From: Deltaproteobacteria bacterium
Lineage (GTDB): Bacteria > Desulfobacterota > Dissulfuribacteria > Dissulfuribacterales > DYLC01
DNA length: 64,000 nucleotides
Reading direction: 5' to 3'
Assembly: GCA_028695735.1 (NCBI GenBank)
Contig: JAQVIJ010000003.1
Span: 62,001 to 126,000, forward strand
Shown here: piece after piece, positions 1 through 64,000 of the stretch
How positions within the stretch are numbered: position 1 is the stretch's first letter
How the letters are laid out: each line of letters opens with the position of its first letter
Notes under the pieces: model-generated
What the model was told of the DNA's origin: nothing
Database searches by the model: none
Seen by the model: the letters and a program-made list of their open reading frames with translations, nothing else
Position numbers and translations under genes: made by a program

Positions 1-267
1 GCCTTTTTCTGGCCTTTCGCAAATGCGACGGTCTGGGTTGAAAGGGAGCTTGTGGGGAGGGACGGCGCACTCTATCGCATGGATCGAGTGGTGCAATCAA
101 ACGGCGAGATTGTGGTCATGGAGTTCAAAACAGGCGAAGGCGGTGATGAAGGCGTGAAGCAGTTGAAACAATATCTTCAGGAGATGCAGGGTCTCTATGC
201 CGGAATGAAGGTCAAGGGTTGTCTCATCCATCTCATGCACCAGGAGGTTTTATGGCTGACACCATAA
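1..267 (+). CDS. AddA/UvrD-like helicase-nuclease, C-terminal fragment cut by window edge
   Basis: Frame 1 is open from the first base to a TAA at 265-267, so the gene begins upstream of the window. The visible ~88 residues carry the tail of a RecB-type PD-(D/E)XK nuclease: YRMDRVV (motif Asp) followed by VVMEFKTGE (E-x-K). That arrangement closes AddA and UvrD-fused nucleases, which process double-strand breaks together with an AddB partner. The next gene is AddB-like and overlaps this one, which supports an AddAB-type operon. The helicase part is not visible, so the assignment rests on the motif and the neighbour. Confidence 0.7.
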   Translation, partial: AFFWPFANATVWVERELVGRDGALYRMDRVVQSNGEIVVMEFKTGEGGDEGVKQLKQYLQEMQGLYAGMKVKGCLIHLMHQEVLWLTP

Positions 268-3110
268 AAATCGCCATGCAGGACTCACTGCTGGAGCATA
301 TAGCAGGGCTTTTGCTGCAGGCCGGCGGCAGGGACCTCTCCGGTTTTGTGGTGGTCTTTCCCGGCGACCGGCCCTGCCTGTATCTCAGGGAGCTTCTGAA
401 CAGACGCATTTCAGGCCCGTATCACCCGCCTCATCTCCTGAGCATAGATGCCTTGGTCACACTGCTTTCCCAACAGTATGCAGGTGGTGCAAGGCATGAT
501 GTGGAGTCCCTGGAGCTTCTGCACGGGTTGTGGCAGGTGGTAAGGGCGGTCTCGGAGGGTGTGGAGACCAGGGATGTTATGAAAGAGGTGGTGAAGGACT
601 TCGAGACCTTTTTTTTCTGGGGTATGGAGCTGCTTCAGGTGCTGAATGAGTTTGAATCCGAGGATTTTACTCCGGACTTCATAGACAGGTATGTGAATCT
701 GGCCCTGGAGGCGGACGGTTTGAGCCCTGAAGCGGCGGGTGTATGGCCCTTTTTGGGGCGGATATACGAGGAATGGCTGAACCTTTTGCAGGAACGTTCG
801 TGGTGGACACGGGGAGAGCGTTACAGATTGGCCTCGAAGCTGGAGCAGGTGGACTGGTCCTTTCTGCTTCGTTCAAACGCCGGTGGTACGCCCGTAATCT
901 ATCTCGCAGGCTTTCTGCTGCCTTCCACAGACCCCGATGCATATCAGTCTCGCACGGAGCAAAAGATATTTGATCTGCTTGTCAACAGACACGACGCAAC
1001 ATGTATCACCTACGACCGGTCTATTTCAAGGCAGCCTGAAGTCAAGGTGTATGAAGCTGTCAATTTCCATGGCCAACTGGCCATGGCGGGCCGCATTCTT
1101 CATGAAAAAAATGTGGAGAAGGACCAGGTGTCCCATGAACTGCGGGCATTCGTGCTGCCCAGTCCGGACAGGCTCATTCCGGCACTGTGCTGGCTCATGA
1201 ATGCCCAGCCTGCGCCCTTCAATGTCACCATGGGCTATCCGATGGAAAGACTGCCCCTTACGGAGCTGGTGTTTTCTGTGCTCGCTCTTGTGCAGTCCAG
1301 TATATGGAGCGCTGAAAACGCTGGTGGCATCTCCATGGGTAATCTGCTTTATCTTCCTGATTTAATTTGTCTTTTGTCTCATCCATATCTCCTTGCATAT
1401 GAAAGGTCCCTGTTGAGGGAACCGGAGTCCACCACCGGCTCGGTGTTGGAGGCCTGGATGCAGGAGAAGCGCATGTCCTTCGGAGACCCACAGGAGCTTC
1501 GAGAGGCCCTGGCCGCAGCCTCAATGGATGACTCATTTTTTGAGGCGGTTCTGAGGGTTGCAAGAGAGACAGCCTCCTCTTCGACTGTCGAAGGCCGGGC
1601 CCTCTGCCTCATCGGATTCATCAATGGGTTGTCCCAGGCCGATGTGATGCTTCAGGATGTTATGCGCGGGGCCTTCTGGCAGGACGGGAATCGAGTGCTC
1701 ATGGAATTATTGCAGGCATTGGCCCGTTCTCCCCTGAGGCAGGAAGAAATGAGCGCAGCGGGATTCAAGCGGCTTTTGAGATATCTTATGGCCGAAAGAA
1801 GACTTCCATTCAAGGGCATTCCGCTGGAAGGCTTGCAGGTTCTGGGCATTCTGGAGACACGATGCCTGAATTTCGACGAGGTATTCATCTTTGATTTGAA
1901 CGAGGGGGTATTGCCGTCGGGTATAAGGCCCAACGCCATTTTGCCGTTCTCGCTGCGCAGGGCCATGAAGCTTTCGAATGTGAACAACACCATCAGGATC
2001 GAAAGACATCATCTCCTGCGTCTGATGGCCGGGGCCAGTCGGGTACATCTTTTTTACTCGGCCTCCCAGCAGAGTGAGAGGAGCCGTTTTCTGGAGGAGA
2101 TCATATGGGAAAGGGAGAAGCAGGCGAAGAAAATCCTGGAAGACGGCATAGTTTGCAGACAGCATTTGCATATCCGGCCTGTTGAATTGGGTAGGGGCAT
2201 TGCGAGTAAATCCGATGCTGTTTTGAAGAAATTGCAAACCATTGTTTATTCGGCAAGCAGCATCAACACATATTTGAAATGTCCATATAGATTTTATGTT
2301 AAGTATTGTCTTGGAATACCTGACGATAGAAAAAGATATGAGATAGATGGAGCTGTCATAGGTAATATACTGCATGGAACACTTTATGATATGTATTCAC
2401 CATTTGTTCAACAACCTATAAACAATGATATGTTGGAGCAAATAGGAAACAGTATAGATTCATACCTTATAAAAAACATAGAAAAAATTCTGATGGAGCA
2501 GGAACGATGGAGTGTACAGATAAAACTTCTCAAGGAAATTATGAAATATCGCATTGAGGGTTTTATGAAATTTGAAAAAAATAATAATTCAGGTATGTAT
2601 ATTAAGGCATTGGAAACCACAAAAGAAAAGCAATTAACGCTTAAAAACGGGTGTAGTATAAGGATTAAGGGCAGAATAGATAGAATTCATATAAAAGATG
2701 ATGAGACATGGATTGTGGACTATAAAACAGGTAACGATGTAAAAAGTATATCTAAATATATTGATATTACATTATTTGATAGAGAAAGTTTGAAAAACAA
2801 TGTGGTTTCATTTCAGTTACCCATATATCTCTGGTTGTGTGATGAATCGAATACATATTCTCAAATCAATGCCGCATATTACAGGCTGAAAGGTCTTACG
2901 GCAAACACAGGGGATTCCAGTCCGGAGATCCGGTTTTTCGATGAAGACGGTGAAATGCAGCCTGCTATCATGAAAGAGTTCTTTTTGCCGGCATTGGACG
3001 CCATCTTTTGCGAATTGTTGAGTCAGGACACCCAGTTTACCCCTGACTTTTCCGACGCCGATTACTGCGGCTATTGCGCCTATGCGCATACCGTCTGTAA
3101 GGCCGTGTGA
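252..3110 (+). CDS. AddB-like PD-(D/E)XK nuclease, double-strand break repair
   Basis: About 952 residues. The N-terminal part looks like the degenerate helicase half of AddB. The C-terminus is a RecB-family nuclease with CPYRFYVKYC, GNILHG, IVDYKTGND and FQLPIYLWL, closed by DYCGYCAYAHTVC. The separated cysteines (one before the nuclease motifs, three at the end) match the AddB-type 4Fe-4S staple. I chose ATG 252 because AGGAGG lies 4 nt upstream; an in-frame ATG at 219 has no such site. It overlaps the AddA-like gene by 16 nt, so the two are probably co-transcribed. Bases ~2215-2875 are markedly AT-rich with AGA/ATA codons, unlike the rest of the gene. The exact subfamily within AddB-like nucleases is uncertain. 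Confidence 0.8.
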   Translation: MADTIKIAMQDSLLEHIAGLLLQAGGRDLSGFVVVFPGDRPCLYLRELLNRRISGPYHPPHLLSIDALVTLLSQQYAGGARHDVESLELLHGLWQVVRAVSEGVETRDVMKEVVKDFETFFFWGMELLQVLNEFESEDFTPDFIDRYVNLALEADGLSPEAAGVWPFLGRIYEEWLNLLQERSWWTRGERYRLASKLEQVDWSFLLRSNAGGTPVIYLAGFLLPSTDPDAYQSRTEQKIFDLLVNRHDATCITYDRSISRQPEVKVYEAVNFHGQLAMAGRILHEKNVEKDQVSHELRAFVLPSPDRLIPALCWLMNAQPAPFNVTMGYPMERLPLTELVFSVLALVQSSIWSAENAGGISMGNLLYLPDLICLLSHPYLLAYERSLLREPESTTGSVLEAWMQEKRMSFGDPQELREALAAASMDDSFFEAVLRVARETASSSTVEGRALCLIGFINGLSQADVMLQDVMRGAFWQDGNRVLMELLQALARSPLRQEEMSAAGFKRLLRYLMAERRLPFKGIPLEGLQVLGILETRCLNFDEVFIFDLNEGVLPSGIRPNAILPFSLRRAMKLSNVNNTIRIERHHLLRLMAGASRVHLFYSASQQSERSRFLEEIIWEREKQAKKILEDGIVCRQHLHIRPVELGRGIASKSDAVLKKLQTIVYSASSINTYLKCPYRFYVKYCLGIPDDRKRYEIDGAVIGNILHGTLYDMYSPFVQQPINNDMLEQIGNSIDSYLIKNIEKILMEQERWSVQIKLLKEIMKYRIEGFMKFEKNNNSGMYIKALETTKEKQLTLKNGCSIRIKGRIDRIHIKDDETWIVDYKTGNDVKSISKYIDITLFDRESLKNNVVSFQLPIYLWLCDESNTYSQINAAYYRLKGLTANTGDSSPEIRFFDEDGEMQPAIMKEFFLPALDAIFCELLSQDTQFTPDFSDADYCGYCAYAHTVCKAV

Positions 3111-3119
3111 GGTGAAGTG

Positions 3120-3614
3120 ATGAAGAGTACGTTTTGGGTGATGGCTGTCATAGCCGTGGGTTTGACCCTGCTGGTCTATAGAAAGGACCCTGCTCTGGTA
3201 TTTACAGGGCTCAAGACCGGTTTCGGCATGCTTATGGGCATAGTGCCCGCCCTTGTTTTCGGCTTCTGGATAGCCGGCATGATCACCGTGATAATGCCCA
3301 CCGAGCTTTTGACTCGCCTGCTGGGCGAGGAGTCAGGGCTTAAGGGGCTTTTGATCGCCACGGTAGGCGGCATGCTCACTCCAGGCGGGCCGTTCGTTCA
3401 GTTTCCCATCGTCAATGCCCTGCTGCAACAGGGGGCGGCGGTTGCACCTGTGGTGACATACCTTTCTGCCTGGGCGCTCATGGGCATCAATCGTTTTCTG
3501 GTCTATGAGGTGCCGCTTTTGGGCTGGAAACTGGCCGTGACGCGCATTCTGGCGTCTTTGGCCTTTCCAGCCCTTATCGGGTTATTGACCAAGGTGATTT
3601 GGAGCAGACTATAA
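3120..3614 (+). CDS. Small permease of the DUF318/YraQ type
   Basis: A 164-residue protein with about four or five membrane segments. It includes a Gly-rich segment with GGMLTPGGPFVQFPI, the signature I associate with DUF318 permeases (YraQ, ArsP relatives). It is about half the length of the full-size family, resembling the half-size versions that may pair. The substrate is unknown. ATG 3120 is chosen over GTG 3117 because GAGGTG ends 5 nt before it. The gene begins 9 nt after the AddB-like stop, so it is probably in the same transcript without an obvious functional link. Confidence 0.65.
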   Translation: MKSTFWVMAVIAVGLTLLVYRKDPALVFTGLKTGFGMLMGIVPALVFGFWIAGMITVIMPTELLTRLLGEESGLKGLLIATVGGMLTPGGPFVQFPIVNALLQQGAAVAPVVTYLSAWALMGINRFLVYEVPLLGWKLAVTRILASLAFPALIGLLTKVIWSRL

Positions 3615-3633
3615 TTCGATGAAAATCCCGATG

Positions 3634-4899
<1,266 letters not shown>

Positions 4900-6054
4900 C
4901 TAAAATCCTGCCTGATCTTTAAGTGTTTCCACCATATCCAGTTGTTCCCATGTAAACTCCGGTTCCATTCTGCCGAAATGACCATAGGCCGCAGTCTTTT
5001 TGAATATGGGGCGTCTGAGGTTCAGACGTTCGATTATATCCCTGGGTTTGAAGCTGAAGTTTTTTTCAATGAGTTCCACTATGCGGTCCTGCGAAATCTT
5101 TTCAGTGCCATAGGTGCGCACATTGATGGCCAGGGGACGGGTCACGCCTATGGCATAGGCCACCTGCACCTCGCACTCATCAGCCAGCCCTGCTGCCACT
5201 ATATTCTTGGCCACATAGCGGGCCATGTAGGAGGGAGAGCGGTCAACCTTCGTGGGGTCCTTTCCCGAAAATGCGCCTCCACCGTGGTGGCCTCTGCCGC
5301 CGTATGTGTCCACAATGATCTTGCGGCCTGTCACGCCGCAGTCTGCAAGGGGTCCGCCCACCACGAATCTTCCTGTGCTGTTGATGAAGAATTCGGTGCC
5401 TGCGGTGAGGTGTTCCGGGGCCACGATTTTTTTGATGACCTCTTCGATGATGGCTTCTCTTACCTCTTTTTCATGTACATACGGCTCGTGCTGTGCAGCC
5501 ACTACTATGGATTGGGCTGCAACAGGCCGTCTGTCTTCATAGCGGATGGTGACCTGGGTCTTGCCGTCAGGCCTTAAAAAGGGCAGTGTGCCGTTTTTTC
5601 TGACCTCTGCCAGGCGTTTAGCAAGCTTATGTGCGTACCAGATGGGCATGGGCATGTAGTCCGGAGTTTCGTTGGAGGCGTAGCCGAACATGAGCCCCTG
5701 GTCGCCTGCCCCGATGTCTCCGTCCCTGTCCACACCCATGGCGATGTCCGAGGACTGCTTGTCGATGCTGGTGAGTACAGCGCAGGTCTGCCAGTCAAAT
5801 CCCATACTGGAATCCGTGTAGCCGATCTCCTTGATGGTGCCTCTGACCACCTGAGGCATGTCAACCCAGCAAGAGGTGGTTATCTCGCCGGCGATAAGGG
5901 CAAGGCCGGTGGTGACCATGGTCTCGCAGGCTACCCTTGCATAGGGGTCTTCCTTGAGGATGGCATCTAAAATAGCATCGGAGATCTGGTCCGCTACCTT
6001 GTCTGGGTGGCCTTCGGTGACTGATTCGGAGGTGAAAAGAAAATTGGGCATCAT
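4900..6054 (-). CDS. metK: S-adenosylmethionine synthetase
   Basis: 384 residues, the normal length. It makes SAM from methionine and ATP in the cytoplasm. It opens with [13 protein letters not shown] and carries [12 protein letters not shown], the [22 protein letters not shown] loop region and the C-terminal YGHFGR. The first of two adjacent ATGs is taken as the start because AGGAG lies 9 nt upstream of it. It is the first gene of the metK-ahcY operon. The leader, read on the minus strand from 6345 to 6055, holds two repeats (6095-6227 and 6221-6267), and I saw no SAM or SAH riboswitch consensus there. Confidence 0.98.
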
Positions 6055-6094
6055 GGCGTGTTTCTCCTGAAATATGGATGTATGATAGATATAA

Positions 6095-6227
6095 GTGAAC
6101 CTCTACGAAATTGCCCTTTCGCCCGATAGCTGTGTTGCCCGCCGGTGAAAATGCTCACAGACCTGTCTGCGTGCAATGCACAGGCAGGCAGGGAGCGAAC
6201 GAAGATTCTAATTTCGTATAGGTTCCC
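6095..6227 (+). repeat. MITE-like inverted-repeat element, copy 1
   Basis: About 133 bp bounded by imperfect terminal inverted repeats: left GTGAACCTCTACGAAATTGC (6095-6114), right TAATTTCGTATAGGTTCCC (6209-6227), matching at 16 of 18 aligned positions. Inside at 6162-6191 is the hairpin-prone core beginning CCTGTCTGCGTGCAATGCAC. Related copies lie at 31200-31358, 62957-63026 (reverse) and 10086-10172 (short). It encodes no convincing protein and sits in the metK leader. Confidence 0.75.
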
Positions 6228-6267
6228 TTTAATATAAGACGGTAATGGTTTATTTTCCACTGGAACC
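6221..6267 (+). repeat. Short palindrome-bounded repeat element, copy A
   Basis: GGTTCC (6221-6226) and GGAACC (6262-6267) flank a ~35-nt segment beginning CTTTAATATAAGACGGTAAT. The same segment, with one A/G difference, recurs at 56599-56646, again between an inverted repeat. Its left arm overlaps the right end of the MITE-like element. Confidence 0.65.
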
Positions 6268-6312
6268 CGTAAAACCGGATGGTGGCCGGTCAATTGGCAA
6301 ATGTGGCCTATT

Positions 6313-6341
6313 TTGAAAGCCATGATATAAGATAATATATT
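6313..6341 (+). promoter_or_regulatory. Sigma-70-type promoter for the glycosyltransferase operon
   Basis: TTGAAA (6313-6318), a 17-nt spacer, then TATATT (6336-6341): 10 of 12 consensus positions. It lies 31 nt before the glycosyltransferase ATG. The region is AT-rich, so a chance match cannot be excluded. Confidence 0.5.
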
Positions 6342-6372
6342 AATTATGTCAATTACAAATCGAGAGACCAAT

Positions 6373-7482
6373 ATGCGTGTAATTCATGTCTTGCATTCTC
6401 ATGGCGTTGGGGGTGCTGAGCGGCATGCTTTTTGGCTTTTGACAGCCCTGCGTGACGCCGGGCATGAAGCAATCTATGCCGGTCCACAGGATTCATGGCT
6501 TGCTGAACACCTTTCTTTGGAAAAAATTCCTGTTTTTCATGTGCCGATGCACGGTTTTTTTGATATTTTTTCCATGTTCAAATTGGGATTATTGGCTCGA
6601 TACTTGCGAGCTGATCTCATCCATGGTCATTTGACTCGTGGCGCTCATTATGCTGCTATTGCGGCTCGTCTGAGCGGATGCCCAGCAGTAGCTACTGCAC
6701 ATGCCACCAATGCTGCGAAACATTTTGGCGGGGTGTCTAAAATTATTGCTGTGTCTTCGGCAGTTGCAGAATTTTTGAAAGATCAGGCTTATCCATCTGA
6801 CCGGATCATTACTATTTTGAATGCAGTGCCGATGCCGATGATCGAAAAAGACAGTGCGAGAAAGGCCATGCGCAAACAACTCGCTTTGCATGAGAATGAG
6901 ATAGCTATCGGTATGGTTGCGCGGTTTGTGGCAGACAAGGGTCACGATGTACTGTTAAATGCCTTGTCACAGTTGTCTATAGACCCACGTGCACCACAAA
7001 ACTGGCGGCTTTTTTTTGCGGGCTCCTACAGTACAGATTGGGGCCGGAGAATGCAGGCTTTGTCCATCAGTCTTGGACTGAAAGGCCGTGTGACTTTTCT
7101 TGGGGAGATTGAAGATGTGCAGGGCCTTTTGCCGGCCATGGATATTCTCGTGGCGCCATCCCGTCGTGAATCTTTTGGTCTGGCATTGGTAGAGGGAATG
7201 GCCGTAGGCATCCCTGTGATATCTGCACGAGTAGGTGGTGTGCCTGAGGTCGTTGAGGACGGCATCACAGGGTTGTTGACGCCTGCAGAAGATGTTATTG
7301 CCTTGAAACTGGCCATTCAGCAATTACTCGGCGATGATGCGTTGCGGCAATCCATGGGGCAGGCAGGTTATTTGCGTTTCAAAGCGCACTTTTCTCTGAA
7401 TCGGTTATGCAGGGATATTTTAGCCCTTTATGATGATGTTATAACGGAAAAGCGTAAAGGGAGCCCTGAAGAAAAAGAATGA
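6373..7482 (+). CDS. Glycosyltransferase, GT4-like
   Basis: 369 residues from ATG 6373 (weak GAGAG upstream). An in-frame ATG at 6346 would add nine residues but has no ribosome site and falls at the promoter. The fold is GT-B with two Rossmann halves: N-terminal GVGGAERHAFWLL and HGHLTRGAHYAA, C-terminal GMVARFVADKGHDVLL, APSRRESFGLALVEGMA and GGVPEVVEDGITGLL. The E-x7-E type motif in the second half binds the nucleotide sugar. It likely builds a cell-surface polysaccharide, with donor and acceptor unknown. It overlaps the deacetylase gene by ATGA, so the two probably act together. Confidence 0.85.
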   Translation: MRVIHVLHSHGVGGAERHAFWLLTALRDAGHEAIYAGPQDSWLAEHLSLEKIPVFHVPMHGFFDIFSMFKLGLLARYLRADLIHGHLTRGAHYAAIAARLSGCPAVATAHATNAAKHFGGVSKIIAVSSAVAEFLKDQAYPSDRIITILNAVPMPMIEKDSARKAMRKQLALHENEIAIGMVARFVADKGHDVLLNALSQLSIDPRAPQNWRLFFAGSYSTDWGRRMQALSISLGLKGRVTFLGEIEDVQGLLPAMDILVAPSRRESFGLALVEGMAVGIPVISARVGGVPEVVEDGITGLLTPAEDVIALKLAIQQLLGDDALRQSMGQAGYLRFKAHFSLNRLCRDILALYDDVITEKRKGSPEEKE

Positions 7483-8249
7483 TGATCACTGGCATAAATA
7501 TCCTTATGTATCACCAGGTCGGGCGTTTTGAGCCCATGCGCCTGCATCGCGCCAGTTTTTGTGATGTCGGGCGTTTTTCAGCCCAGATGGCCATGTTGAA
7601 GTACCTGCGTTTCAACATCCTCGACATTGATACAGCATCGGCTTGTCTGCGTGGAGAGCTGGCTATCCCCCCTCGCGCCGTGGTTCTGACATTTGACGAT
7701 GCCTATGTAAATTTTCTGGAATATGCCTTGCCAGTCCTGCGGCGATACGGTTTTCCTGCGGTGGTATATGCAATTGCCGGCAAACTTGGTGGCGTGGCTG
7801 ATTGGTATTTATCAGACGGCATGAAGACGCCGCCACTGATGGATGAGGCGCAGTTGCGGGAGCTGCTGCGGCATGACATTGCAGTAGGTGCGCATGGTCT
7901 TACTCATAGAGGTTTGGCAGGGCTGCCTCAGGATATTTTGAAGCAGGAGATACTGCATAGCCGTACCATCCTTGAACAGAAAATCGGGGCGCCCGTGAGG
8001 CATTTTTGTTATCCATACGGCAGTCATGATCTTCCTGCGATGCGGGCCGTTCGTGATGCCGGTTTTGTAAGCGCCGTTACCTGTGAGCGTGGTCTTGCTG
8101 ACATGCAGAGCGATCCCTTGGCCTTGCCCAGAAAAGCTATATCATTCGGTGATGATTTGGCCGGCTTTGCCTGGAAATTGTTTTTGAAAAACAAACCCAA
8201 ACATCCATTGTTGAGGCTTGATGGTGCTGTTTCCAAAAAATCAGCCTGA
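7479..8249 (+). CDS. Polysaccharide deacetylase family protein (NodB domain)
   Basis: 256 residues, with ATGATG at the start overlapping the stop of the glycosyltransferase. NodB-homology motifs are visible: TFDDAY (catalytic base and metal Asp), HGLTH (H-x3-H metal pair) and CYPYGSHD. Such enzymes remove N-acetyl groups from polysaccharide amino sugars. There is no clear signal peptide, so it may act at the cytoplasmic face on a lipid-linked intermediate. Substrate unknown. The C-terminus LKNKPKHPLLRLDG is basic. Confidence 0.85.
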   Translation: MMITGINILMYHQVGRFEPMRLHRASFCDVGRFSAQMAMLKYLRFNILDIDTASACLRGELAIPPRAVVLTFDDAYVNFLEYALPVLRRYGFPAVVYAIAGKLGGVADWYLSDGMKTPPLMDEAQLRELLRHDIAVGAHGLTHRGLAGLPQDILKQEILHSRTILEQKIGAPVRHFCYPYGSHDLPAMRAVRDAGFVSAVTCERGLADMQSDPLALPRKAISFGDDLAGFAWKLFLKNKPKHPLLRLDGAVSKKSA

Positions 8250-8336
8250 TTGTAACGGGTTGTAATCGGGTCGTATTGTCAGATAATTTTTGAACTATCT
8301 ATGAATATTCAATGAATGGCGGTAAGATATAAAAAG

Positions 8337-8370
8337 TTCCCAAAATTGTTCTTTCCCTGATTTTTGGGAA
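8337..8370. promoter_or_regulatory. Inverted repeat in the ilvD leader
   Basis: TTCCCAAAA (8337-8345) and TTTTGGGAA (8362-8370) form a perfect 9-bp stem with a 16-nt loop, 41 nt before the ilvD ATG. No T-run follows directly, so it is not a simple terminator. It could be an operator or leader hairpin. The rest of 8250-8410 is AT-rich and shows nothing else I recognise. Confidence 0.4.
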
Positions 8371-8410
8371 ATCCCTTGTGCAGCCAAAAAGTTTATAAGA
8401 GGAGATGTTT

Positions 8411-10072
8411 ATGAGAAGCGATCAAATGAAGAAGGGGTTGGAAAGGGCGCCGCACAGGTCCCTTTTTAAGGCAATGGGTTATACTGACGAGGAGCTGAAC
8501 AGGCCTTTAATAGGAGTGGTCAATTCCTTCAATGAGGTCATTCCAGGCCATATACACCTGCGGCAGATAGTGGAGGCCGTGAAGGCCGGCATTCGTATGG
8601 CAGGCGGCACCCCCATGGAATTCGGTTGTATCGGCGTGTGTGACGGCATAGCCATGAACCACCTCGGCATGCGCTATTCCCTGGCCAGCCGGGAGCTGAT
8701 AGCCGATTCAGTGGAGGTCATGGCCCAAGGCCATCCCTTTGACGGCCTGGTGATGGTGCCGAACTGCGACAAAATCATTCCGGGTATGCTCATGGCCATG
8801 CTGCGTCTCAATATCCCTGCCATAGCCATAAGCGGCGGCCCCATGCTCACCGGCACATGGAAGGGGAAAAAGGTCAATCTCATCACGGTATTTGAGGGCA
8901 TAGGCCGAGTAAAACGCGGGGATATGAGCCTTGAAGAGATGCAGGAGCTGGAGGACGAGGCCTGCCCCACCTGTGGTTCCTGCGCCGGCATGTTTACTGC
9001 CAACTCCATGAACTGCCTCACAGAGGCCCTTGGCCTGTCTCTGCCTGGAAGCGGCACCATCCCTGCCGTGTCCGCCGCCCGCTATCGTCTGGCCAAGATG
9101 GCCGGCATGAAGGCCGTGGAACTGGTGCAAAAGGGCGTAACCCCCCGCAGCATCGCCACGCCGGAGGCATTCAAAAATGCCATTGCAGTGGACATGGCCC
9201 TGGGCTGCTCCACCAATACCACGCTTCATGTGCCAGCCATAGCCCATGAGGCCGGTATAGACCTTTCACTTTCTGTCTTCAATGAGATGAGCGAGAAGAC
9301 GCCCCATGTGTGCAGCCTGATTCCCGGCGGCCCTCACAGCCTGGCGGAACTCCATGAGGCGGGCGGCATACAGGGGGTCATGAAGGAGCTCTCCAATCTG
9401 GAGCTTTTGAACCTGGAATGCCTTACTGTTTCAGGCAAGACCGTAAGGGAACAGATAGGCGCAGTAAAGACCATCGGCCGGGATGTGATTCGTCCTGTGT
9501 CGAATCCATATCACAAGCAGGGGGGGATAGCTGTTCTTTATGGCAATTTGGCCCCGGAAGGCGCTGTAGTGAAGCAGTCTGCCGTTGCCGAAGAGATGTT
9601 GCGCCATACAGGGCCTGCCCGTATCTTCGAATCGGAGAGTGAGGCATATGACGCCATTTTAGGCGGCGGAATACGGCCCGGGGATGTGATAGTGATTTGC
9701 TATGAGGGCCCCAAGGGCGGGCCTGGAATGCCTGAGATGCTCTCTCCCACCGCTGCGGTCATAGGTATGGGCTTGGGCAAAGAGGTGGCCCTTATCACAG
9801 ACGGCCGGTTCAGTGGAGGCACTCAGGGCGCTGCCATCGGACATGTTTCGCCGGAGGCTGCAAGCGGCGGACCCATCGGCCTGGTGCAGGAGGGAGACCT
9901 CATAGAGATCGATATTCCAGCAAAGAAATTGAACCTGTTGGTGGATGAGGCGGAGTTGCAGCGGAGAAGGCAGGCGCAGAGGCCGTTTGTGCCGAAGATT
10001 ACGACAGGTTATCTGGCCAGATACGCAAAATTGGTGGAAAGCGGCGCAAAGGGTGCTATTTTGCGCGATTAA
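8411..10072 (+). CDS. ilvD: Dihydroxy-acid dehydratase
   Basis: 553 residues. It dehydrates 2,3-dihydroxy-isovalerate and -methylvalerate to the 2-keto acids of valine, leucine and isoleucine synthesis. Iron-sulfur and Mg motifs are clear: [38 protein letters not shown], and the C-terminal [22 protein letters not shown] 8411 is preferred to in-frame ATG 8405 because AGGAG ends at 8404, giving 6-nt spacing. It stands apart from other ilv genes here; ilvE is at 45503. A possible leader hairpin lies upstream. Confidence 0.97.
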
Positions 10073-10085
10073 AGGTTCTCTGAAG

Positions 10086-10172
10086 GGGGCCTTGAAAAAT
10101 TGGGATTTTCGTTTGAGAACAAGGCGCGAGGATGCGTGATGTAAGGGCGAAAAGGCAATTTTGCAAGACCCC
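10086..10172 (+). repeat. MITE-like element, short internally deleted copy
   Basis: 87 bp between ilvD and hisB. Left GGGGCCTTGAAAAATTG (10086-10102) and right CAATTTTGCAAGACCCC (10156-10172) are inverted repeats matching at 15 of 17 positions. The interior shares AACAAGGCGCGA with the reverse of copy 2 (31200-31358) but lacks the CCTGTCTGCGTGC hairpin core. Confidence 0.65.
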
Positions 10173-10189
10173 ATAAAAAAGGAGCAGAT

Positions 10190-10786
10190 GTGATAGAGAC
10201 ACAACCCATTGAAATAAGACGTTCCACTGCTGAAACCGATATTCAGCTGCATCTGGGGCTCATGGGCGAGGGCAGGGCCTCTATTCAGACTGGTATAGGT
10301 TTTCTGGATCACATGTTGACCCTCTGGACAGTGCATGGTCTGTTCGACCTTTCCATTCACGCCACAGGGGACCTGCATGTGGATTTTCATCACACAGTGG
10401 AGGATATAGGCATCTGTCTGGGGCAGGCCTTTCGACAGGCTGTGGGAACAGCTGCTGGTCTGCGTCGATACGGGAGCTTCTCGGTGCCCATGGATGAGGC
10501 CCTGGCCCATGTGCATGTGGATATCTCCAATCGGCCCTATCTGGTGTTTCACGCCCAATTCCCAGTGCACAGAATCGGGGAGTTCGATGTGGAGCTTGTG
10601 GAGGAGTTTATGAGGGCGTTTGTGCTGCACAGCGGCATCACCCTGCATGTGAACGTAGAGTATGGCAAAAACGGCCATCACATGGTAGAAGCTGTGTTTA
10701 AGGCCATGGCGCGAGCCTTGTCCCTGGCGGTTTCTCCGGAACCGCGGCTTCAAAATCGGGTTTTTTCCAGTAAAGGGGTGTTATGA
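10190..10786 (+). CDS. hisB: Imidazoleglycerol-phosphate dehydratase
   Basis: 198 residues, the monofunctional form without the phosphatase domain. It catalyses the sixth step of histidine synthesis. The manganese-binding repeats show as GIGFLDHML, DFHHTVEDIG, and the second-half HSGITLHV and GKNGHHMVEA. It starts at GTG 10190 with AGGAG 6-10 nt upstream. Other his genes (hisI, hisG) are nearly 50 kb away, so the pathway is not in one operon. It overlaps the following lipoprotein gene by ATGA. Confidence 0.96.
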   Translation: MIETQPIEIRRSTAETDIQLHLGLMGEGRASIQTGIGFLDHMLTLWTVHGLFDLSIHATGDLHVDFHHTVEDIGICLGQAFRQAVGTAAGLRRYGSFSVPMDEALAHVHVDISNRPYLVFHAQFPVHRIGEFDVELVEEFMRAFVLHSGITLHVNVEYGKNGHHMVEAVFKAMARALSLAVSPEPRLQNRVFSSKGVL

Positions 10787-11478
10787 GTTCACATTTTAGT
10801 TCTATACATTTGTTTCGGCTGTGTGTATCTATTGCAATCCTTGCATTGTTTTCGGTCATTACCGGCTGCAGCGGTCTTATGTCCGGTGGTTCCGACGATG
10901 TCCGCATACCTCGTCTGGAGAATATAGCCGTTTTGCCTGTGGATAAGGCAGCGCTCACAGGCAGGGATACAGACTGCACCATCACCGATAACGTGTCTGG
11001 CTCTGCAGAGGAGTTGCCTAAGGGTGCCCGCAGCGCGGTTACCGCATTGATTGCCAATGAAATCAGCGGTGATGCCCGTTTCAAGGTGATACAGGAGCGG
11101 CAGTGTGTCAGCTTTCTGAATGCCATGTTGAGTGTGGATGTGAAGGCGTCACAGCTCAAATTGATACAGAATTTCGGTGCCGAATTGGGCGCCGATGCCG
11201 TGCTCTATACCAAGCTCCTGCGCTATCGGGAACGTGTGGGCTCCAACTACTCGGTGCAGACACCGGCATCAGTGGCCTTTTCCATGGTCTTGATTCGAGT
11301 TTCAGACGGCGCCGTACTCTGGCGTCACGGCTATGACGAGACACAGCAGCCCCTTTCCGAAAACCTGTTCAAGGCCGGATTTTACAGGGAGACCGGCATG
11401 CGCTGGCTGACTGCCGCGGAACTTGCAGGCTATGGCGTGAAAAAGGCCATACTGGACCTAAAAGCCCATCTGGATTGA
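10783..11478 (+). CDS. Putative lipoprotein of unknown function
   Basis: 231 residues. A hydrophobic N-terminal segment (LCVSIAILALFSVITGC) ends in a lipobox-like VITGC, so the mature protein should be acylated at Cys ~29. The body is a mixed alpha/beta domain with IAVLPVDKAAL, FKVIQERQCVSFL and GADAVLYTKLLRYRERVG, plus DGAVLWRHGYDET. That layout resembles small outer-membrane lipoproteins with a CsgG/DUF799-like fold, but I cannot name the family. It overlaps hisB by ATGA and the RNase gene by 1 nt, implying one transcript. Confidence 0.7.
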   Translation: MSSHFSSIHLFRLCVSIAILALFSVITGCSGLMSGGSDDVRIPRLENIAVLPVDKAALTGRDTDCTITDNVSGSAEELPKGARSAVTALIANEISGDARFKVIQERQCVSFLNAMLSVDVKASQLKLIQNFGAELGADAVLYTKLLRYRERVGSNYSVQTPASVAFSMVLIRVSDGAVLWRHGYDETQQPLSENLFKAGFYRETGMRWLTAAELAGYGVKKAILDLKAHLD

Positions 11479-13496
11479 TGCCGGTTTTTATGGAGATAGC
11501 CAATGGTCAGGTCATAGAGTTCCTGGATGAACAGCGTTTTATATGCGCTGTGATTCTGGATAAAAAAGGCGGGCGTTATCATGTACTTACTCATCTGGGC
11601 AGGGAACTGACCCTTTCCGATGCCCGTTTCCTGCATGTGTCTTCCCAAAAATTGCCTTATACAGATCGTGACGCTGTTCTGCATGGTCTGGAGGGGATAC
11701 ATGCAAGGCGTAATGCACTTCTCGGTGAAATAGATATCCCTTCGCTTTGGGAATTGGTCAAGGGTGAGCAAGAGGCCTGGTCCTGTGCCGGTCTTGCTCA
11801 ACTGGTTTTTACAGGCGATACAGGACCTGACCACGAGGCCGCCCTGATTCGTTCGGTTATTCTGGACCATACCTATTTCAAGTTTAAAAATGGTCAGATA
11901 GTTGTTCAGCCGGCGCATGTAGTGGAGTTGCTTCTGGCCCATCAGGAGAGGGAGAGACAGGAGCAGGAGGAACTGGCTCGCGGGGTTGCATTTTTGAAGG
12001 CCCTCTGGAGTGAAAATGAGCAGGAAAGGCGTGCGGCGCTTCAGCAGCGTGAGACAGGCGGGCTCGATGCCCTGCTTTCGAATATAGCCGATTTCTGTAT
12101 AAAAGGTGACGAGTCCCATGCGGCGTTCAAGGTTAAAAACATCTTCAAACAGGCCGGTCTGCTTCAGCCGTCTGCGCCGTTTGACACCATGGTCAAGGCA
12201 GGGATGTGGGGGGTGCATGAGAACTTGGAGCTTGCCAGACACGGGATCGAGCGGGGTTTCGGCCTCAAGGCCATGCATCAGGCCGCCAAAATAGCCGAGG
12301 AACCCTTTGAAAGGGCCGGCATGCTGGACCTGACAGCCTTGCACATCTTTACCATCGACAGCTCCGAGACCACGGACATCGACGATGCCTTGAGTTTCAG
12401 ACAGGTGGCCGCCGGTTATGAGCTGGGTGTGCATATAACCGGCGTGGGACAGCGCATTCCTGTCAAAACCCCGCTTTTCGATGAGGCCGTTCGCAGGGCT
12501 ACCAGCATTTATCTGCCTGATGAGATCATCCCCATGCTTCCAGAGGTTCTGTCAGCCGGGGCGATGAGCCTGGTCGCCGGTGAGGAACGGCCTGCCATAA
12601 GTTTTTTTGCGACCCTGGATGAACAGGCCAATATCCTGAAGACACGCGTAGCCCTGAGCCTCATTCGTGTAGCGGATCGCTTCACTTATGATGGTGTGGA
12701 CGAGTCCATCAGGAACAGACAGCAACCGTTTGAAACCCTCCTCGCCTTGTGTGAGACGCTTCAGCAGAGGAGGATCGAGGCAGGGGCCATGCCGCTGCCC
12801 ATTCCCGATGTCAACATCAGGATTGTAAACGGCGAGCCGGAGGTCTCCTTGCAGCCCATAGGGCCGGCCCGTTTTCTGGTGTCAGAGTGCATGGTGCTGG
12901 CCAATCGAATGGCCGCTGAATTTCTGCGGGACAATCATATCCCCGCCATTTATCGCTCTCAGCCTGCTCCAAAGTCCAAACTCATATCCGGCATCTCCAC
13001 CGATATAAAACTGAATTACCGCCAGCGCAGATTTATCAGCAGGGGTGTCATCTCGCAGGAACCGGATTTTCACAGCGGTCTTGGGCTGGAGGCATATACC
13101 ACGGTTACCTCGCCTCTTCGCAGGGGTTTGGATCTGCTGATGCAGCAACAGATAGCCAGTTTTCTGAATTCAGGGTTGCCGCTGCATACCTCAGCCGACC
13201 TGGAGAGCCTGGCTATTTATCTGAATGAAGGCCTCATATCCGCGGCCATGGTCTCCAGCAGCCGTCACCGCTATTGGCTTTTGAGGCATCTCGAGAGGCG
13301 AATCAACCAGCCGTTGCGGGCATGGGTCCTGGATGAGCTTCCGCAAAAGACGCTGGTGGTGTTGCACGATTACCTGATGCCGGTGGAGATGCCCAAACCC
13401 ATAGGCATGGCAGTGACGCCGGATCAGGATGTAACGGTTTATGTGAATCGGGTCAGTGCCAGAGAAGGCGTTTTAAGGGCCTCCTGGAGTGCCTGA
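11478..13496 (+). CDS. Ribonuclease II/R family exoribonuclease (RNB domain)
   Basis: About 672 residues. The RNB core opens with IFTIDSSETTDIDDALSF, whose Asp cluster binds the catalytic metal, and continues through FLVSECMVLANRMAAEFL and the YTTVTSPLRRGLDLL arginine motif. The N-terminal ~280 residues lack an obvious cold-shock pair but have a long charged helix (HQERERQEQEELARG). A small C-terminal S1-like barrel is possible (DVTVYVNRVSAREG). It degrades RNA 3' to 5'. ATG 11478 overlaps the lipoprotein stop; TTG 11475 and ATG 11490 are alternatives, none with a strong ribosome site. Confidence 0.85.
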   Translation: MPVFMEIANGQVIEFLDEQRFICAVILDKKGGRYHVLTHLGRELTLSDARFLHVSSQKLPYTDRDAVLHGLEGIHARRNALLGEIDIPSLWELVKGEQEAWSCAGLAQLVFTGDTGPDHEAALIRSVILDHTYFKFKNGQIVVQPAHVVELLLAHQERERQEQEELARGVAFLKALWSENEQERRAALQQRETGGLDALLSNIADFCIKGDESHAAFKVKNIFKQAGLLQPSAPFDTMVKAGMWGVHENLELARHGIERGFGLKAMHQAAKIAEEPFERAGMLDLTALHIFTIDSSETTDIDDALSFRQVAAGYELGVHITGVGQRIPVKTPLFDEAVRRATSIYLPDEIIPMLPEVLSAGAMSLVAGEERPAISFFATLDEQANILKTRVALSLIRVADRFTYDGVDESIRNRQQPFETLLALCETLQQRRIEAGAMPLPIPDVNIRIVNGEPEVSLQPIGPARFLVSECMVLANRMAAEFLRDNHIPAIYRSQPAPKSKLISGISTDIKLNYRQRRFISRGVISQEPDFHSGLGLEAYTTVTSPLRRGLDLLMQQQIASFLNSGLPLHTSADLESLAIYLNEGLISAAMVSSSRHRYWLLRHLERRINQPLRAWVLDELPQKTLVVLHDYLMPVEMPKPIGMAVTPDQDVTVYVNRVSAREGVLRASWSA

Positions 13497-13513
13497 AGGT
13501 CTGATGCAATGCC

Positions 13514-14377
13514 ATGAGTGTGGTGGTTTTTGATCCAAAAGAACGTATAGCTGCCCTTGTCAGGGCATATCTCCTGGATTTGAACCGTTTTGCCCGAGAG
13601 AAGAAGGAGGCTGTGGCCCTGTTTCTGAGGGCGCTTCGCATTCTCGATATCTCCGTATGCAGGGAGATATTTTTTGTGCTGGGGGCCTTTGTCAAGGAAG
13701 AGACGGCCATTCCCATCTACGAACTCATGCAGGAGAGTGACGCATCCGACGAAATAAAGGACTATGCCGCCGTTCATCTGAGCGTCATAGGCCCTTTTCT
13801 GAACCATCCTCAGCAGTTGTTATCGCGTTTGCTGTCCGATGTGGCCCATGGAGACCATGAGCGCCGCATTCGCGCCATTCTGGCCATCGGGTGGGAGGGC
13901 AATCTTGTGGCGGCCCTGCCGCTTATCGAATGTATCTATGATGATAATCAGGAAATACAGGAGATAGCCATTGCAGCCCTGTGTAATCTACATGAGAAGC
14001 GTGTGGTCAGACTCCTCATGGACAGGCTTGCTACCTGTTCGAAGGAGGTCAAAAAGGTCATTTTGTTAAACTTGTGGCGTTTTCAAGAGACATCTCCCGA
14101 AATCGTTGCTTTATATCTGAAAGAATTGCAATTCGGAGATGAGGATATAAAGCCCGGGCTCATGGCCCTGTTGAAACAGTTTGAGATGCCCGGCTACGAG
14201 AATGAATTTCGCGGGCTTTTGAGCCATGAAGACCAGGAGATTCGGGCTACAGCCGTGGAGGTGCTTGCCAGACAGGGTCGGCTCGACGCACAGGAATTGC
14301 GGTGTCTGGCAAACGATCCCGCCATGCCGGTAAAGAGGGCTGCGATCAAGGCGCTGCATGCCTCCACTGCACGATGA
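13514..14377 (+). CDS. HEAT-repeat protein
   Basis: 287 residues, almost entirely paired helices. HEAT units are visible at RRIRAILAIGWEGNLVAALP, QEIQEIAIAALCNLHEKRVV, EVKKVILLNLWRF, QEIRATAVEVLARQGRLDA and MPVKRAAIKALHAS. Such scaffolds bind proteins or adapt signalling complexes, and no enzymatic motif is present. It starts 17 nt after the RNase gene and probably ends that transcript. The next gene, adk, has its own leader. Function unknown. Confidence 0.7.
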   Translation: MSVVVFDPKERIAALVRAYLLDLNRFAREKKEAVALFLRALRILDISVCREIFFVLGAFVKEETAIPIYELMQESDASDEIKDYAAVHLSVIGPFLNHPQQLLSRLLSDVAHGDHERRIRAILAIGWEGNLVAALPLIECIYDDNQEIQEIAIAALCNLHEKRVVRLLMDRLATCSKEVKKVILLNLWRFQETSPEIVALYLKELQFGDEDIKPGLMALLKQFEMPGYENEFRGLLSHEDQEIRATAVEVLARQGRLDAQELRCLANDPAMPVKRAAIKALHASTAR

Positions 14378-14408
14378 TTTCTCTGATAACCGTCTGACTG
14401 GGTGGTTT

Positions 14409-14468
14409 CCCCCTTGATTCAATTGTGGAATTTTGGGGGTAACTGCTTATTGCTTTTTTTGTTTTTTT
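14409..14468 (+). terminator. Possible terminator after the HEAT gene
   Basis: CCCCC-TTG-ATTC (14409-14420) pairs with GAAT-TTT-GGGGG (14428-14439), leaving an internal loop. A T-rich stretch (CTTTTTTTGTTTTTTT) follows after about 13 nt. The gap between stem and T-run is longer than usual, so this is tentative. The rest of the adk leader shows only AT-rich sequence and a GGAGG ribosome site. Confidence 0.35.
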
Positions 14469-14499
14469 GATTATAAAACAACCTCGTGGCTGTTTATAA

Positions 14500-15186
<687 letters not shown>

Positions 15187-15224
15187 TTTTGCAAGGCTCA
15201 CTAAAGCGTTATTTGTTGTGATTA

Positions 15225-15265
15225 CAGGGCTTGATCCTTACAAAGGGGGTCAAGCCCTGTTTTTT
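15225..15265 (+). terminator. Rho-independent terminator of adk
   Basis: Perfect 10-bp stem CAGGGCTTGA (15225-15234) / TCAAGCCCTG (15250-15259), a 15-nt loop, then TTTTTT. It lies 38 nt after the adk stop. Confidence 0.85.
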
Positions 15266-15307
15266 GGGGTGATATTGAAAAAATGTCAGCAAGCCCACCG
15301 GCTCATT

Positions 15308-15367
15308 TTTTCCATGTGTTTTTGCCTCATTCACCAACTGCTCGGATATACGAACTGATGTTGCCAT
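15308..15367 (-). pseudogene. 5' remnant of a ParD-like antitoxin gene
   Basis: From ATG 15367 the minus strand reads MATSVRISEQLVNEAKTHGK. This closely matches the N-terminal strand and helix I remember from ParD-like type II antitoxins. After about 20 residues the similarity stops: the expected RSVPKQIEYW helix is absent and the frame runs into the adk terminator, ending at 15209. No toxin gene is adjacent. It looks like a decayed fragment stranded between adk and the Ehr operon. Identification rests on a short match. Confidence 0.45.
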
Positions 15368-15394
15368 TTTGCTGCCGTATCTATTAGCCATTTT

Positions 15395-16135
15395 TTATTT
15401 GAAGAACCTCAAGAAGGCATCGAGATTGGTCATGGGATGGGGTGGGCAGCCAGGGATGTAGAGGTCCACGGGCACAAGGGTCTCAAGTGGAATGATCTCT
15501 GGGCTGCCTCGAAACGGACCGCCTGAGATGGCGCAACAGCCTGCTGCTATTACGATTTTGGGTTCAGGGACTGCATCATAGGTGCGCAGCAGGGCCTCTC
15601 TCATGTTACGGGTCACTGGGCCTGTGACATGTATGCCGTCTGCATGGCGAGGTGAGGCCGCAAAGCCTATGCCAAAGCGGGAGAGGTCAAAAAACGGGGT
15701 GTTGAGCACATTGGTGTCTGCCTCACAGGCATTGCAGCCTCCTGCGGATACCTGGCGCAGTTGAACAGACCTGCCGAACAATCCCTGAACGTCTTTTCGC
15801 CTGTGGACCGTGAGGTCAGGCATGGCCCCTGATGTGAGCAGGTCTTCCCGTCTGGTGGCAGCCATGGCGAATTCGTTGGTAAAATGTACAAATTCACCGT
15901 TGGATATGCGTTCACACAGGCCGCAGAAGACACATTTTCCCAGGTCGATGAGCCTTTTTTTGGCATCTATGGCCTCCTGTGGGCACATCTCTGCGCATCT
16001 TTGAGCCATTTCGTCTCTGCACGCTGTGTTGACTTGGGGAAGCCCCTTGAAATGCCTGTGCAGTGTAAGGGGTTTTGTTGGGTATTGGCTGGTCCTGTAG
16101 CCCTGATGAATGCGTGTCTTTAGAATCTTGAGCAT
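15395..16135 (-). CDS. Ehr/hydrogenase-4-like small subunit (NuoB-type) with N-terminal ferredoxin
   Basis: 246 residues. The first ~90 form a ferredoxin-like segment: CAEMCPQEAI plus CVFCGLCERI. It is followed by a NuoB/HyfI domain with GGCNACEADTNV, AAGCCAISGG and IPGCPPHP, the cysteine set for the proximal [4Fe-4S] cluster. These features would pass electrons to or from the large subunit. The fused ferredoxin probably replaces a separate HyfH/NuoI subunit, which is missing. It is last of six genes in the operon, 9 nt after the large-subunit gene. Because the large subunit has lost its Ni ligands, I call it Ehr-like rather than hydrogenase. Confidence 0.85.
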   Translation of the reverse strand: MLKILKTRIHQGYRTSQYPTKPLTLHRHFKGLPQVNTACRDEMAQRCAEMCPQEAIDAKKRLIDLGKCVFCGLCERISNGEFVHFTNEFAMAATRREDLLTSGAMPDLTVHRRKDVQGLFGRSVQLRQVSAGGCNACEADTNVLNTPFFDLSRFGIGFAASPRHADGIHVTGPVTRNMREALLRTYDAVPEPKIVIAAGCCAISGGPFRGSPEIIPLETLVPVDLYIPGCPPHPMTNLDAFLRFFK

Positions 16136-16144
16136 GGTCTCCTC

Positions 16145-17716
16145 CTATAGATCAAACCCGCAGTAGGAGAGGTTGAAGCTTTTGTTGTTCAGTGGAAAGT
16201 CCGAGATCTCCTCGTTTCTTAAGGCCATGGCCAGGCCTGTCCAGTTGTGAAATGACGGGTCTTTGATCTTGTAGCGCAGAATGCCGCCCCTGGAGTCCGT
16301 GAGCACACAGTGGGAGAGCTCCCCTCGCCAGGCCTCGTTCAAAGTGGTGACACAGCTGCTCGAGGCCAATGATACCTCACCTGTCCAGACCACCGGCTGA
16401 GTGGTGACAGGTCGTTGCAAAAGTCTCTCTATGATGTCGAGGGAGTGCAAGATCTCCTCGAAACGCACCATGGCCCTGGAAAAGACGCCTCCATGGGTGC
16501 GTGTGTGAAGGCATGCAGGGATCTCGCTGTATTTTTCTGTGGGGAATGCTTGCCTTACATCATAGTCTATGCCTGAGGCCCTGCCTGCCACTCCCACCAG
16601 CGGTATCTCACGGCTGACCACTCCGCAGCCGTCAAAACGGGCCTGCACCGTGTGGGCTGAAAAGAGCAGGTCCCCAACCTCTTTAATCTCAGGCCTGAGT
16701 TCTTTTATCTTGCTTAAAATGAGGTTTCTGGAGTCCTCGATGAGACCCATTGTGACTCCGCCCGGCCTTACCAGGTTCTTGCCGAAGCGGTTGCCGGCCA
16801 TGACCAGCAGCAGGTTCAGAAACTCCCCGCGAATGCGGCCAAAGTATGCGGCACTGGAATTAAAGGCCACATCTCCGCTCAATGCGCCTAAGTCCCCCAC
16901 ATGGTTTGCGATGCGTTCCAGCTCCAGCGCCACGGTGCGCAGGGTCTTTGCCCCGTCGTCAGGGGTGAGGTTCAAAAGGGCCTCCATGGCCTGACTGAAA
17001 CACAGGGCGTTTCCCACCGCCGTGTCTCCGGCTATGCCTTCTATGAGAATGGGAAGCCTTTTGAAGGGCACTGATGTGAGCAGGGGCTCCACTCCCCTGT
17101 GCTGGTATCCCAATTGAATCTCTAAGTGCAGCACCCGTTCTCCTATACACTGAAAGCGAAAGTGGCCGGGTTCGATGATGCCTGCATGCACAGGGCCTAC
17201 GCCCACCTCGTGTATCTCTTCCCCTTCCACTTGAAAATACGGATAGTTGCCAGGGATGTCTTGAGTATAGTCATTGCCGAAGACATCCTTGACCCCGCGG
17301 CAGTTGGCGTGGTAGCGAACGGGTTTGAGCCAGGGGTGATCTTTGGGTATAAGACCGAATTGTTCGGCGATCTCCCGCTCAAAGAGCTGAAAACGCATGT
17401 CCTGACGGCTTAAGGCGTCAAAGGTCTCGGGTGCTGTGGTCTGAACCGCAAAGAGCTGGTGATCCTTACGCAGGACTGCCATCAGTTGAACAGTGCCTTC
17501 CTCTTCATAGCTGAAGAAGTCCCGTGAAGGGGCGTTGAAGCCCAACATCAACACCTCTTTGATTGAAGGGTCCTCCTGATAGGCAAAGAACTGCACCACC
17601 TCGGCCCCCTTGAAGGCCAGCTTCAAAAGATTGGTCCTGAATTCAGAAAAATGCAGATATGGCACTTGAATGCGCTTAAAGGGTCTGCCGTTTTGAATGG
17701 TTAAGAAATCAGCCAT
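16145..17716 (-). CDS. Ehr/hydrogenase-4-like large subunit lacking Ni-binding cysteines
   Basis: 523 residues from ATG 17716, chosen because GGGAGG lies 8 nt upstream; a longer frame starts at 17779. An N-terminal NuoC-like part (to about residue 150, FEREIAEQFGLIPKDHPWLKP) is fused to a NuoD/HycE-type domain (LHLEIQLGYQHRGVEP). Where group 4 [NiFe] hydrogenases have ERICGIC, this protein has EGIAGDT. Where they end in DPCxxC, it ends SFNLSYCGFDL. Both Ni-coordinating CxxC pairs are therefore absent and hydrogen chemistry is unlikely. The partner small subunit keeps its cluster cysteines. The substrate site is probably different and unknown. Confidence 0.85.
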   Translation of the reverse strand: MADFLTIQNGRPFKRIQVPYLHFSEFRTNLLKLAFKGAEVVQFFAYQEDPSIKEVLMLGFNAPSRDFFSYEEEGTVQLMAVLRKDHQLFAVQTTAPETFDALSRQDMRFQLFEREIAEQFGLIPKDHPWLKPVRYHANCRGVKDVFGNDYTQDIPGNYPYFQVEGEEIHEVGVGPVHAGIIEPGHFRFQCIGERVLHLEIQLGYQHRGVEPLLTSVPFKRLPILIEGIAGDTAVGNALCFSQAMEALLNLTPDDGAKTLRTVALELERIANHVGDLGALSGDVAFNSSAAYFGRIRGEFLNLLLVMAGNRFGKNLVRPGGVTMGLIEDSRNLILSKIKELRPEIKEVGDLLFSAHTVQARFDGCGVVSREIPLVGVAGRASGIDYDVRQAFPTEKYSEIPACLHTRTHGGVFSRAMVRFEEILHSLDIIERLLQRPVTTQPVVWTGEVSLASSSCVTTLNEAWRGELSHCVLTDSRGGILRYKIKDPSFHNWTGLAMALRNEEISDFPLNNKSFNLSYCGFDL

Positions 17717-19154
17717 GAATATAGCCTCCCATGGTGAGCGCAACGCCCTGATATTTGACTGCCATGGAGATGGCCTCATGAATGCCTTGTGGCAGATAAA
17801 TGGTGAGTAAAACAGATGTGGCGATGAGGAGATAGATGGGGATTACCATTCGCCATTTCTCAGGGACCAGAAGCTCACCCGTAAAATTCCCAAAGGAGAT
17901 GCGAATGACCGCCTTGGCGGCCCCAGCAAAGACCAGGGCAAGCCCTATGAGAAAGACAGCCGTTTGAAGATAGGCCTGTTGCTGTAAGGCGCCGAAGACT
18001 ATGAGCATTTCACTTAAAAAGATACCAAATGGCGGAAAGCCGGAGATGCCGGCAAAGCCTGACATAAAGGCTGTAAAGGTGCGAGGCATGTAACGGGGCA
18101 TGCGGCCTGTCTCTCGAATCTTCTTGCTGCCGAAACCCAAAAGCATGTTGCCCGATGAGAGAAAGAGGGAGGACTTCAGCAGGGCATGATGAATGAGGTG
18201 CAAAAGGGCGCCGTAGGCCGCAAGCCCTCCAATACCTATGCCAAAGGCTATTACACCCATGTTTTCGATGCTGGAATAGGCCAAAAGACGCTTGTAATTG
18301 TCCTGCTGCATCATGAATACCGCGGCTATGAGAATGGAAAAGAGTCCGAACCACACCAGAAGCTGGCTGGAATACCATTGAATGCCGGCAGAGGTCAAAA
18401 GCCCATGGGTCTTTAAAATGCCCAGGAATGCACAGTTCAGCAGGGCGCCTGAAAGCAGGGCGGAGACAGGGCTGGGCGCCTCGCTGTGGGCGTCAGGCAG
18501 CCAGGTGTGCATGGGTGCAAGGCCCATCTTGGTGCCATATCCGATGAGGGTGAAGATGAAGCCTGCCTTAAGCCATATGGGCTCCACTCCAGTGGCATTC
18601 TTCAGCAGGTTTTGAAAGGTCATGGAGGTGTTTGAGTCGCTGCTCTTGATGGCCATCAGCGTAAAAAATACGCCCAGAAGTGCCAATGCAATGCCCACGG
18701 AGCAGATCAGGACATATTTCCAAGTGGCCTCCAGGGCCTCTTTTGAGCGGTGTAAAAATATGAGCGGCGCACTCATGAGGGTGGTGGCCTCTATGGCTAT
18801 CCATAGGACTATGATGTGATCCGTTACAGCCGCCATGCCCATGGCAGCCAAAAACAAGAGCAGACATGCGGAGAACACAGGCTCGTTGTGCATCTCCGTC
18901 TCGGCCATGTATGAAACCGTGTAGAAGGCCACCATCAAATAGAGAAAAGAGGTGACCAGGAGCACCAGATTGCCCTCAGGCGTGGTCTGAAAATAGTCGG
19001 GCCAGAGGGCGGGCAAACCCTGAAAACAGATGATGCCAGTAAAGCCCAGATGCAATACGCCGAGGCCGGTTATTACCATACGGCCCATGGCCCTTGGCAG
19101 AAAGAAGGTAAGAATGCCTGTAAGTGCAGGGATTATGAATATGAGTTCCAGCAT
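17709..19154 (-). CDS. Ehr/HyfF-like antiporter-type membrane subunit (NuoM/N family)
   Basis: 481 residues with about 13-14 membrane segments. Proton-channel motifs are present: IVLWIAIEATTLMSAPLI (TM5 Glu), GTKMGLAPMHTWLPDAHSEA (TM7 Lys and amphipathic loop), and YKRLLAYSSIENMG. These belong to the Mrp/NuoLMN antiporter family and suggest proton or sodium translocation. It overlaps the start of the large-subunit gene by 8 nt and follows the HyfE-like gene by 3 nt. It is the second antiporter-type subunit of the operon, beside the product of 20726-22720. Confidence 0.85.
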   Translation of the reverse strand: MLELIFIIPALTGILTFFLPRAMGRMVITGLGVLHLGFTGIICFQGLPALWPDYFQTTPEGNLVLLVTSFLYLMVAFYTVSYMAETEMHNEPVFSACLLLFLAAMGMAAVTDHIIVLWIAIEATTLMSAPLIFLHRSKEALEATWKYVLICSVGIALALLGVFFTLMAIKSSDSNTSMTFQNLLKNATGVEPIWLKAGFIFTLIGYGTKMGLAPMHTWLPDAHSEAPSPVSALLSGALLNCAFLGILKTHGLLTSAGIQWYSSQLLVWFGLFSILIAAVFMMQQDNYKRLLAYSSIENMGVIAFGIGIGGLAAYGALLHLIHHALLKSSLFLSSGNMLLGFGSKKIRETGRMPRYMPRTFTAFMSGFAGISGFPPFGIFLSEMLIVFGALQQQAYLQTAVFLIGLALVFAGAAKAVIRISFGNFTGELLVPEKWRMVIPIYLLIATSVLLTIYLPQGIHEAISMAVKYQGVALTMGGYIHG

Positions 19155-19157
19155 GTG

Positions 19158-19811
19158 TTACCCCTTTAATTCCTGCAAAAACATGGTGTCTGCGTCGTCA
19201 AAGGAACGGCTTATTCTGTGTACTATGATGCCCATCACCATAATGCCCACCAGGATGTCCAGAAGTATGCCGAATTCCACCACGAATTGCGTATGTGCCT
19301 CTCGCGCCAGTACAGAACCGGCCAGATAGATGCCGTTTTCCAGAATGAGATAGCCTGTGGCCTGTGTAAGTGCCTTGTGTCGGGCTACGAGCAGAAAGAG
19401 TCCTGCTGCAATGGTGGTAAAGGCAGCCGGCAGAAGAAGGGGATGCAGACCTTCTGAGGCCACTTGCATTTTATGGCTTATAAAGGCGGCGATTACCATC
19501 ATGACCAGGCCTGTAAGAATGGAGGCGTGATAGCCGATAATGGGTTCCAGTTCCATCTTGGCAGACACCCTTTGGCTTGCAAACCAGAGCAGCCCAGGCA
19601 TCACCACCCCTTTGATGCCGATAAAGAGCAGGAGAAAAAGGATGTCCAATTGGGATGCGGTGTGAACGCGTTCCAACAAAAACGGCACCAGTGAGACCAG
19701 CACTCCCTGAAATGCCATGATGCGAATGAGTTCCTGAATGCGACTGCTTCCCAGGGCCATGAGCACTGAAAGCAGGATTAAAACCAGTGAGATATCCGAC
19801 AGGTGTAACAT
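19158..19811 (-). CDS. Ehr/HyfE-like membrane subunit (NuoK-related)
   Basis: 217 residues from ATG 19811, with GGAG 7 nt upstream; the longer frame to 19829 would overlap the previous gene. It has about six or seven hydrophobic segments and follows the HyfE pattern, with a NuoK-like C-terminal half (LLVARHKALTQATGYLILENGIYL). The acidic residue in LILENG fits a proton-path position in this family. It lies between the HyfC-like and HyfF-like genes, in the same order as in hydrogenase-4 operons. Confidence 0.8.
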   Translation of the reverse strand: MLHLSDISLVLILLSVLMALGSSRIQELIRIMAFQGVLVSLVPFLLERVHTASQLDILFLLLFIGIKGVVMPGLLWFASQRVSAKMELEPIIGYHASILTGLVMMVIAAFISHKMQVASEGLHPLLLPAAFTTIAAGLFLLVARHKALTQATGYLILENGIYLAGSVLAREAHTQFVVEFGILLDILVGIMVMGIIVHRISRSFDDADTMFLQELKG

Positions 19812-19812
19812 G

Positions 19813-20721
19813 TTACATCTCCAGTACAAGGATTACTGCAAAAAAGGCCAGGGCAAAGGAGGTAAGTATGAATTTGGGCACAAGCCGCATGCGAAAACGG
19901 GCGGTTATGGATTCTATGATGCCGATGGTGAGGTAGATTGCTGTGATGACAGCAAAAAAGGCCGGTATGGCTGTGATTGTACTGAGCTCTGGCAAAAGCA
20001 GGTCTGCTATGAGGGTGGCATAAAAAAGGAGTTTGAGCCAGGCGCTCATCTCGATGAATGCCAGGTCCGGGCCGCTGTGGTCCAAAATCATGACCTCGTG
20101 TATCATGGTGAGTTCCAGGTGTGTGGCAGGGTCGTCCACTGGCACACGGGAGTTTTCAGCCAATAACACCACGAACAGGGCAATGGCAATGAGGAGCAGG
20201 ATGGCACCCTCAGGTCTCCAGATGGAGATGGCATTGGGCCCTGTGAAATAGTCGTTCAGGCTCAGAGTGCCGTTTAGTTTGTAAAAGAGCATCAGCACTG
20301 TAAAGAGTGTGGCCTCACACAAAAACGAGAAGTATGCCTCCCGTGCGGCCCCCATGCCTTCAAAGGGCGAGGCTGTGTCCAGGGCCGCTATAATCAAAAA
20401 GAACCTGGCTATTCCAAAGAGATATAGCACCAGAATCACATCGCCAGAAAAGGAGAGCAGGGCAGGCATTCGGGCTATTGGTAGAAATAGAATGGCTATG
20501 ACAGAGACAGCCAGGGAGATCACAGGCATGGTCTGAAACACAAAGGTGGTGGATTCGCTGTAAACAGAGCCTTTTTTCAGGAGTTTGGCCAGGGTGTAGT
20601 AGTTTATGAGGAGTGGAGGCCCTTGTTTGCCCACTAAAAAGGCCTTGGTCTTGGTAATTACGGCCGAAAAGAGCGGGGCAAGGGCTACGGCCAAGAGGTA
20701 GATGAAAAGGGATGTCAGCAT
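19813..20721 (-). CDS. Ehr/HyfC-like membrane subunit (NuoH family)
   Basis: 302 residues from ATG 20721, with GGAGG 7 nt upstream. It has about eight membrane segments. Family motifs are KQGPPLLINYYTLAKLLKK near the N-terminus, SPFEGMGAAREA, and VPVDDPATHLELTMIHEVM, which matches the HyfC/HycD signature. In complex I and group 4 hydrogenases this subunit couples the peripheral arm to the ion pumps. It starts 4 nt after the HyfB-like stop. Confident as a family member, with no independent clue to substrate. Confidence 0.88.
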   Translation of the reverse strand: MLTSLFIYLLAVALAPLFSAVITKTKAFLVGKQGPPLLINYYTLAKLLKKGSVYSESTTFVFQTMPVISLAVSVIAILFLPIARMPALLSFSGDVILVLYLFGIARFFLIIAALDTASPFEGMGAAREAYFSFLCEATLFTVLMLFYKLNGTLSLNDYFTGPNAISIWRPEGAILLLIAIALFVVLLAENSRVPVDDPATHLELTMIHEVMILDHSGPDLAFIEMSAWLKLLFYATLIADLLLPELSTITAIPAFFAVITAIYLTIGIIESITARFRMRLVPKFILTSFALAFFAVILVLEM

Positions 20722-20725
20722 GAAA

Positions 20726-22720
20726 TTACCTCCACAACCAGGTGACCACCAGAAGGGCTGCAATGGCCAGCACAATGTAGCTGATATATATCTGAAGACT
20801 GCCGTGCTGTATCCAGCGCAGGGAGCGCATGGCCCTCACAACAGGCATGGCTATGCGTTGCACTGCCAGGGTCTCGGCTATATCCAGAATGCTGGAGTGA
20901 TAGCGCGCCTTTGTGGGAAAGACGCCGACGGGCTCCTGGCATTCCTCGTGAATGGGGGCAAATGGTCTGAAAAACTCCAGAATAGAGGCTGCAAAGGATG
21001 AGCCTGTGTACTGTATTCGAGGGCTGGCCTTGGTGTATCCGCAGCCCCATGTGCAGGTGCGAGAGATGGGTTTGTGTCTATATAAAATGACTCGCAGCCA
21101 CCACAAGGCGGCACACACGAGCAGGAACAAGACGCTGCCCCATGAGATACGAGTAGTCAGGTCCATTATGGCTTGAGTCTGTAGAAGGGTTGTGGGTTGG
21201 TGTGTCATGGTAGTGACCATGGATATGGCTGATTTAAGGGCAGGTTTTGCAAAGACCGTGGGCAAGATACCTATGGCTATGCACATAGTTGCCAGAAACT
21301 GCATGGCATATCTCATGGATAGAGGGGCCTCGTGGGCATGCCTCGCCTCAGATGTGCGGGGTTCTCCCAAAAAGACTATGCCTGTTGCCTTGGTGAAGCA
21401 GGCCACTGCCAGTCCTCCGATGACCGCCAAGCTTATGGCCCCCAGGATTGTCAGCAGAAAGTCCATGTTGCTGATCTGCCTGGACTGAAATGCGGCGTTA
21501 TAGATGAAGAACTCGCTCACAAAGCCGTTTAATGGAGGCAGGCCGCAGATGGCTACAGCTCCGATAAGGGATGCCAATCCTGTGATGCGCATCTGTTTCA
21601 TGAGCCCGCCCAAGCGTTCAATGGCCAGGGTGCCTGTCCCGTGTGCCACACTTCCGGCTGCCATAAAGAGCAGGGACTTGAAGATGGCATGATTCAGTAC
21701 ATGCATGAGCCCGCCTGTAAAGCCACAGACAGCCATTATGGGATTGCCGGATGACATGCCTATCATCCCGATACCAATGCCTATGAGTATGATGCCGATG
21801 TTTTCTATACTGGAATATGCCAACAATCTCTTGATGTTGTTTTGCCCCATGGCATAGATCACACCCAGTATGCCGGACACCATGCCAAGTATCAAAACAG
21901 TACGGCCTATGGCCAGGGAATCAGGGGCAATGGTAAGATAAAGCCGCAGTATTCCATAGATGCCCATCTTGATCATGACCCCTGACATGATGGCCGAGAC
22001 ATGGCTCGGAGCCGCAGGGTGTGCATGGGGAAGCCAGATGTGCAGTGGAAAGATACCTGCCTTGGAGGCAAGGCCTGCAAATGCCAGGAAAAAGATGAGG
22101 AGCTTTGTGGATTCAGGCACGGGTGCACTTGCTGAAAGGCTGAAGGAGCCGGTCAGGCCATGAAGCCAACCAAAGGCTGCAAAGATGAAGAGGGCGCCTG
22201 CTTGAGTGAAGATAAAGTATATGTATGCCGCATGCCTGGTTGCCTTTTGTTCGTAGTCATAGACCACCAGAAAACAGGATGAGATGGACATGAGTTCCCA
22301 GGCCAAAAGGAATGTGACCATGTCGTGCGCCACCACTACTAATGACATGGCGCTGGCAAGTATGCCCAGAAGGGCCTGGTTTATGAGGGTGCGCAGCCCT
22401 TTTTCCCTTTCATTCAGGTAATGAAATCCATAGACGGCTGCAGCGCCTGTTATGAGGAATATGGTCAGCAGAAAGAAGGCTGACAGATTGTCCATGGAGA
22501 CGGACAGGATCAGGATATGTTGCCAGCTATAGGTGAGACTTTGAATGCCTGTCTCATTTATTCCTTGCCACACACTCCACAGCCCCATTAGGCAGCCCAG
22601 CAGTATGCCGATTGTCCCTAATTTCTTGGCAATCTGTGGCTGTGAATAAAGGGCTATGGAGGCGATGGGAATACTGGATAAGACAAAAACGGCCAAGAGG
22701 AGGGTTTGAATGGTGTTCAT
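20726..22720 (-). CDS. Ehr/HyfB-like antiporter-type membrane subunit (NuoL family)
   Basis: 664 residues with some 14-16 membrane segments. Motifs include FLLAWELMSISSCFLVVYDY (TM5 Glu), GIFPLHIWLPHAHPAAPSHV (TM7 Lys equivalent region and HPAAPS loop) and KRLLAYSSIENIG. It is the first gene of the operon, 198 nt downstream of a good promoter at 22918-22946. The C-terminal ~120 residues form a soluble or hinge part (CTWGCGYTKASPRIQYTGSS) seen in HyfB/HycC. It probably carries one of two ion-translocating channels in this complex. No strong ribosome site precedes ATG 22720. Confidence 0.87.
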   Translation of the reverse strand: MNTIQTLLLAVFVLSSIPIASIALYSQPQIAKKLGTIGILLGCLMGLWSVWQGINETGIQSLTYSWQHILILSVSMDNLSAFFLLTIFLITGAAAVYGFHYLNEREKGLRTLINQALLGILASAMSLVVVAHDMVTFLLAWELMSISSCFLVVYDYEQKATRHAAYIYFIFTQAGALFIFAAFGWLHGLTGSFSLSASAPVPESTKLLIFFLAFAGLASKAGIFPLHIWLPHAHPAAPSHVSAIMSGVMIKMGIYGILRLYLTIAPDSLAIGRTVLILGMVSGILGVIYAMGQNNIKRLLAYSSIENIGIILIGIGIGMIGMSSGNPIMAVCGFTGGLMHVLNHAIFKSLLFMAAGSVAHGTGTLAIERLGGLMKQMRITGLASLIGAVAICGLPPLNGFVSEFFIYNAAFQSRQISNMDFLLTILGAISLAVIGGLAVACFTKATGIVFLGEPRTSEARHAHEAPLSMRYAMQFLATMCIAIGILPTVFAKPALKSAISMVTTMTHQPTTLLQTQAIMDLTTRISWGSVLFLLVCAALWWLRVILYRHKPISRTCTWGCGYTKASPRIQYTGSSFAASILEFFRPFAPIHEECQEPVGVFPTKARYHSSILDIAETLAVQRIAMPVVRAMRSLRWIQHGSLQIYISYIVLAIAALLVVTWLWR

Positions 22721-22917
22721 GGCTTTTTGTGCATTAAAATGGAATATGGAATGCCGGAATGGCGTTTACTATACGAAGGTTTTGTGGCGGCAACTGGTGG
22801 GCAGGGCATGGGTATGGAACTGCTGTTGAAATGGAAGTGCCCGATGGAATACTTATGAGGTGTTGTGATATTAATGAGCGCATTTTATTCAAAGACCGCA
22901 AAAAATATGAATGCGCT

Positions 22918-22946
22918 TATATAAGCCCGTTGGCTATTTGTGTCAA
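22918..22946 (-). promoter_or_regulatory. Sigma-70 promoter of the Ehr-like operon
   Basis: Read on the minus strand: perfect TTGACA (22946-22941), a 17-nt spacer, TATATA (22923-22918). It lies in the 251-bp gap between the rng stop and the HyfB-like ATG, leaving a leader of about 190 nt. The rest of the gap shows no gene or clear hairpin. Confidence 0.65.
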
Positions 22947-22971
22947 GGTGGTTTTTTACAGTAACCTGGAG

Positions 22972-24495
22972 CTAAAGATATCGAATGTCATATTGCTCCA
23001 GGTGAAAGTCCTGCTGGGGGAGAATGGCTATCTCCATCTCCATGGTGCGCTCCAGGTGTTCCACATGATGGGATTCCTCCTTTAGAAGGAGTTCACCGAT
23101 TCTGGGATGCACCAGGAGTTCGATGCGTTTTGCATGGCTGTAGCCGGCCTCCCTTTGCATCCTTCTAAATATCTCGTAACAGATGGTGCGTTTGGACTTG
23201 AGCCAGCCCTTGCCCTCGCAATAGAAGCATTTGTCGCATAAAATGGACTGTAATCCTTCACGATTTCGTTTGCGGGTCATTTGAATGAGGCCCATTTCCG
23301 ACATCTTCAGGATATTGGTCTTGCATTTGTCCTTTTTCAGGGCCTCTTTCAATGTGTTGAAGACATCCTCCCGATTGACTGCGCTTTCCATGTCGATGAA
23401 GTCTATGACAATGAGGCCGCCTATGTTTCTGAGCCGCAGTTGATATGCTATCTCCTTGGCTGCCTCCAGATTGGTCTTGAGAATGGTGTCTTCCAGGTTG
23501 CGTTTACCCACGAATTTGCCGGTGTTGACATCTATGACCGTCAGGGCCTCTGTGGTCTCTATGACGATGTAACCCCCTGATTTAAGCCATATCTTCTCTC
23601 CAAGCGCCCTGGCCATTTCTACCTCTATGCCATAGGCGTCGAAGATGGGCATGGGATTTTCATAGAGCTCGATGCGCGGTTTGAGTTGGGGTGCGAAGGT
23701 GTCGGCAAAGACCAGAATACGATTATAGGCGTCCATGGAATCCACGACCACTTTGTGCACATCACCTGACAACAGGTCTCGAATGGCGCGCAGGGTGATG
23801 TCCAGGTCTTCATATACCAGGCTTGGGATGGGCATGTTCTGCGCCCTGTATTGGATATTTGTCCAGAGCTGGACCAGAAAGTCCATCTCCGCCTGAATCT
23901 CTTCGGCCCCGAGACCCTCACAGGCCGTGCGGGAGATAAAACCCATGCCTTTTGGCCTCAGGCCTTCGAGAATCTCACGCAGCCTCTTCCGCTCCGCCTC
24001 GTCAGTTATGCGGTGGGATATGCCCACCTGATCTATGGTGGGCATGAGAACCAGATGCCTTCCTGGAATGGAGATGTGGGAGGTGAGCCTTGCGCCCTTG
24101 GACCCGATGGGTTCCTTGGTGACCTGCACCAGTATCTCCTGGCCGTCAAAGAGCAGGTCTTCTATGCGGAATGCAGGGGCGATCTGCGAAGAAAAGCTGT
24201 CGTCTTCATTGGAGGCGTTTTCTTCCTCACAACAGCCTTTGTTTAGAAGGGCTTCAAATTCCGAGATGTGGTCATAGACATCCGAGATGTAGATGAAACC
24301 GGTGCGGTTCAGGCCGATCTCCACAAATGCGGCCTGCATGCCTGGCAGTACACGTACTACGCGGCCCTTGTAGATGTTCCCCACATATCCCCGTTCAGCC
24401 TTGCGCTCCACATGAAATTCCACCACGGACCCGTTTTCTATAAGGGCTATGCGGGTTTCCCAGGGGGCTGTGTTGATGATGAGTTCTGATGGCAT
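22972..24495 (-). CDS. rng: Ribonuclease G / RNase E-type endoribonuclease
   Basis: 507 residues. An S1 domain near the N-terminus (YVGNIYKGRVVRVLPG, GFIYISDV) is followed by the RNase E/G core with VIDVNTGKFVGKRNLEDT and GGLIVIDFIDM, the catalytic Asp pair. A Zn-link-like segment reads CDKCFYCEGKG, slightly unlike the usual CPxCxG. It processes rRNA and mRNA. ATG 24495 (MPSELIINT) is the family start; the frame extends to 24576 without support. Its first ~315 bp are duplicated upstream at 25199-25362 (see the repeat entry). The ribosome site is weak. Confidence 0.92.
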   Translation of the reverse strand: MPSELIINTAPWETRIALIENGSVVEFHVERKAERGYVGNIYKGRVVRVLPGMQAAFVEIGLNRTGFIYISDVYDHISEFEALLNKGCCEEENASNEDDSFSSQIAPAFRIEDLLFDGQEILVQVTKEPIGSKGARLTSHISIPGRHLVLMPTIDQVGISHRITDEAERKRLREILEGLRPKGMGFISRTACEGLGAEEIQAEMDFLVQLWTNIQYRAQNMPIPSLVYEDLDITLRAIRDLLSGDVHKVVVDSMDAYNRILVFADTFAPQLKPRIELYENPMPIFDAYGIEVEMARALGEKIWLKSGGYIVIETTEALTVIDVNTGKFVGKRNLEDTILKTNLEAAKEIAYQLRLRNIGGLIVIDFIDMESAVNREDVFNTLKEALKKDKCKTNILKMSEMGLIQMTRKRNREGLQSILCDKCFYCEGKGWLKSKRTICYEIFRRMQREAGYSHAKRIELLVHPRIGELLLKEESHHVEHLERTMEMEIAILPQQDFHLEQYDIRYL

Positions 24496-24548
24496 GGATA
24501 ACAATAGCAGATTTGAAAAGGCTACACAATGCATCCCTGTGTTACATA

Positions 24549-25133
24549 TCAGGTCTCTCTCATCACCCGTGCCCAATCAATGACGACCTGGGGCATGGTC
24601 ACGGCAGGTGTAGTGTTAACTAATTCATATATCTTGGGCTTGCCATAGGCGCCATTTTCCAGGAGATAGATGGTTACGATGCGATCTATTGGGTGCACCA
24701 GCCAGAACTCCCGCACTCCCACCCGTTCGTAGAGGTCGCGCTTTTTGATCTGGTCATGGGATGCCGTAGCAGGCGACAACACCTCGATGATCCAGTCAGG
24801 CGTCCCGCGGCAGCCGCGCTCGTCCAGCTTGGCCTTGTCGCAGATCACGCTGATATCAGGCTGCACCACGGTATCTACGGCGTCATCGGCCTCATTTTCC
24901 CGTGGCAGGCGCACATCAAAGGGCGCGATATAAGGCCTGCATGACGAGCCCTCTAATGAATCGGCGATCTGACGGGCCAGTTCAAGCACCACCTCCTGAT
25001 GAAGTCGTGTGGGTGCAGGCGTCATTGCATAGGCAACGCCGTCAATGAGCTCATAGCGTACATCTGCTGGCCATTGTAGGTAATCGGCATAGGTATAATA
25101 TTCCAATTTACGCTGTGGCAGTCCCATGAGCAC
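24549..25133 (-). CDS. Uma2-family (DUF820) nuclease-like protein, copy A
   Basis: 194 residues. A Uma2 protein with the restriction-endonuclease-like core: VVQPDISVICD, PDWIIEVLSPATASHDQIKK, YERVGVREFWLVHP. Family members are widespread, often multicopy, and their biological role is not settled. It differs from copy B (25376-25960) at about 11 residues, clustered near LELARQIADSLEGSS and at the C-terminus (KIYELVNTTPAV). ATG is preceded by AGGAGGTGCTC. It lies 53 nt upstream of rng on the same strand. Confidence 0.85.
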   Translation of the reverse strand: MLMGLPQRKLEYYTYADYLQWPADVRYELIDGVAYAMTPAPTRLHQEVVLELARQIADSLEGSSCRPYIAPFDVRLPRENEADDAVDTVVQPDISVICDKAKLDERGCRGTPDWIIEVLSPATASHDQIKKRDLYERVGVREFWLVHPIDRIVTIYLLENGAYGKPKIYELVNTTPAVTMPQVVIDWARVMRET

Positions 25134-25154
25134 CTCCTGTTTGTATTGAAAGTA

Positions 25155-25322
25155 TTACACAGAGCCGCGCCAGCCCTTTTCCTCTCCTCTTGAGATAGTT
25201 TCTTCCTCACAACAGCCTTTGTTCAGAAGGGCTTCAAAATGAAATTCCACCACGGACCCGTTGTCTAGAAGGGCTATGCGGGTTTCCCAGGGGGCTGTGT
25301 TGATGATGAGTTCTGATGGCAT
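25155..25322 (-). pseudogene. Chimeric remnant: rng N-terminus fused to plsY C-terminus
   Basis: From ATG 25322 the frame reads MPSELIINTAPWETRIAL (as RNase G), skips 51 codons in frame, resumes with FEALLNKGCCEEE, passes through TISRG, and ends EEKGWRGSV, the exact PlsY C-terminus. It is a by-product of the tandem duplication. The catalytic core and S1 domain are absent, so no RNase activity is expected. Whether the 55-residue ORF is translated is unknown. Confidence 0.8.
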
Positions 25323-25375
25323 GGATAACAATAGCAGATTTGAAAAGGCTACACAATGCGTCCCTGTGTTACATA

Positions 25376-25960
25376 TCAGGTCTCTCTCATCACCCGTGCC
25401 CAATCAATGACGACCTGGGGCATGGTCAAGGCAGGGGTGGTGTGGAGTAGTTCGTCTATCTTGGGTTTGCCATAGGCGCCATTTTCCAGGAGATAGATGG
25501 TTACGATGCGATCTATTGGATGCACCAGCCAGAACTCCCGCACTCCCACCCGTTCGTAGAGGTCGCGCTTTCTGATCTGGTCATGGGATGCCGTAGCAGG
25601 CGACAACACCTCGATGATCCAGTCAGGCGCCCCGCGGCAGCCGCGCTCGTCCAGCTTGGCCTTGTCGCAGATCACGCTGATGTCAGGCTGAACCACGGTA
25701 TCTACGGCGTCATCGGCCTCATTTTCCCGTGGCAGGCGCACATCAAAGGGCGCGATATAGGGCCTGCATGGCGAGCCCTCTAATGCATCGGCGATCTGAC
25801 GGAATATCTCGCCAACGACCTCCTGATGAAGTCGTGTGGGTGCAGGCGTCATTGCATAGGCAACGCCGTCAATGAGCTCATAGCGTACATCTGCTGGCCA
25901 TTGTAGGTAATCGGCATAGGTATAATATTCCAATTTACGCTGTGGCAGTCCCATGAGCAC
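25376..25960 (-). CDS. Uma2-family (DUF820) nuclease-like protein, copy B
   Basis: 194 residues, about 94% identical to copy A by eye. Motifs are the same (VVQPDISVICD, PDWIIEVLSPATASHDQ, REFWLVHP), and differences include GEIFRQIADALEGSP and KIDELLHTTPAL. It follows plsY by 21 nt and is probably co-transcribed with it. Position next to intact plsY suggests this is the original location on the plsY side, and copy A keeps the original rng side. Function unknown. Confidence 0.85.
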   Translation of the reverse strand: MLMGLPQRKLEYYTYADYLQWPADVRYELIDGVAYAMTPAPTRLHQEVVGEIFRQIADALEGSPCRPYIAPFDVRLPRENEADDAVDTVVQPDISVICDKAKLDERGCRGAPDWIIEVLSPATASHDQIRKRDLYERVGVREFWLVHPIDRIVTIYLLENGAYGKPKIDELLHTTPALTMPQVVIDWARVMRET

Positions 25961-25981
25961 CTCCTATTTGTCTTGAAAGTA

Positions 25982-26590
25982 TTACACAGAGCCGCGCCAG
26001 CCCTTTTCCTCTCCTCTGAGCAGTCGCTGAATGTTGTCGCGATGCCTCCACCAGACCAATATGGCTATGGCCCAGGTGGCGATGGAGATGGGAACAGATG
26101 GCAGAAAAAACATCTGAAGCACGGGCATGACGAGCGCCGCTGTAAGGGACCCTGCGGATACAAAGCCTGTCCGCCATACTACTATGATAAAGGACAATAG
26201 GGCTATGGCAAGGGCCGAAGGGCAGAGGGCGAGAAACACACCAGCAGCAGTGGCCACGCCTTTCCCACCGCGAAAACGCAGAAAGATCGAGTAGCAGTGT
26301 CCTAAAAAGGCACAGAGTGCCGTGGCTGCCAGGATCTCCTCGGCATGTTCATGGCCCTGCAACAGGTTTGCGCAGACTGTGACCGGCAGCCAGCCCTTGG
26401 CCAGGTCCATCAGCAGGGTGAGAATGCCCAGACTTTTGCCCAGGGTGCGGGTGACATTGGTGGCCCCGATATTGCCACTGCCATGTCTGCGGATATCCAT
26501 GCCCATGGCCTTGCCGATGAGTAGGCCAAAGGGGATGGAGCCCAGCAGATATGCCCCGATACAGAATAATATCAATTGCAACCAAGCCAT
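25982..26590 (-). CDS. plsY: Glycerol-3-phosphate acyltransferase PlsY
   Basis: 202 residues, a polytopic inner-membrane enzyme. It transfers the acyl group from acyl-phosphate to glycerol-3-phosphate, the first step of phospholipid synthesis. Conserved motifs are visible: GSIPFGLLIGK, RRHGSGNIGATNVTRTLG, GHCYSIFLRFRGGKGVATAAGV, and VWWRHRDNIQRLLRGEE at the end. It begins the minus-strand run plsY-Uma2-Uma2-rng and is divergent from malQ. Identification is secure. Confidence 0.96.
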   Translation of the reverse strand: MAWLQLILFCIGAYLLGSIPFGLLIGKAMGMDIRRHGSGNIGATNVTRTLGKSLGILTLLMDLAKGWLPVTVCANLLQGHEHAEEILAATALCAFLGHCYSIFLRFRGGKGVATAAGVFLALCPSALAIALLSFIIVVWRTGFVSAGSLTAALVMPVLQMFFLPSVPISIATWAIAILVWWRHRDNIQRLLRGEEKGWRGSV

Positions 26591-26643
26591 GTGGCCATTT
26601 AATATGTCTTAAAATAAAAATCAAGCAAACAGGAACGGAAAAT

Positions 26644-28791
26644 ATGAACGAGACTTCAAACGCCATGCAGGAGTTGACAGGGTTTCTGGGCATTGCCCAC
26701 ACATATACGGATATCTTCGGCCAAAGACACGAGGCGTCATTGAATGCCCAGGTGGCCGTTATTCAGGCCATGACCGGCATTCAGGACATAGAAGAACCTG
26801 CCCATGTCCTTCAAGAGCTGCTTCAACAAAGGGCAAAACAGGTAATCGAGCCTGTACATGGAGTGCAGCCTCAAGAGGAGGTGGAGTGCTGTCTCATCCT
26901 GCGGCCAGGCTATGACGGAGAGCTGGTGAAGTGGGTCTTGAGATTGGAAAATGGTCAAGATTACGAAGGCACCGCACAAATTTTTAGAAAAGAATGCCCA
27001 ACGAGGCCATGTGCCAAGGGATTTGAGTCATATTCTTGTAAAATTCCGCCATGTGCTGAACTAGGCTATCACAGCCTGTCGTTGTATCTGAAAGGCGGGG
27101 AAATCCTTTCCACCACTTTGATAGTTGCCCCTTCAGTTTGTTATTTGCCTGCATCAGAAAGGCGGTATTGGGGCCTGGCCTGCCAGGTCTATGCCCTAAA
27201 AGGCCTCAAGAATTGGGGGATGGGTGACCTATCGGATGTGGAGGCGCTTTTGAATTCGGCGTCCCATTTAGGTGCAGGGTTTCTGGGCCTCAATCCCCTG
27301 TGCAGCCTCTTTTATGCAAGACCTGAACACATCAGCCCCTACAGCCCTTCGAGCCGTTCCTTTTTTCATTATCTGTATCTGGATGTCCCTCTCATGCCGG
27401 AGTTTTCAGAGTGTCCTGCTGCTCAAAGGCTGTTCGAAAGCGAGGCCTTTCAGACAAGGCTGCGAGCAACGCGCAACTGCGAGTTCGTGGATTACTTAGA
27501 GGTGGCCAAGCTCAAAAAACAGATATTGGAACTGCTATATAACCATTTTGTGCAGCACCATTTGAAAGACAATACGGACATGGCCTTGGCATTCAGGTCC
27601 TTTCAGCAAGAGAAAGGCGAGAGGCTCCATGCCTTTGGGGTGTTCGAGGCCCTAAATGAGTATCTTTTGTCGTTGGATTCCAACAATTGGGGCTGGCCTG
27701 TGTGGCCCAAGGCATTTCAGGACAGAAAAGGCAGTGAGGTGGCCGCCTTTGCCGATGCGCATAGAAAACGAGTGGAGTTTTTTCAATATCTGCAATACCA
27801 TCTGCATCTGCAGTTGAGCATGCTTCAGCGCACGGCCATGGGGCAAGGTATGTCTTTAGGACTCTACTTTGACCTACCGGTGGGCTCTGATGCCTCTGGG
27901 TTTGATGTGTGGTATGACTCGCAGCCCTTTGCGCTGAACATGTCCATAGGCGCCCCTCCTGATGAGTTCAATCCCAAGGGCCAGAACTGGGGGCTTCCGC
28001 CCATGATACCCCAGCGGCTTAGAGAAAGGCGATATGAGCCGTTTATAGAGGTCTTGCGGGCCAATATGCGCTATGCCTCTATCTTGCGCATTGACCATGT
28101 CATGAGCCTCATGAGGCTCTTTTGGATACCTCGTGGCATGGAGGCGGACCAAGGCCTCTATGTGCACTATCCCATGAAGGAGCTCATGTCCATAGTGGCC
28201 CTGGAGAGCCACAGAAACCAGTGTGTGGTGGTGGGCGAGGACCTGGGAACCGTGCCCGATGAGTTTCGCTTGGCCATGAAACAGGCTGGCATGCTCTCAT
28301 ACCGCATCTTCTACTTTGAGCGCACAGACGAGCGTTTTTTGAGGCCCGAGGAGCTGCCGCAACAGGCCCTGGCCACGGTTACCAGCCATGACCTGCCCAC
28401 CCTTCGAGGTTATTGGCAGGGCCGTGACATAGACCTGCGCACCTGTCTGGAGCTGTTTCCTTCAAAGGAACTGAAGGACAGGCAGATTGCTTTGCGAAAA
28501 CAGGCCCGAAAGGAGCTCCTTGACCTGTTGAACCTCACAAATGACGCCTTTACTCCTGAGCTGGTGCAGAGGCTTTACTGCTATTTGGGGCAGGCCAAGT
28601 CCATGTTGCTGCTTGTGCCTTTGGAAGACCTGATGAATCAGTTAGACCAGGTGAATCTGCCGGGCACGGTGCAGGAGTATCCCAACTGGCGCAGGCGGCT
28701 GCCCTATTCTATTGAGGAGTTGACAAGGAGGTTGTCAGCTGAGCTTTCATGGCTGATACGAATTCGAAGTGAGCAGGGTTTAGAGGGCTGA
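26644..28791 (+). CDS. malQ: 4-alpha-glucanotransferase (amylomaltase)
   Basis: 715 residues, the long MalQ form with an N-terminal extension before the GH77 barrel. It transfers glucan segments between maltodextrins and releases glucose. Catalytic signatures are LRIDHVMSLMRLFWIP (nucleophile Asp), VVGEDLGTVPDE (acid/base Glu) and TSHDLPTLRGYW (third Asp). ATG 26644 is chosen over upstream starts in the plsY promoter region, with a modest GGAACGGAAA site. Glucokinase at 51371 and gpmI at 55044 would channel the released glucose. Convergent with the next gene, 12 nt apart. Confidence 0.93.
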   Translation: MNETSNAMQELTGFLGIAHTYTDIFGQRHEASLNAQVAVIQAMTGIQDIEEPAHVLQELLQQRAKQVIEPVHGVQPQEEVECCLILRPGYDGELVKWVLRLENGQDYEGTAQIFRKECPTRPCAKGFESYSCKIPPCAELGYHSLSLYLKGGEILSTTLIVAPSVCYLPASERRYWGLACQVYALKGLKNWGMGDLSDVEALLNSASHLGAGFLGLNPLCSLFYARPEHISPYSPSSRSFFHYLYLDVPLMPEFSECPAAQRLFESEAFQTRLRATRNCEFVDYLEVAKLKKQILELLYNHFVQHHLKDNTDMALAFRSFQQEKGERLHAFGVFEALNEYLLSLDSNNWGWPVWPKAFQDRKGSEVAAFADAHRKRVEFFQYLQYHLHLQLSMLQRTAMGQGMSLGLYFDLPVGSDASGFDVWYDSQPFALNMSIGAPPDEFNPKGQNWGLPPMIPQRLRERRYEPFIEVLRANMRYASILRIDHVMSLMRLFWIPRGMEADQGLYVHYPMKELMSIVALESHRNQCVVVGEDLGTVPDEFRLAMKQAGMLSYRIFYFERTDERFLRPEELPQQALATVTSHDLPTLRGYWQGRDIDLRTCLELFPSKELKDRQIALRKQARKELLDLLNLTNDAFTPELVQRLYCYLGQAKSMLLLVPLEDLMNQLDQVNLPGTVQEYPNWRRRLPYSIEELTRRLSAELSWLIRIRSEQGLEG

Positions 28792-28803
28792 TGAAAAATG
28801 GTT

Positions 28804-29559
28804 TTAGACCGCTATGCGCATCAGGTCTTCGGCCAGCAGAATCTCTCCATCAAACTCCTTTGTACACGGGGCAATGGGGTCATAGCGGTCGCAGATGGGA
28901 TAGAAGTGAGTGAGCACTAATCGCTTGACCTGCGCCTCCCTTGCCATGCGGCCTGCCTCTGAGGGCATGAGGTGGCCTTGGCGTTTTTGTCCCTCTGGAT
29001 TGGCGCACTCACACAAAAAGAGGTCGGCTTTCTGGGCAAGGCACACCAATTCAGGGCAATAATCTGTATCTCCTGAAAAGACGATGCTTTTCCCCTGTGA
29101 GTCTGTGAGGCGGTAGGCAAGGCTTTGAGGCGTGTGCTGAACCTGTGTGGTCTGTAGAGTAATGGACTGGAATTTAAGGCAATTTTCTTCTATCTCACGA
29201 AGCTGCATCTTTTCTGGTTCCATTTCCACCCACTGCCCAAAGATGGCTGTGAGGCCTGTGTGAATGGCCTTTAGGCCAGGCGGTCCCCATATCTCCATGG
29301 GCGTGGAGCGAATGAAATCCCCTGCATATCTGGAGGCGAAGATGTACGGAGCAAGCTCACCTATGTGATCCACATGAAAATGGGTGTAGAGCAGCAGGTC
29401 GATGGAGGCATAGTGAATGCCGGCCACTGCCATTTGATGCAAGGTGCCTGCTGCGCTGTCCACGAGTATGGTAATCCCATCGGCCTTGAGGCAGGCGGCA
29501 GGCCCTGCCCTGCGAGGGGATGGGGCGCATGTGCCGGAACCCAGAATGATCAGCTCCAT
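28804..29559 (-). CDS. MBL-fold metallo-hydrolase, RNase Z-like
   Basis: 251 residues. The beta-lactamase-fold metal motif is THFHVDHIGE, with FSGDTDYCPEL and LTHFYPICD supplying further ligands. The N-terminus MELIILGSGTCAPSPRR is typical of RNase Z and related phosphodiesterases. The RNase Z exosite arm is not evident, so a different substrate is possible. It directly abuts smpB (stop and start contiguous at 29559/29560) and is the third gene of the prfB-smpB operon. Confidence 0.8.
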   Translation of the reverse strand: MELIILGSGTCAPSPRRAGPAACLKADGITILVDSAAGTLHQMAVAGIHYASIDLLLYTHFHVDHIGELAPYIFASRYAGDFIRSTPMEIWGPPGLKAIHTGLTAIFGQWVEMEPEKMQLREIEENCLKFQSITLQTTQVQHTPQSLAYRLTDSQGKSIVFSGDTDYCPELVCLAQKADLFLCECANPEGQKRQGHLMPSEAGRMAREAQVKRLVLTHFYPICDRYDPIAPCTKEFDGEILLAEDLMRIAV

Positions 29560-30021
29560 TTAACGCACCTTGAACTGTTTGCTGAGCTCCCGTGTCAGGT
29601 CCTTTTCCTTCATGGCCTGGCGTTTGTCGTGCTGTTTTTTGCCCTTGGCCAGGGCCAGTTCCACCTTGGCCTTGCCGTTTTTGAAGTAGATGGCCAGAGG
29701 AATGAGGGCATACCCGCGCTCCTTGATCTTGCCTATGAGCTTTCGTATCTCCTTTTTGTGAAGCAGGAGCTTGCGGGGTCGCAGAGGGTCGATGACAGAG
29801 GTGTCCGTAGCATGGGAATAGGGTGAGATATGGGCATTATAGAGCCATATCTCGCCTTCCCTGTAGTCGGCATAGCTGTCTGTGAGATTGCCTCGGCCCT
29901 CGCGCAGGGATTTGACCTCAGGGCCCAGAAGCATGATGCCTGCCTCAAAGGTGTCTTCGATGGCGTAATCATGACGGGCCTTTCTGTTCTGACAGACGAT
30001 CTTTGAGTGTTCCTTTGACAT
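29560..30021 (-). CDS. smpB: SsrA-binding protein
   Basis: 153 residues. SmpB binds tmRNA and brings it to stalled ribosomes for trans-translation. Recognisable parts are [38 protein letters not shown], and the basic C-terminal tail [16 protein letters not shown]. It follows prfB by 8 nt, placing two ribosome-rescue or termination factors together. The tmRNA gene itself is not in the window. Confidence 0.97.
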
Positions 30022-30029
30022 GGCGGTTC

Positions 30030-31167
30030 TTAGTTTGTGGATTGCTGCGCCTTTTGTTTCAAGTATGCCTCGATGAATGGGTCTAATTCGCCGTCCAATA
30101 CGGCCTGTACATTGCCGATTTCCAGACCTGTTCTGTGGTCCTTTGCCAGTTGATAGGGTTGCAGGGTGTAGGAACGGATCTGGCTGCCCCAGGCGATTTC
30201 CTTCTTGTCGCCGTGAATCTTCTGTTTTTCAGCGTCTTTCCTGGCCATCTCCCTTTCATAAAGCCTGGCCATGAGCATCTTCATGGCAATGGCCTTGTTT
30301 TTATGTTGAGAGCGTTCATTCTGGCACTGCACCACGATGTTTGTGGGCAGGTGCGTGATGCGCACAGCGGAACTGGTCTTGTTTACATGCTGTCCACCGG
30401 CCCCGCTGGCCCTGTAGGTGTCTATGCGCAGGTCTTTTTCATTGATTTCGATGTCGATATTCTCGTCCAGCTCAGGGGCCACGAACACGGAGGCAAAGGA
30501 TGTGTGCCTTCTGCCCGAGGCATCAAAGGGTGATATGCGCACAAGTCGGTGCACGCCTGCCTCTGATTTCAGGTACCCATAGGCATATTCGCCCTCCACC
30601 AGAAATGTCACGCCTTTGATGCCGGCCTCATCGCCTGGCATCTGATCCAGTATCTGGGCATGAAACCCCCTGCGTTCCACCCATCTGAGATACATGCGCA
30701 TGAGCATCTCTGCCCAGTCCTGTGCCTCTGTGCCTCCTGCGCCGGCGTGAATGGTGACTATGGCGTTGGAAGCGTCATGCGGCTCTGAAAGGATGTGAGT
30801 CAGTTCGAAACGTTTGAGGTCATCCCTGAGTTTTTGGATACCTTCCCTGACTTCTGTCAGCAGAGACATATCCCCCTCTTCTTCAGCCATTTCAGTCAGA
30901 ACGAAGAGGTCATCCATCTGGCCTTTGAGCCTTGCGGATGTGTTTTTTTGATTTTCCAGCACAGAGCGTTCCTTGAGAAGCTGACTGTGATTGGGGCTTT
31001 CCCAGAACCCGGGCGCCAGCAGCTCTTTTTCGATTTCGTTCAGCCGTTCAGTGATCTGCCCTTCATCAAAGATAACCTCTTACAATTTCCATATTTTTTT
31101 GAAGATCATTGAGATTTTCTTTGATTTCTTGTGCAATAACTGTAAAATTTTCCGATACGTTTTGCAT
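30030..31167 (-). CDS. prfB: Peptide chain release factor 2, with programmed +1 frameshift
   Basis: About 378 residues when the two frames are joined. ATG 31167 (GAGGTG upstream) opens 33 codons ending GGT-TAT-CTT-TGA at 31066-31068. Skipping one T after CTT continues [17 protein letters not shown] in the main frame to 30030. RF2 motifs are [11 protein letters not shown] (the SPF anticodon-like motif) and [15 protein letters not shown] (GGQ peptidyl-hydrolysis motif). RF2 reads UGA and UAA, so the in-frame UGA autoregulates its level. First gene of prfB-smpB-MBL. A tool that ignores frameshifts would call only 30030-30962. Confidence 0.95.
31066..31080 (-). promoter_or_regulatory. prfB programmed +1 frameshift site
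   Basis: On the minus strand AGAGGTTATCTTTGA. It has a Shine-Dalgarno-like AGAGGT, a TAT codon, the slippery CTT codon, and the UGA stop. It matches the layout of the classical RF2 site; here UGA is followed by T rather than the canonical C. Confidence 0.92.
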
Positions 31168-31199
31168 ATACACCTCAGAGATGATAAAAATGACAGATC

Positions 31200-31358
31200 A
31201 GGAAACTTGGGGAATTGCCCTTTCGCTCACAACTGCGTTGCCCGCCGGCGAAAAATACTCACATACCTGTCTGCGTGCAACGCACAGGCAGGCAGCTGCA
31301 TTTTTCCGCCTCATCGCGCCTTGTTTCTGAACAAAAATTCTAATTTTTCAAGATTCCT
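31200..31358 (+). repeat. MITE-like inverted-repeat element, copy 2
   Basis: About 159 bp between the divergent prfB and sigma-factor genes. Left AGGAAACTTGGGGAATTG and right TAATTTTTCAAGATTCCT are imperfect inverted ends. The core at 31266-31295 starts CCTGTCTGCGTGCAACGCAC, the same as copy 3 in reverse. It ends some 86 nt before the sigma-gene -35 box. Confidence 0.72.
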
Positions 31359-31443
31359 TTAGGATTGGGCCTTCGAAATATTGTAACAAAACAAAATAAC
31401 ATTAAATTCTAAAAAATGAAAGAGAGTTTGGTGCGTTATGTGG

Positions 31444-31471
31444 TTGTAAATGGTTTGGAAGAAGATATAAT
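31444..31471 (+). promoter_or_regulatory. Promoter of the sigma-factor gene
   Basis: TTGTAA (31444-31449), a 16-nt spacer, perfect TATAAT (31466-31471), 35 nt before ATG 31507. Confidence 0.6.
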
Positions 31472-31506
31472 AACAAGTTTGTATTCCTTTGATAGGGGGT
31501 CTTTTC

Positions 31507-32967
31507 ATGACACTTAAAATAACCAAAAAAACCACAGAATATGAGGAAAAGCTCCAGGCAGGCGAAGAATTCAGCTCCGAGATCAAGGAGATTTATTTCG
31601 ATGCAACAGGCACGATAGCGCCGGATGACATCAAAAATACGGAACATGTGGAGAAACTGTTCGAGATCATAGAAAAAAAATCCTTTGAGGAGATTATGGA
31701 TGAGCACCCGCTCAAATTGCGGGGTAAGACTGTCCTGGCCTCTTCATCGGTTCGAGTCATAAGCGATATAACGGCTGACGGCATTGAAATACATGAAGAA
31801 GAGTTCGATGTTGAAACCGAGGTGGCGGCCGTGGATGGAGATGGTCAGGATGTGGATATCCCGCCCGAGGAACTGGTGACCATAGAAAAGGAAGTCATCA
31901 GCGAGTTCGAGGAGATCACCACCACATATATGAGGGAGATGGGGCGTTATGAACTCCTGACTCCGGAACGTGAAGAGCATCTGAGCCGTATCATTCGAGA
32001 TGGTTTTAACGCCATCGTGGATGCCATACTGGAATACTCCGTGGAGGGTTATGCAGACGGATTTCCCGCCATGGAGGTGCTGAAAGAACAGATTATGACC
32101 TGGCGTAGAAGGGATCCCACCCTGAAACCCAAAAAGCACCAGCTAAATCATATGGTTGAGTCTGTAATAGGATTTTGTCACGCCCATTCCCAGGACCAGG
32201 CCCTGCGCGAGTTGATGAATCGAGTACTTGCGCACAAAAAGGAGATAGAGACCGCCAAGAACGAGATGATAAACGCCAACTTGCGCCTGGTGGTGAGCAT
32301 AGCCAAACGGTATATGCATCAAGGGCTTTCCCTGGCCGATCTCATACAGGAAGGCAATTTAGGGCTTATGCGGGCTGTCTTTCGCTTCGATTACACCAAG
32401 GGGAACAAATTTTCCACATATGCAAGCTGGTGGATTCGGCAGGCCATAACCCGTGCGATCCTGGACAAGACCCGTACCATTCGGCTGCCTGTGCACTTTC
32501 TGGAGCTCAGAAGCCAGTTTTTCAAGGCCTATTATGCCCTTGTAAAGGAACTGGGCCGTGAACCCACTCCACCTGAGATATCCGAACGCACAGGCCTGCC
32601 CATAGAGAAGATTCATGCCATCCTTGAGGCATCCCGAGAGCCTGTTTCCCTGGAGACACCGGTGGGAGACGAGGACAGCACCCTGGGTGATTTCATTGAG
32701 AATAAAGAGAGTGCCTCTCCCTACGAGGCGGTGAAGGAAAAGGAATTGGTGGAGCGGGTCAAGGCCATTTTGTCCACATTAAACCCTCGCGAAGAGAAGA
32801 TCATACGGCTGCGTTTCGGCATTGGAGAGGACGGCGAATATACCCTGGAGGAGATCGGCAAGCGGTTCAATGTCTCCCGTGAGCGCATTCGCCAGATCGA
32901 AAAGAAGGCCTTGAACCGTCTCAGACACTCCAGCCGCAAGGACAGATTGAGATATTTTCTGGAGTGA
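31507..32967 (+). CDS. RNA polymerase sigma-70 factor, RpoD/RpoS-like
   Basis: 486 residues from ATG 31507, which follows AGGGGGT by 6 nt. Order of regions: an acidic N-terminal ~135 residues without an obvious region 1.1; region 1.2 ([19 protein letters not shown]); region 2 ([45 protein letters not shown]); region 3; and region 4 ([23 protein letters not shown]). Recognition helices are RpoD-like. The short spacer between regions 1.2 and 2 and the unusual MRAVFRFDY leave it open whether this is the primary sigma or a group 2 paralogue. dnaG and rpsU, frequent rpoD neighbours, are absent. Confidence 0.85.
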
Positions 32968-33022
32968 TTCACTTTGTTGCGAGTGTTGTCAGTCCGTACT
33001 ACTTCTGTTATAAAAAACCTGT

Positions 33023-33109
33023 GCCCGGGTGGTGAAATCGGTAGACGCAAGGGACTTAAAATCCCTCGACCGCGAGGTCATGTCGGTTCGAGCCCGACCC
33101 CGGGCACCA
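33023..33109 (+). tRNA. tRNA-Leu (anticodon UAA)
   Basis: Acceptor GCCCGGG (33023-33029) pairs with CCCGGGC, followed by discriminator A and encoded CCA. Anticodon stem AGGGA/TCCCT has loop CTTAAAA with anticodon TAA at 33057-33059. A long variable arm (about CTCGACCGCGAGGTCATG) marks a class II tRNA, and the T-arm is GTCGG-TTCGAGC-CCGAC. It lies 55 nt after the sigma gene. No clear terminator follows. Confidence 0.96.
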
Positions 33110-33140
33110 TCCTTTATGCTTTATGCCTGATGAACTGCAT

Positions 33141-33167
33141 TTCAGCAATTTTCTGTATGGCCGATAA
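33141..33167 (+). promoter_or_regulatory. Possible sigma-28 (FliA) promoter of motAB
   Basis: GCCGATAA (33160-33167) is an exact match to the sigma-28 -10 element. Eleven nucleotides upstream is TTCAGCAA, a weak match to TAAAGTTT. It lies 53 nt before the motA ATG, where such a promoter would be expected. Confidence 0.5.
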
Positions 33168-33182
33168 ATAACACAGTGTTGC

Positions 33183-33198
33183 TGACAACAAATTGTCA
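33183..33198. promoter_or_regulatory. Inverted repeat between promoter and motA
   Basis: TGACAA-CAAA-TTGTCA, a perfect 6-bp palindrome with 4-nt spacer, just after the presumed motA transcription start. Could be an operator or mRNA hairpin. Short, so chance is possible. Confidence 0.3.
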
Positions 33199-33220
33199 AA
33201 AGGGGTTTTGAGGGTCTGAT

Positions 33221-34081
33221 ATGTTTGCGATCATCGGCATTTTTGTGGTGTTGGGGGCGGTGGTAGGCGGTTATCTCCTGGAAGGAGGTAACCTGCATGT
33301 CATCATTCAGCCCATTGAGGTCCTGATCATCTTTGGCGCTGCAACCGGCGCATTTCTCATATCGTCTCCCAAAAAGGTCGTCGCTCAGGTGGCGGGGAGT
33401 ATCGGTGCCGTGTTCAAAGGCCATGAGATGGGCAAACAGGGCTATCTGGATGTGCTTTTGATGATGTTCGAGTTGTTGAATGTGGCCAGAAAGGACGGAC
33501 TGCTCGCCATAGAAAGCCACGTCAACAACCCCGACGCCAGCCCAATCTTCACAAAGTATCCATCAGTTTTGGCCAACCATGCGATCAAAGACTTCATGTG
33601 TGACAACTTCAAGGCGTTTCTGGCAGGCAATATGAACTCTCACGACCTGGAAAATCTCATGGACATAGATATCGAGGCGCATCACCATCATGCCATGGTT
33701 CCGTCTGAGGCCATCGCCAAGATAGCCGATGGTATGCCGGCCCTTGGTATCGTGGCCGCGGTCCTGGGTGTTGTCTTGACCATGGGCAAGATCAGCGAGC
33801 CTCCGGAGGTGCTTGGGCACAGTATCGGTGCAGCCCTTGTGGGGACATTCCTCGGTGTTTTGAGTGCCTACGGGTTTGTGGGACCAATTTCACAGAACCT
33901 GGCCTATGGCGCCAAGGAACACGAGATACAGCTCAATGTGGTCAAGACCGCCATTTTGGCATGTGCCATGAATTGGCCTCCTGCCATGTCCGTGGAGGCT
34001 GCCCGCCGTGCCATCTCTGGAAGCGAGAGGCCGTCTTTTGAGGAACTGGAAGAGGCCATCAAGGCAGCCAGGCAGAAATAA
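33221..34081 (+). CDS. motA: Flagellar stator protein MotA
   Basis: 286 residues, the E. coli-type length. With MotB it forms the ion channel that drives the flagellar rotor. Four membrane segments are seen: two at the N-terminus (IIGIFVVLGAVVGGYLL, IEVLIIFGAATGAFLI) and two after the cytoplasmic domain. The latter carry the functional proline regions MPALGIVAAVLGVVLTMG and FLGVLSAYGFVGPI. The cytoplasmic loop has charged residues for rotor contact. It follows a possible sigma-28 promoter and precedes motB by 27 nt. Confidence 0.94.
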   Translation: MFAIIGIFVVLGAVVGGYLLEGGNLHVIIQPIEVLIIFGAATGAFLISSPKKVVAQVAGSIGAVFKGHEMGKQGYLDVLLMMFELLNVARKDGLLAIESHVNNPDASPIFTKYPSVLANHAIKDFMCDNFKAFLAGNMNSHDLENLMDIDIEAHHHHAMVPSEAIAKIADGMPALGIVAAVLGVVLTMGKISEPPEVLGHSIGAALVGTFLGVLSAYGFVGPISQNLAYGAKEHEIQLNVVKTAILACAMNWPPAMSVEAARRAISGSERPSFEELEEAIKAARQK

Positions 34082-34108
34082 ACAAAAACCAGAATAAACA
34101 GGCCCATT

Positions 34109-34972
34109 ATGGATAAACAGCCCATTATCATAAAAAAGGTCAAAAAAGGTCATGCCGGTGCCCACGGCGGGGCATGGAAGGTGGCATACGCCGACTTCGT
34201 TACGGCCATGATGGCGTTTTTCCTGCTCATGTGGCTTTTGAACATGACCTCCGATGAAAAAAAGATCAAACTTGCCCTTTATTTTCAGGAATTCAGCATA
34301 TTTGAAAAGGGCGGTGCGCCTGTGGAGACCAGCCCTGTGGGTGAACCTTCGGTCATTCCTCCCATTTTAAACAAGCAGACCACAGGAGAGGCCAGTAAAA
34401 ACAAGGTAAGCGGCGATGAGGCAGGTGATGCCTCTGCGAAAAAACAGCCGGCCCCTGAAGAAAAGCCGCCAGAGGAAGAGGTGACGGACAATAATGTCTA
34501 TATGGACAAGGAGCAGCTCAAGACCGAGCTGACCGCCGTCATAGAGAAGCGGTTGAATGAACTGAAAGACCAGGTGATAGTGGAGACCTTTGACAAAGGG
34601 GTGCGAGTGCAACTCATAGACAAACAGGGCAATCCCCTCTTTGCCATAGGGAGTTCACAGCCCACGGCTGAGGCAAAAAAGGCCTTGCGGGTCCTGGCCG
34701 ACAGCCTGAAGGACCTGCCCAACCGCATAGCCATAGAAGGGCACACCGATTCCCTGGCATATGCAGGCACTCACTACACCAACTGGGAGCTCTCTACGGA
34801 TCGGGCCTCTGCAGCCCGAAAGGAACTGGAGGCAGCCGGTTTGGACCCGAATCGTCTGGTGAAGGTGGCCGGTTATGCCGCAACCATCCCCCTTGTGAAA
34901 GACAAGCCCGATGACCCCAGAAACCGCCGAATCAGCATTCTGATCTTCGATAAACAGGCAAAGGTGGATTGA
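34109..34972 (+). CDS. motB: Flagellar stator protein MotB
   Basis: 287 residues. One membrane segment, AYADFVTAMMAFFLLMWLL, includes Asp29, the ion-binding residue of MotB proteins. A Pro/Glu-rich linker (about residues 70-130) joins it to an OmpA-type peptidoglycan-binding domain with IEGHTDSLAY, STDRASAARKELE and NRRISILI. The pair anchors to the cell wall. Whether it uses H+ or Na+ cannot be told with certainty here. The next gene begins 1 nt later, suggesting read-through into the RdgC-like pair. Confidence 0.94.
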   Translation: MDKQPIIIKKVKKGHAGAHGGAWKVAYADFVTAMMAFFLLMWLLNMTSDEKKIKLALYFQEFSIFEKGGAPVETSPVGEPSVIPPILNKQTTGEASKNKVSGDEAGDASAKKQPAPEEKPPEEEVTDNNVYMDKEQLKTELTAVIEKRLNELKDQVIVETFDKGVRVQLIDKQGNPLFAIGSSQPTAEAKKALRVLADSLKDLPNRIAIEGHTDSLAYAGTHYTNWELSTDRASAARKELEAAGLDPNRLVKVAGYAATIPLVKDKPDDPRNRRISILIFDKQAKVD

Positions 34973-34973
34973 G

Positions 34974-35582
34974 ATGGGGTTTTCAGCCAATGCACTCACT
35001 CTTACGCGTTACAAGGTGATTGACTCATTGCCTCAAGACTTTTGGAATTGGGCGCATGAACGGGTGCTGGAGTATGTGTTTCAGGAAAGGGATGGTTTGG
35101 ATGAATATCGGGCGGGCTGGACTCCCTTTGACAGGCCCTTTCAGACGGACATCTCCCTCACTGACATCTCCTTTGCGGAGTTTCTTGTGCTGGGCATGCG
35201 CATGGATGTCCGCCGTGTGCCTGCTACGGTGCTCAAAAAATACTGCGCCCTGGAAGAAGAACGGGTAAAAAAAGAGCGGGGTTTACAGCGCCTTTCCAAA
35301 AAGATGCTCACAGAGATTCGAGACAACATGCGGCTTCAGCTTCTGTCCAAGACCGTTCCTGTGCCGCATCTGACGGATTTTTTGTGGGATATTCAAGGCG
35401 GGGATGTGTTTTTGTTCAGCAGGCAGGACAGGCTTAGGGCCGCCTTTGAGGACCTGTTCAAGGCCACATTCGACATGGTTCTAAGGCCTGTGGTCCCATA
35501 TTCTCTGGCCGTCTCCCTTACTCAAGGGAATGAAGAGAGGCTTAAGGCCTTGGAGGAGGTGACTGCCAGTGCCTGGATCTGA
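34974..35582 (+). CDS. RdgC-like recombination-associated protein (tentative)
   Basis: 202 residues. The central part, RRVPATVLKKYCALEEERV followed by KMLTEIRDNMRLQLLSKTVP and GGDVFLFSRQDRLRAAFEDLF, has the layout I recognise from RdgC. In that family a conserved K/R-rich helix follows the P-x-x-V region, and then come LLPR-like and self-contact strands. RdgC proteins form rings on DNA and restrain RecA. The match is by pattern only and the protein is shorter than E. coli RdgC (~300). It starts 1 nt after motB with AGGTGG upstream and overlaps the next gene by 14 nt. Confidence 0.5.
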   Translation: MGFSANALTLTRYKVIDSLPQDFWNWAHERVLEYVFQERDGLDEYRAGWTPFDRPFQTDISLTDISFAEFLVLGMRMDVRRVPATVLKKYCALEEERVKKERGLQRLSKKMLTEIRDNMRLQLLSKTVPVPHLTDFLWDIQGGDVFLFSRQDRLRAAFEDLFKATFDMVLRPVVPYSLAVSLTQGNEERLKALEEVTASAWI

Positions 35583-36123
35583 AAACCTTTCATCCGTTGA
35601 CCAGAAGGCCTTTTTGGGCGTGGAGTTTCTGACCTGGCTCTATTTTCAGTCCGAGACTCGGGGCGGGGCCATATATCTGCCGAACAAGGGCGATTGCCGT
35701 GTGGAGTTTGAACGGTTTGTCTGTATGGAGCAGGGAGAGGGGCCCCAGATGGATGTGCTCGTCTGCCGTGGGCTGCAAAGCCGCCTTGCTGAGGTGCGGG
35801 CAGGGCTTCTGGAAGGCAAAAAGATCTCCAGCGCCCACCTGCGCATTGCCTTTGAAGACGAGGAGTTCAGCCTCACTCTATTCGGCAGGACCCTGGACTT
35901 CTCAGGCCTGCGCTTCAAGGGGAAAAAGGCCATAGAGGCCGACAATGACGAGGAAGGGCTTTCCAGAGAGGCGGAGGTACTGGAAAGGGCATACCTTCTC
36001 ACTCAGGCCGTGGAGGTGATGGAGAGGCTTTTTGCCCTGTTTCTTGAAAAAAGGCTGGAGAGCCAGGCATGGGAGGCGGAAAGGCGCAGTTTTCGAGCAT
36101 GGCTATTCAAAAAGGGCGATTAA
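35569..36123 (+). CDS. Uncharacterised partner of the RdgC-like protein
   Basis: 184 residues starting at GTG 35569 inside the end of the RdgC-like gene, so translation is probably coupled. It opens with FLGVEFLTWLYFQSETRGG, continues with a beta-rich middle (AHLRIAFEDEEFSLTLFGRTLDFSGL) and ends in a long amphipathic helix rich in Glu and Arg. I do not recognise a family with certainty, and no catalytic motif is visible. It is probably a fixed partner of the upstream gene. Converges on the dGTPase-like gene with overlapping stops. Confidence 0.7.
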   Translation: MPGSENLSSVDQKAFLGVEFLTWLYFQSETRGGAIYLPNKGDCRVEFERFVCMEQGEGPQMDVLVCRGLQSRLAEVRAGLLEGKKISSAHLRIAFEDEEFSLTLFGRTLDFSGLRFKGKKAIEADNDEEGLSREAEVLERAYLLTQAVEVMERLFALFLEKRLESQAWEAERRSFRAWLFKKGD

Positions 36124-37283
36124 AATCTGCTGGGCAGTTCGCTTGGAATGAGAAGCTCTCTGCCCATGCGCAGAAAATATGCGTCCGTCATGCCTGCAAT
36201 GAAGTCCCGTACGATCTCTGCTGGTTTGCTGTTTTGTATGTAGCTTTCCTGCATGCCGTTTAGAAATTCAGTAAAGATGACGGAGTCCTTTCTTTCGTCC
36301 TTCAGGTCTTGTAAAAAGGCCTCAAAGAGCAGGGTGTAGAGCCGTTCTATCTTGTGGGATTGTGTCTTGATCCTTTTGTTTTTGTAGATGTGTTTGTAGT
36401 TGAACTGTTTTAGGGTCAGAAGGGCATGAGAGATGCGCGGGCTGAAGCGAATCTCGTCCTTGCCTTGGCTTTGAGCGATGAGGTCCTCCACCAGCCTATA
36501 GACTATCTTGCCGTTGGTGTTGCCCAACACCTCTACCACCTCTTGAGGCAGTTGCTCTCGTTCTATAAGCCCTAACCTGATGGCATCCTCCACATCCCTT
36601 CCGATATAGCTTATCACATCTGCCATGCGTACCACGCAGCCTTCCAGGGCCATGGGATAAAGCATGATGCCTCTTTTTTGGCGTTTTTGCTGCATCTCTT
36701 GTTCCAATGTGCTGAAATCCTTGTTTCTTTGGGGCGCTATGGCCTCCAGGTGCAGCTCACCGTCGTGGCACAGGATGCCGTCCAGGGTCTGAAGGGTGAG
36801 GTTGCAGCCCCTGCCTTTCTTTTCCAAAAATCTCAGGGCATGAACCGCCTGCCATGTGTGGCTGAAAAGGCCGATGCCATGGGCCTCACAGAGCCGGCTG
36901 AGATAGCGTTCGCCGTCGTGCCCGAACGGCGGATGCCCTAAGTCATGGCCCAGGGCAATGGCCTCTATGAGGTCTTCGTTTAAGGCCAGTACACGACCGA
37001 TGGTGCGGCCGATCTTGGAGACCAGTTGCACATGCAGGACGCGATGTGTGATGTGGTCGTTGGGGATCAGGGAAAACACCTGAGTCTTGTCTATGTAACG
37101 GGTATAGGCCAGGGAATGCAGAATGCGGTCTGCATCCAGGGCAAAGGCCTGTCGGTGGTCCTCCTGGGCCTGCAGGTCCTCATGCTCCCGAATGGCCTGG
37201 CGGCTTAAGGCTGCCACTAAAGAGAGCCGTTTTTCTTCCTCTTTGTTGAGTCTTGTTTGAATCTCACGGCCGTTTATGGTCAT
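36120..37283 (-). CDS. dGTPase-like HD-domain triphosphohydrolase
   Basis: 387 residues. The HD metal site is visible as HRVLHVQ, then ALGHDLGHPPFGHDGE, and a later Asp in VVRMADVISYIGRDVEDAIRLG. This spacing is typical of deoxyguanosinetriphosphate triphosphohydrolases and their relatives, which remove triphosphate from dNTPs. The N-terminal DADRILHSLAYTRYIDKTQVF also fits. It starts 2 nt after the hybrid kinase gene stop, so the two are co-transcribed. Whether it acts on dGTP specifically is uncertain. Confidence 0.85.
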   Translation of the reverse strand: MTINGREIQTRLNKEEEKRLSLVAALSRQAIREHEDLQAQEDHRQAFALDADRILHSLAYTRYIDKTQVFSLIPNDHITHRVLHVQLVSKIGRTIGRVLALNEDLIEAIALGHDLGHPPFGHDGERYLSRLCEAHGIGLFSHTWQAVHALRFLEKKGRGCNLTLQTLDGILCHDGELHLEAIAPQRNKDFSTLEQEMQQKRQKRGIMLYPMALEGCVVRMADVISYIGRDVEDAIRLGLIEREQLPQEVVEVLGNTNGKIVYRLVEDLIAQSQGKDEIRFSPRISHALLTLKQFNYKHIYKNKRIKTQSHKIERLYTLLFEAFLQDLKDERKDSVIFTEFLNGMQESYIQNSKPAEIVRDFIAGMTDAYFLRMGRELLIPSELPSRF

Positions 37284-37285
37284 TT

Positions 37286-39955
37286 TTATGTGCCCATGAC
37301 CTTTCGAATCATGTTGATCAACTGCTGCATCTGATAGGGTTTTTGCAGAAAGCCCGCCAATCCCTTGCCCACGAACCGCTGGCTGATCTCCTGTTCATTG
37401 TAACCAGAGGACATGATGACCTTTATGTCGGGTTTGATGCGTTTGAGCTCTCTAAAACAGTCAGCGCCGTCCATGTGAGGCATCATGAGGTCCAGGAGGA
37501 CCAGGTCGATTTGATTGTGGGCCTTTTGAAATATTCCCAAGGCCTCTCGGCCGTCTTCTGCCGTCAGCACTGAAAAGCCAAAGGCGGATAAAATCTCCTT
37601 TCCCAGGGAGCGAATGGTCTCTTCATCGTCCACCAATAAAATGGTGCCGGTGCCGTGAAACTCCTCCAGCGTGTGATTGTTTTCCTTCATCTTTTGAGTG
37701 ACCGCATTCATGACCGCAGGAAAGAGTACCTTGATGATGGTGCCCCGATTGGGTTCGGAATATATCTTGATGGCGCCCTTGTGGCCTCGCACTATGCCCA
37801 ACACCGCAGACATGCCCAAGCCCCTTCCAGTAAATTTGGTGGTGAAGAATGGGTCGAATATGCGGGCCTTTACCTCATCCGTCATGCCGCAGCCGGTGTC
37901 GGCCACTTCATAGTAACAATAGGGGCCTTCAGGCAGGTCTTCGTCCAGCCAGGTCTCTTTTAGGTAGGAGCGGTCGCAGTGCATGATCCCTGTGCGAATG
38001 GTGATGATGCCGCTTTTGTCGCCTATGGCCTCGGCTGCATTGGTGATGAGGTTCATGATGATCTGATTGATCTGGGCTGCATCCCCTTCTATGGGCGGCA
38101 GATCGTCTGCAAATTCATAGCGGAGCCTTATGCGTTTGGACAGAGAGACCTCCAGGAGGTAGCTCATATCCTTTACCAGATCAGAGAGATTCAGGGGCTG
38201 CACCACGAACTTGCCCTTGCCCGAATATGCCAGCATCTGCTTGCACAGGTCGGCCGCCTTTTCAGATGCCTTGAGGATATTGTGCAGATTTCCCAGGGCA
38301 GGTGAAAGGGCCGGCAGCTTTCTCTGGGCCAACTCCACATTGCCCATGATGCCCATGAGCAGGTTGTTGAAGTCGTGGGCGATACCGCCTGCCAGTACCC
38401 CTAAGCTTTCCAGACGCTGCACATGTTGAAGCTGGCGTTCCATCTTCTGCTTTTCCTGCTCGGCCAAGTAGTCCTGTGTCATGTCCTGCAGCAGCCAGAT
38501 GGCGGAGGACGGCTCTCCATTTGAATCGTAGATGGGGGCGGTCTTCATGGAGATGTAGAGTTGTTTGCCGCTGGTGGTGGATTCATACCAGCCCTCATAT
38601 TCACCGTTTTCGCTCACAAATGGCATCTTGAGGCACGGCAGAATGCGTTGGTCCTTCAGGGTGGTTAGGTCCAGGTTCATGACCTGTTTATGGCTGGACT
38701 CCAGAATCTCTATAAATCGGTCGTTTGCAAACTCCAAAATCAGATTCTTATTGTAATAGGCAATGCCTATGGGGACCCGCTCGAAGATATTTCTGTGCCG
38801 TTCCTCACTGGCCTTGAGGCGGTCTTCCATCGCTTTTTGTGTGGTGACATCCCTTAGGACCTGCACTGATTTGGTAATGGAGCCATTCGAATCTTTTACA
38901 GGGTAACTGGATATGTTAAACAGCCGTTCTATACCGCCGGCAATGGTGCGGCGTTTATGGCAACTGGAGATATAACCTTTTTGTGCCTGTCTTACAGGGC
39001 ATGCAGCGCATGGTTGTGAATCGTTTTCAAAGACCTCGTGGCATTTTTTGCCTTCCAGCGGTATTTTATCGCTGTACCAGTGCTCCAGGGTCCTGTTGGC
39101 CTTGAGGATGGTGGAGTCAGGTCCAATGAGATATACACCGTCGGTGATGGAGTCCATGATGTCTTGAAGCAGCCGGTGATTTTCCTGAAGGGAGGAGAGA
39201 AGCGATTTCTTTTCGGAGATGTCTCGAAAGATGCTCAGAATACCTGTGGTCTTCTCTTGTTCTCGTATAACTGAAGAGCTGATTTCGATGGGGATTGTTC
39301 TGCCGTCTTTATGGACTATGGCCGATTCATAGAGATAGCATTGCGTGTCTCCAGCCTGTCTGGCCTGAAATCTCTTCATAAAATCAGCTAAATATTGAGG
39401 GGGTATCACATTCGTGACATTCAGCTTATAGAGTTCGGAGAGGGTGTAACCGCTCATTCTAAGTGCGCTTGAATTGGCATAGACAAATCTGCCGTCTAAA
39501 TCCACTACGCAGATGCCATCCAGAGATGTCTCCAGGAGCAAGCGGAATCTCTCCTCATTTTTGCGGGCCATCTCCTCTGCGGCCTTTAGGTCTGTGATGT
39601 CCACTACCACGCCTATGGAGCGCAGGGGCCTTCCATCGGCATCAAAATCTGTTTTGCAGCGTTCCCTCACCCAAATAACTGAGCCGTCAGGCCGCTGAAT
39701 GCGGTGTTGAATGTCGTATGGAATGCCTTTTGTGATGTGGGCGGTATAGGCCTTGCGTACACCTTCCCTGTCTTCCGAGTGCACCAGGCTCAAAAAGCCT
39801 TCATATGTGCTGGGAAAGTCTGTTTTTGAGACTCCAAACAGATGATACACCTGATCGCACCAGTGGAGCCTGCCGCTGATATGGTCCAACTCCCAGTGGC
39901 CTGTTCCCGCCAATTGTGCGATCTCTTGATGCAGCCTTTCGTTCATCTCTCCCAT
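37286..39955 (-). CDS. Hybrid sensor histidine kinase with several PAS domains and a receiver
   Basis: 889 residues with no membrane segment visible, so a cytoplasmic sensor. Order: PAS about 10-120 (VWVRERCKTDFD), PAS 130-250, PAS 265-375 with a Cys-rich CAACPVRQAQKG, PAS 380-500, HisKA (GGIAHDFNNLL, phosphorylated His), and HATPase (NLITNAAEAIGD, DTGCGM, GRGLGMSAV). The C-terminal receiver has LLVDDEE and LVLLDLMMP (phospho-Asp). The Cys cluster in the third PAS could bind a metal or sense redox. No separate response regulator follows, and the target is unknown. It is upstream of the dGTPase-like gene. Confidence 0.92.
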   Translation of the reverse strand: MGEMNERLHQEIAQLAGTGHWELDHISGRLHWCDQVYHLFGVSKTDFPSTYEGFLSLVHSEDREGVRKAYTAHITKGIPYDIQHRIQRPDGSVIWVRERCKTDFDADGRPLRSIGVVVDITDLKAAEEMARKNEERFRLLLETSLDGICVVDLDGRFVYANSSALRMSGYTLSELYKLNVTNVIPPQYLADFMKRFQARQAGDTQCYLYESAIVHKDGRTIPIEISSSVIREQEKTTGILSIFRDISEKKSLLSSLQENHRLLQDIMDSITDGVYLIGPDSTILKANRTLEHWYSDKIPLEGKKCHEVFENDSQPCAACPVRQAQKGYISSCHKRRTIAGGIERLFNISSYPVKDSNGSITKSVQVLRDVTTQKAMEDRLKASEERHRNIFERVPIGIAYYNKNLILEFANDRFIEILESSHKQVMNLDLTTLKDQRILPCLKMPFVSENGEYEGWYESTTSGKQLYISMKTAPIYDSNGEPSSAIWLLQDMTQDYLAEQEKQKMERQLQHVQRLESLGVLAGGIAHDFNNLLMGIMGNVELAQRKLPALSPALGNLHNILKASEKAADLCKQMLAYSGKGKFVVQPLNLSDLVKDMSYLLEVSLSKRIRLRYEFADDLPPIEGDAAQINQIIMNLITNAAEAIGDKSGIITIRTGIMHCDRSYLKETWLDEDLPEGPYCYYEVADTGCGMTDEVKARIFDPFFTTKFTGRGLGMSAVLGIVRGHKGAIKIYSEPNRGTIIKVLFPAVMNAVTQKMKENNHTLEEFHGTGTILLVDDEETIRSLGKEILSAFGFSVLTAEDGREALGIFQKAHNQIDLVLLDLMMPHMDGADCFRELKRIKPDIKVIMSSGYNEQEISQRFVGKGLAGFLQKPYQMQQLINMIRKVMGT

Positions 39956-40116
39956 ATCGCCTGCCTCATTGAGTTTGAAGATTGTTTTTTTTCATTATTG
40001 CATGATTTTAACGGGAATCAAGCATAAATTTTGTATTAATTCTGTAGTAGATGCTTCAAGAGAAAAAGGAGCGATACATCCTTGCTTTTCCCTATCGTTC
40101 AGCCTAAATTGGCCTT

Positions 40117-41106
40117 ATGAGCCGCAGCAAGTATGATGCCTTTTACAAGGAATTTTTCTCACAGCCTCAAATGGTGGAAGACCTGCTGAAGAACTATGTT
40201 CAGGAGGAGTGGGTAAACCACCTGGACTTCTCCACCCTGAAGCCCTTTTCCAGCAACTTCGTGTCAGATAGCCTTAAAAAGCGGGAAAATGACCTGATTT
40301 TAAGTGTAAAATGCAAGGACAGTGACATCACCGCCTACATCTATCTGCTCTTTGAGTTTCAAAGCCGCATAGATCATTACATGGCCATTCGCATGCTGGT
40401 GTATGTGGGGCTTTTTTATCAGGAGCTCATCAAACACAAGCTGGTAAAATCTCGTCAATCACTGCCGCCTGTTTTTCCACTGGTGGTCTATAACGGCATT
40501 AGGCCATGGAACGCAGCGCAAGAGGTCTCAAGCCTCGTTTATATACCCTTTGTGAGTTTGGCTGCATATGTGCCAAACATGCGTTATTTTTTATTTGACA
40601 TCAGCCAGGTAAATGCAAAAGACCAGCAGGATCTGGCATCCTTTCTGGTGAGGCTTGAGAAGGTAAGGGATGTGGATGACTTGCGCCTGATTCTTCAGGA
40701 GCTTATTCAAATCCTTCAGTCCCCTGATTACGAACATTTAAGGCGAAGGTTTACTGAATTTATAAACCACATAGTCTTTCACCGGGTTCCACACGAACAG
40801 CCCATTTCAGAATTTCATGACTTAAAGGAGTTAAACCCTATGCTTGCAGAAACAGTAACTAAATGGACTAAACAGTGGAAGATGGAAGGCCGATTAGAAG
40901 GCCGCATGGAAGGCCGTATGGAAGGCCGCATGGAAGGTACCCTTGAAGGCCGCTCCGCTGTGCTGGAGCGCCAGTTGCGCAAGCGTTTTGGCACAATAGC
41001 ACCCATGTATTTGGAGAGGATACGTAGCGCCTCCATTGAGCAACTGGACTTGTGGGCAGAGCGGATTCTGGACGCCAAGAGCATTCAGGAGGTATTCAGC
41101 CAATAG
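40117..41106 (+). CDS. Rpn/YhgA-family PD-(D/E)XK nuclease (transposase-like)
   Basis: 329 residues. It opens with SRSKYDAFYKEFFSQPQMVEDLL and continues with ENDLILSVKCKDSDITAYIYLLFEFQSRIDHYMAIRML. That carries the D...E-x-Q nuclease core of recombination-promoting nuclease family proteins (often labelled transposase_31). Several Rpn proteins cleave DNA and promote RecA-independent recombination. The C-terminal region has six tandem MEGR-like units (40882-40953), then RQLRKRFG. No terminal inverted repeats are evident around the gene. Probably an accessory gene of variable distribution. Confidence 0.85.
   Translation: MSRSKYDAFYKEFFSQPQMVEDLLKNYVQEEWVNHLDFSTLKPFSSNFVSDSLKKRENDLILSVKCKDSDITAYIYLLFEFQSRIDHYMAIRMLVYVGLFYQELIKHKLVKSRQSLPPVFPLVVYNGIRPWNAAQEVSSLVYIPFVSLAAYVPNMRYFLFDISQVNAKDQQDLASFLVRLEKVRDVDDLRLILQELIQILQSPDYEHLRRRFTEFINHIVFHRVPHEQPISEFHDLKELNPMLAETVTKWTKQWKMEGRLEGRMEGRMEGRMEGTLEGRSAVLERQLRKRFGTIAPMYLERIRSASIEQLDLWAERILDAKSIQEVFSQ
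40882..40953 (+). repeat. 12-bp tandem repeats inside the Rpn gene
   Basis: Six 12-bp units (consensus ATGGAAGGCCGC) encode MEGR, LEGR, MEGR, MEGR, MEGT, LEGR in frame. Slippage would add or remove four residues without a frameshift. Confidence 0.8.
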
Positions 41107-41124
41107 TGTGCGTATGCCTTGCCT

Positions 41125-41568
41125 CTACTGCTGCCCCTCACCTCTCTCCTGCCCATATTCCTGCCAGAGAATGCGGCTTGCGACCGCCAGGGCTACTGCT
41201 ATGGTGAGATATATTACGCCTATGACCTTCATAGGCATATGTAACATGCGAAGCAGCCTGCCCATGGCCATCATGGCCAGTATCAAACCCCAGCTCTTGA
41301 GGGAAAAGAATCCAAAGGCACAGCCGTCGTTTTTTGCCTGAATGCGAAACGCCGCCTTCTGTGCTGTGCGGTTCAGCACGAAACGGGCCTTTATGAGCCC
41401 CAGAATGCCGGATAGAAGGGCAAGAAAAAGGGTTGTTGAACTCAATGGAGAGTCCAGAAGGGCGCTTATCCCTTTGGCTGCAAGTATGGCGGCGGCCGTG
41501 TCCCAGAACAGGGCTGCCAACAAAAGACGCGTGGAAACACTGGCTACGGGTTTATTTAGAGGGTTCAT
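41125..41568 (-). CDS. Small membrane protein of unknown function
   Basis: 147 residues with four predicted membrane segments: LLLAALFWDTAAAILAAKG, TLFLALLSGILGLIKARFVL, SWGLILAMMAMGRLL and VIGVIYLTIAVALAVASRIL. No catalytic motif, and I do not recognise a family. It overlaps the stop of ygiQ by ATGA, so it is translated with it from the marC-ygiQ transcript. Convergent with the Rpn gene. Confidence 0.7.
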   Translation of the reverse strand: MNPLNKPVASVSTRLLLAALFWDTAAAILAAKGISALLDSPLSSTTLFLALLSGILGLIKARFVLNRTAQKAAFRIQAKNDGCAFGFFSLKSWGLILAMMAMGRLLRMLHMPMKVIGVIYLTIAVALAVASRILWQEYGQERGEGQQ

Positions 41569-43289
41569 GTTCCTTCCAATACACTGCGCTGCGCCATGCG
41601 CTCAGAGCGCCGCTTGGCCACATATATAGACCTCTGTGGTGTATTCATGTCTCGTTCTGAGACATACATGGCCGTGGAAAGGGTGCCAGGCGTGGGAGTG
41701 AAGTCCTGAAACTGGCGTACGGTCAGGCGCAGTTCCTTTAATCTTTTGGCCAAGGCATGCATGTGGGCAAGTGTACAGCCTGGATGGCTGGAGATAAAGT
41801 AGGGATTGAATCTTATTGGCCTTTTTTGCAGGCGTGCCATGGCCTGGGCCTCCTTTAGAAAGTCCGCAAGACAGGCGGCAGCCGGCTTGTGCATCAGGCG
41901 CAGCACCTCCTCTTCTGTGTGTTCGGGTGCTATCTTGAGGCTGCCTGGAGTGTGATGCAGTAAAATGGCCTCCATGAGTTTAGGTGTTTTAAGGAGCAGT
42001 TCCATGCGTAGCCCAGAGGATACGAATACCCGGCGAATACCCGGGAGCTTTGCGGCCTCTCTCATGAGGTTGAGATGAGCGGTTTCATTCAGTGAGAGAT
42101 TGGGGCACGGCCTTGGATACAGGCAGTCTTTGCGAGAACAGACATGGGACCTTTTGCACTGAGCAGCGTAGAGATTGGCCGTGGGCCCTCCTAAGTCTGA
42201 AATGACGCCGTCAAAGCCTGGAGTGCGTGTGAGGCGTTTCAGCTCCCGCATCACCGAGTCTATGCTGCGGGAGACCACCACAGGCCCTTGATGTCGGGCT
42301 ATGGCGCAGAAGGAACAATTGCCTGGGCAGCCGCGCACTATGGTGACGGAGTTGCGAATCATGGAAAAGGCAGGTGTGCCCCTGGCTGCCAAAGAGGGTA
42401 GCCCAGTAAAGGGCAGGTCGTAGATGGCATTCAGCTCCTGAGGGGAAAGCGGAGCGGCGGGCTCATTCTGCTTGACCCACAGGGCCTGCTGGCGCTGAAG
42501 TAAAATGGTTCTGTCCCCTGAACGGGCGTGTTTGTCCACAAGGAGTTCGGCGGTCAAAAAGCGAACAGGGTCCTGTTGAATCTTCGCGAGGCTGGGCAGC
42601 ACCGAGGCCGCACCAGTGCTGATGAGCCTGCTGGCCTCTTGGTCTGTCAGGGGTTCGCATGTGCCGGCAATGTTGGAGAGGTCCTTTTGTTGTGAAAGGC
42701 GTTGGGCTATCTCTGTCACCGCCCGTTCACCCATGCCATAGACCAGGAGATCGGCCTTGGCGTCTGTGAGCACTGAGGAGCGAATGCGTTCCTGTTGATA
42801 GTCGTAGTGAGCAAAGCGGCGCAGGGATGCCTCGATGCCGCCCAAGATGATGGGCAGGTCTCCAAATGCCTCTCTGGCCAGTTGTGCATAGCGGATGACC
42901 GCCCGGTCAGGCCTTCTGCGCAGCCCGCGTGCCTTTTCTTGGCCAAAATACGGGTTCCCTGCCGGAGAATAGGCGTCTTTGTCCCTTACACGGGCGTTTC
43001 CAGAGTAGTTGGCCACTATTGAATCCATATTGCCGGAGGTGATGCCGCAAAAGAGCTTAGGCCTGCCCATGGCCTTAAAGGCTTGAGCGTCTTGATGCCA
43101 GGGTTGCGCCAGAATCGCTACGCGCAGCCCCAAGGATTCCAGCAGCCGTGCTATGATGGCGATGCCGAAGCTTGAGTGGTCGATGTAGGCATCCCCTGTC
43201 ACCAGAAGGATATCGTATTCTGTCCATCCAATGCCGCGCAGCCCTTCTGGATTGACTGGTATCATGTTATTTGGCATGTGTTTTGTCAT
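41565..43289 (-). CDS. YgiQ-family radical SAM protein
   Basis: 574 residues. An N-terminal cobalamin-binding-like segment (DILLVTGDAYIDHSSFGIAI, QPWHQD) precedes the radical SAM motif GCPGNCSFCAIARHQG (C-x3-C-x2-C). Further landmarks are GGIEASLRRFAHYDYQ and GMGERAVTEIAQRL. The C-terminal part has YFISSHPGCT and a late DFTPTPGTLSTAMY. The reaction of YgiQ is not known. The start at 43289 overlaps the marC stop by ATGA, supporting this choice despite no clear ribosome site. Confidence 0.92.
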   Translation of the reverse strand: MTKHMPNNMIPVNPEGLRGIGWTEYDILLVTGDAYIDHSSFGIAIIARLLESLGLRVAILAQPWHQDAQAFKAMGRPKLFCGITSGNMDSIVANYSGNARVRDKDAYSPAGNPYFGQEKARGLRRRPDRAVIRYAQLAREAFGDLPIILGGIEASLRRFAHYDYQQERIRSSVLTDAKADLLVYGMGERAVTEIAQRLSQQKDLSNIAGTCEPLTDQEASRLISTGAASVLPSLAKIQQDPVRFLTAELLVDKHARSGDRTILLQRQQALWVKQNEPAAPLSPQELNAIYDLPFTGLPSLAARGTPAFSMIRNSVTIVRGCPGNCSFCAIARHQGPVVVSRSIDSVMRELKRLTRTPGFDGVISDLGGPTANLYAAQCKRSHVCSRKDCLYPRPCPNLSLNETAHLNLMREAAKLPGIRRVFVSSGLRMELLLKTPKLMEAILLHHTPGSLKIAPEHTEEEVLRLMHKPAAACLADFLKEAQAMARLQKRPIRFNPYFISSHPGCTLAHMHALAKRLKELRLTVRQFQDFTPTPGTLSTAMYVSERDMNTPQRSIYVAKRRSERMAQRSVLEGT

Positions 43290-43933
43290 GGATTATGTGC
43301 GGCAAGGCCGGGAAACAGTATCAGAAGCCCGCCTGCTATGAATTCAATGGCAATGGAGGCCAAAAGCAGGCCCATGATGCGTGTCACTACATTTATGCCT
43401 GTTTTCCCCATGAGCCTGCTGAGGGGCATGGCCATGGAGAGGGTGACCCAGGTGATGATGCCCACCAGCAGGCTGCTCAGAATCAGAAAAAGCAGGCCCT
43501 TCCACTGTGTGAAACGGTTGGAATATATTATCATGGTGCTGATGGCCCCTGGCCCTGCCAGCACCGGTACGGCCAGTGGCACAACGGAGATGCCCTCTCT
43601 CTCCACTGCCTCAGCTACCTCCTCTTCTGTGTGCCGGCTGCCCTCAGCCTTGGCATGCATCATGGAGATGGCCATGAGCAGGAGCAAAATGCCGCCTCCC
43701 ACGCGAAAGGATGGAATGCTGATGCCGAAAAATTTGAGTATTTCATCGCCGAGGACACTGGCCGTTACCAGCACGGTGGTCACAGTGATTGCTGAGATGC
43801 GTATCATGTGCCGGTTCATGGCCTCTGCCTGGTGCTGGGCAAGGCTCAGGAAGACTGGTATGGCGCCCAGGGGGTTTACGATAAAGATCAGAGAGATGAA
43901 TGCCTTGAGATATTCGGTGAATTCGTTGTTCAT
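43286..43933 (-). CDS. MarC-family integral membrane protein
   Basis: 215 residues with six membrane segments. The opening FISLIFIVNPLGAIPVFLSL and the later PLAVPVLAGPGAISTMII are signature stretches of MarC/UPF0056 proteins. Despite the name, family members are not established drug exporters and their substrate is unknown. It is first in a marC-ygiQ-membrane-protein operon joined by ATGA overlaps. Its 5' end overlaps the divergent cytochrome gene by up to 38 bp. Confidence 0.9.
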   Translation of the reverse strand: MNNEFTEYLKAFISLIFIVNPLGAIPVFLSLAQHQAEAMNRHMIRISAITVTTVLVTASVLGDEILKFFGISIPSFRVGGGILLLLMAISMMHAKAEGSRHTEEEVAEAVEREGISVVPLAVPVLAGPGAISTMIIYSNRFTQWKGLLFLILSSLLVGIITWVTLSMAMPLSRLMGKTGINVVTRIMGLLLASIAIEFIAGGLLILFPGLAAHNP

Positions 43934-45386
43934 AGTGTTTTTTGGGGTGTTGTTTGGTTATGGTTGCTCCATGCCGGAGCGTCCTGTGTTTCAAAAGACC
44001 GGCTGTGAATCTTGTCATTCAGTGGCATTCAGTCATGGCCTTTCCTGTGAAGTCTGTCATGGCGGCAATGCAAACATGTTTACGAAACAGGCGGCCCATG
44101 CCGGAATCGCTGCAAATCCCGCCTCTCCGCAGTATATGCGAGACACCTGCGGGAGCTGCCACACACAAGAGGCAAGAAGCGCCGCTCAATCTATTCATTT
44201 TACTCTAATTCACGAGATACAAAAGACCTGGCAGGCCTTTTTCCCTGAGGAGGTCATGGATTTGACTCAATTGCAGGGGCTTGCCGCCTCGACAAAGGAA
44301 CCCATGACTCATCGCAGACTGGTGGCTGACCTGCTGGTCAGGCGTTGTCTGCGTTGCCATCCATATACCGATGGCGATGATTACGCCATGACTCATCGCA
44401 GGACCGGCTGTGCGGCGTGTCACCGGATACATGATTCAGGGGGCATGCAGCGGGTGCCGGACGAGCGCTGTCTCTCCTGCCATTATGCCAATTTTGTGGG
44501 CTGGGATTACTACGGCCGTTTTGAAAAGGACTATGAAGAAGACTATCGCGCCCCTTTGGAACAGGGCCGGTTTTCTCAAAGGCCTTATGGCGTGGAGTGG
44601 CACGAGATGACACCTGATGTGCACAAAACGGCCGGCATGGGCTGTACTGATTGCCATGTCCTTGGGCCATGTGAAGAAAAAGGGCAGGTCAAAAGGAGGC
44701 TGGAGTGTGTGGATTGCCACACAGCGGCCGAGAATGAGGGGATTTTAAAGGAATTTGGTGAGATTTCCTCAAAAAAGAGGCGGTTGATTCAGGCCAAACT
44801 CCAAGCCTTTAAAGGACCTGAAATGGAGCCCCATCGGTTAGGTCACAGGGAGCAGGACAGAAAGCGAGTTGCCTGTGCTGCCTGCCATGCTGTGTGGAGT
44901 GTGCAGGATATGCGGAGGTCACTGACGCTTCAGGAGCGCCCTGACCTTGAGGAGTGGTCATATCTCATGGTGCAGGGCAGCAGTGAGGTGGAGGAGGTGG
45001 TGGGCTATCAACTCCTGCGCCAGGGGTTTTGGCAGGCCTTTGAGCCTGGTTGGGAGCTGGCAAATTCCATGGCATCTGGCAAGGCCATTTGCGGGAATGA
45101 ACCCTGTATGAAGAACAAGTTTACTAATGAATGCGCATCAGGTATCTGGTTTGAGGCCTTTTTGCAGCGTAGATGGGCCCCTGTGCCCCTGGGAGTGGCA
45201 AAAGACGGCAGGATATCAGTGATGCGGCCCATCTTGGATCTGGAGCTTTTTTATGTGAATTCAGAAGGGGAGGTGGAGATAAACGCCCTGCGGCCGATTT
45301 CAGGTGCCATGCAGCCATACTCACCCCACACCATCGGAAGGGCAAATGAGTTCAGGAGCCGTGAGGTCGATGAGATGTTGCGGTGA
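43896..45386 (+). CDS. Nine-haem c-type cytochrome lipoprotein
   Basis: About 496 residues. A signal sequence SLFIVFFGVLFGYGC ends in a lipobox Cys, so the protein is exported and lipid-anchored. Nine CxxCH sites are visible: CESCH, CEVCH, CGSCH, CLRCH, CAACH, CLSCH, CTDCH, CVDCH, CAACH. The C-terminal 150 residues lack haem motifs but have four more cysteines (one in AICGNEPC). The frame is open back to 43176, but the leader with signal peptide makes ATG 43896 (or GTG 43917) the likely start. It likely carries extracytoplasmic electrons. No other respiratory gene is adjacent. Confidence 0.85.
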   Translation: MNALRYSVNSLFIVFFGVLFGYGCSMPERPVFQKTGCESCHSVAFSHGLSCEVCHGGNANMFTKQAAHAGIAANPASPQYMRDTCGSCHTQEARSAAQSIHFTLIHEIQKTWQAFFPEEVMDLTQLQGLAASTKEPMTHRRLVADLLVRRCLRCHPYTDGDDYAMTHRRTGCAACHRIHDSGGMQRVPDERCLSCHYANFVGWDYYGRFEKDYEEDYRAPLEQGRFSQRPYGVEWHEMTPDVHKTAGMGCTDCHVLGPCEEKGQVKRRLECVDCHTAAENEGILKEFGEISSKKRRLIQAKLQAFKGPEMEPHRLGHREQDRKRVACAACHAVWSVQDMRRSLTLQERPDLEEWSYLMVQGSSEVEEVVGYQLLRQGFWQAFEPGWELANSMASGKAICGNEPCMKNKFTNECASGIWFEAFLQRRWAPVPLGVAKDGRISVMRPILDLELFYVNSEGEVEINALRPISGAMQPYSPHTIGRANEFRSREVDEMLR

Positions 45387-45502
45387 AAAATACTGGTATC
45401 CGCTCCCTCTTTCTCCCCTTGCGCATTGCCCTCTATTTTATTAAAACCTGTAAGCAAACCGTCTTTTCAAAGGACGGCTATTCCTTTATCACAGGTGAAA
45501 AA

Positions 45503-46570
45503 ATGGAGATAGCTACACGATTGTTACCGGACTCACAGCGCAAGCCTCTGCCTGACGAAAACGCCTTAGGCTTTGGCATTAATTTTACGGATCACATGTT
45601 TGTCATGGATTATGCGGCGGATAAGGGCTGGCATGACCCACAGATTGTGCCCTATGCCCCATTTCAAATGGACCCTGCTGCGGCCTGTTTTCACTATGCC
45701 CAGGCCATCTTCGAGGGTCTAAAGGCCTATCGGGACACACAAGGCCGTATTCGCATGTTTCGTGCCATAGCCAATGCCAGGCGATTCAATGCCTCTGCTA
45801 AGCGCATGTGTATGCCTCAAATCGAGGAGGAGTTCATCTGCAGGGCCATCGAGGAGACAGTGAGGGCGGAGGAGAGATGGGTGCCAAGAAAGCGGGGGAC
45901 ATCCCTTTATGTGCGGCCCTTTATGATTGCAACCGAGCCGTTTCTGGGCGTCAGACCTGCCAAACAGTATCGCTTTTCCATCATCCTTTCGCCGGTGGGG
46001 GCCTACTATGCCGAGGGCTTCAATCCCGTGCGCATCTTTGTGACGGATAAATATGTAAGGGCTGTAAAGGGTGGAGTAGGCGAGGCCAAGACCGCTGGTA
46101 ACTATGCAGCAAGTCTTATGGCATCAGAGGAGGCCAAAAAGGCGGGCTTTACTCAGGTGTTATGGCTGGACGGCGTGACCAGGCGCAATGTGGAGGAGGT
46201 GGGCACCATGAACATCTTTTTCGTGCTGAACGATACATTAGTCACTCCAGCCTTGTCAGGCAGCATTTTGCCAGGCATTACGCGCGACTCTGTCATCACC
46301 TTGGCCAAGTCCTGGGGTATGCCAGTGGAGGAGCGGGTGATCTCCATAGATGAGGTCATTGAAGGCACTAAAACCGGCAGGCTCAAGGAGTGCTTCGGCA
46401 CAGGCACTGCGGCTGTGATCTCGCCTGTCAAGTCCCTGTATTATAAGGAAAAGGAGTATGCCATTGGAAGCGGTGAGGCAGGCCCTGTGGCCCTGCGGCT
46501 TTTTGACGAGCTCACCGGCATTCAATACGGCGAAAGACCTGATCCATTTGGCTGGGTGAAGGTGCTGTGA
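45503..46570 (+). CDS. ilvE: Branched-chain amino acid aminotransferase
   Basis: 355 residues, class IV PLP aminotransferase of the longer group. It makes valine, leucine and isoleucine from their keto acids. Visible motifs are ALGFGINFTDHMFVMDY, QAIFEGLKAYR, VGEAKTAGNYAASL (PLP lysine) and FGTGTAAVISPV. ATG 45503 is chosen for AGGTG 6 nt upstream. The frame runs back to 45383, but those residues are not family-like. The 116-bp gap before it has a short CCGTC/GACGG hairpin of unclear role. Confidence 0.95.
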   Translation: MEIATRLLPDSQRKPLPDENALGFGINFTDHMFVMDYAADKGWHDPQIVPYAPFQMDPAAACFHYAQAIFEGLKAYRDTQGRIRMFRAIANARRFNASAKRMCMPQIEEEFICRAIEETVRAEERWVPRKRGTSLYVRPFMIATEPFLGVRPAKQYRFSIILSPVGAYYAEGFNPVRIFVTDKYVRAVKGGVGEAKTAGNYAASLMASEEAKKAGFTQVLWLDGVTRRNVEEVGTMNIFFVLNDTLVTPALSGSILPGITRDSVITLAKSWGMPVEERVISIDEVIEGTKTGRLKECFGTGTAAVISPVKSLYYKEKEYAIGSGEAGPVALRLFDELTGIQYGERPDPFGWVKVL

Positions 46571-46579
46571 GGCTATGCC

Positions 46580-47059
46580 ATGGTCAAGGCCATATATCCA
46601 GGCACATTTGACCCCATTACCAACGGCCATATCGATATCATAGAGCGGGGTCTGAGGCTCTTTGATTCCATAGTGGTTGCCATCGGTGAAAACCCTGCCA
46701 AAAGACCGCTTTTCACCATAGAGGAGCGCATGGAGATGGTGCGTGAGTGTGTGAGGCATGAACCTCGCGTAGAGGTCAGGGCCTTTAACGGGCTTTTGGT
46801 GGACTTTGCCAAGGAGTGTGGGGCCACCGTGATTTTAAGGGGTCTGAGGGCGGTTTCAGACTTCGACTATGAACTCCAGCGCGCCCTCATGAATCGAAAG
46901 TTGTCCAGGGAGATCGAGACGGTCTTTTTGATGACAGGTTTCCGTTGGATATACATCAGTTCCACCATCGTAAAGGAGGCGGCCAGGTTTGGAGGCAACC
47001 TGTGCGACCTGGTGCCGCCTCTTGTGGAAGAACGGCTGAAGAAATGCTTTGGTTTTTGA
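46580..47059 (+). CDS. coaD: Phosphopantetheine adenylyltransferase
   Basis: 159 residues, normal length. It adenylylates 4'-phosphopantetheine, the penultimate step of coenzyme A synthesis. The nucleotidyltransferase motif YPGTFDPITNGHIDII and the C-terminal YISSTIVKEAARFGG are diagnostic. ATG 46580 is preceded by GAGG. It lies 9 nt after ilvE and 10 nt before the nitroreductase gene, so it is in one transcript with them. Confidence 0.97.
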   Translation: MVKAIYPGTFDPITNGHIDIIERGLRLFDSIVVAIGENPAKRPLFTIEERMEMVRECVRHEPRVEVRAFNGLLVDFAKECGATVILRGLRAVSDFDYELQRALMNRKLSREIETVFLMTGFRWIYISSTIVKEAARFGGNLCDLVPPLVEERLKKCFGF

Positions 47060-47069
47060 GGAGGATACT

Positions 47070-47726
47070 ATGGATGCCATAAAGTGTATTGAGACCCGTA
47101 GCAGTGTGCGCAGATTCAAACCCGATTCTGTGCCTCAGAGGCTGTTGGAGCAGGTATTGGAGGCCGCCCGCTGGGCGCCTTCCTACAAAAATACCCAACC
47201 CTGGGAGGTAGTGGTGGTGTCAGGTGAGAAAAAGGATGGCTTGAGCCGGCTTTTAACAGGGCTTCTGGAGGAAGATGCCCCTTCACAGCCGGACATATCC
47301 CACCCCACCTCCTGGCCTGAGGCCATCGAGAGGCGAATGAATGAGCATCTGCTCAAAAGACTCTCGGCCATGGGAGTGGATTTAAATGACCCTGCCATGC
47401 GAAAACGCTCCAAGTTGGCCAATTTCAGGTTTTACGGGGCACCCCACGCCATCTTTTTGTACCAGGATGCAGGGCTCACTCCTTGGTCTATCTTTGACCT
47501 GGGGCTATTTGCCCAGAGCCTTATGCTGGCAGCCCATGCCCTGGGCCTGGGGACAGTGCCGCAGGCCTTTTTGACGGACTATGCCCCTCAGGTCAAGGAA
47601 TACTTAGGGATTCCTGCCAACAAGAGATTGGTCTTGGGCATCTCCACAGGCTATCCTGATATTCGCGAGAACGATTTCAGAAGCACCCGCATGCCTGTGA
47701 GCGAGTTTACCACCTGGCTGGAATAG
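47070..47726 (+). CDS. Nitroreductase-family flavoprotein
   Basis: 218 residues from ATG 47070, with GAGGAGG close upstream. It has the FMN-binding pattern of the family: RSSVRRFKPDSVP, AARWAPSYKNTQPWEVVVV, then GLFAQSLMLAAHALGLGTVPQ and LVLGISTGYPD. Such enzymes use NAD(P)H to reduce nitro compounds, quinones or other acceptors. The true substrate is unknown. It ends the ilvE-coaD-nitroreductase set, and copA begins 18 nt later. Confidence 0.88.
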   Translation: MDAIKCIETRSSVRRFKPDSVPQRLLEQVLEAARWAPSYKNTQPWEVVVVSGEKKDGLSRLLTGLLEEDAPSQPDISHPTSWPEAIERRMNEHLLKRLSAMGVDLNDPAMRKRSKLANFRFYGAPHAIFLYQDAGLTPWSIFDLGLFAQSLMLAAHALGLGTVPQAFLTDYAPQVKEYLGIPANKRLVLGISTGYPDIRENDFRSTRMPVSEFTTWLE

Positions 47727-47743
47727 AAACATGAGGAGGTCTT

Positions 47744-50245
47744 ATGGCTGAGACACAGGCTGCTTCAGGAGATACAAACATCAAGGTCGTTTTGCCTGTC
47801 ACGGGTATGACCTGTGCCAACTGTGTTGCAGCCATTGAGCGTACCCTAAAAAAACTTGGTGCAGTGAGCCGGGTAGCCGTAAACCTGGCCACAGGCCGAG
47901 TGTTGGTGGAGTATGACGCCTCTGTGCTCACCATTCATTCCCTCATTGCCCGTATCAAGCGGGCAGGTTATGGAGTGGTGACCTCGGAGACCGAGTTTGC
48001 TGTGCCTGGAATCAGTGACGCAGTGGACATGGAACGCCTGGCAAATGAGCTGAATAACATAAACGGTGTGCTATTCGTCAAGCCATTCATGGTCTCCAAG
48101 ACGGTTCGAGTGGAATATGTGCCCACGGTGGTCACACAGTCCTTTTTGAGGGACCTGCTCTTGTCCAAGGGCTTTCAAGTGCTGGAGTCCGGGCAGGAGG
48201 AGGATGTGGAGACCAAGGCACGGGCCCTGGAGCTCAAGGAGCATGCGGAGTATCTCATTGTCTCGGCATGCCTGACCATTCCCCTGTTTTTCATGTCCAT
48301 GGCCCATGACCTGGGTTTTTTCCATGTCTCTGCCTCATATATGTCGGTTTTCCAGTGGATTATGTGCGCCCTGGCCACCCCTGTGCAGTTCTATGTGGGC
48401 ATGCCTCACTATTTGAATGCCTACCATGCCCTGCGAAACGGCACTGCCAATATGGATGTCCTGGTGGTTTTGGGTTCATCGGCAGCATATCTCTATTCCA
48501 TTCCGGTGCTCTTGGGCCTGGTGAACGGTCATGTGTATTTTGAGACCTCCGCCCTGATTATCACCCTTATTCGGTTGGGTAAATTTCTGGAGACCCGTGC
48601 CAGGGGGAAGACCTCAGAGGCCATTCGAAAATTGGCCGCCCTTAGGCCCAAAAAGGCCCTGGTGATTCGAGGGGATGAGGAGCTTTCCCTTGCGGTGGAT
48701 GAGGTGCTGGTGGGCGATGTGGTGGTGGTGCGGCCTGGAGATCGTGTGCCCTTGGACGGCGTGGTGTTGGAGGGCCGTTCCAATATAAACGAGGCCATGC
48801 TCACAGGTGAGCCCATGCCTGTGTCCAAGACCAAGGGCGACCGAGTCTTTGCCGGCACCTTGAATATGGACGGTCTGCTAAAAATTGAGGTGACTGCCGC
48901 CAGCCGGGAGACGGCCCTGGCTCGCATCATTCGCTTGGTGGAGGATGCCCAGGTGAACAAGGCCTCCATTCAGCGCATCGCAGACGAGATATCCGCAGTG
49001 TTTGTGCCGGTGGTCCTGTTTATTGCAGCGGTCACCTTCATCGCCTGGCTGTATCTGCCTGAACAGGCGCTGAGCGAAGGGCTGTTCAGTCGTGCCCTCA
49101 TGAATACGGTGGCCGTGCTGTTAGTGGCCTGTCCCTGTGCCATGGGGCTTGCCACTCCCACTGCAATAGTGGTGGGCACTGGTCTGGCTGCTGAAAGAGG
49201 TGTCTTGTTTCGAACTGCTGAGGCATTGGAGCGTCTGGCACGAGTGTCCTGGGTGGTCATGGATAAGACAGGCACAGTGACCAAGGGCCAGCCCAGTGTG
49301 GTGAATGTGGTGGTGGCCCTGCAGGTCAGTGCCCCCAACAGCCCTGTAGCCGAGATACAGCGAGAGCAGATGCGGGTCCTGGGCCTGGCTGCCTCCCTGG
49401 AAAAGGGCAGCACTCACCCCATAGCAGTAGCGGTATTGGAGGAGGCCGAGAGGCTCAAATTGGCCTTGGTCGAGGCTCAGGAGATACAGGTAGAGGCAGG
49501 TTTAGGAGTGAAGGGCCGTGTAAATGGCAGACAGGTGCTTTTGGGCAATGAGCGCATGATGGTGACATACCAAGTGGCCTTTGATAGTCTGAGAGGGGAG
49601 GCGGAGCGCCTGCAGAGCGAGGGCAAGACCGTGATATTCGTGGCGGAAGATGATAAGGCGGTGGGGCTTTTGGCCCTGTCGGACAGGCTCAAGGAGGATG
49701 CCAAGGAGGCCGTAGCCAATCTGAGGGAGTTGGGACTGAAGGTCTTTCTTCTTACAGGCGACAATGCCAGGAGCGCCCAGCAGGTGGCCGAGGCCCTTGG
49801 TATTTCAGATGTGAAGGCCGAGGCCATGCCTGAGACCAAGATCTCAGAGATACAACGGCTTCAGGCTCAGGGAGACAAGGTGGCCATGGTGGGGGATGGC
49901 ATAAACGATGCACCTGCGCTGGCCCAGGCGGATGTGGGAATAGCCATCGGAGCAGGTGCGGATGTGGCTTCAGCCGCCGCATCGGTCACGCTCATCTCCA
50001 ATGAGCTTATGAATGTATATCGTGCCTTTGTGATAGCCCGCCGCACCATGAAGACCATTCGTCAGAACCTGTTTTGGGCCTTGTTTTATAATGTGCTCTT
50101 GATACCCGCTGCAGCCCTTGGTTTTTTGAACCCTGTGATAGCGGCCGGCGCCATGGCCTTCAGCAGCCTTTTTGTAGTGACTAACAGCTTAAGATTAAAG
50201 AAGATTCGTAGGGGCGACCAGCCGGTTGCCCCTACTGTAGTTTGA
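47744..50245 (+). CDS. copA: Copper-translocating P-type ATPase
   Basis: 833 residues. The first heavy-metal domain has GMTCANC. A second HMA-like domain (about residues 84-150) lacks the CxxC pair. Core motifs are MLTGEPMP, LVACPCAMGLATP (CPC ion site), DKTGTVTKG (phospho-Asp), THPIAVAV (HP dipeptide) and GDGINDAPALAQADVG. It probably exports Cu(I). The C-terminal RRGDQPVAPTVV is encoded by a 28-bp perfect hairpin (50208-50235). No copper regulator or chaperone gene is adjacent. Confidence 0.93.
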   Translation: MAETQAASGDTNIKVVLPVTGMTCANCVAAIERTLKKLGAVSRVAVNLATGRVLVEYDASVLTIHSLIARIKRAGYGVVTSETEFAVPGISDAVDMERLANELNNINGVLFVKPFMVSKTVRVEYVPTVVTQSFLRDLLLSKGFQVLESGQEEDVETKARALELKEHAEYLIVSACLTIPLFFMSMAHDLGFFHVSASYMSVFQWIMCALATPVQFYVGMPHYLNAYHALRNGTANMDVLVVLGSSAAYLYSIPVLLGLVNGHVYFETSALIITLIRLGKFLETRARGKTSEAIRKLAALRPKKALVIRGDEELSLAVDEVLVGDVVVVRPGDRVPLDGVVLEGRSNINEAMLTGEPMPVSKTKGDRVFAGTLNMDGLLKIEVTAASRETALARIIRLVEDAQVNKASIQRIADEISAVFVPVVLFIAAVTFIAWLYLPEQALSEGLFSRALMNTVAVLLVACPCAMGLATPTAIVVGTGLAAERGVLFRTAEALERLARVSWVVMDKTGTVTKGQPSVVNVVVALQVSAPNSPVAEIQREQMRVLGLAASLEKGSTHPIAVAVLEEAERLKLALVEAQEIQVEAGLGVKGRVNGRQVLLGNERMMVTYQVAFDSLRGEAERLQSEGKTVIFVAEDDKAVGLLALSDRLKEDAKEAVANLRELGLKVFLLTGDNARSAQQVAEALGISDVKAEAMPETKISEIQRLQAQGDKVAMVGDGINDAPALAQADVGIAIGAGADVASAAASVTLISNELMNVYRAFVIARRTMKTIRQNLFWALFYNVLLIPAAALGFLNPVIAAGAMAFSSLFVVTNSLRLKKIRRGDQPVAPTVV
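50208..50235. repeat. REP-like hairpin overlapping the copA 3' end
   Basis: GTAGGGGCGACC (50208-50219) pairs with GGTTGCCCCTAC (50224-50235), a 12-bp stem with one G-T pair and loop AGCC. It resembles GTAGGGGCGAC-type palindromes I have seen repeated in many bacterial genomes. Here it supplies the last coding residues of CopA. It may slow or end transcription before the next gene. Confidence 0.6.
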
Positions 50246-50257
50246 AAGGAGACCATC

Positions 50258-51310
50258 ATGTCATTTCAGGCCGATGCATTGCCCCTTCTCATAGGAAGTC
50301 TGCCCATGCAGAATCACGCACTTGCCACACGGCTCATGCTCAAATATACGCCGGAGATACCCCTTTGGATTCAGCTTCCAGGCTATGCAGAGGAGCGGCT
50401 GCTGGCCCAGTTTTCCGCCTGTCTGCCTGGTATTCGAGGTGAGGGTGACCATCTGTATCTGGACACAGCCACAGAGGCCTTTTCCCAGGAGCTGTTGGCA
50501 TTTTTTGAGGAGTATATGGCGGTTTTTGAGGGAGAACGGCCTGTTTTCCAGTCGAGATTTGCCTTGAAGGGCAGGGCTGCTCAGGGGTTTGAGGCATTCT
50601 TTGAGGTCCTGTCTCGCTTAAGGCACAGCCCCGTTGCTGTAAAGGGGCAGATTACAGGGCCATTTACCCTGCTCACCGGCCTCAAGGACCAGGAAGGCCG
50701 CATCGCCTACTACAATCAGGAACTGCGAGAGGCCATAGTGAAGGCAGTGGCCATGCAGGCCCGTTATCAGATGCAGCGGCTGAAGGGGCTTTCAGACCAG
50801 GTGATTTTGTTTTTGGATGAGCCTGCCCTGGCTGGATTTGGTTCCTCGGCCCTGGTCAGCATTCAAAAGGAGGAGGTCATCACCCAATTGAACGAGGTCA
50901 TTGAGGAGGTGCACAGGGAAGGGGGCCTGGCTGGCATCCATGTGTGCGCCAATACGGACTGGGGCATGGTCTTTTCCACAGGTATTGATATTTTAAGCTT
51001 TGATGCCTTTGGCTTCTTTGACCGCATGCTGCTCTTTAAGGACCAGGTGCATGAATTCATAGAGAGGGGTGGTGTAGTGGCATGGGGCCTTGTGCCCACA
51101 TTGAATCAGGAGGACCTGGTGCAGGCGGATGTGGAGGGCCTTTTGGCCAGGTGGCAATCCTGTGTGCAGGCCTTGGGTTTGAATTTGGCTACCGCTCAAA
51201 GACAGTCCCTCTTGACTCCAAGCTGTGGCACTGGTTGTCTTTCACTGGAGTTGGCCATCAAGGCCATGGACCTTACGCGAGAGCTTTCTTTGGCCATCAG
51301 GTCCCTTTGA
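50258..51310 (+). CDS. MetE-like methyltransferase (core-MetE type)
   Basis: 350 residues, the size of a single C-terminal MetE barrel, without the N-terminal half of MetE. Zinc-ligand-like residues appear at GIHVCAN (His228 and Cys230) and SCGTGC near the end. The glutamate ligand is not obvious, since the corresponding stretch reads SFDAFGFFD. It might transfer a methyl group from a corrinoid protein to homocysteine, as proposed for folate-independent MetE proteins, but this is inference. It follows copA by 12 nt with AAAGGAG. No corrinoid-protein gene is adjacent. Confidence 0.65.
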   Translation: MSFQADALPLLIGSLPMQNHALATRLMLKYTPEIPLWIQLPGYAEERLLAQFSACLPGIRGEGDHLYLDTATEAFSQELLAFFEEYMAVFEGERPVFQSRFALKGRAAQGFEAFFEVLSRLRHSPVAVKGQITGPFTLLTGLKDQEGRIAYYNQELREAIVKAVAMQARYQMQRLKGLSDQVILFLDEPALAGFGSSALVSIQKEEVITQLNEVIEEVHREGGLAGIHVCANTDWGMVFSTGIDILSFDAFGFFDRMLLFKDQVHEFIERGGVVAWGLVPTLNQEDLVQADVEGLLARWQSCVQALGLNLATAQRQSLLTPSCGTGCLSLELAIKAMDLTRELSLAIRSL

Positions 51311-51370
51311 GTGTCTAATGTCGGTGTTTGAGAAAAATGTCCTTATTACCCTGCCGCATGTATTTTGAAA

Positions 51371-52384
51371 ATGAGTGAGCCAATGGAAGACAAAGGTTTT
51401 TTGGTGGGCGACATAGGCGGCACTCACATCCGTCTGGCCTTGTGGCTGAAACAAGGGCTTTTCATGGAAAGGCGCATTTTGTCTGCCTCTGTGCCCTCAT
51501 TTTTGGGTTTCTTGCGCCTTCTTCAGGGCTTTTGGCAGGAGATATGTGAAAAGACAGGCAACAGGCCTGCTGCCATCTCGTTAGGAGTGGCTGGAGTGGT
51601 AAATGCAAATGTGGCCAGGGGCATAAACCTGCCGTGGAATGTGGATGGAAATGTCATTTCAGAGGAAATGGGCTGTCCTGTTCACATTCTAAATGACTTT
51701 GAGGCGGCCTCCTGGGGTGTCTTGGCAGTGGAGGCTCAAAACGGCCTGGTTAACGGCCAGCAGGTCCTGCATGTGCTAAATGCCGGCATTCCCCCGGCAA
51801 ATCGGCCACGAGTGGTCTTGGGGGCTGGCACAGGGCTGGGCGAATCGGCCATAATCCCCATAAACAGCGGCTATAAGGTCTTGGTTACAGAGGGCGGGCA
51901 TTGTGACTTTGCCCCACGCACGGCCTTGGAAATGGAGCTTTTGCAGGCCTTGCTCTTGCGTTATGGCCGTGTGAGCGTGGAAAGGGTGCTGTCAGGTCGT
52001 GGGCTTTCCGAGATACACGCATTTTTGACGGCCAAGCAGACGGGGCAGGCATTTGAGGAGGTGACACCCTGGGAGCCGTCGAAAATCACCTCGCTGGCCC
52101 TGTCTGGTGAGAATAGCCTGTGCGTTCAGACCCTGAATATGTTTTGTAGCATCTATGGCGCAGAGGCAGGCAACCTGTGTTTGAAGTATTTGGCCTTGAG
52201 TGGAGTGTATGTGGCGGGAGGTATCGTATCGTACATCCTTCCATACTTTTTGAAGAGTCAGTTCCTGACGGCCTTTTGTGACAAGGGTAGGCTAAGATTC
52301 CTGATGGAGGCCGCAGGGGTCAAAGTGGTTTCCTATGAGGGTCTTGGAATGCTTGGAGCAGGATACGCCGTCAGCTGCGGGTAA
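51371..52384 (+). CDS. glk: Glucokinase
   Basis: About 337 residues. Glucokinase motifs are LVGDIGGTHIRLAL (phosphate 1), ILNDFEAASWGV (catalytic Asp), LGAGTGLGES (adenosine/phosphate 2), and EGGHCDFAPR. The catalytic Asp is in LNDFEA. ATG 51371 is used, though ATG 51383 is an alternative; neither has a strong ribosome site. It would phosphorylate glucose from maltodextrin breakdown by MalQ. The 60-nt gap from the MetE-like gene shows nothing special. Confidence 0.9.
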   Translation: MSEPMEDKGFLVGDIGGTHIRLALWLKQGLFMERRILSASVPSFLGFLRLLQGFWQEICEKTGNRPAAISLGVAGVVNANVARGINLPWNVDGNVISEEMGCPVHILNDFEAASWGVLAVEAQNGLVNGQQVLHVLNAGIPPANRPRVVLGAGTGLGESAIIPINSGYKVLVTEGGHCDFAPRTALEMELLQALLLRYGRVSVERVLSGRGLSEIHAFLTAKQTGQAFEEVTPWEPSKITSLALSGENSLCVQTLNMFCSIYGAEAGNLCLKYLALSGVYVAGGIVSYILPYFLKSQFLTAFCDKGRLRFLMEAAGVKVVSYEGLGMLGAGYAVSCG

Positions 52385-52461
52385 GGGGTTTAGGGGTATA
52401 AGTTGTAGTCTATGCAGGGGGCTTTGGGTGCTGTTTTTAGAAGAATCGGGCTGTTGTGGTG

Positions 52462-52490
52462 TTGATGAAACTATGTTTGGTGGTTATGAT
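52462..52490 (+). promoter_or_regulatory. Promoter of the coiled-coil nuclease-like gene
   Basis: TTGATG (52462-52467), 17-nt spacer, TATGAT (52485-52490), 31 nt before the ATG. Upstream to 52385 is G/T-rich with no gene. Confidence 0.5.
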
Positions 52491-52521
52491 ATTATTTCAA
52501 TAGCGATTTGAGGTCGGTATC

Positions 52522-53370
52522 ATGCCTGTAATTGAATTGGTCAAGATGATAGACATGGTCGATCCATCTCTACGTGCTGTGCTTTTGGGCATATTGGAGG
52601 AGATGGAGCGGCAACAACGTGAAAATGTCACCAAGCGGGAGTTCAATGAGCTCAAGGAGGTGGTGCGCGATCTCGGTCATTCAGTCAATGATTTGGCGGA
52701 GGCTCAGAAGCGCACAGAGCAGCGTGTTGAGGAGCTGGCAGAGGCCCAGAATCGTACCGAGCGACGAGTAGAGGAGCTGGCGGAGGCTCAGAAGCGCACA
52801 GAGCAGCGTGTTGAGGAGCTGGCGGAGGCTCAGAAGCGCACAGAGCATCTAATCGAGGAATTGGCAGAGGCCCAGAATCGTACCGAGCGACGAGTAGAGG
52901 AGCTGGCTGTGGCGCAGACAAAGACAGAAAAAGAGATCGCCAAGATATATCAGCAGATCGGGGGGCTCTCCAATGCCGTTGGTTACGGCATAGAAGACGA
53001 CCTTATGCCCCATATGGACGCATATGCTGAAAAGGTTTTTGGGGTGCATGTCCTGAACGTGGACAGAACCAACATCGAGTATGCAGATGGCCGATATGAC
53101 GAGATCAACATTCTGGCACCTGCCACAGATAAAAACGGCCAACAGGTCTATATTGTGGCGGAATGTAAGGCCCAGCCCGGCAAGAAAGACATTGATCGTT
53201 TTGTGGCGTTGCTGACTCGGGTCTCTTCGAAGTTAGGTGAAAATTTGATTCCTCTTTTCATAGGATATAGTTTTATGCCAGAGGTGGAGCGGTATGCTGC
53301 CTCAAAATACCCTCAGATCAAACTGGTAAAGACATATCAGATCAAAATGGCGGGACGAAGAAACCCATAA
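52522..53370 (+). CDS. Coiled-coil protein with PD-(D/E)XK-like C-terminus (DUF3782 type)
   Basis: 282 residues. Residues ~58-141 consist of six 14-residue units (LAEAQKRTEQRVEE type), a continuous coiled coil. The C-terminal domain reads YGIEDDLMPHMDAYAEKVFGV, then ADGRYDEINILA and YIVAECKAQPGKKDIDRF. The spaced E/D, D and E-x-K pattern fits a restriction-endonuclease-like core. ATG 52522 follows GAGG by about 8 nt and a good promoter precedes it. The family is common and often multicopy but has no known role. The 42-bp DNA repeats make the coil length easily variable. Confidence 0.8.
   Translation: MPVIELVKMIDMVDPSLRAVLLGILEEMERQQRENVTKREFNELKEVVRDLGHSVNDLAEAQKRTEQRVEELAEAQNRTERRVEELAEAQKRTEQRVEELAEAQKRTEHLIEELAEAQNRTERRVEELAVAQTKTEKEIAKIYQQIGGLSNAVGYGIEDDLMPHMDAYAEKVFGVHVLNVDRTNIEYADGRYDEINILAPATDKNGQQVYIVAECKAQPGKKDIDRFVALLTRVSSKLGENLIPLFIGYSFMPEVERYAASKYPQIKLVKTYQIKMAGRRNP
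52693..52944 (+). repeat. 42-bp tandem repeats in the coiled-coil gene
   Basis: Six in-frame 42-bp units. Units 1 and 3 encode LAEAQKRTEQRVEE, units 2 and 5 LAEAQNRTERRVEE, unit 4 a variant with HLIEE, and unit 6 is degenerate (LAVAQTKTEKEIAK). The alternation suggests amplification of an 84-bp pair. Confidence 0.88.
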
Positions 53371-53412
53371 GTTTTTGGGGCCTTTCAGCGGTTCGCCTTC
53401 CGATACCGGCAG

Positions 53413-53449
53413 AGACGGCGTGGTATGGGTCTGCCGCCGTCTTCTGTGT
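53413..53449 (+). terminator. Possible terminator after the coiled-coil gene
   Basis: AGACGGCG (53413-53420) pairs with CGCCGTCT (53435-53442), 8 bp with a 14-nt loop, followed by TCTGTGTG rather than a T-run. It lies between two convergent genes and may serve both. Confidence 0.45.
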
Positions 53450-53450
53450 G

Positions 53451-53894
53451 TCAAGCCCTGGTAGCTCCTAACAGGTCTTTTGCCCAATCAATCACGTGCC
53501 TGACTCGGGGAGCCAGGAGTTTTATGGCTTCATCATAGCTAAGCCACCTGTATTCCTCGTGCTCAGCCCTGCCTATGGCTGGATTTATTAGAAGCTGTAC
53601 CTCTTTTGTATGGGTTTCGGCCAGATAATACCTGGCTATCTTGCCCTTATTGTATGGCGGTGTATCCCGATAGTCATATCCCCACCTGAATTGTAGATCC
53701 GTGATGCCTGTCTCTTCCCGGACCTCTCTCATGGCCGCCTTTATGGGTTCTTCGCCTTGTTCCACCATGCCCTTGGGAAAGTCCCAATAGGAATATGCCC
53801 GTAAAAGAAGATAGTGCCACTGGCCGTCTTCTTGCCGGACGATCACCACGCCTGCCGAAAGTGTTCTGTATGGTTTGTTTTCCTTGTCTTTCAT
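53451..53894 (-). CDS. Nudix hydrolase, diadenosine tetraphosphatase-like
   Basis: 147 residues. The Nudix box is complete: GMVEQGEEPIKAAMREVREETGI fits G-x5-E-x7-R-E-x2-E-E-x-G. The opening SAGVVIVRQEDGQWHYLLLR and WDFPKGMV are typical of the bis(5'-nucleosyl)-tetraphosphatase group. The C-terminus has EHEEYRWLSYDEAIKLL. It would hydrolyse a nucleoside diphosphate linked to another moiety, with the exact substrate unknown. It is a single gene divergent from nadD. Confidence 0.9.
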   Translation of the reverse strand: MKDKENKPYRTLSAGVVIVRQEDGQWHYLLLRAYSYWDFPKGMVEQGEEPIKAAMREVREETGITDLQFRWGYDYRDTPPYNKGKIARYYLAETHTKEVQLLINPAIGRAEHEEYRWLSYDEAIKLLAPRVRHVIDWAKDLLGATRA

Positions 53895-53949
53895 GTTTGA
53901 ATTATTTAGAATATTTTTTGCCTTTTAACAAGGTCTCAAGGGGTGTTTA

Positions 53950-54660
53950 ATGCAAAATTCAGTGCAGCGTATCGGATTGTTAGGCGGCACCTTCGATCCA
54001 ATTCATTTCGGCCATCTCAGGGCCGCGGTGGAGGTGCGCGAGGCCCTGATGCTTCATGAGGTGTGGTTTGTGGTGGCGGCTTTTCCACCGCACAAAGCAT
54101 GTTCCACCCCCTTTCATCACCGTCAGGCTATGGTAGAATTGGCGATTCGTGAACACAAGGGGTTTGAATGCATTGATATCGAGGCGGAGAGGCATGGCCC
54201 GTCTTATTCCATAGACACCCTGAGGCTTCTGAACCAAAAGAAACCGGGGGGGAAACCGGGGCGGGTCTCTTCAAGTTACGAGTTTTTCTTTGTGCTTGGT
54301 GTGGATCAATTTCAGGAGATCACCTCATGGAAGGAGTACGGGCGGCTTCTGGATTATGCCCACCTGGTGGTAATAGACAGGGGAGTCGAGCGTGATGCGG
54401 CAAAAAGGGCGGCGCTTCGTGTGATGGATGGGGTATTCTCTAATTATAGACCATGTGACGACGCCATGACCAGATTTGTATGCGACAATGGAAAGGATAT
54501 TTATCTGTTGCATGTAACGAGACTTGATATCTCAAGCTCCATGATCAGGGAAAGGCTGAAGACTGGTCATGCTGTGGATTTTCTGACTGAACGCAGCGTG
54601 ATCGAATATATGAATGCCAACAATTTCTATAAGATTGCAGGAGTGTATGAAGAAGACTGA
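53950..54660 (+). CDS. nadD: Nicotinate-nucleotide adenylyltransferase
   Basis: 236 residues. It adenylylates nicotinate mononucleotide in NAD synthesis. Motifs are RIGLLGGTFDPIHFGHLR (HxGH-type nucleotide site), PPHK, FVLGVDQFQEITSWKEY and LDISSSMIRERL. It is first in a tight set nadD-rsfS-gpmI with overlapping ends. The nadD-rsfS pairing is a common bacterial arrangement. A Lys/Gly-rich insertion (KKPGGKPGRVSS) is a little longer than usual. Confidence 0.96.
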   Translation: MQNSVQRIGLLGGTFDPIHFGHLRAAVEVREALMLHEVWFVVAAFPPHKACSTPFHHRQAMVELAIREHKGFECIDIEAERHGPSYSIDTLRLLNQKKPGGKPGRVSSSYEFFFVLGVDQFQEITSWKEYGRLLDYAHLVVIDRGVERDAAKRAALRVMDGVFSNYRPCDDAMTRFVCDNGKDIYLLHVTRLDISSSMIRERLKTGHAVDFLTERSVIEYMNANNFYKIAGVYEED

Positions 54661-55054
54661 AAAAATCGGTGATTCACAAGAGATTGCCATGTTTTTTGCG
54701 GACAGGGCGGCTTACAGCAAGGCGGAGGATGTAGTGGTCCTTGATGTGCGGAAACAGGCGGATTTTGCGGATTTTTTTGTGATCTGCCATACCAGATCCA
54801 CGCGTCATGTGGCGAGTATAGCAGAAGAACTGGAGGCAGAGGCGGCCAGGCGAGGTATTCGCGCCAGAAATGTCGAGGGGCTGCAGGAGGCCCGCTGGGT
54901 GCTCATGGACTTCGGCGATGTGATGGTCAACATCTTTTACGAGCCGCTTCGCAGCTTTTATGACCTGGAGGGCCTGTGGAGCAGGTCTCCAAAGACATCT
55001 ATAGCCCCTTATGCCGGCATGGAAACGAGTGAGGAGGATGAAAATGAAAAATAA
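54647..55054 (+). CDS. rsfS: Ribosomal silencing factor RsfS
   Basis: 135 residues. It binds ribosomal protein L14 and blocks subunit joining when nutrients run low. Family features are KAEDVVVLDVRKQADFADFFVI, STRHVASIAEELE, and WVLMDFGDVMVNIFYEPLRSFYDLEGLW. ATG 54647 is chosen because AGGAG lies about 4 nt upstream; it overlaps the end of nadD by 14 nt. The frame extends back to 54614 without support. Confidence 0.95.
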   Translation: MKKTEKIGDSQEIAMFFADRAAYSKAEDVVVLDVRKQADFADFFVICHTRSTRHVASIAEELEAEAARRGIRARNVEGLQEARWVLMDFGDVMVNIFYEPLRSFYDLEGLWSRSPKTSIAPYAGMETSEEDENEK

Positions 55055-56594
55055 CATCAGACCGGTGATGCTGGTCATTATGGATGGCTGGGGTTGGAGA
55101 GAGGATGCCTACGGCAACGCCACGGTCCTGGCCAAAACCCCTAATCTCAATGCCTTTCGTGAGAAATATCCGTTTGGCCTGCTTCAGGCATCCGGTGAGG
55201 CGGTTGGGCTGCCGGAAGGCCAGATCGGCAACAGTGAGGTGGGGCACCTGAATCTGGGCGCAGGCCGTATTGTTTATCAGGAGCTTACGCGCATCGACAA
55301 GTCCATTCGAGACCGCGATTTTTTTGCCAATTCTGCCCTTTCGGGCCTTATGTCCACATTGAAACACAGCGGCCGCAGGCTTCATCTGCTGGGTCTGGTG
55401 TCTGACGGTGGTGTTCATAGCCAGCTCACACACCTGTTTGCCCTGCTGGAGATGGCCAAACAGAACGGTCTGAATCAGGATCAGGTCTGTGTGCACGCCT
55501 TTCTGGACGGCAGGGATGTGCTGCCCACTACAGGGGCCGGCTATGTGGCGCGATTGCAGAATTTCATGAAGGGGCATGGAATCGGGGGGATCGCCACCAT
55601 CAGCGGTCGTTTTTATGCCATGGATAGGGACAAGCGTTGGGACCGCGTGCAAAAGGCCTATGAGGCCCTGGTGGCCGCAAAAGGCGAGACAGCCCAAGAC
55701 CCCGTGAAGGCCATTGAGGATTCCTATGCCAGGGGTGTCACTGATGAGTTCGTGCCGCCCACCGTGATCTTGAGGCAGGACGGTACACACATGCCACGTA
55801 TCTCGGACGGAGACGGTGTGATCTTCTTCAACTTTCGGGCTGATCGCGCCAGGGAACTCACTCGGGCCTTTATGGAGCCGGGTTTTTCAGGGTTTCCATT
55901 GCAAACACGTCCGGATCTGGCCGGTTTTGTGACTCTTACCCGTTATGACGAGACCTTTGACCTGCCTGTTGCCTTTCCTCCCCAGACCCTTACCCGTATT
56001 CTGGGCGAGGAGGTGTCGCGGGCCGGACTTTCACAGCTGCGCATTGCAGAGACAGAGAAATACGCCCATGTGACATATTTCTTCAATGGAGGAGAGGAAA
56101 AACCCTTTGAAGGCGAGGATCGGGTGCTTATCCCATCGCCAAGGGAGGTGCGCACCTATGACCTGAAGCCCGAGATGAGTGCTTATTCTGTGGCCGATAC
56201 CCTGATAGATCGCATTTCCAATAATGATTATGCCCTGGTGGTGGTGAACTTCGCAAACGGAGACATGGTTGGGCATACCGGTGTCCTGAGTGCGGCCATT
56301 CGGGCCTGTGAAGTGGTGGATGAGTGTGTGGGCAGAGTGGTCGGGGCCTGGTGTCGAAAGGGTGGGGCGGCCATCATCACGGCGGATCATGGAAACGCAG
56401 AGGTGATGATAGCGCCTGATGGCACGCCTGCCACCGCGCATACCACAAATCCTGTGCCGATGTATCTCATTGACGACGAGCGCGTGAATGTGAGGCTGCG
56501 CAGCGGCATCCTGGCGGATATTGCCCCTACTATTTTGACCATACAGGGTCTGCCCATTCCGGATAAGATGACTGGTAAACTGTTGTTGGAATGA
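55044..56594 (+). CDS. gpmI: 2,3-bisphosphoglycerate-independent phosphoglycerate mutase
   Basis: 516 residues. It interconverts 3- and 2-phosphoglycerate without bisphosphoglycerate, using two Mn ions. Visible are VIMDGWGWR (metal Asp), IGNSEVGHLNLGAG (phospho-Ser), HAFLDGRDVLP, ISGRFYAMDRDKRWDR and ADHGNAEVM. ATG 55044 has GAGGAGG 6 nt upstream, better than ATG 55038, which directly touches that site. It overlaps rsfS by 11 nt. It is followed by a short repeat element at 56599-56646. Confidence 0.97.
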   Translation: MKNNIRPVMLVIMDGWGWREDAYGNATVLAKTPNLNAFREKYPFGLLQASGEAVGLPEGQIGNSEVGHLNLGAGRIVYQELTRIDKSIRDRDFFANSALSGLMSTLKHSGRRLHLLGLVSDGGVHSQLTHLFALLEMAKQNGLNQDQVCVHAFLDGRDVLPTTGAGYVARLQNFMKGHGIGGIATISGRFYAMDRDKRWDRVQKAYEALVAAKGETAQDPVKAIEDSYARGVTDEFVPPTVILRQDGTHMPRISDGDGVIFFNFRADRARELTRAFMEPGFSGFPLQTRPDLAGFVTLTRYDETFDLPVAFPPQTLTRILGEEVSRAGLSQLRIAETEKYAHVTYFFNGGEEKPFEGEDRVLIPSPREVRTYDLKPEMSAYSVADTLIDRISNNDYALVVVNFANGDMVGHTGVLSAAIRACEVVDECVGRVVGAWCRKGGAAIITADHGNAEVMIAPDGTPATAHTTNPVPMYLIDDERVNVRLRSGILADIAPTILTIQGLPIPDKMTGKLLLE

Positions 56595-56598
56595 GATG

Positions 56599-56646
56599 AG
56601 GTTCCCTTTAATATAAGACAGTAATGGTTTATTTTTGAAGGGACCT
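56599..56646 (+). repeat. Short palindrome-bounded repeat element, copy B
   Basis: AGGTTCCCTT (56599-56608) and AAGGGACCT (56638-56646) enclose a core starting TAATATAAGACAGTAATG that matches copy A (6221-6267) with one change. It lies between gpmI and the ABC ATPase gene. Confidence 0.65.
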
Positions 56647-56661
56647 ATAAGGGATTGTTTC

Positions 56662-57678
56662 ATGGAGATGGCTGTAATGACCGGTAATGCCGTACCCATT
56701 CTGCAACTAAACGATGCGGCCAAGACATATACCCGTAGCAAGGGCATATTCGGCGGGAAGATCGTGATTCATGCCCTGAGGGGCGTCTCCCTGCAGCTTG
56801 GAGCCGGAGAGATATTGGGACTGGTGGGCGAGAGCGGCTGCGGAAAGTCAACCCTGGCCCGTCTTTCGCTGGGTCTTGAGAACCCTGACTCAGGGGAAAT
56901 CCGCTTCAAGGGGGTCGCTCTTTCCGGCATGGACAAGGCCGCTTTAAGGGGGTTCAGACGGGAGACACAGATGGTCTTTCAGGACCCTTTTTCCTCCCTG
57001 AATCCCAAGAAGACTGTGTTTCAGACACTGAGCGAGCCTTTTGTAGTGCATGGTTTGTGCGGCAGGGCTGAATTGCAGACAAGGGTGGAAGAACTCATGG
57101 CAGAGGTTGGTTTGACGGCAAACCTGATACGGCGTTATCCGCACGAATTCAGTGGAGGCCAGCGTCAGCGCATCGGTCTGGCCAGGGCATTGGCCACTCG
57201 GCCTTCCTTAATCGTGGCGGATGAGCCCACATCGGCCCTGGATGTCTCTATTCAGGCCCAGATCATCAATCTGCTGCTGGATTTGCATGAAAGATACCGG
57301 CTTTCATTCCTGTTTATCTCGCACGACCTGCTTTTGGTCAGATTTGTTAGCCACCGTATAGTGGTCATGTACAGAGGGACAGTAGTGGAAATAGCTCCGA
57401 GTGCCTCTTTTATTCGGGAAAATGAGATACATCATCCTTACACCCGTTTTTTGCTGGAGACCGTGCCTGTGCCGAACCCGATGACAAAGAAAAAGACCAG
57501 GAGAGACAGACTTGCCATGCTTGCCGATAAGGCTGTTGCACATGCTGGAGCAGGTTGTCTCTACTCAGACAGATGTCCTATGGCGACTGGGATATGCGCT
57601 CGCGAGACGCCGGTATTGCGCGTTGTAACCACGGGACGGAACGGTTCCATTCAAGAGGCGGCGTGCCATAATTTATGA
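56662..57678 (+). CDS. Oligopeptide-type ABC transporter ATPase (OppF/DppF-like), orphan
   Basis: About 338 residues. Motifs are GLVGESGCGKST (Walker A), FQDPFSSLNPKKTVFQTL, FSGGQRQRIGLARAL (signature), IVADEPTSALDVS (Walker B) and FLFISHDLLLV. The C-terminal oligopeptide/dipeptide extension carries CLYSDRCPMATGIC. It should energise peptide or nickel uptake with a second ATPase, two permeases and a binding protein, but none is here. The start is uncertain among ATG 56662, 56668 and 56677. It overlaps lptG by ATGA. Confidence 0.88.
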   Translation: MEMAVMTGNAVPILQLNDAAKTYTRSKGIFGGKIVIHALRGVSLQLGAGEILGLVGESGCGKSTLARLSLGLENPDSGEIRFKGVALSGMDKAALRGFRRETQMVFQDPFSSLNPKKTVFQTLSEPFVVHGLCGRAELQTRVEELMAEVGLTANLIRRYPHEFSGGQRQRIGLARALATRPSLIVADEPTSALDVSIQAQIINLLLDLHERYRLSFLFISHDLLLVRFVSHRIVVMYRGTVVEIAPSASFIRENEIHHPYTRFLLETVPVPNPMTKKKTRRDRLAMLADKAVAHAGAGCLYSDRCPMATGICARETPVLRVVTTGRNGSIQEAACHNL

Positions 57679-58772
57679 AGATTGTTTCCAGATATATTTT
57701 ACGCAGTCAGATTCCGGTCTTTTTTCTGGTTTTTCCGGGGTTGGTTGGTCTTTATCTGCTGGTCGAACTGGCAGAGAAGTTGAATGATTTTCGCGATGCC
57801 GGAGTGCATTCCTCTCGAATCGTCCTGTATTTCCTGGCCTTGTTGCCACAGATTGCATTTGAATTGTTGCCATTGGCCGTGCTGCTTTCCGGAGTGTTGA
57901 CCCTGCTGCTGCTGGCCAGAAACAATGAGTTGACCGCGATGCGAAGCGTGGGGGTCAGGCAGGAGAGCGTTCTGCTGCCCATGTTGGGTTTCGGGGCCAT
58001 GGCCGCTATGGCCATGCTCGCCCTGCAATGGTCTGTTGTGCCTCAATCCACCTCGCTATATCAGCAGATCTGGCATCAGGAGGTCAAGAAGAGCGCTCAA
58101 AAAGGTGTGCTGAAGGCAGGACAGCTCTTTTTTCATGGCGACAATGCCATCTGGGTGATGAAGCTGGACAGTTCCGATGCCCGACACCTGTCTGATGTGC
58201 ATTACATGCGTTTTGATTCGGCGACCTATGGGGTTCGGGAGGAGATAGTGGCTAAGGAGGCCGAGCTGCGGGAAGCAGGCTGGCTCTTCAAAAAAGGTGT
58301 CCGCATAGTTTACGACCCTGCAAAAGAGGAGCGATTGGAAATTGCTGCCTTTTCAGAAAAGGTCTTTGCCATGCCGGAGAGACCGGAGGACTTCAATACG
58401 GTTCAGAAGCCGCCGGTAGAGTTGGGCATGTGGGAGCTGTGGCAGGGCATACATCGGCTCAGGTCAATGGGATATGACGCATTTGAACAGGAGAGCGTGC
58501 TGTGGAGCTCAATCCTTTATCCATTTCTGGGCATCGCCCTCTTGTGGGCGGTGTTCCCCGTGATGTTTACAAGGCCCAGGGCAGCTGTGACCTTGGGTTT
58601 GGCGCTGGCCCTGCTCCTGTCCTTTATGTCGTGGGGGATGTGGGAGTTTCTGCTGGCCCTGTGTAAGACCGGACGTATTCCCGCCTTTTCAGGGCCGGTG
58701 TTTTCTCTTTTGTGCCTGTGGGGGCTGGGATACTGGATAGAGAGAAGAAATAAACGAATGGGGGTGCTTTAG
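57675..58772 (+). CDS. LPS export permease LptG (YjgP/YjgQ family)
   Basis: 365 residues. Three membrane segments at each end (SQIPVFFLVFPGLVGLYLLV, LPQIAFELLPLAVLLSGVLTLLLL; SSILYPFLGIALLWAVFPVM, LALALLLSFMSWGMWEFLLAL) flank a periplasmic beta-jellyroll (VLKAGQLFFHGDNAIWVMKLD, KEAELREAGWLFKKG). LptF and LptG form the membrane pair that extracts LPS. This looks like the LptG partner, but a second paralogue is not adjacent. The protein supports a Gram-negative envelope. It overlaps the ABC gene by ATGA and nth by 1 nt. Confidence 0.85.
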   Translation: MKIVSRYILRSQIPVFFLVFPGLVGLYLLVELAEKLNDFRDAGVHSSRIVLYFLALLPQIAFELLPLAVLLSGVLTLLLLARNNELTAMRSVGVRQESVLLPMLGFGAMAAMAMLALQWSVVPQSTSLYQQIWHQEVKKSAQKGVLKAGQLFFHGDNAIWVMKLDSSDARHLSDVHYMRFDSATYGVREEIVAKEAELREAGWLFKKGVRIVYDPAKEERLEIAAFSEKVFAMPERPEDFNTVQKPPVELGMWELWQGIHRLRSMGYDAFEQESVLWSSILYPFLGIALLWAVFPVMFTRPRAAVTLGLALALLLSFMSWGMWEFLLALCKTGRIPAFSGPVFSLLCLWGLGYWIERRNKRMGVL

Positions 58773-59407
58773 TGAACGTGCATGAAAGGGCTGCAAGGGT
58801 TTTGTCTGTGCTCAAACAGGATTATCCGGCCGCTGGCATCGCTCTCAAGTTTGTGGAACCGTTTCAATTGCTGGTGGCCGTTATTCTCTCGGCTCAATGT
58901 ACGGATGAGCGTGTCAATCAAGTGACTCCTGTTTTGTTCGCCCGATTTCCCGGACCTAATGCCATGTGCGAGGCAGATCTTGAGGAATTGGAGAAACTTG
59001 TATATTCTACCGGCTTTTATAGAAACAAGGCCAGGAACATTCGCGAATCGGCCTGTATGATTGTAGAACGTTTCGATGGCAGGGTGCCGAATACCATGGA
59101 AGATATGTTGACACTGCCCGGGGTCGCTCGCAAAACAGCGAATATCGTGCTTTACAATGCCTATGGTGTCGTGGCCGGCATCCCTGTGGATACACATGTG
59201 AAGAGGCTGGCCAATCGTCTGGGTTGGACGGCTTTTACCGATCCGGACAAGATCGAACAGGCATTGATGGACATCTTCCCCAGGGAAGAATGGGGGAGGC
59301 TTTCATACCTGCTTATTGAACACGGCAGGGCGGTCTGCAAGGCGAAAAAACCGTTGTGTAATGCCTGTCATCTGCGTGATTTTTGTCCCTTTGGAAAGGA
59401 GGGTTGA
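58772..59407 (+). CDS. nth: Endonuclease III
   Basis: 211 residues starting at GTG 58772, which overlaps the LptG stop. It removes oxidised pyrimidines and nicks the abasic site. The helix-hairpin-helix with catalytic Lys reads LPGVARKTANIVL, and the Asp is in IPVDTHVKRL. The 4Fe-4S loop is CKAKKPLCNACHLRDFC, with spacing C-x6-C-x2-C-x5-C as in E. coli Nth. Identification is secure. Confidence 0.96.
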   Translation: MNVHERAARVLSVLKQDYPAAGIALKFVEPFQLLVAVILSAQCTDERVNQVTPVLFARFPGPNAMCEADLEELEKLVYSTGFYRNKARNIRESACMIVERFDGRVPNTMEDMLTLPGVARKTANIVLYNAYGVVAGIPVDTHVKRLANRLGWTAFTDPDKIEQALMDIFPREEWGRLSYLLIEHGRAVCKAKKPLCNACHLRDFCPFGKEG

Positions 59408-59408
59408 T

Positions 59409-59747
59409 ATGCAATGGAATGGAATGCTGGAGGTCACCACCACCACTGAAACCGAGACGGACGCCCGAAGGCTTGCAAGAGAGCTGGTGAACAGGCGTCT
59501 GGCCGCCTGCGCCCAGGTCTCTGGTCCGATTCGCAGTTATTACTGGTGGAAGGGCAGTCTGGAAGAGGTTGAGGAATGGCGTTGTGTCCTGAAGACCATG
59601 TCGTATCTCTACACAAAGGTGGAATCGGCCATCAGGGAGCTCCATCCCTATACGCTGCCACAGATAATGGCTGTACCGGTTCAGGCTGCCTTGGCCGAAT
59701 ATCTGACATGGGTTCAGGACAATATTTCGGGAAGTTATTTTGAATAA
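59409..59747 (+). CDS. cutA: CutA1 divalent-cation tolerance protein
   Basis: 112 residues from ATG 59409, which has GGAGGG 7 nt upstream. The frame extends back to 59316 inside nth but without support. Motifs are TDARRLARELVNRRLAACAQV, IRSYYWWKGSLEEVEEW and LHPYTLPQIMAVPV. CutA1 forms very stable trimers and has been linked to copper tolerance, although its biochemical function is unsettled. It is 1 nt from nth. Confidence 0.93.
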   Translation: MQWNGMLEVTTTTETETDARRLARELVNRRLAACAQVSGPIRSYYWWKGSLEEVEEWRCVLKTMSYLYTKVESAIRELHPYTLPQIMAVPVQAALAEYLTWVQDNISGSYFE

Positions 59748-59791
59748 TGGAAACAAGGGTCATGTTTTTTGAGGCAAAGGAGTGATGCTAT

Positions 59792-60181
59792 ATGGAATTG
59801 GGTGGAGTGCTGTTGAAATTTGAAAAAAGCGGCGGGCTTCTGCCTGTTATAGCCCAGGATTATGAGACCAACGAGGTGTTGATGCTGGCCTATATGAACG
59901 AGCTGGCCTTGCAAAAGACCATCGAAACCGGCAAGGTGCATTACTGGAGCCGTTCGAGGGGCAAGCTTTGGCTCAAGGGTGAGACCAGCGGGCATGTGCA
60001 GCTGTTGCGTGCGTTGTTTTTGGATTGCGATGAGGACGCCATCCTCGTAAAGGTGGAGCAGGTGGGCGCCGCTGCCTGCCATACAGGACATATAAGCTGT
60101 TTTTACAGAAAATTTGACGGTCAGGGGTTTGTTCCTCAGGGAAAGCCTGTTTTTGACCCAAAGGAGGTCTATAAAAAATGA
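59792..60181 (+). CDS. hisI: Phosphoribosyl-AMP cyclohydrolase
   Basis: 129 residues, single-domain. It opens the purine ring of phosphoribosyl-AMP in histidine synthesis. Metal motifs are [29 protein letters not shown] and [12 protein letters not shown]. The phosphoribosyl-ATP pyrophosphatase domain (HisE) seen in fused forms is absent. It overlaps hisG by ATGA, so the two are translated together. ATG 59792 has AAAGGAG 8 nt or so upstream. Confidence 0.96.
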
Positions 60182-61050
60182 ACAAATTGAAACTGGGTAT
60201 TCCAAAGGGCAGTCTGGAAAATGCGACCATAGAACTGTTTGCCAAGTCGGGTTGGCGTATTGACGTGCATCATCGCAGTTATTTCCCGGATGTGGACGAC
60301 CCTGAACTGGAGTGTAGTATCTGCAGGGCCCAAGAGATGTCCAGATATGTGGATCAGGGTGTCCTGGATGCCGGCATCACAGGCAGGGACTGGATTATGG
60401 AAAACGAGTCCGATGTGGTGGCGGTGGCCGATCTCATCTATTCCAAGGTGAGCAAGAGACCTGCCAGATGGGTGCTGGCTGTGCCTGCTGACAGCCCGTA
60501 TCGCAGGCCGGAAGACCTGGAGGGCAAAAAGATCTCCACCGAGCTGGTGAACTACACAAGGCGTTATTTTCGTGAGCGCGGCATCAATGTTCAGGTGGAG
60601 TTTTCATGGGGGGCTACCGAGGCCAAGGTGGTCTCGGGTCTGGCTGATGCCATCGTGGAGGTCACCGAGACCGGAAGCACCATTCGCGCCCACGGCCTGG
60701 TTATCATAGAGGAACTCATGCAGTCCAATCCACAGCTCATCTGCAACAAGACCGCATGGGAAGATCCATGGAAACGGGCCAAGATAGACCAGATCGCCAT
60801 GCTTTTGCAGGGTGCGCTGCGCGCCCATAGACTTGTTGGGCTCAAGATGAACGCCCTCACATCCAAAAGCGCCGCAGTGGTGGAGCTGCTGCCCAGCCTG
60901 AATGCACCCACTGTTTCGCCTCTCTATGACAAGAACTGGTGTTCCATTGAGACCATAGTGGAAGAGACCGTTGTCAGAGACCTGATTCCAAGACTGAAGG
61001 CCGCAGGCGCCGAAGGCATAGTGGAGTATTCACTGAACAAGGTGCTGTAA
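60178..61050 (+). CDS. hisG: ATP phosphoribosyltransferase, long form
   Basis: 290 residues. It carries out the committed step of histidine synthesis and is feedback-inhibited by histidine. It has the catalytic part ([39 protein letters not shown]) plus the C-terminal regulatory domain (about residues 205-290, [13 protein letters not shown]), which marks the long, HisZ-independent type. It overlaps hisI by ATGA and engB by 1 nt. Other his genes are not in this run. Confidence 0.96.
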
Positions 61051-61703
61051 TGCCGGATGAAAGGCGGAATTTAACTGTTTCTCCATTTATCATTAGGGAT
61101 GTGCAGTTTGCCCTGTCAGCGGTCAAGCCTGATAATTTTCCTGCGGATGGCCTGCCTGAAATAGCCTTTGCGGGCAGGTCAAATGCAGGAAAATCTTCGG
61201 TTCTGCGGCTGCTTCTGAACAGAAGGGCGCTTGTGCGAGTTAGCTCCACGCCCGGACACACCCAGGCATTGAATTATTATCGTCTGGATTACCGTCTCGA
61301 TTCAATCACCTCCGGTTCGTGTTATTTTGTGGACATGCCAGGTTATGGATTTGCAAGGGCGCCCAAGGATGTGCAGACATCCTGGAAAAGGCTCATCGAG
61401 GCGTATCTTGAGCGAAGAAAGACACTCGTTATGCTCTTTTGTATCTTCGACATACGCCGGGAACCTGATGCCCTGGATATGTCCCTGCTGGACTACCTCA
61501 GATCGGTTGAAATACCTTTTTGTATCCTGTTGAATAAGGCCGACAAGCTGTCCTATTCCCAGAGACTTGCAGCCAGGCGCGGTTTTGATGCCATGGCCTT
61601 TGCAGGAGTGGAGCCTGTGGTGTTTTCCGCCCAGACCGGTTTGGGTTTGAATGAAGTACAAAAAATTATATGTGAGCAGCTTGGAGGGCATGTAATAAGC
61701 TGA
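61050..61703 (+). CDS. engB: Ribosome-biogenesis GTPase EngB/YsxC
   Basis: 217 residues. A small TRAFAC GTPase needed for large ribosomal subunit assembly. G motifs are AGRSNAGKSSVL (P-loop), STPGHTQ, FVDMPGYGFA (G3) and LLNKADKLS (G4). ATG 61050 overlaps the hisG stop by 1 nt. The conserved N-terminal FIIRDVQFALSAVKPDNFP is present. Identification is secure. Confidence 0.95.
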   Translation: MPDERRNLTVSPFIIRDVQFALSAVKPDNFPADGLPEIAFAGRSNAGKSSVLRLLLNRRALVRVSSTPGHTQALNYYRLDYRLDSITSGSCYFVDMPGYGFARAPKDVQTSWKRLIEAYLERRKTLVMLFCIFDIRREPDALDMSLLDYLRSVEIPFCILLNKADKLSYSQRLAARRGFDAMAFAGVEPVVFSAQTGLGLNEVQKIICEQLGGHVIS

Positions 61704-61723
61704 GACAGACCATCTATTCATTT

Positions 61724-62911
61724 TTGCGCTACGTCGGCCCAGGGCTGTTGGTCACAGTGGGCTTTATCGATCCAGGCAATTGGGCCTCCAATGTGGCTGC
61801 GGGTGCCCAATACGGCTACAGTCTGCTGTGGATGGTATCCCTTTCTACCCTCATGCTCATACTGCTTCAGCACAATGCCGCTCACCTGGGTATCGCTACA
61901 GGGCTTTGTCTGTCAGAGGCTGCGAACAGGTATCTGCCGGTCTGGCTGTCCCGAGTCCTTCTTTCCACTGCGGTGCTGGCAGCTGTATCCACTGCTATGG
62001 CCGAGATACTGGGCGCTGCGATAGCCCTTCGCATGCTGTTTCACATCCCCCTTGCCGCGGGGGCGACACTGACCACCGCACTGGTGTTTTATCTGCTCAT
62101 AACCAACGGCTACCGGCGTATAGAAAAACTCATAATGGGTTTTGTCTCCCTTATAGGCCTTTCCTTTTTGATAGAGATACTGCTGGTGCCAGTGGATTGG
62201 AATGCCTCACTTGTGGCATGGGTGACCCCTGTTATTCCGGAAGGCTCCATGCCCATTGTAATGAGCGTCCTGGGTGCTGTTGTTATGCCCCACAATCTCT
62301 TTCTGCACTCGGAGATCATTCAGAGCCGGAAATGGAATCTGGAGGATGAGGCCGTCATCGCACGCCAGATGGACTATGAATTTTTGGACACCCTGGCCTC
62401 CATGCTCATAGGCTGGGCCATAAACAGCGCCATGATCCTGCTGGCCGCCGCGACATTTTTTCAGGCTGGCACACAGGTTACGGATCTGGAGCAGGCTGAG
62501 CGTCTGCTGCGTCCCATTGCAGGGGATTGGGCTGCATGGATATTTGCGCTGGCCCTGCTGTTTGCCGGTGTAGCCTCCAGTGTCACTGCCGGCATGGCGG
62601 GCGGCAGTATCTATGCAGGCATGTTCGGCAAGGAGTACGATATACAAAACAGACAGACGCTTTGGGGCTGTGGCATTACACTGCTGGGCGCCCTGGGGGT
62701 TATCTTTTTGATATCAGATCCATTCAAAGGGCTTATCTACTCCCAGATGCTTTTGAGCATTCAACTGCCCATCACCATTCTGCTTCAGATATGGCTTACC
62801 TCATCAAGGCGTGTCATGGGCAGCCATGTGAATGGCAGACTTGAGCTTTTTGCCTTGAGTGTAGTGGCAGCTGGGGTTATTGTGCTGAATGTCATGTTGT
62901 TGTTTTCATGA
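61724..62911 (+). CDS. NRAMP-family divalent metal transporter
   Basis: At least 395 residues with about 11 membrane segments. The metal-site motifs are TVGFIDPGNWASN (segment 1) and VVMPHNLFLHSEIIQSR (segment 6), as in MntH and DraNramp. It probably imports Mn(II) or Fe(II). No ATG or GTG fits the N-terminus. TTG 61724 has no ribosome site, while CTG 61700, 12 nt after GGAGGG, would add LRQTIYSF and look more family-like. It follows engB closely, so it may use that transcript. Confidence 0.88.
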   Translation: MRYVGPGLLVTVGFIDPGNWASNVAAGAQYGYSLLWMVSLSTLMLILLQHNAAHLGIATGLCLSEAANRYLPVWLSRVLLSTAVLAAVSTAMAEILGAAIALRMLFHIPLAAGATLTTALVFYLLITNGYRRIEKLIMGFVSLIGLSFLIEILLVPVDWNASLVAWVTPVIPEGSMPIVMSVLGAVVMPHNLFLHSEIIQSRKWNLEDEAVIARQMDYEFLDTLASMLIGWAINSAMILLAAATFFQAGTQVTDLEQAERLLRPIAGDWAAWIFALALLFAGVASSVTAGMAGGSIYAGMFGKEYDIQNRQTLWGCGITLLGALGVIFLISDPFKGLIYSQMLLSIQLPITILLQIWLTSSRRVMGSHVNGRLELFALSVVAAGVIVLNVMLLFS

Positions 62912-62956
62912 GGCAGTAAATCTGTGCAGTGGCATGAATGCAACAAGGCCGTCTGT

Positions 62957-63026
62957 TTTCCTGCCTGCCTGTGCGTTGCACGCAGACAGGTATGTGAGCG
63001 AAAAGGCAATTTTTCGAGGTTCCCTA
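62957..63026 (-). repeat. MITE-like element, partial copy 3 in reverse
   Basis: CTGCCTGCCTGTGCGTTGCA at 62961-62980 and the following ACGCAGACAGG are the reverse of the core in copies 1 and 2. The end reads GCGAAAAGGCAATTTTTCGA then GGTTCCCT to 63026. The other terminal repeat was not found, so this copy is incomplete. It sits between the NRAMP gene and rodA. Confidence 0.65.
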
Positions 63027-63060
63027 TAATCTTTTATAGTTACATGGAGCATAATTACAC

Positions 63061-64000
63061 ATGCCCTTTTTTAGAATAGATAAAAAAATTCTGAAGCACC
63101 TCGACTGGTGGTTGCTGGCATCTCTTGTCTGCATAATGGCCATCGGCATCACCAATCTTTACAGCGCCAGCGCCGCCACCAACAGGCCGTTCGCCATAAA
63201 GCAGGCGGTGTGGTATGCAGTTGGGCTGGTCGGAATAACGGCATTGATATCCCTGGATTACCGCAAGTTACAGAGGTTTGTATATCCGCTCTATGCCCTG
63301 ACCCTTTTCTGTCTGCTGCTGGTGGATATAATCGGGGCATCCGCCAAGGGCGCCCAGCGCTGGCTTGCATTGGGCTTTTTCAATTTTCAACCCTCTGAGC
63401 TGGCCAAGCTCACCACAATCATTCTGGTAGCGCATCTCTTTTCCAAAACAGGCAAGCTGAACCACTCCTTCAAGGACATCCTGTTGCCGGCCGCTCTGCT
63501 TTCCGTTCCGTTCGGGCTCATTCTCATACAACCCGATCTCGGGACCGCTGGGCTGGTTGCGCTCATCGCAGTCACCATGGTGTTCATGGCAGGTCTGCGC
63601 TGGACCACCCTTGTGTTGTTGTTTCTTTCCGTCATATCGGTGCTGCCGTTTGGCTGGCGTTTTCTGAAACCATACCAGAAAGACCGGATACTGTCGTTTC
63701 TAAATCCGGAAAGCGGCGTAAAAACAGAGGGTTATCATGCCCTGCAATCTAAAATAGCCATTGGTTCAGGCCAGATAAACGGGAAGGGTTTTCTGCAAGG
63801 AACCCAGGCGCACCTAAGTTTTCTGCCCGAGTCACACACCGACTTCGCCTTCGCCCTGTGGGCTGAAGAATGGGGCATGGTGGGTTCTCTCGTGCTGCTT
63901 CTGATATATTTTATTTTGCTGTGGAGAGGCGTCAGAATTGCATCAGAGACCAAGGACCGCTTTGGAGCGCTGCTTGCAAGCGGCGTGGTCATAATGCTCT
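63061..64000 (+). CDS. rodA: Rod-shape-determining protein RodA, cut by window edge
   Basis: The frame is open from ATG 63061 to the last base, about 313 residues with no stop, so the gene continues beyond the window. It is a SEDS glycosyltransferase of peptidoglycan synthesis. Motifs are DWWLLASLVCIMAIGITNLY, QRWLALGFFNFQPSELAKL, IQPDLGTAGLVALIAV and FLPESHTDFAFALWAEEWG. The last is RodA-like rather than FtsW-like. The ribosome site is weak (GGAG 11 nt upstream). MreB/PBP2 genes are not visible. Confidence 0.92.
   Translation, partial: MPFFRIDKKILKHLDWWLLASLVCIMAIGITNLYSASAATNRPFAIKQAVWYAVGLVGITALISLDYRKLQRFVYPLYALTLFCLLLVDIIGASAKGAQRWLALGFFNFQPSELAKLTTIILVAHLFSKTGKLNHSFKDILLPAALLSVPFGLILIQPDLGTAGLVALIAVTMVFMAGLRWTTLVLLFLSVISVLPFGWRFLKPYQKDRILSFLNPESGVKTEGYHALQSKIAIGSGQINGKGFLQGTQAHLSFLPESHTDFAFALWAEEWGMVGSLVLLLIYFILLWRGVRIASETKDRFGALLASGVVIML

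Follow-up and report, generated by a model that had tools for sequence, protein, structure and literature searches.

The six consecutive genes at positions 15395 to 22720 of the window (the whole 64,000-nucleotide stretch of DNA analysed here) are a complete ehrABCDLS operon, encoding the Ech-hydrogenase-related complex Ehr. With about even confidence, we predict that Ehr is a six-subunit, membrane-bound, ion-pumping oxidoreductase that is fed by ferredoxin and is not a hydrogenase. The prediction draws on the gene set and its order, the loss of the Ni ligands, the retention of cluster cysteines and pump residues, a new pocket in the large subunit and purifying selection, all as read from sequences. 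Ehr is widespread. The data indicate strong selection on a complex whose active site is new and specific, and they offer handles on function: the pocket residues D252, K533 and S538/Y539, a natural range of small subunits that have two ferredoxin clusters, one or none, and a carbonic anhydrase that recurs as a partner.

In the open reading frame (ORF) list of the window, this interval is filled by six consecutive minus-strand frames, to which subunits were assigned by Pfam and NCBIfam profile matches:

15395 to 16135, minus strand: ehrS, HyfI-like small subunit, 246 aa
16145 to 17716, minus strand: ehrL, HyfG/NuoCD-like large subunit; longest ORF to 17779
17709 to 19154, minus strand: ehrD, HyfF-like antiporter subunit, 481 aa
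19158 to 19811, minus strand: ehrC, HyfE-like membrane subunit; longest ORF to 19829
19813 to 20721, minus strand: ehrB, NuoH/HyfC-like subunit; longest ORF to 20775
20726 to 22720, minus strand: ehrA, HyfB-like antiporter subunit, 664 aa

Judging from the lengths of homologues, three of the genes probably start at internal ATG codons: ehrL at 17716 (M22 of the longest ORF; 523 aa), ehrC at 19811 (217 aa) and ehrB at 20721 (302 aa). The products of ehrA, ehrC and ehrD match the HyfB, HyfE and HyfF models (E 1e-172, 6e-23 and 3e-94, respectively). The ehrB product matches NuoH/HyfC, that of ehrL matches NuoD/HycE, and that of ehrS matches NuoB with a HycF-like N-terminal region. ORF positions and profile matches thus agree with an earlier note on this DNA, which had named the genes as homologues of HyfB, C, E, F, G and I in order. 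This six-gene order recurs in nearly all homologous loci long enough to display all six. A NuoEFG module, NuoA and NuoJ are absent from the ORFs and profile matches of the operon. Judged by their translations, the flanking genes are adk (plus strand) and one resembling that of RNase G, and the locus has no informative neighbours.

The cluster belongs to the published Ehr family, the Geobacter proteins being compared by description. As cited in later papers, Coppi 2005 and Marreiros 2013 describe Ehr as the complex encoded by ehrABCDLS, with Geobacter GSU0739-0745 as the example. Descriptions extend from Geobacter to Sulfobacillus, Methylacidiphilum, Margulisbacteria, comammox Nitrospira and ammonia-oxidising archaea. 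Its function is called unknown in PMC4378227, PMC6349859, PMC10284858 and PMC10432482, in line with the remark in the earlier note that related complexes have been described with their substrate unresolved. We confirmed 503 loci in one scan of species genomes, and Ehr is present in about 90 of 394 sampled genomes of Desulfobacterota.

The clearest departure from hydrogenases lies in EhrL. Aligned to E. coli HyfG and HycE, it has EGIAGDT in place of DRVCGIC and NLSYCG in place of DPCYSC, and the four columns of Ni-ligand cysteines hold A250, T253, S538 and G541. Both CxxC pairs are gone, and no alignment placed two such pairs at the Ni site, whether for the window protein, its 86 homologues or clades A to C. 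The replaced stretches, A250-G251-D252-T253 and N536-L-S538-Y539-C540-G541, are not random. A250, G251, D252, T253, K533, S538, Y539, C540 and G541 are identical in 86 of 86 clade A and B homologues, as are H198, E203, H206 and H490. Clade C instead has SGD(T/S) and N-x-SYSG, and the mark of the family is therefore (A/S)-G-D-(T/S) together with K533, S538, Y539 and G541. C540 was considered as a key residue and rejected; it is invariant in clades A and B but serine in clade C, and so dispensable family-wide.

Residues associated with quinone have changed as well. In T. thermophilus Nqo4, His38 and Tyr87, which we take to be the quinone-head residues, align with EhrL I202 and G251, and these positions are Ile and Gly in all 86 clade A and B homologues. 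With the Ni ligands and the complex I quinone His/Tyr pair both replaced, the pocket does not correspond to a NiFe site or to the usual quinone site. We interpret these patterns to indicate that the site was remodelled rather than eroded. In the alignment with HycE, EhrL terminates where maturation would cut that protein and has no C-terminal tail. Among solved structures, EhrL is closest to HycE of E. coli formate hydrogenlyase (7z0s), with MbhL and NuoD/Nqo4 next, and HycE is also the nearest fold (TM 0.80) to the AlphaFold2 model of EhrL (pLDDT 87.7, pTM 0.90).

These findings bear out the earlier reading of EGIAGDT and SFNLSYCGFDL in place of the Ni motifs. The loss of all Ni-binding motifs was presented there as a property of this cluster; it holds for this large subunit and is a trait of the whole Ehr family. 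Hydrogen chemistry appears unlikely, a view compatible with all tests run and with the literature. The accompanying claim that no maturation genes are present is correct for the cluster and fails for the genome, which encodes HypD and two true NiFe-hydrogenase large subunits outside the ehr cluster. Maturation of Ni enzymes is thus available in the cell, and EhrL merely lacks the ligands.

A tree of 60 large subunits, from which five wrong-frame ORF rows were left out, recovers Ehr, with its clades A, B and C, as a single group (support 100/99) and places the window protein inside a Desulfobacterota-wide clade. A second Ni-less group, clade D, carries the motif ERFSGxSAF and is sister to Ehr. 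The branch that separates Ehr plus clade D from the CxxC hydrogenases and NuoD again has support 100/99. This topology would fit one loss of the Ni site, before Ehr and clade D split, with a root that rests on the long-branch Nuo outgroup.

The small subunit retains its electron-transfer ligands. The NuoB-like domain of EhrS provides the proximal cluster (C134, C137, C201 and C230), and these cysteines are kept in 84 of 84 clade A and B proteins, as the earlier note had it for the window protein. A broader set of 41 rows has them in 40, the sole exception being a clade D row with CCCD. The predicted structure (pLDDT 90.3) matches the fold of HycG. Ahead of this domain lies a ferredoxin domain whose sole [4Fe-4S] motif consists of C51, C68, C71 and C74. 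One complete motif is found in the window protein and in all clade A rows, against two in most clade B rows, and the clade C protein, of about 170 aa, has no ferredoxin domain. Electron entry is thus variable across the family, and the proximal cluster nearly constant. The suggestion that an N-terminal ferredoxin replaces HyfH therefore survives in part: the domain is there, with one cluster rather than two, as a clade-specific remnant and not as a general replacement.

The membrane subunits retain the transmembrane Glu and Lys residues conserved in antiporter subunits of the complex I superfamily, in both EhrA and EhrD. Nearly invariant are E142, K220, K297, H340, H344, K348 and E403 of EhrA (72 to 73 of 73) and E122, K209, K288, K327 and E382 of EhrD (65 to 68 of 68). 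The same is true of the NuoH-type acidic residues of EhrB (E154, E207, D214, E221, E227 and E288). Two of these lysines are missing in HycC; at the pump residues, Ehr is therefore like Hyf and unlike Hyc.

From these parts we propose the following route. Reduced ferredoxin is the most likely donor; its low-potential electrons would be taken up by the N-terminal domain of EhrS, at its single [4Fe-4S] cluster, and handed on to the conserved proximal cluster. From there they would reach an acceptor bound in the remodelled cavity of EhrL. The charged residues of EhrB would transmit this redox change to the antiporter-like pumps EhrD and EhrA, which may move H+ rather than Na+. Our first guess for the acceptor is menaquinone, the simplest choice in these bacteria, though the quinone residues of complex I are absent. 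Counter to a quinone acceptor, Ehr has been reported in Riflemargulisbacteria without a complete quinone pathway (PMC6349859). Nor can a fixed ferredoxin input be a family-wide rule, given the clade C small subunits.

The window's genome (2.22 Mb) belongs to the same order as Dissulfurimicrobium hydrothermale (Desulfobacterota), whose EhrL is 74% identical to that of the window. A family-by-family search of the window genome found acsB and no Rnf or Nqr, and the genome encodes a separate NuoD in addition to EhrL. We rejected the idea that Ehr replaces Rnf, as the co-occurrence of Ehr with Rnf/Nqr shows no relation across the 394 genomes (odds ratio 1.07). A role in supplying ferredoxin to the Wood-Ljungdahl pathway was likewise rejected: acsB occurs in 36 of 90 Ehr genomes versus 234 of 304 others, a negative association (odds ratio 0.20) that is confounded by lineage. 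Genes for the 2-oxoacid:ferredoxin oxidoreductase IorAB near one Ehr locus (L118) were discounted as support for ferredoxin, being a single case in which the intervening ORF is a spurious frame.

Comparing operon neighbours across Desulfobacterota, a check that the earlier note had proposed, revealed three recurrent items. A protein with HTH_17 and PTS EIIA domains is encoded near the operon in 28 of the retrieved loci, mostly directly upstream of ehrA and including that of D. hydrothermale, and a second EhrA is common in clade B loci. The third item is an LCIB-like carbonic anhydrase gene, which flanks the operon in 22 of 80 clade A loci, the 80 being the best-scoring ones of related genomes rather than a random draw. 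Its orientation is that of the operon in every case; 19 copies lie upstream of ehrA and 3 downstream of ehrS. Of the 394 genomes sampled separately, 7 have close homologues of it, adjoining Ehr in 5; of the other two, one stands at the end of a contig and the second neighbours SulP but not Ehr. The gene stands upstream of two different Ehr clades. Two genomes with clade B Ehr (G081, G213) have their genes arranged as LCIB, HTH-EIIA, ehrA1, ehrA2, B, C, D, L, S, the ehrA2 frame of G081 being split into three ORFs, and in three others (G361, G409 and G169) LCIB precedes a clade A ehrA. The adjacency is too frequent for chance, but it was counted in related genomes and best-scoring loci. The searchable literature does not mention it; the subscription papers Coppi 2005 and Marreiros 2013 may do so.

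This association invites an alternative in which redox-driven proton pumping by Ehr is coupled, via carbonic anhydrase and a bicarbonate-type carrier, to conversion or uptake of CO2/HCO3-, much as in cyanobacterial NDH-1MS. Arguing for it, in addition to the adjacency in two clades, ehrS is followed in the same orientation by a gene for a SulP carrier in G361 (L158), and by one for a beta-carbonic anhydrase in G409 (L159). All 21 of the 21 LCIB-like proteins match PF18599 (LCIB_C_CA), and the alignment to PtLCIB4 keeps the presumed zinc ligands C54, H106 and C133. Counter to this, the match is weak: the best PF18599 E value is 6.6e-6, around the curated cut-off, and PtLCIB4 is the sole PDB match (E 0.14). 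The gene is absent from the window genome, its nearest relative and most Ehr loci, SulP may carry sulfate in sulfate reducers, and Ehr is rarer in genomes with acsB, subject to the lineage effect noted above. We thus consider coupling to inorganic carbon unlikely, if worth keeping in view. A bolder version would combine Ehr, LCIB-type carbonic anhydrase and SulP into a redox-driven inorganic-carbon machine of anaerobes, a non-photosynthetic counterpart of NDH-1MS, with the carbonic anhydrase of the window organism belonging to another family or lost; this we regard as speculative and rather improbable.

Alternatively, Ehr may run in reverse: drawing on ion-motive force, it would reduce ferredoxin with the electrons of a mid-potential donor, and so serve CO2 fixation or other biosynthesis. 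Complex I-type enzymes are reversible, which makes such a direction conceivable. The presence of acsB and absence of Rnf in the window genome also favour it, and D. hydrothermale, a thermophilic, autotrophic sulfur disproportionator (PMC8780430), would need such a step. Yet Ehr does not accompany acsB across the phylum, and many holders of Ehr therefore do not fix CO2 by the Wood-Ljungdahl route. Reverse operation has, in our view, a small chance of being the main function.

Another reading links the Ehr complex to formate dehydrogenase, as a counterpart of formate hydrogenlyase that is coupled to quinone or NAD. It has been proposed for Margulisbacteria and Saganbacteria (PMC6349859), Ehr subunits are up in formate-grown Geobacter (PMC7894505), and the nearest fold to EhrL is, after all, HycE. 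However, formate dehydrogenase is not a recurrent neighbour in about 150 loci, which were annotated by cluster representatives so that rare cases could escape, and a molybdopterin oxidoreductase cluster is found in only two of them. The window operon also has no HycB-like subunit. We find a link to formate doubtful.

Selection argues against simple decay. All six genes are under strong purifying selection in clade A: across ten close operon pairs of that clade, dN/dS by the method of Nei and Gojobori mostly lies at 0.03-0.2 in each gene, with extremes of 0 and 0.33. A 2026 Geobacter paper (PMC13194489) instead regards Ehr as nonfunctional and subject to relaxed selection, and it reports that two Ehr subunits acquired missense mutations during prolonged growth on an anode. 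A decayed hydrogenase would fit the loss of the Ni ligands, but for clade A this reading is contradicted by these ratios, it sits poorly with the invariance of the new pocket residues in the sampled clade A and B homologues, with the conserved gene order and with the production of Ehr proteins by Geobacter (PMC7894505), and we consider it very improbable.

To what has been reported on Ehr this analysis adds the conservation counts for the pocket, the graded forms of EhrS, the dN/dS test and the carbonic anhydrase link, although some of this may stand in Coppi 2005 or Marreiros 2013. The window complex shares with published Ehr the same six-subunit set (HyfB-, NuoH-, HyfE- and HyfF-like proteins with a large and a small subunit) and the absence of Ni motifs. 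Unlike many clade B loci, it has neither the second EhrA nor the HTH-EIIA gene, and its EhrS has one ferredoxin cluster against the two usual there. With E. coli Hyf and formate hydrogenlyase it shares the order B, C, E, F, G, I and the EPGHF loop, and these enzymes provide the best fold matches for both EhrL and EhrS. It differs in lacking HyfA, D, H and J, the CxxC pairs and the maturation tail, and in having ferredoxin fused to the small subunit.

The archaeal MBS/Mbx and Mbh complexes (6u8y, 6cfw) are ferredoxin-linked and ion-pumping, and the Ni site is altered in MBS/Mbx. Compared by description with MBS/Mbx, EhrL has no conserved cysteine in the four Ni-ligand columns, and the pumps are of HyfB/HyfF type. 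The cyanobacterial NDH-1MS and DAB systems, which hydrate CO2, pair a complex I-like proton conduit with a carbonic anhydrase, as do the LCIB-bearing Ehr loci; in Ehr the carbonic anhydrase is a separate gene, absent from the window genome, and no CupA/B or DabA was noticed among the neighbours. Relative to complex I itself, Ehr has no NADH module, NuoA/NuoJ or quinone His/Tyr pair, but it retains the fused NuoCD-type large subunit, the NuoB-like proximal cluster and the antiporter Lys/Glu residues. If a pump built on the frame of complex I has had its catalytic cavity redesigned, this would also bear on the evolutionary relationship between complex I and the hydrogenases.

A protein with HTH_17 and PTS EIIA_2 matches recurs near ehrA, which encodes an antiporter-like subunit, in 28 fetched loci (L173, where it lies at 16008-16772, and 27 more). 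Its gene is mostly found immediately 5' of ehrA on the same strand, and the product is possibly a regulator or sensor tied to Ehr. Operons of nine genes were identified in clade B:

L206, 2621-13948, all on one strand: LCIB-like (putative LCIB-type carbonic anhydrase, PF18599), HTH-EIIA, ehrA1, ehrA2, ehrB, ehrC, ehrD, ehrL, ehrS
L205, 2185-13664, all on one strand: same gene order as L206, with ehrA2 split into three ORFs

Among the 80 best-scoring clade A loci, 19 (L036_d1 and 18 more) encode a protein with hexapeptide repeats, about 470 aa long, in the vicinity of Ehr; it is often accompanied by a CBS-domain protein as well as a Na+/sulfate symporter.

Outside the ehr genes, the window holds two gene pairs:

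24549-25133, - strand: Uma2-family (PF05685) gene, 194 aa, tandem copy
25376-25960, - strand: Uma2-family (PF05685) gene, 194 aa, tandem copy
41565-43289: radical SAM gene, Radical_SAM_N (PF08497)
43176-45386, + strand: 736-aa protein resembling multihaem cytochromes c, with matches to cytochrome c3/c7

The near-identical Uma2-family genes, immediately 5' of the RNase G-like gene, are a recent duplication. The radical SAM gene adjoins the multihaem cytochrome c-like gene.

Open frames for EhrL of 890-1045 aa in several genomes (L113, L116, L118, L123 and L167) suggest in-frame fusion of EhrD to EhrL. G098 (L147/L172) and G315 (L119) each carry a pair of complete or near-complete Ehr operons, which belong to different clades and lie about 15 kb or less apart.

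A second group of large subunits without Ni ligands, with the motif ERFSGxSAF ... GLSxAExDR, was recovered from L178, L179, L180, L181, L193 and L199. In several of these loci the large subunit comes with an Ehr-like operon of its own, and the large-subunit tree places the group as sister of Ehr.
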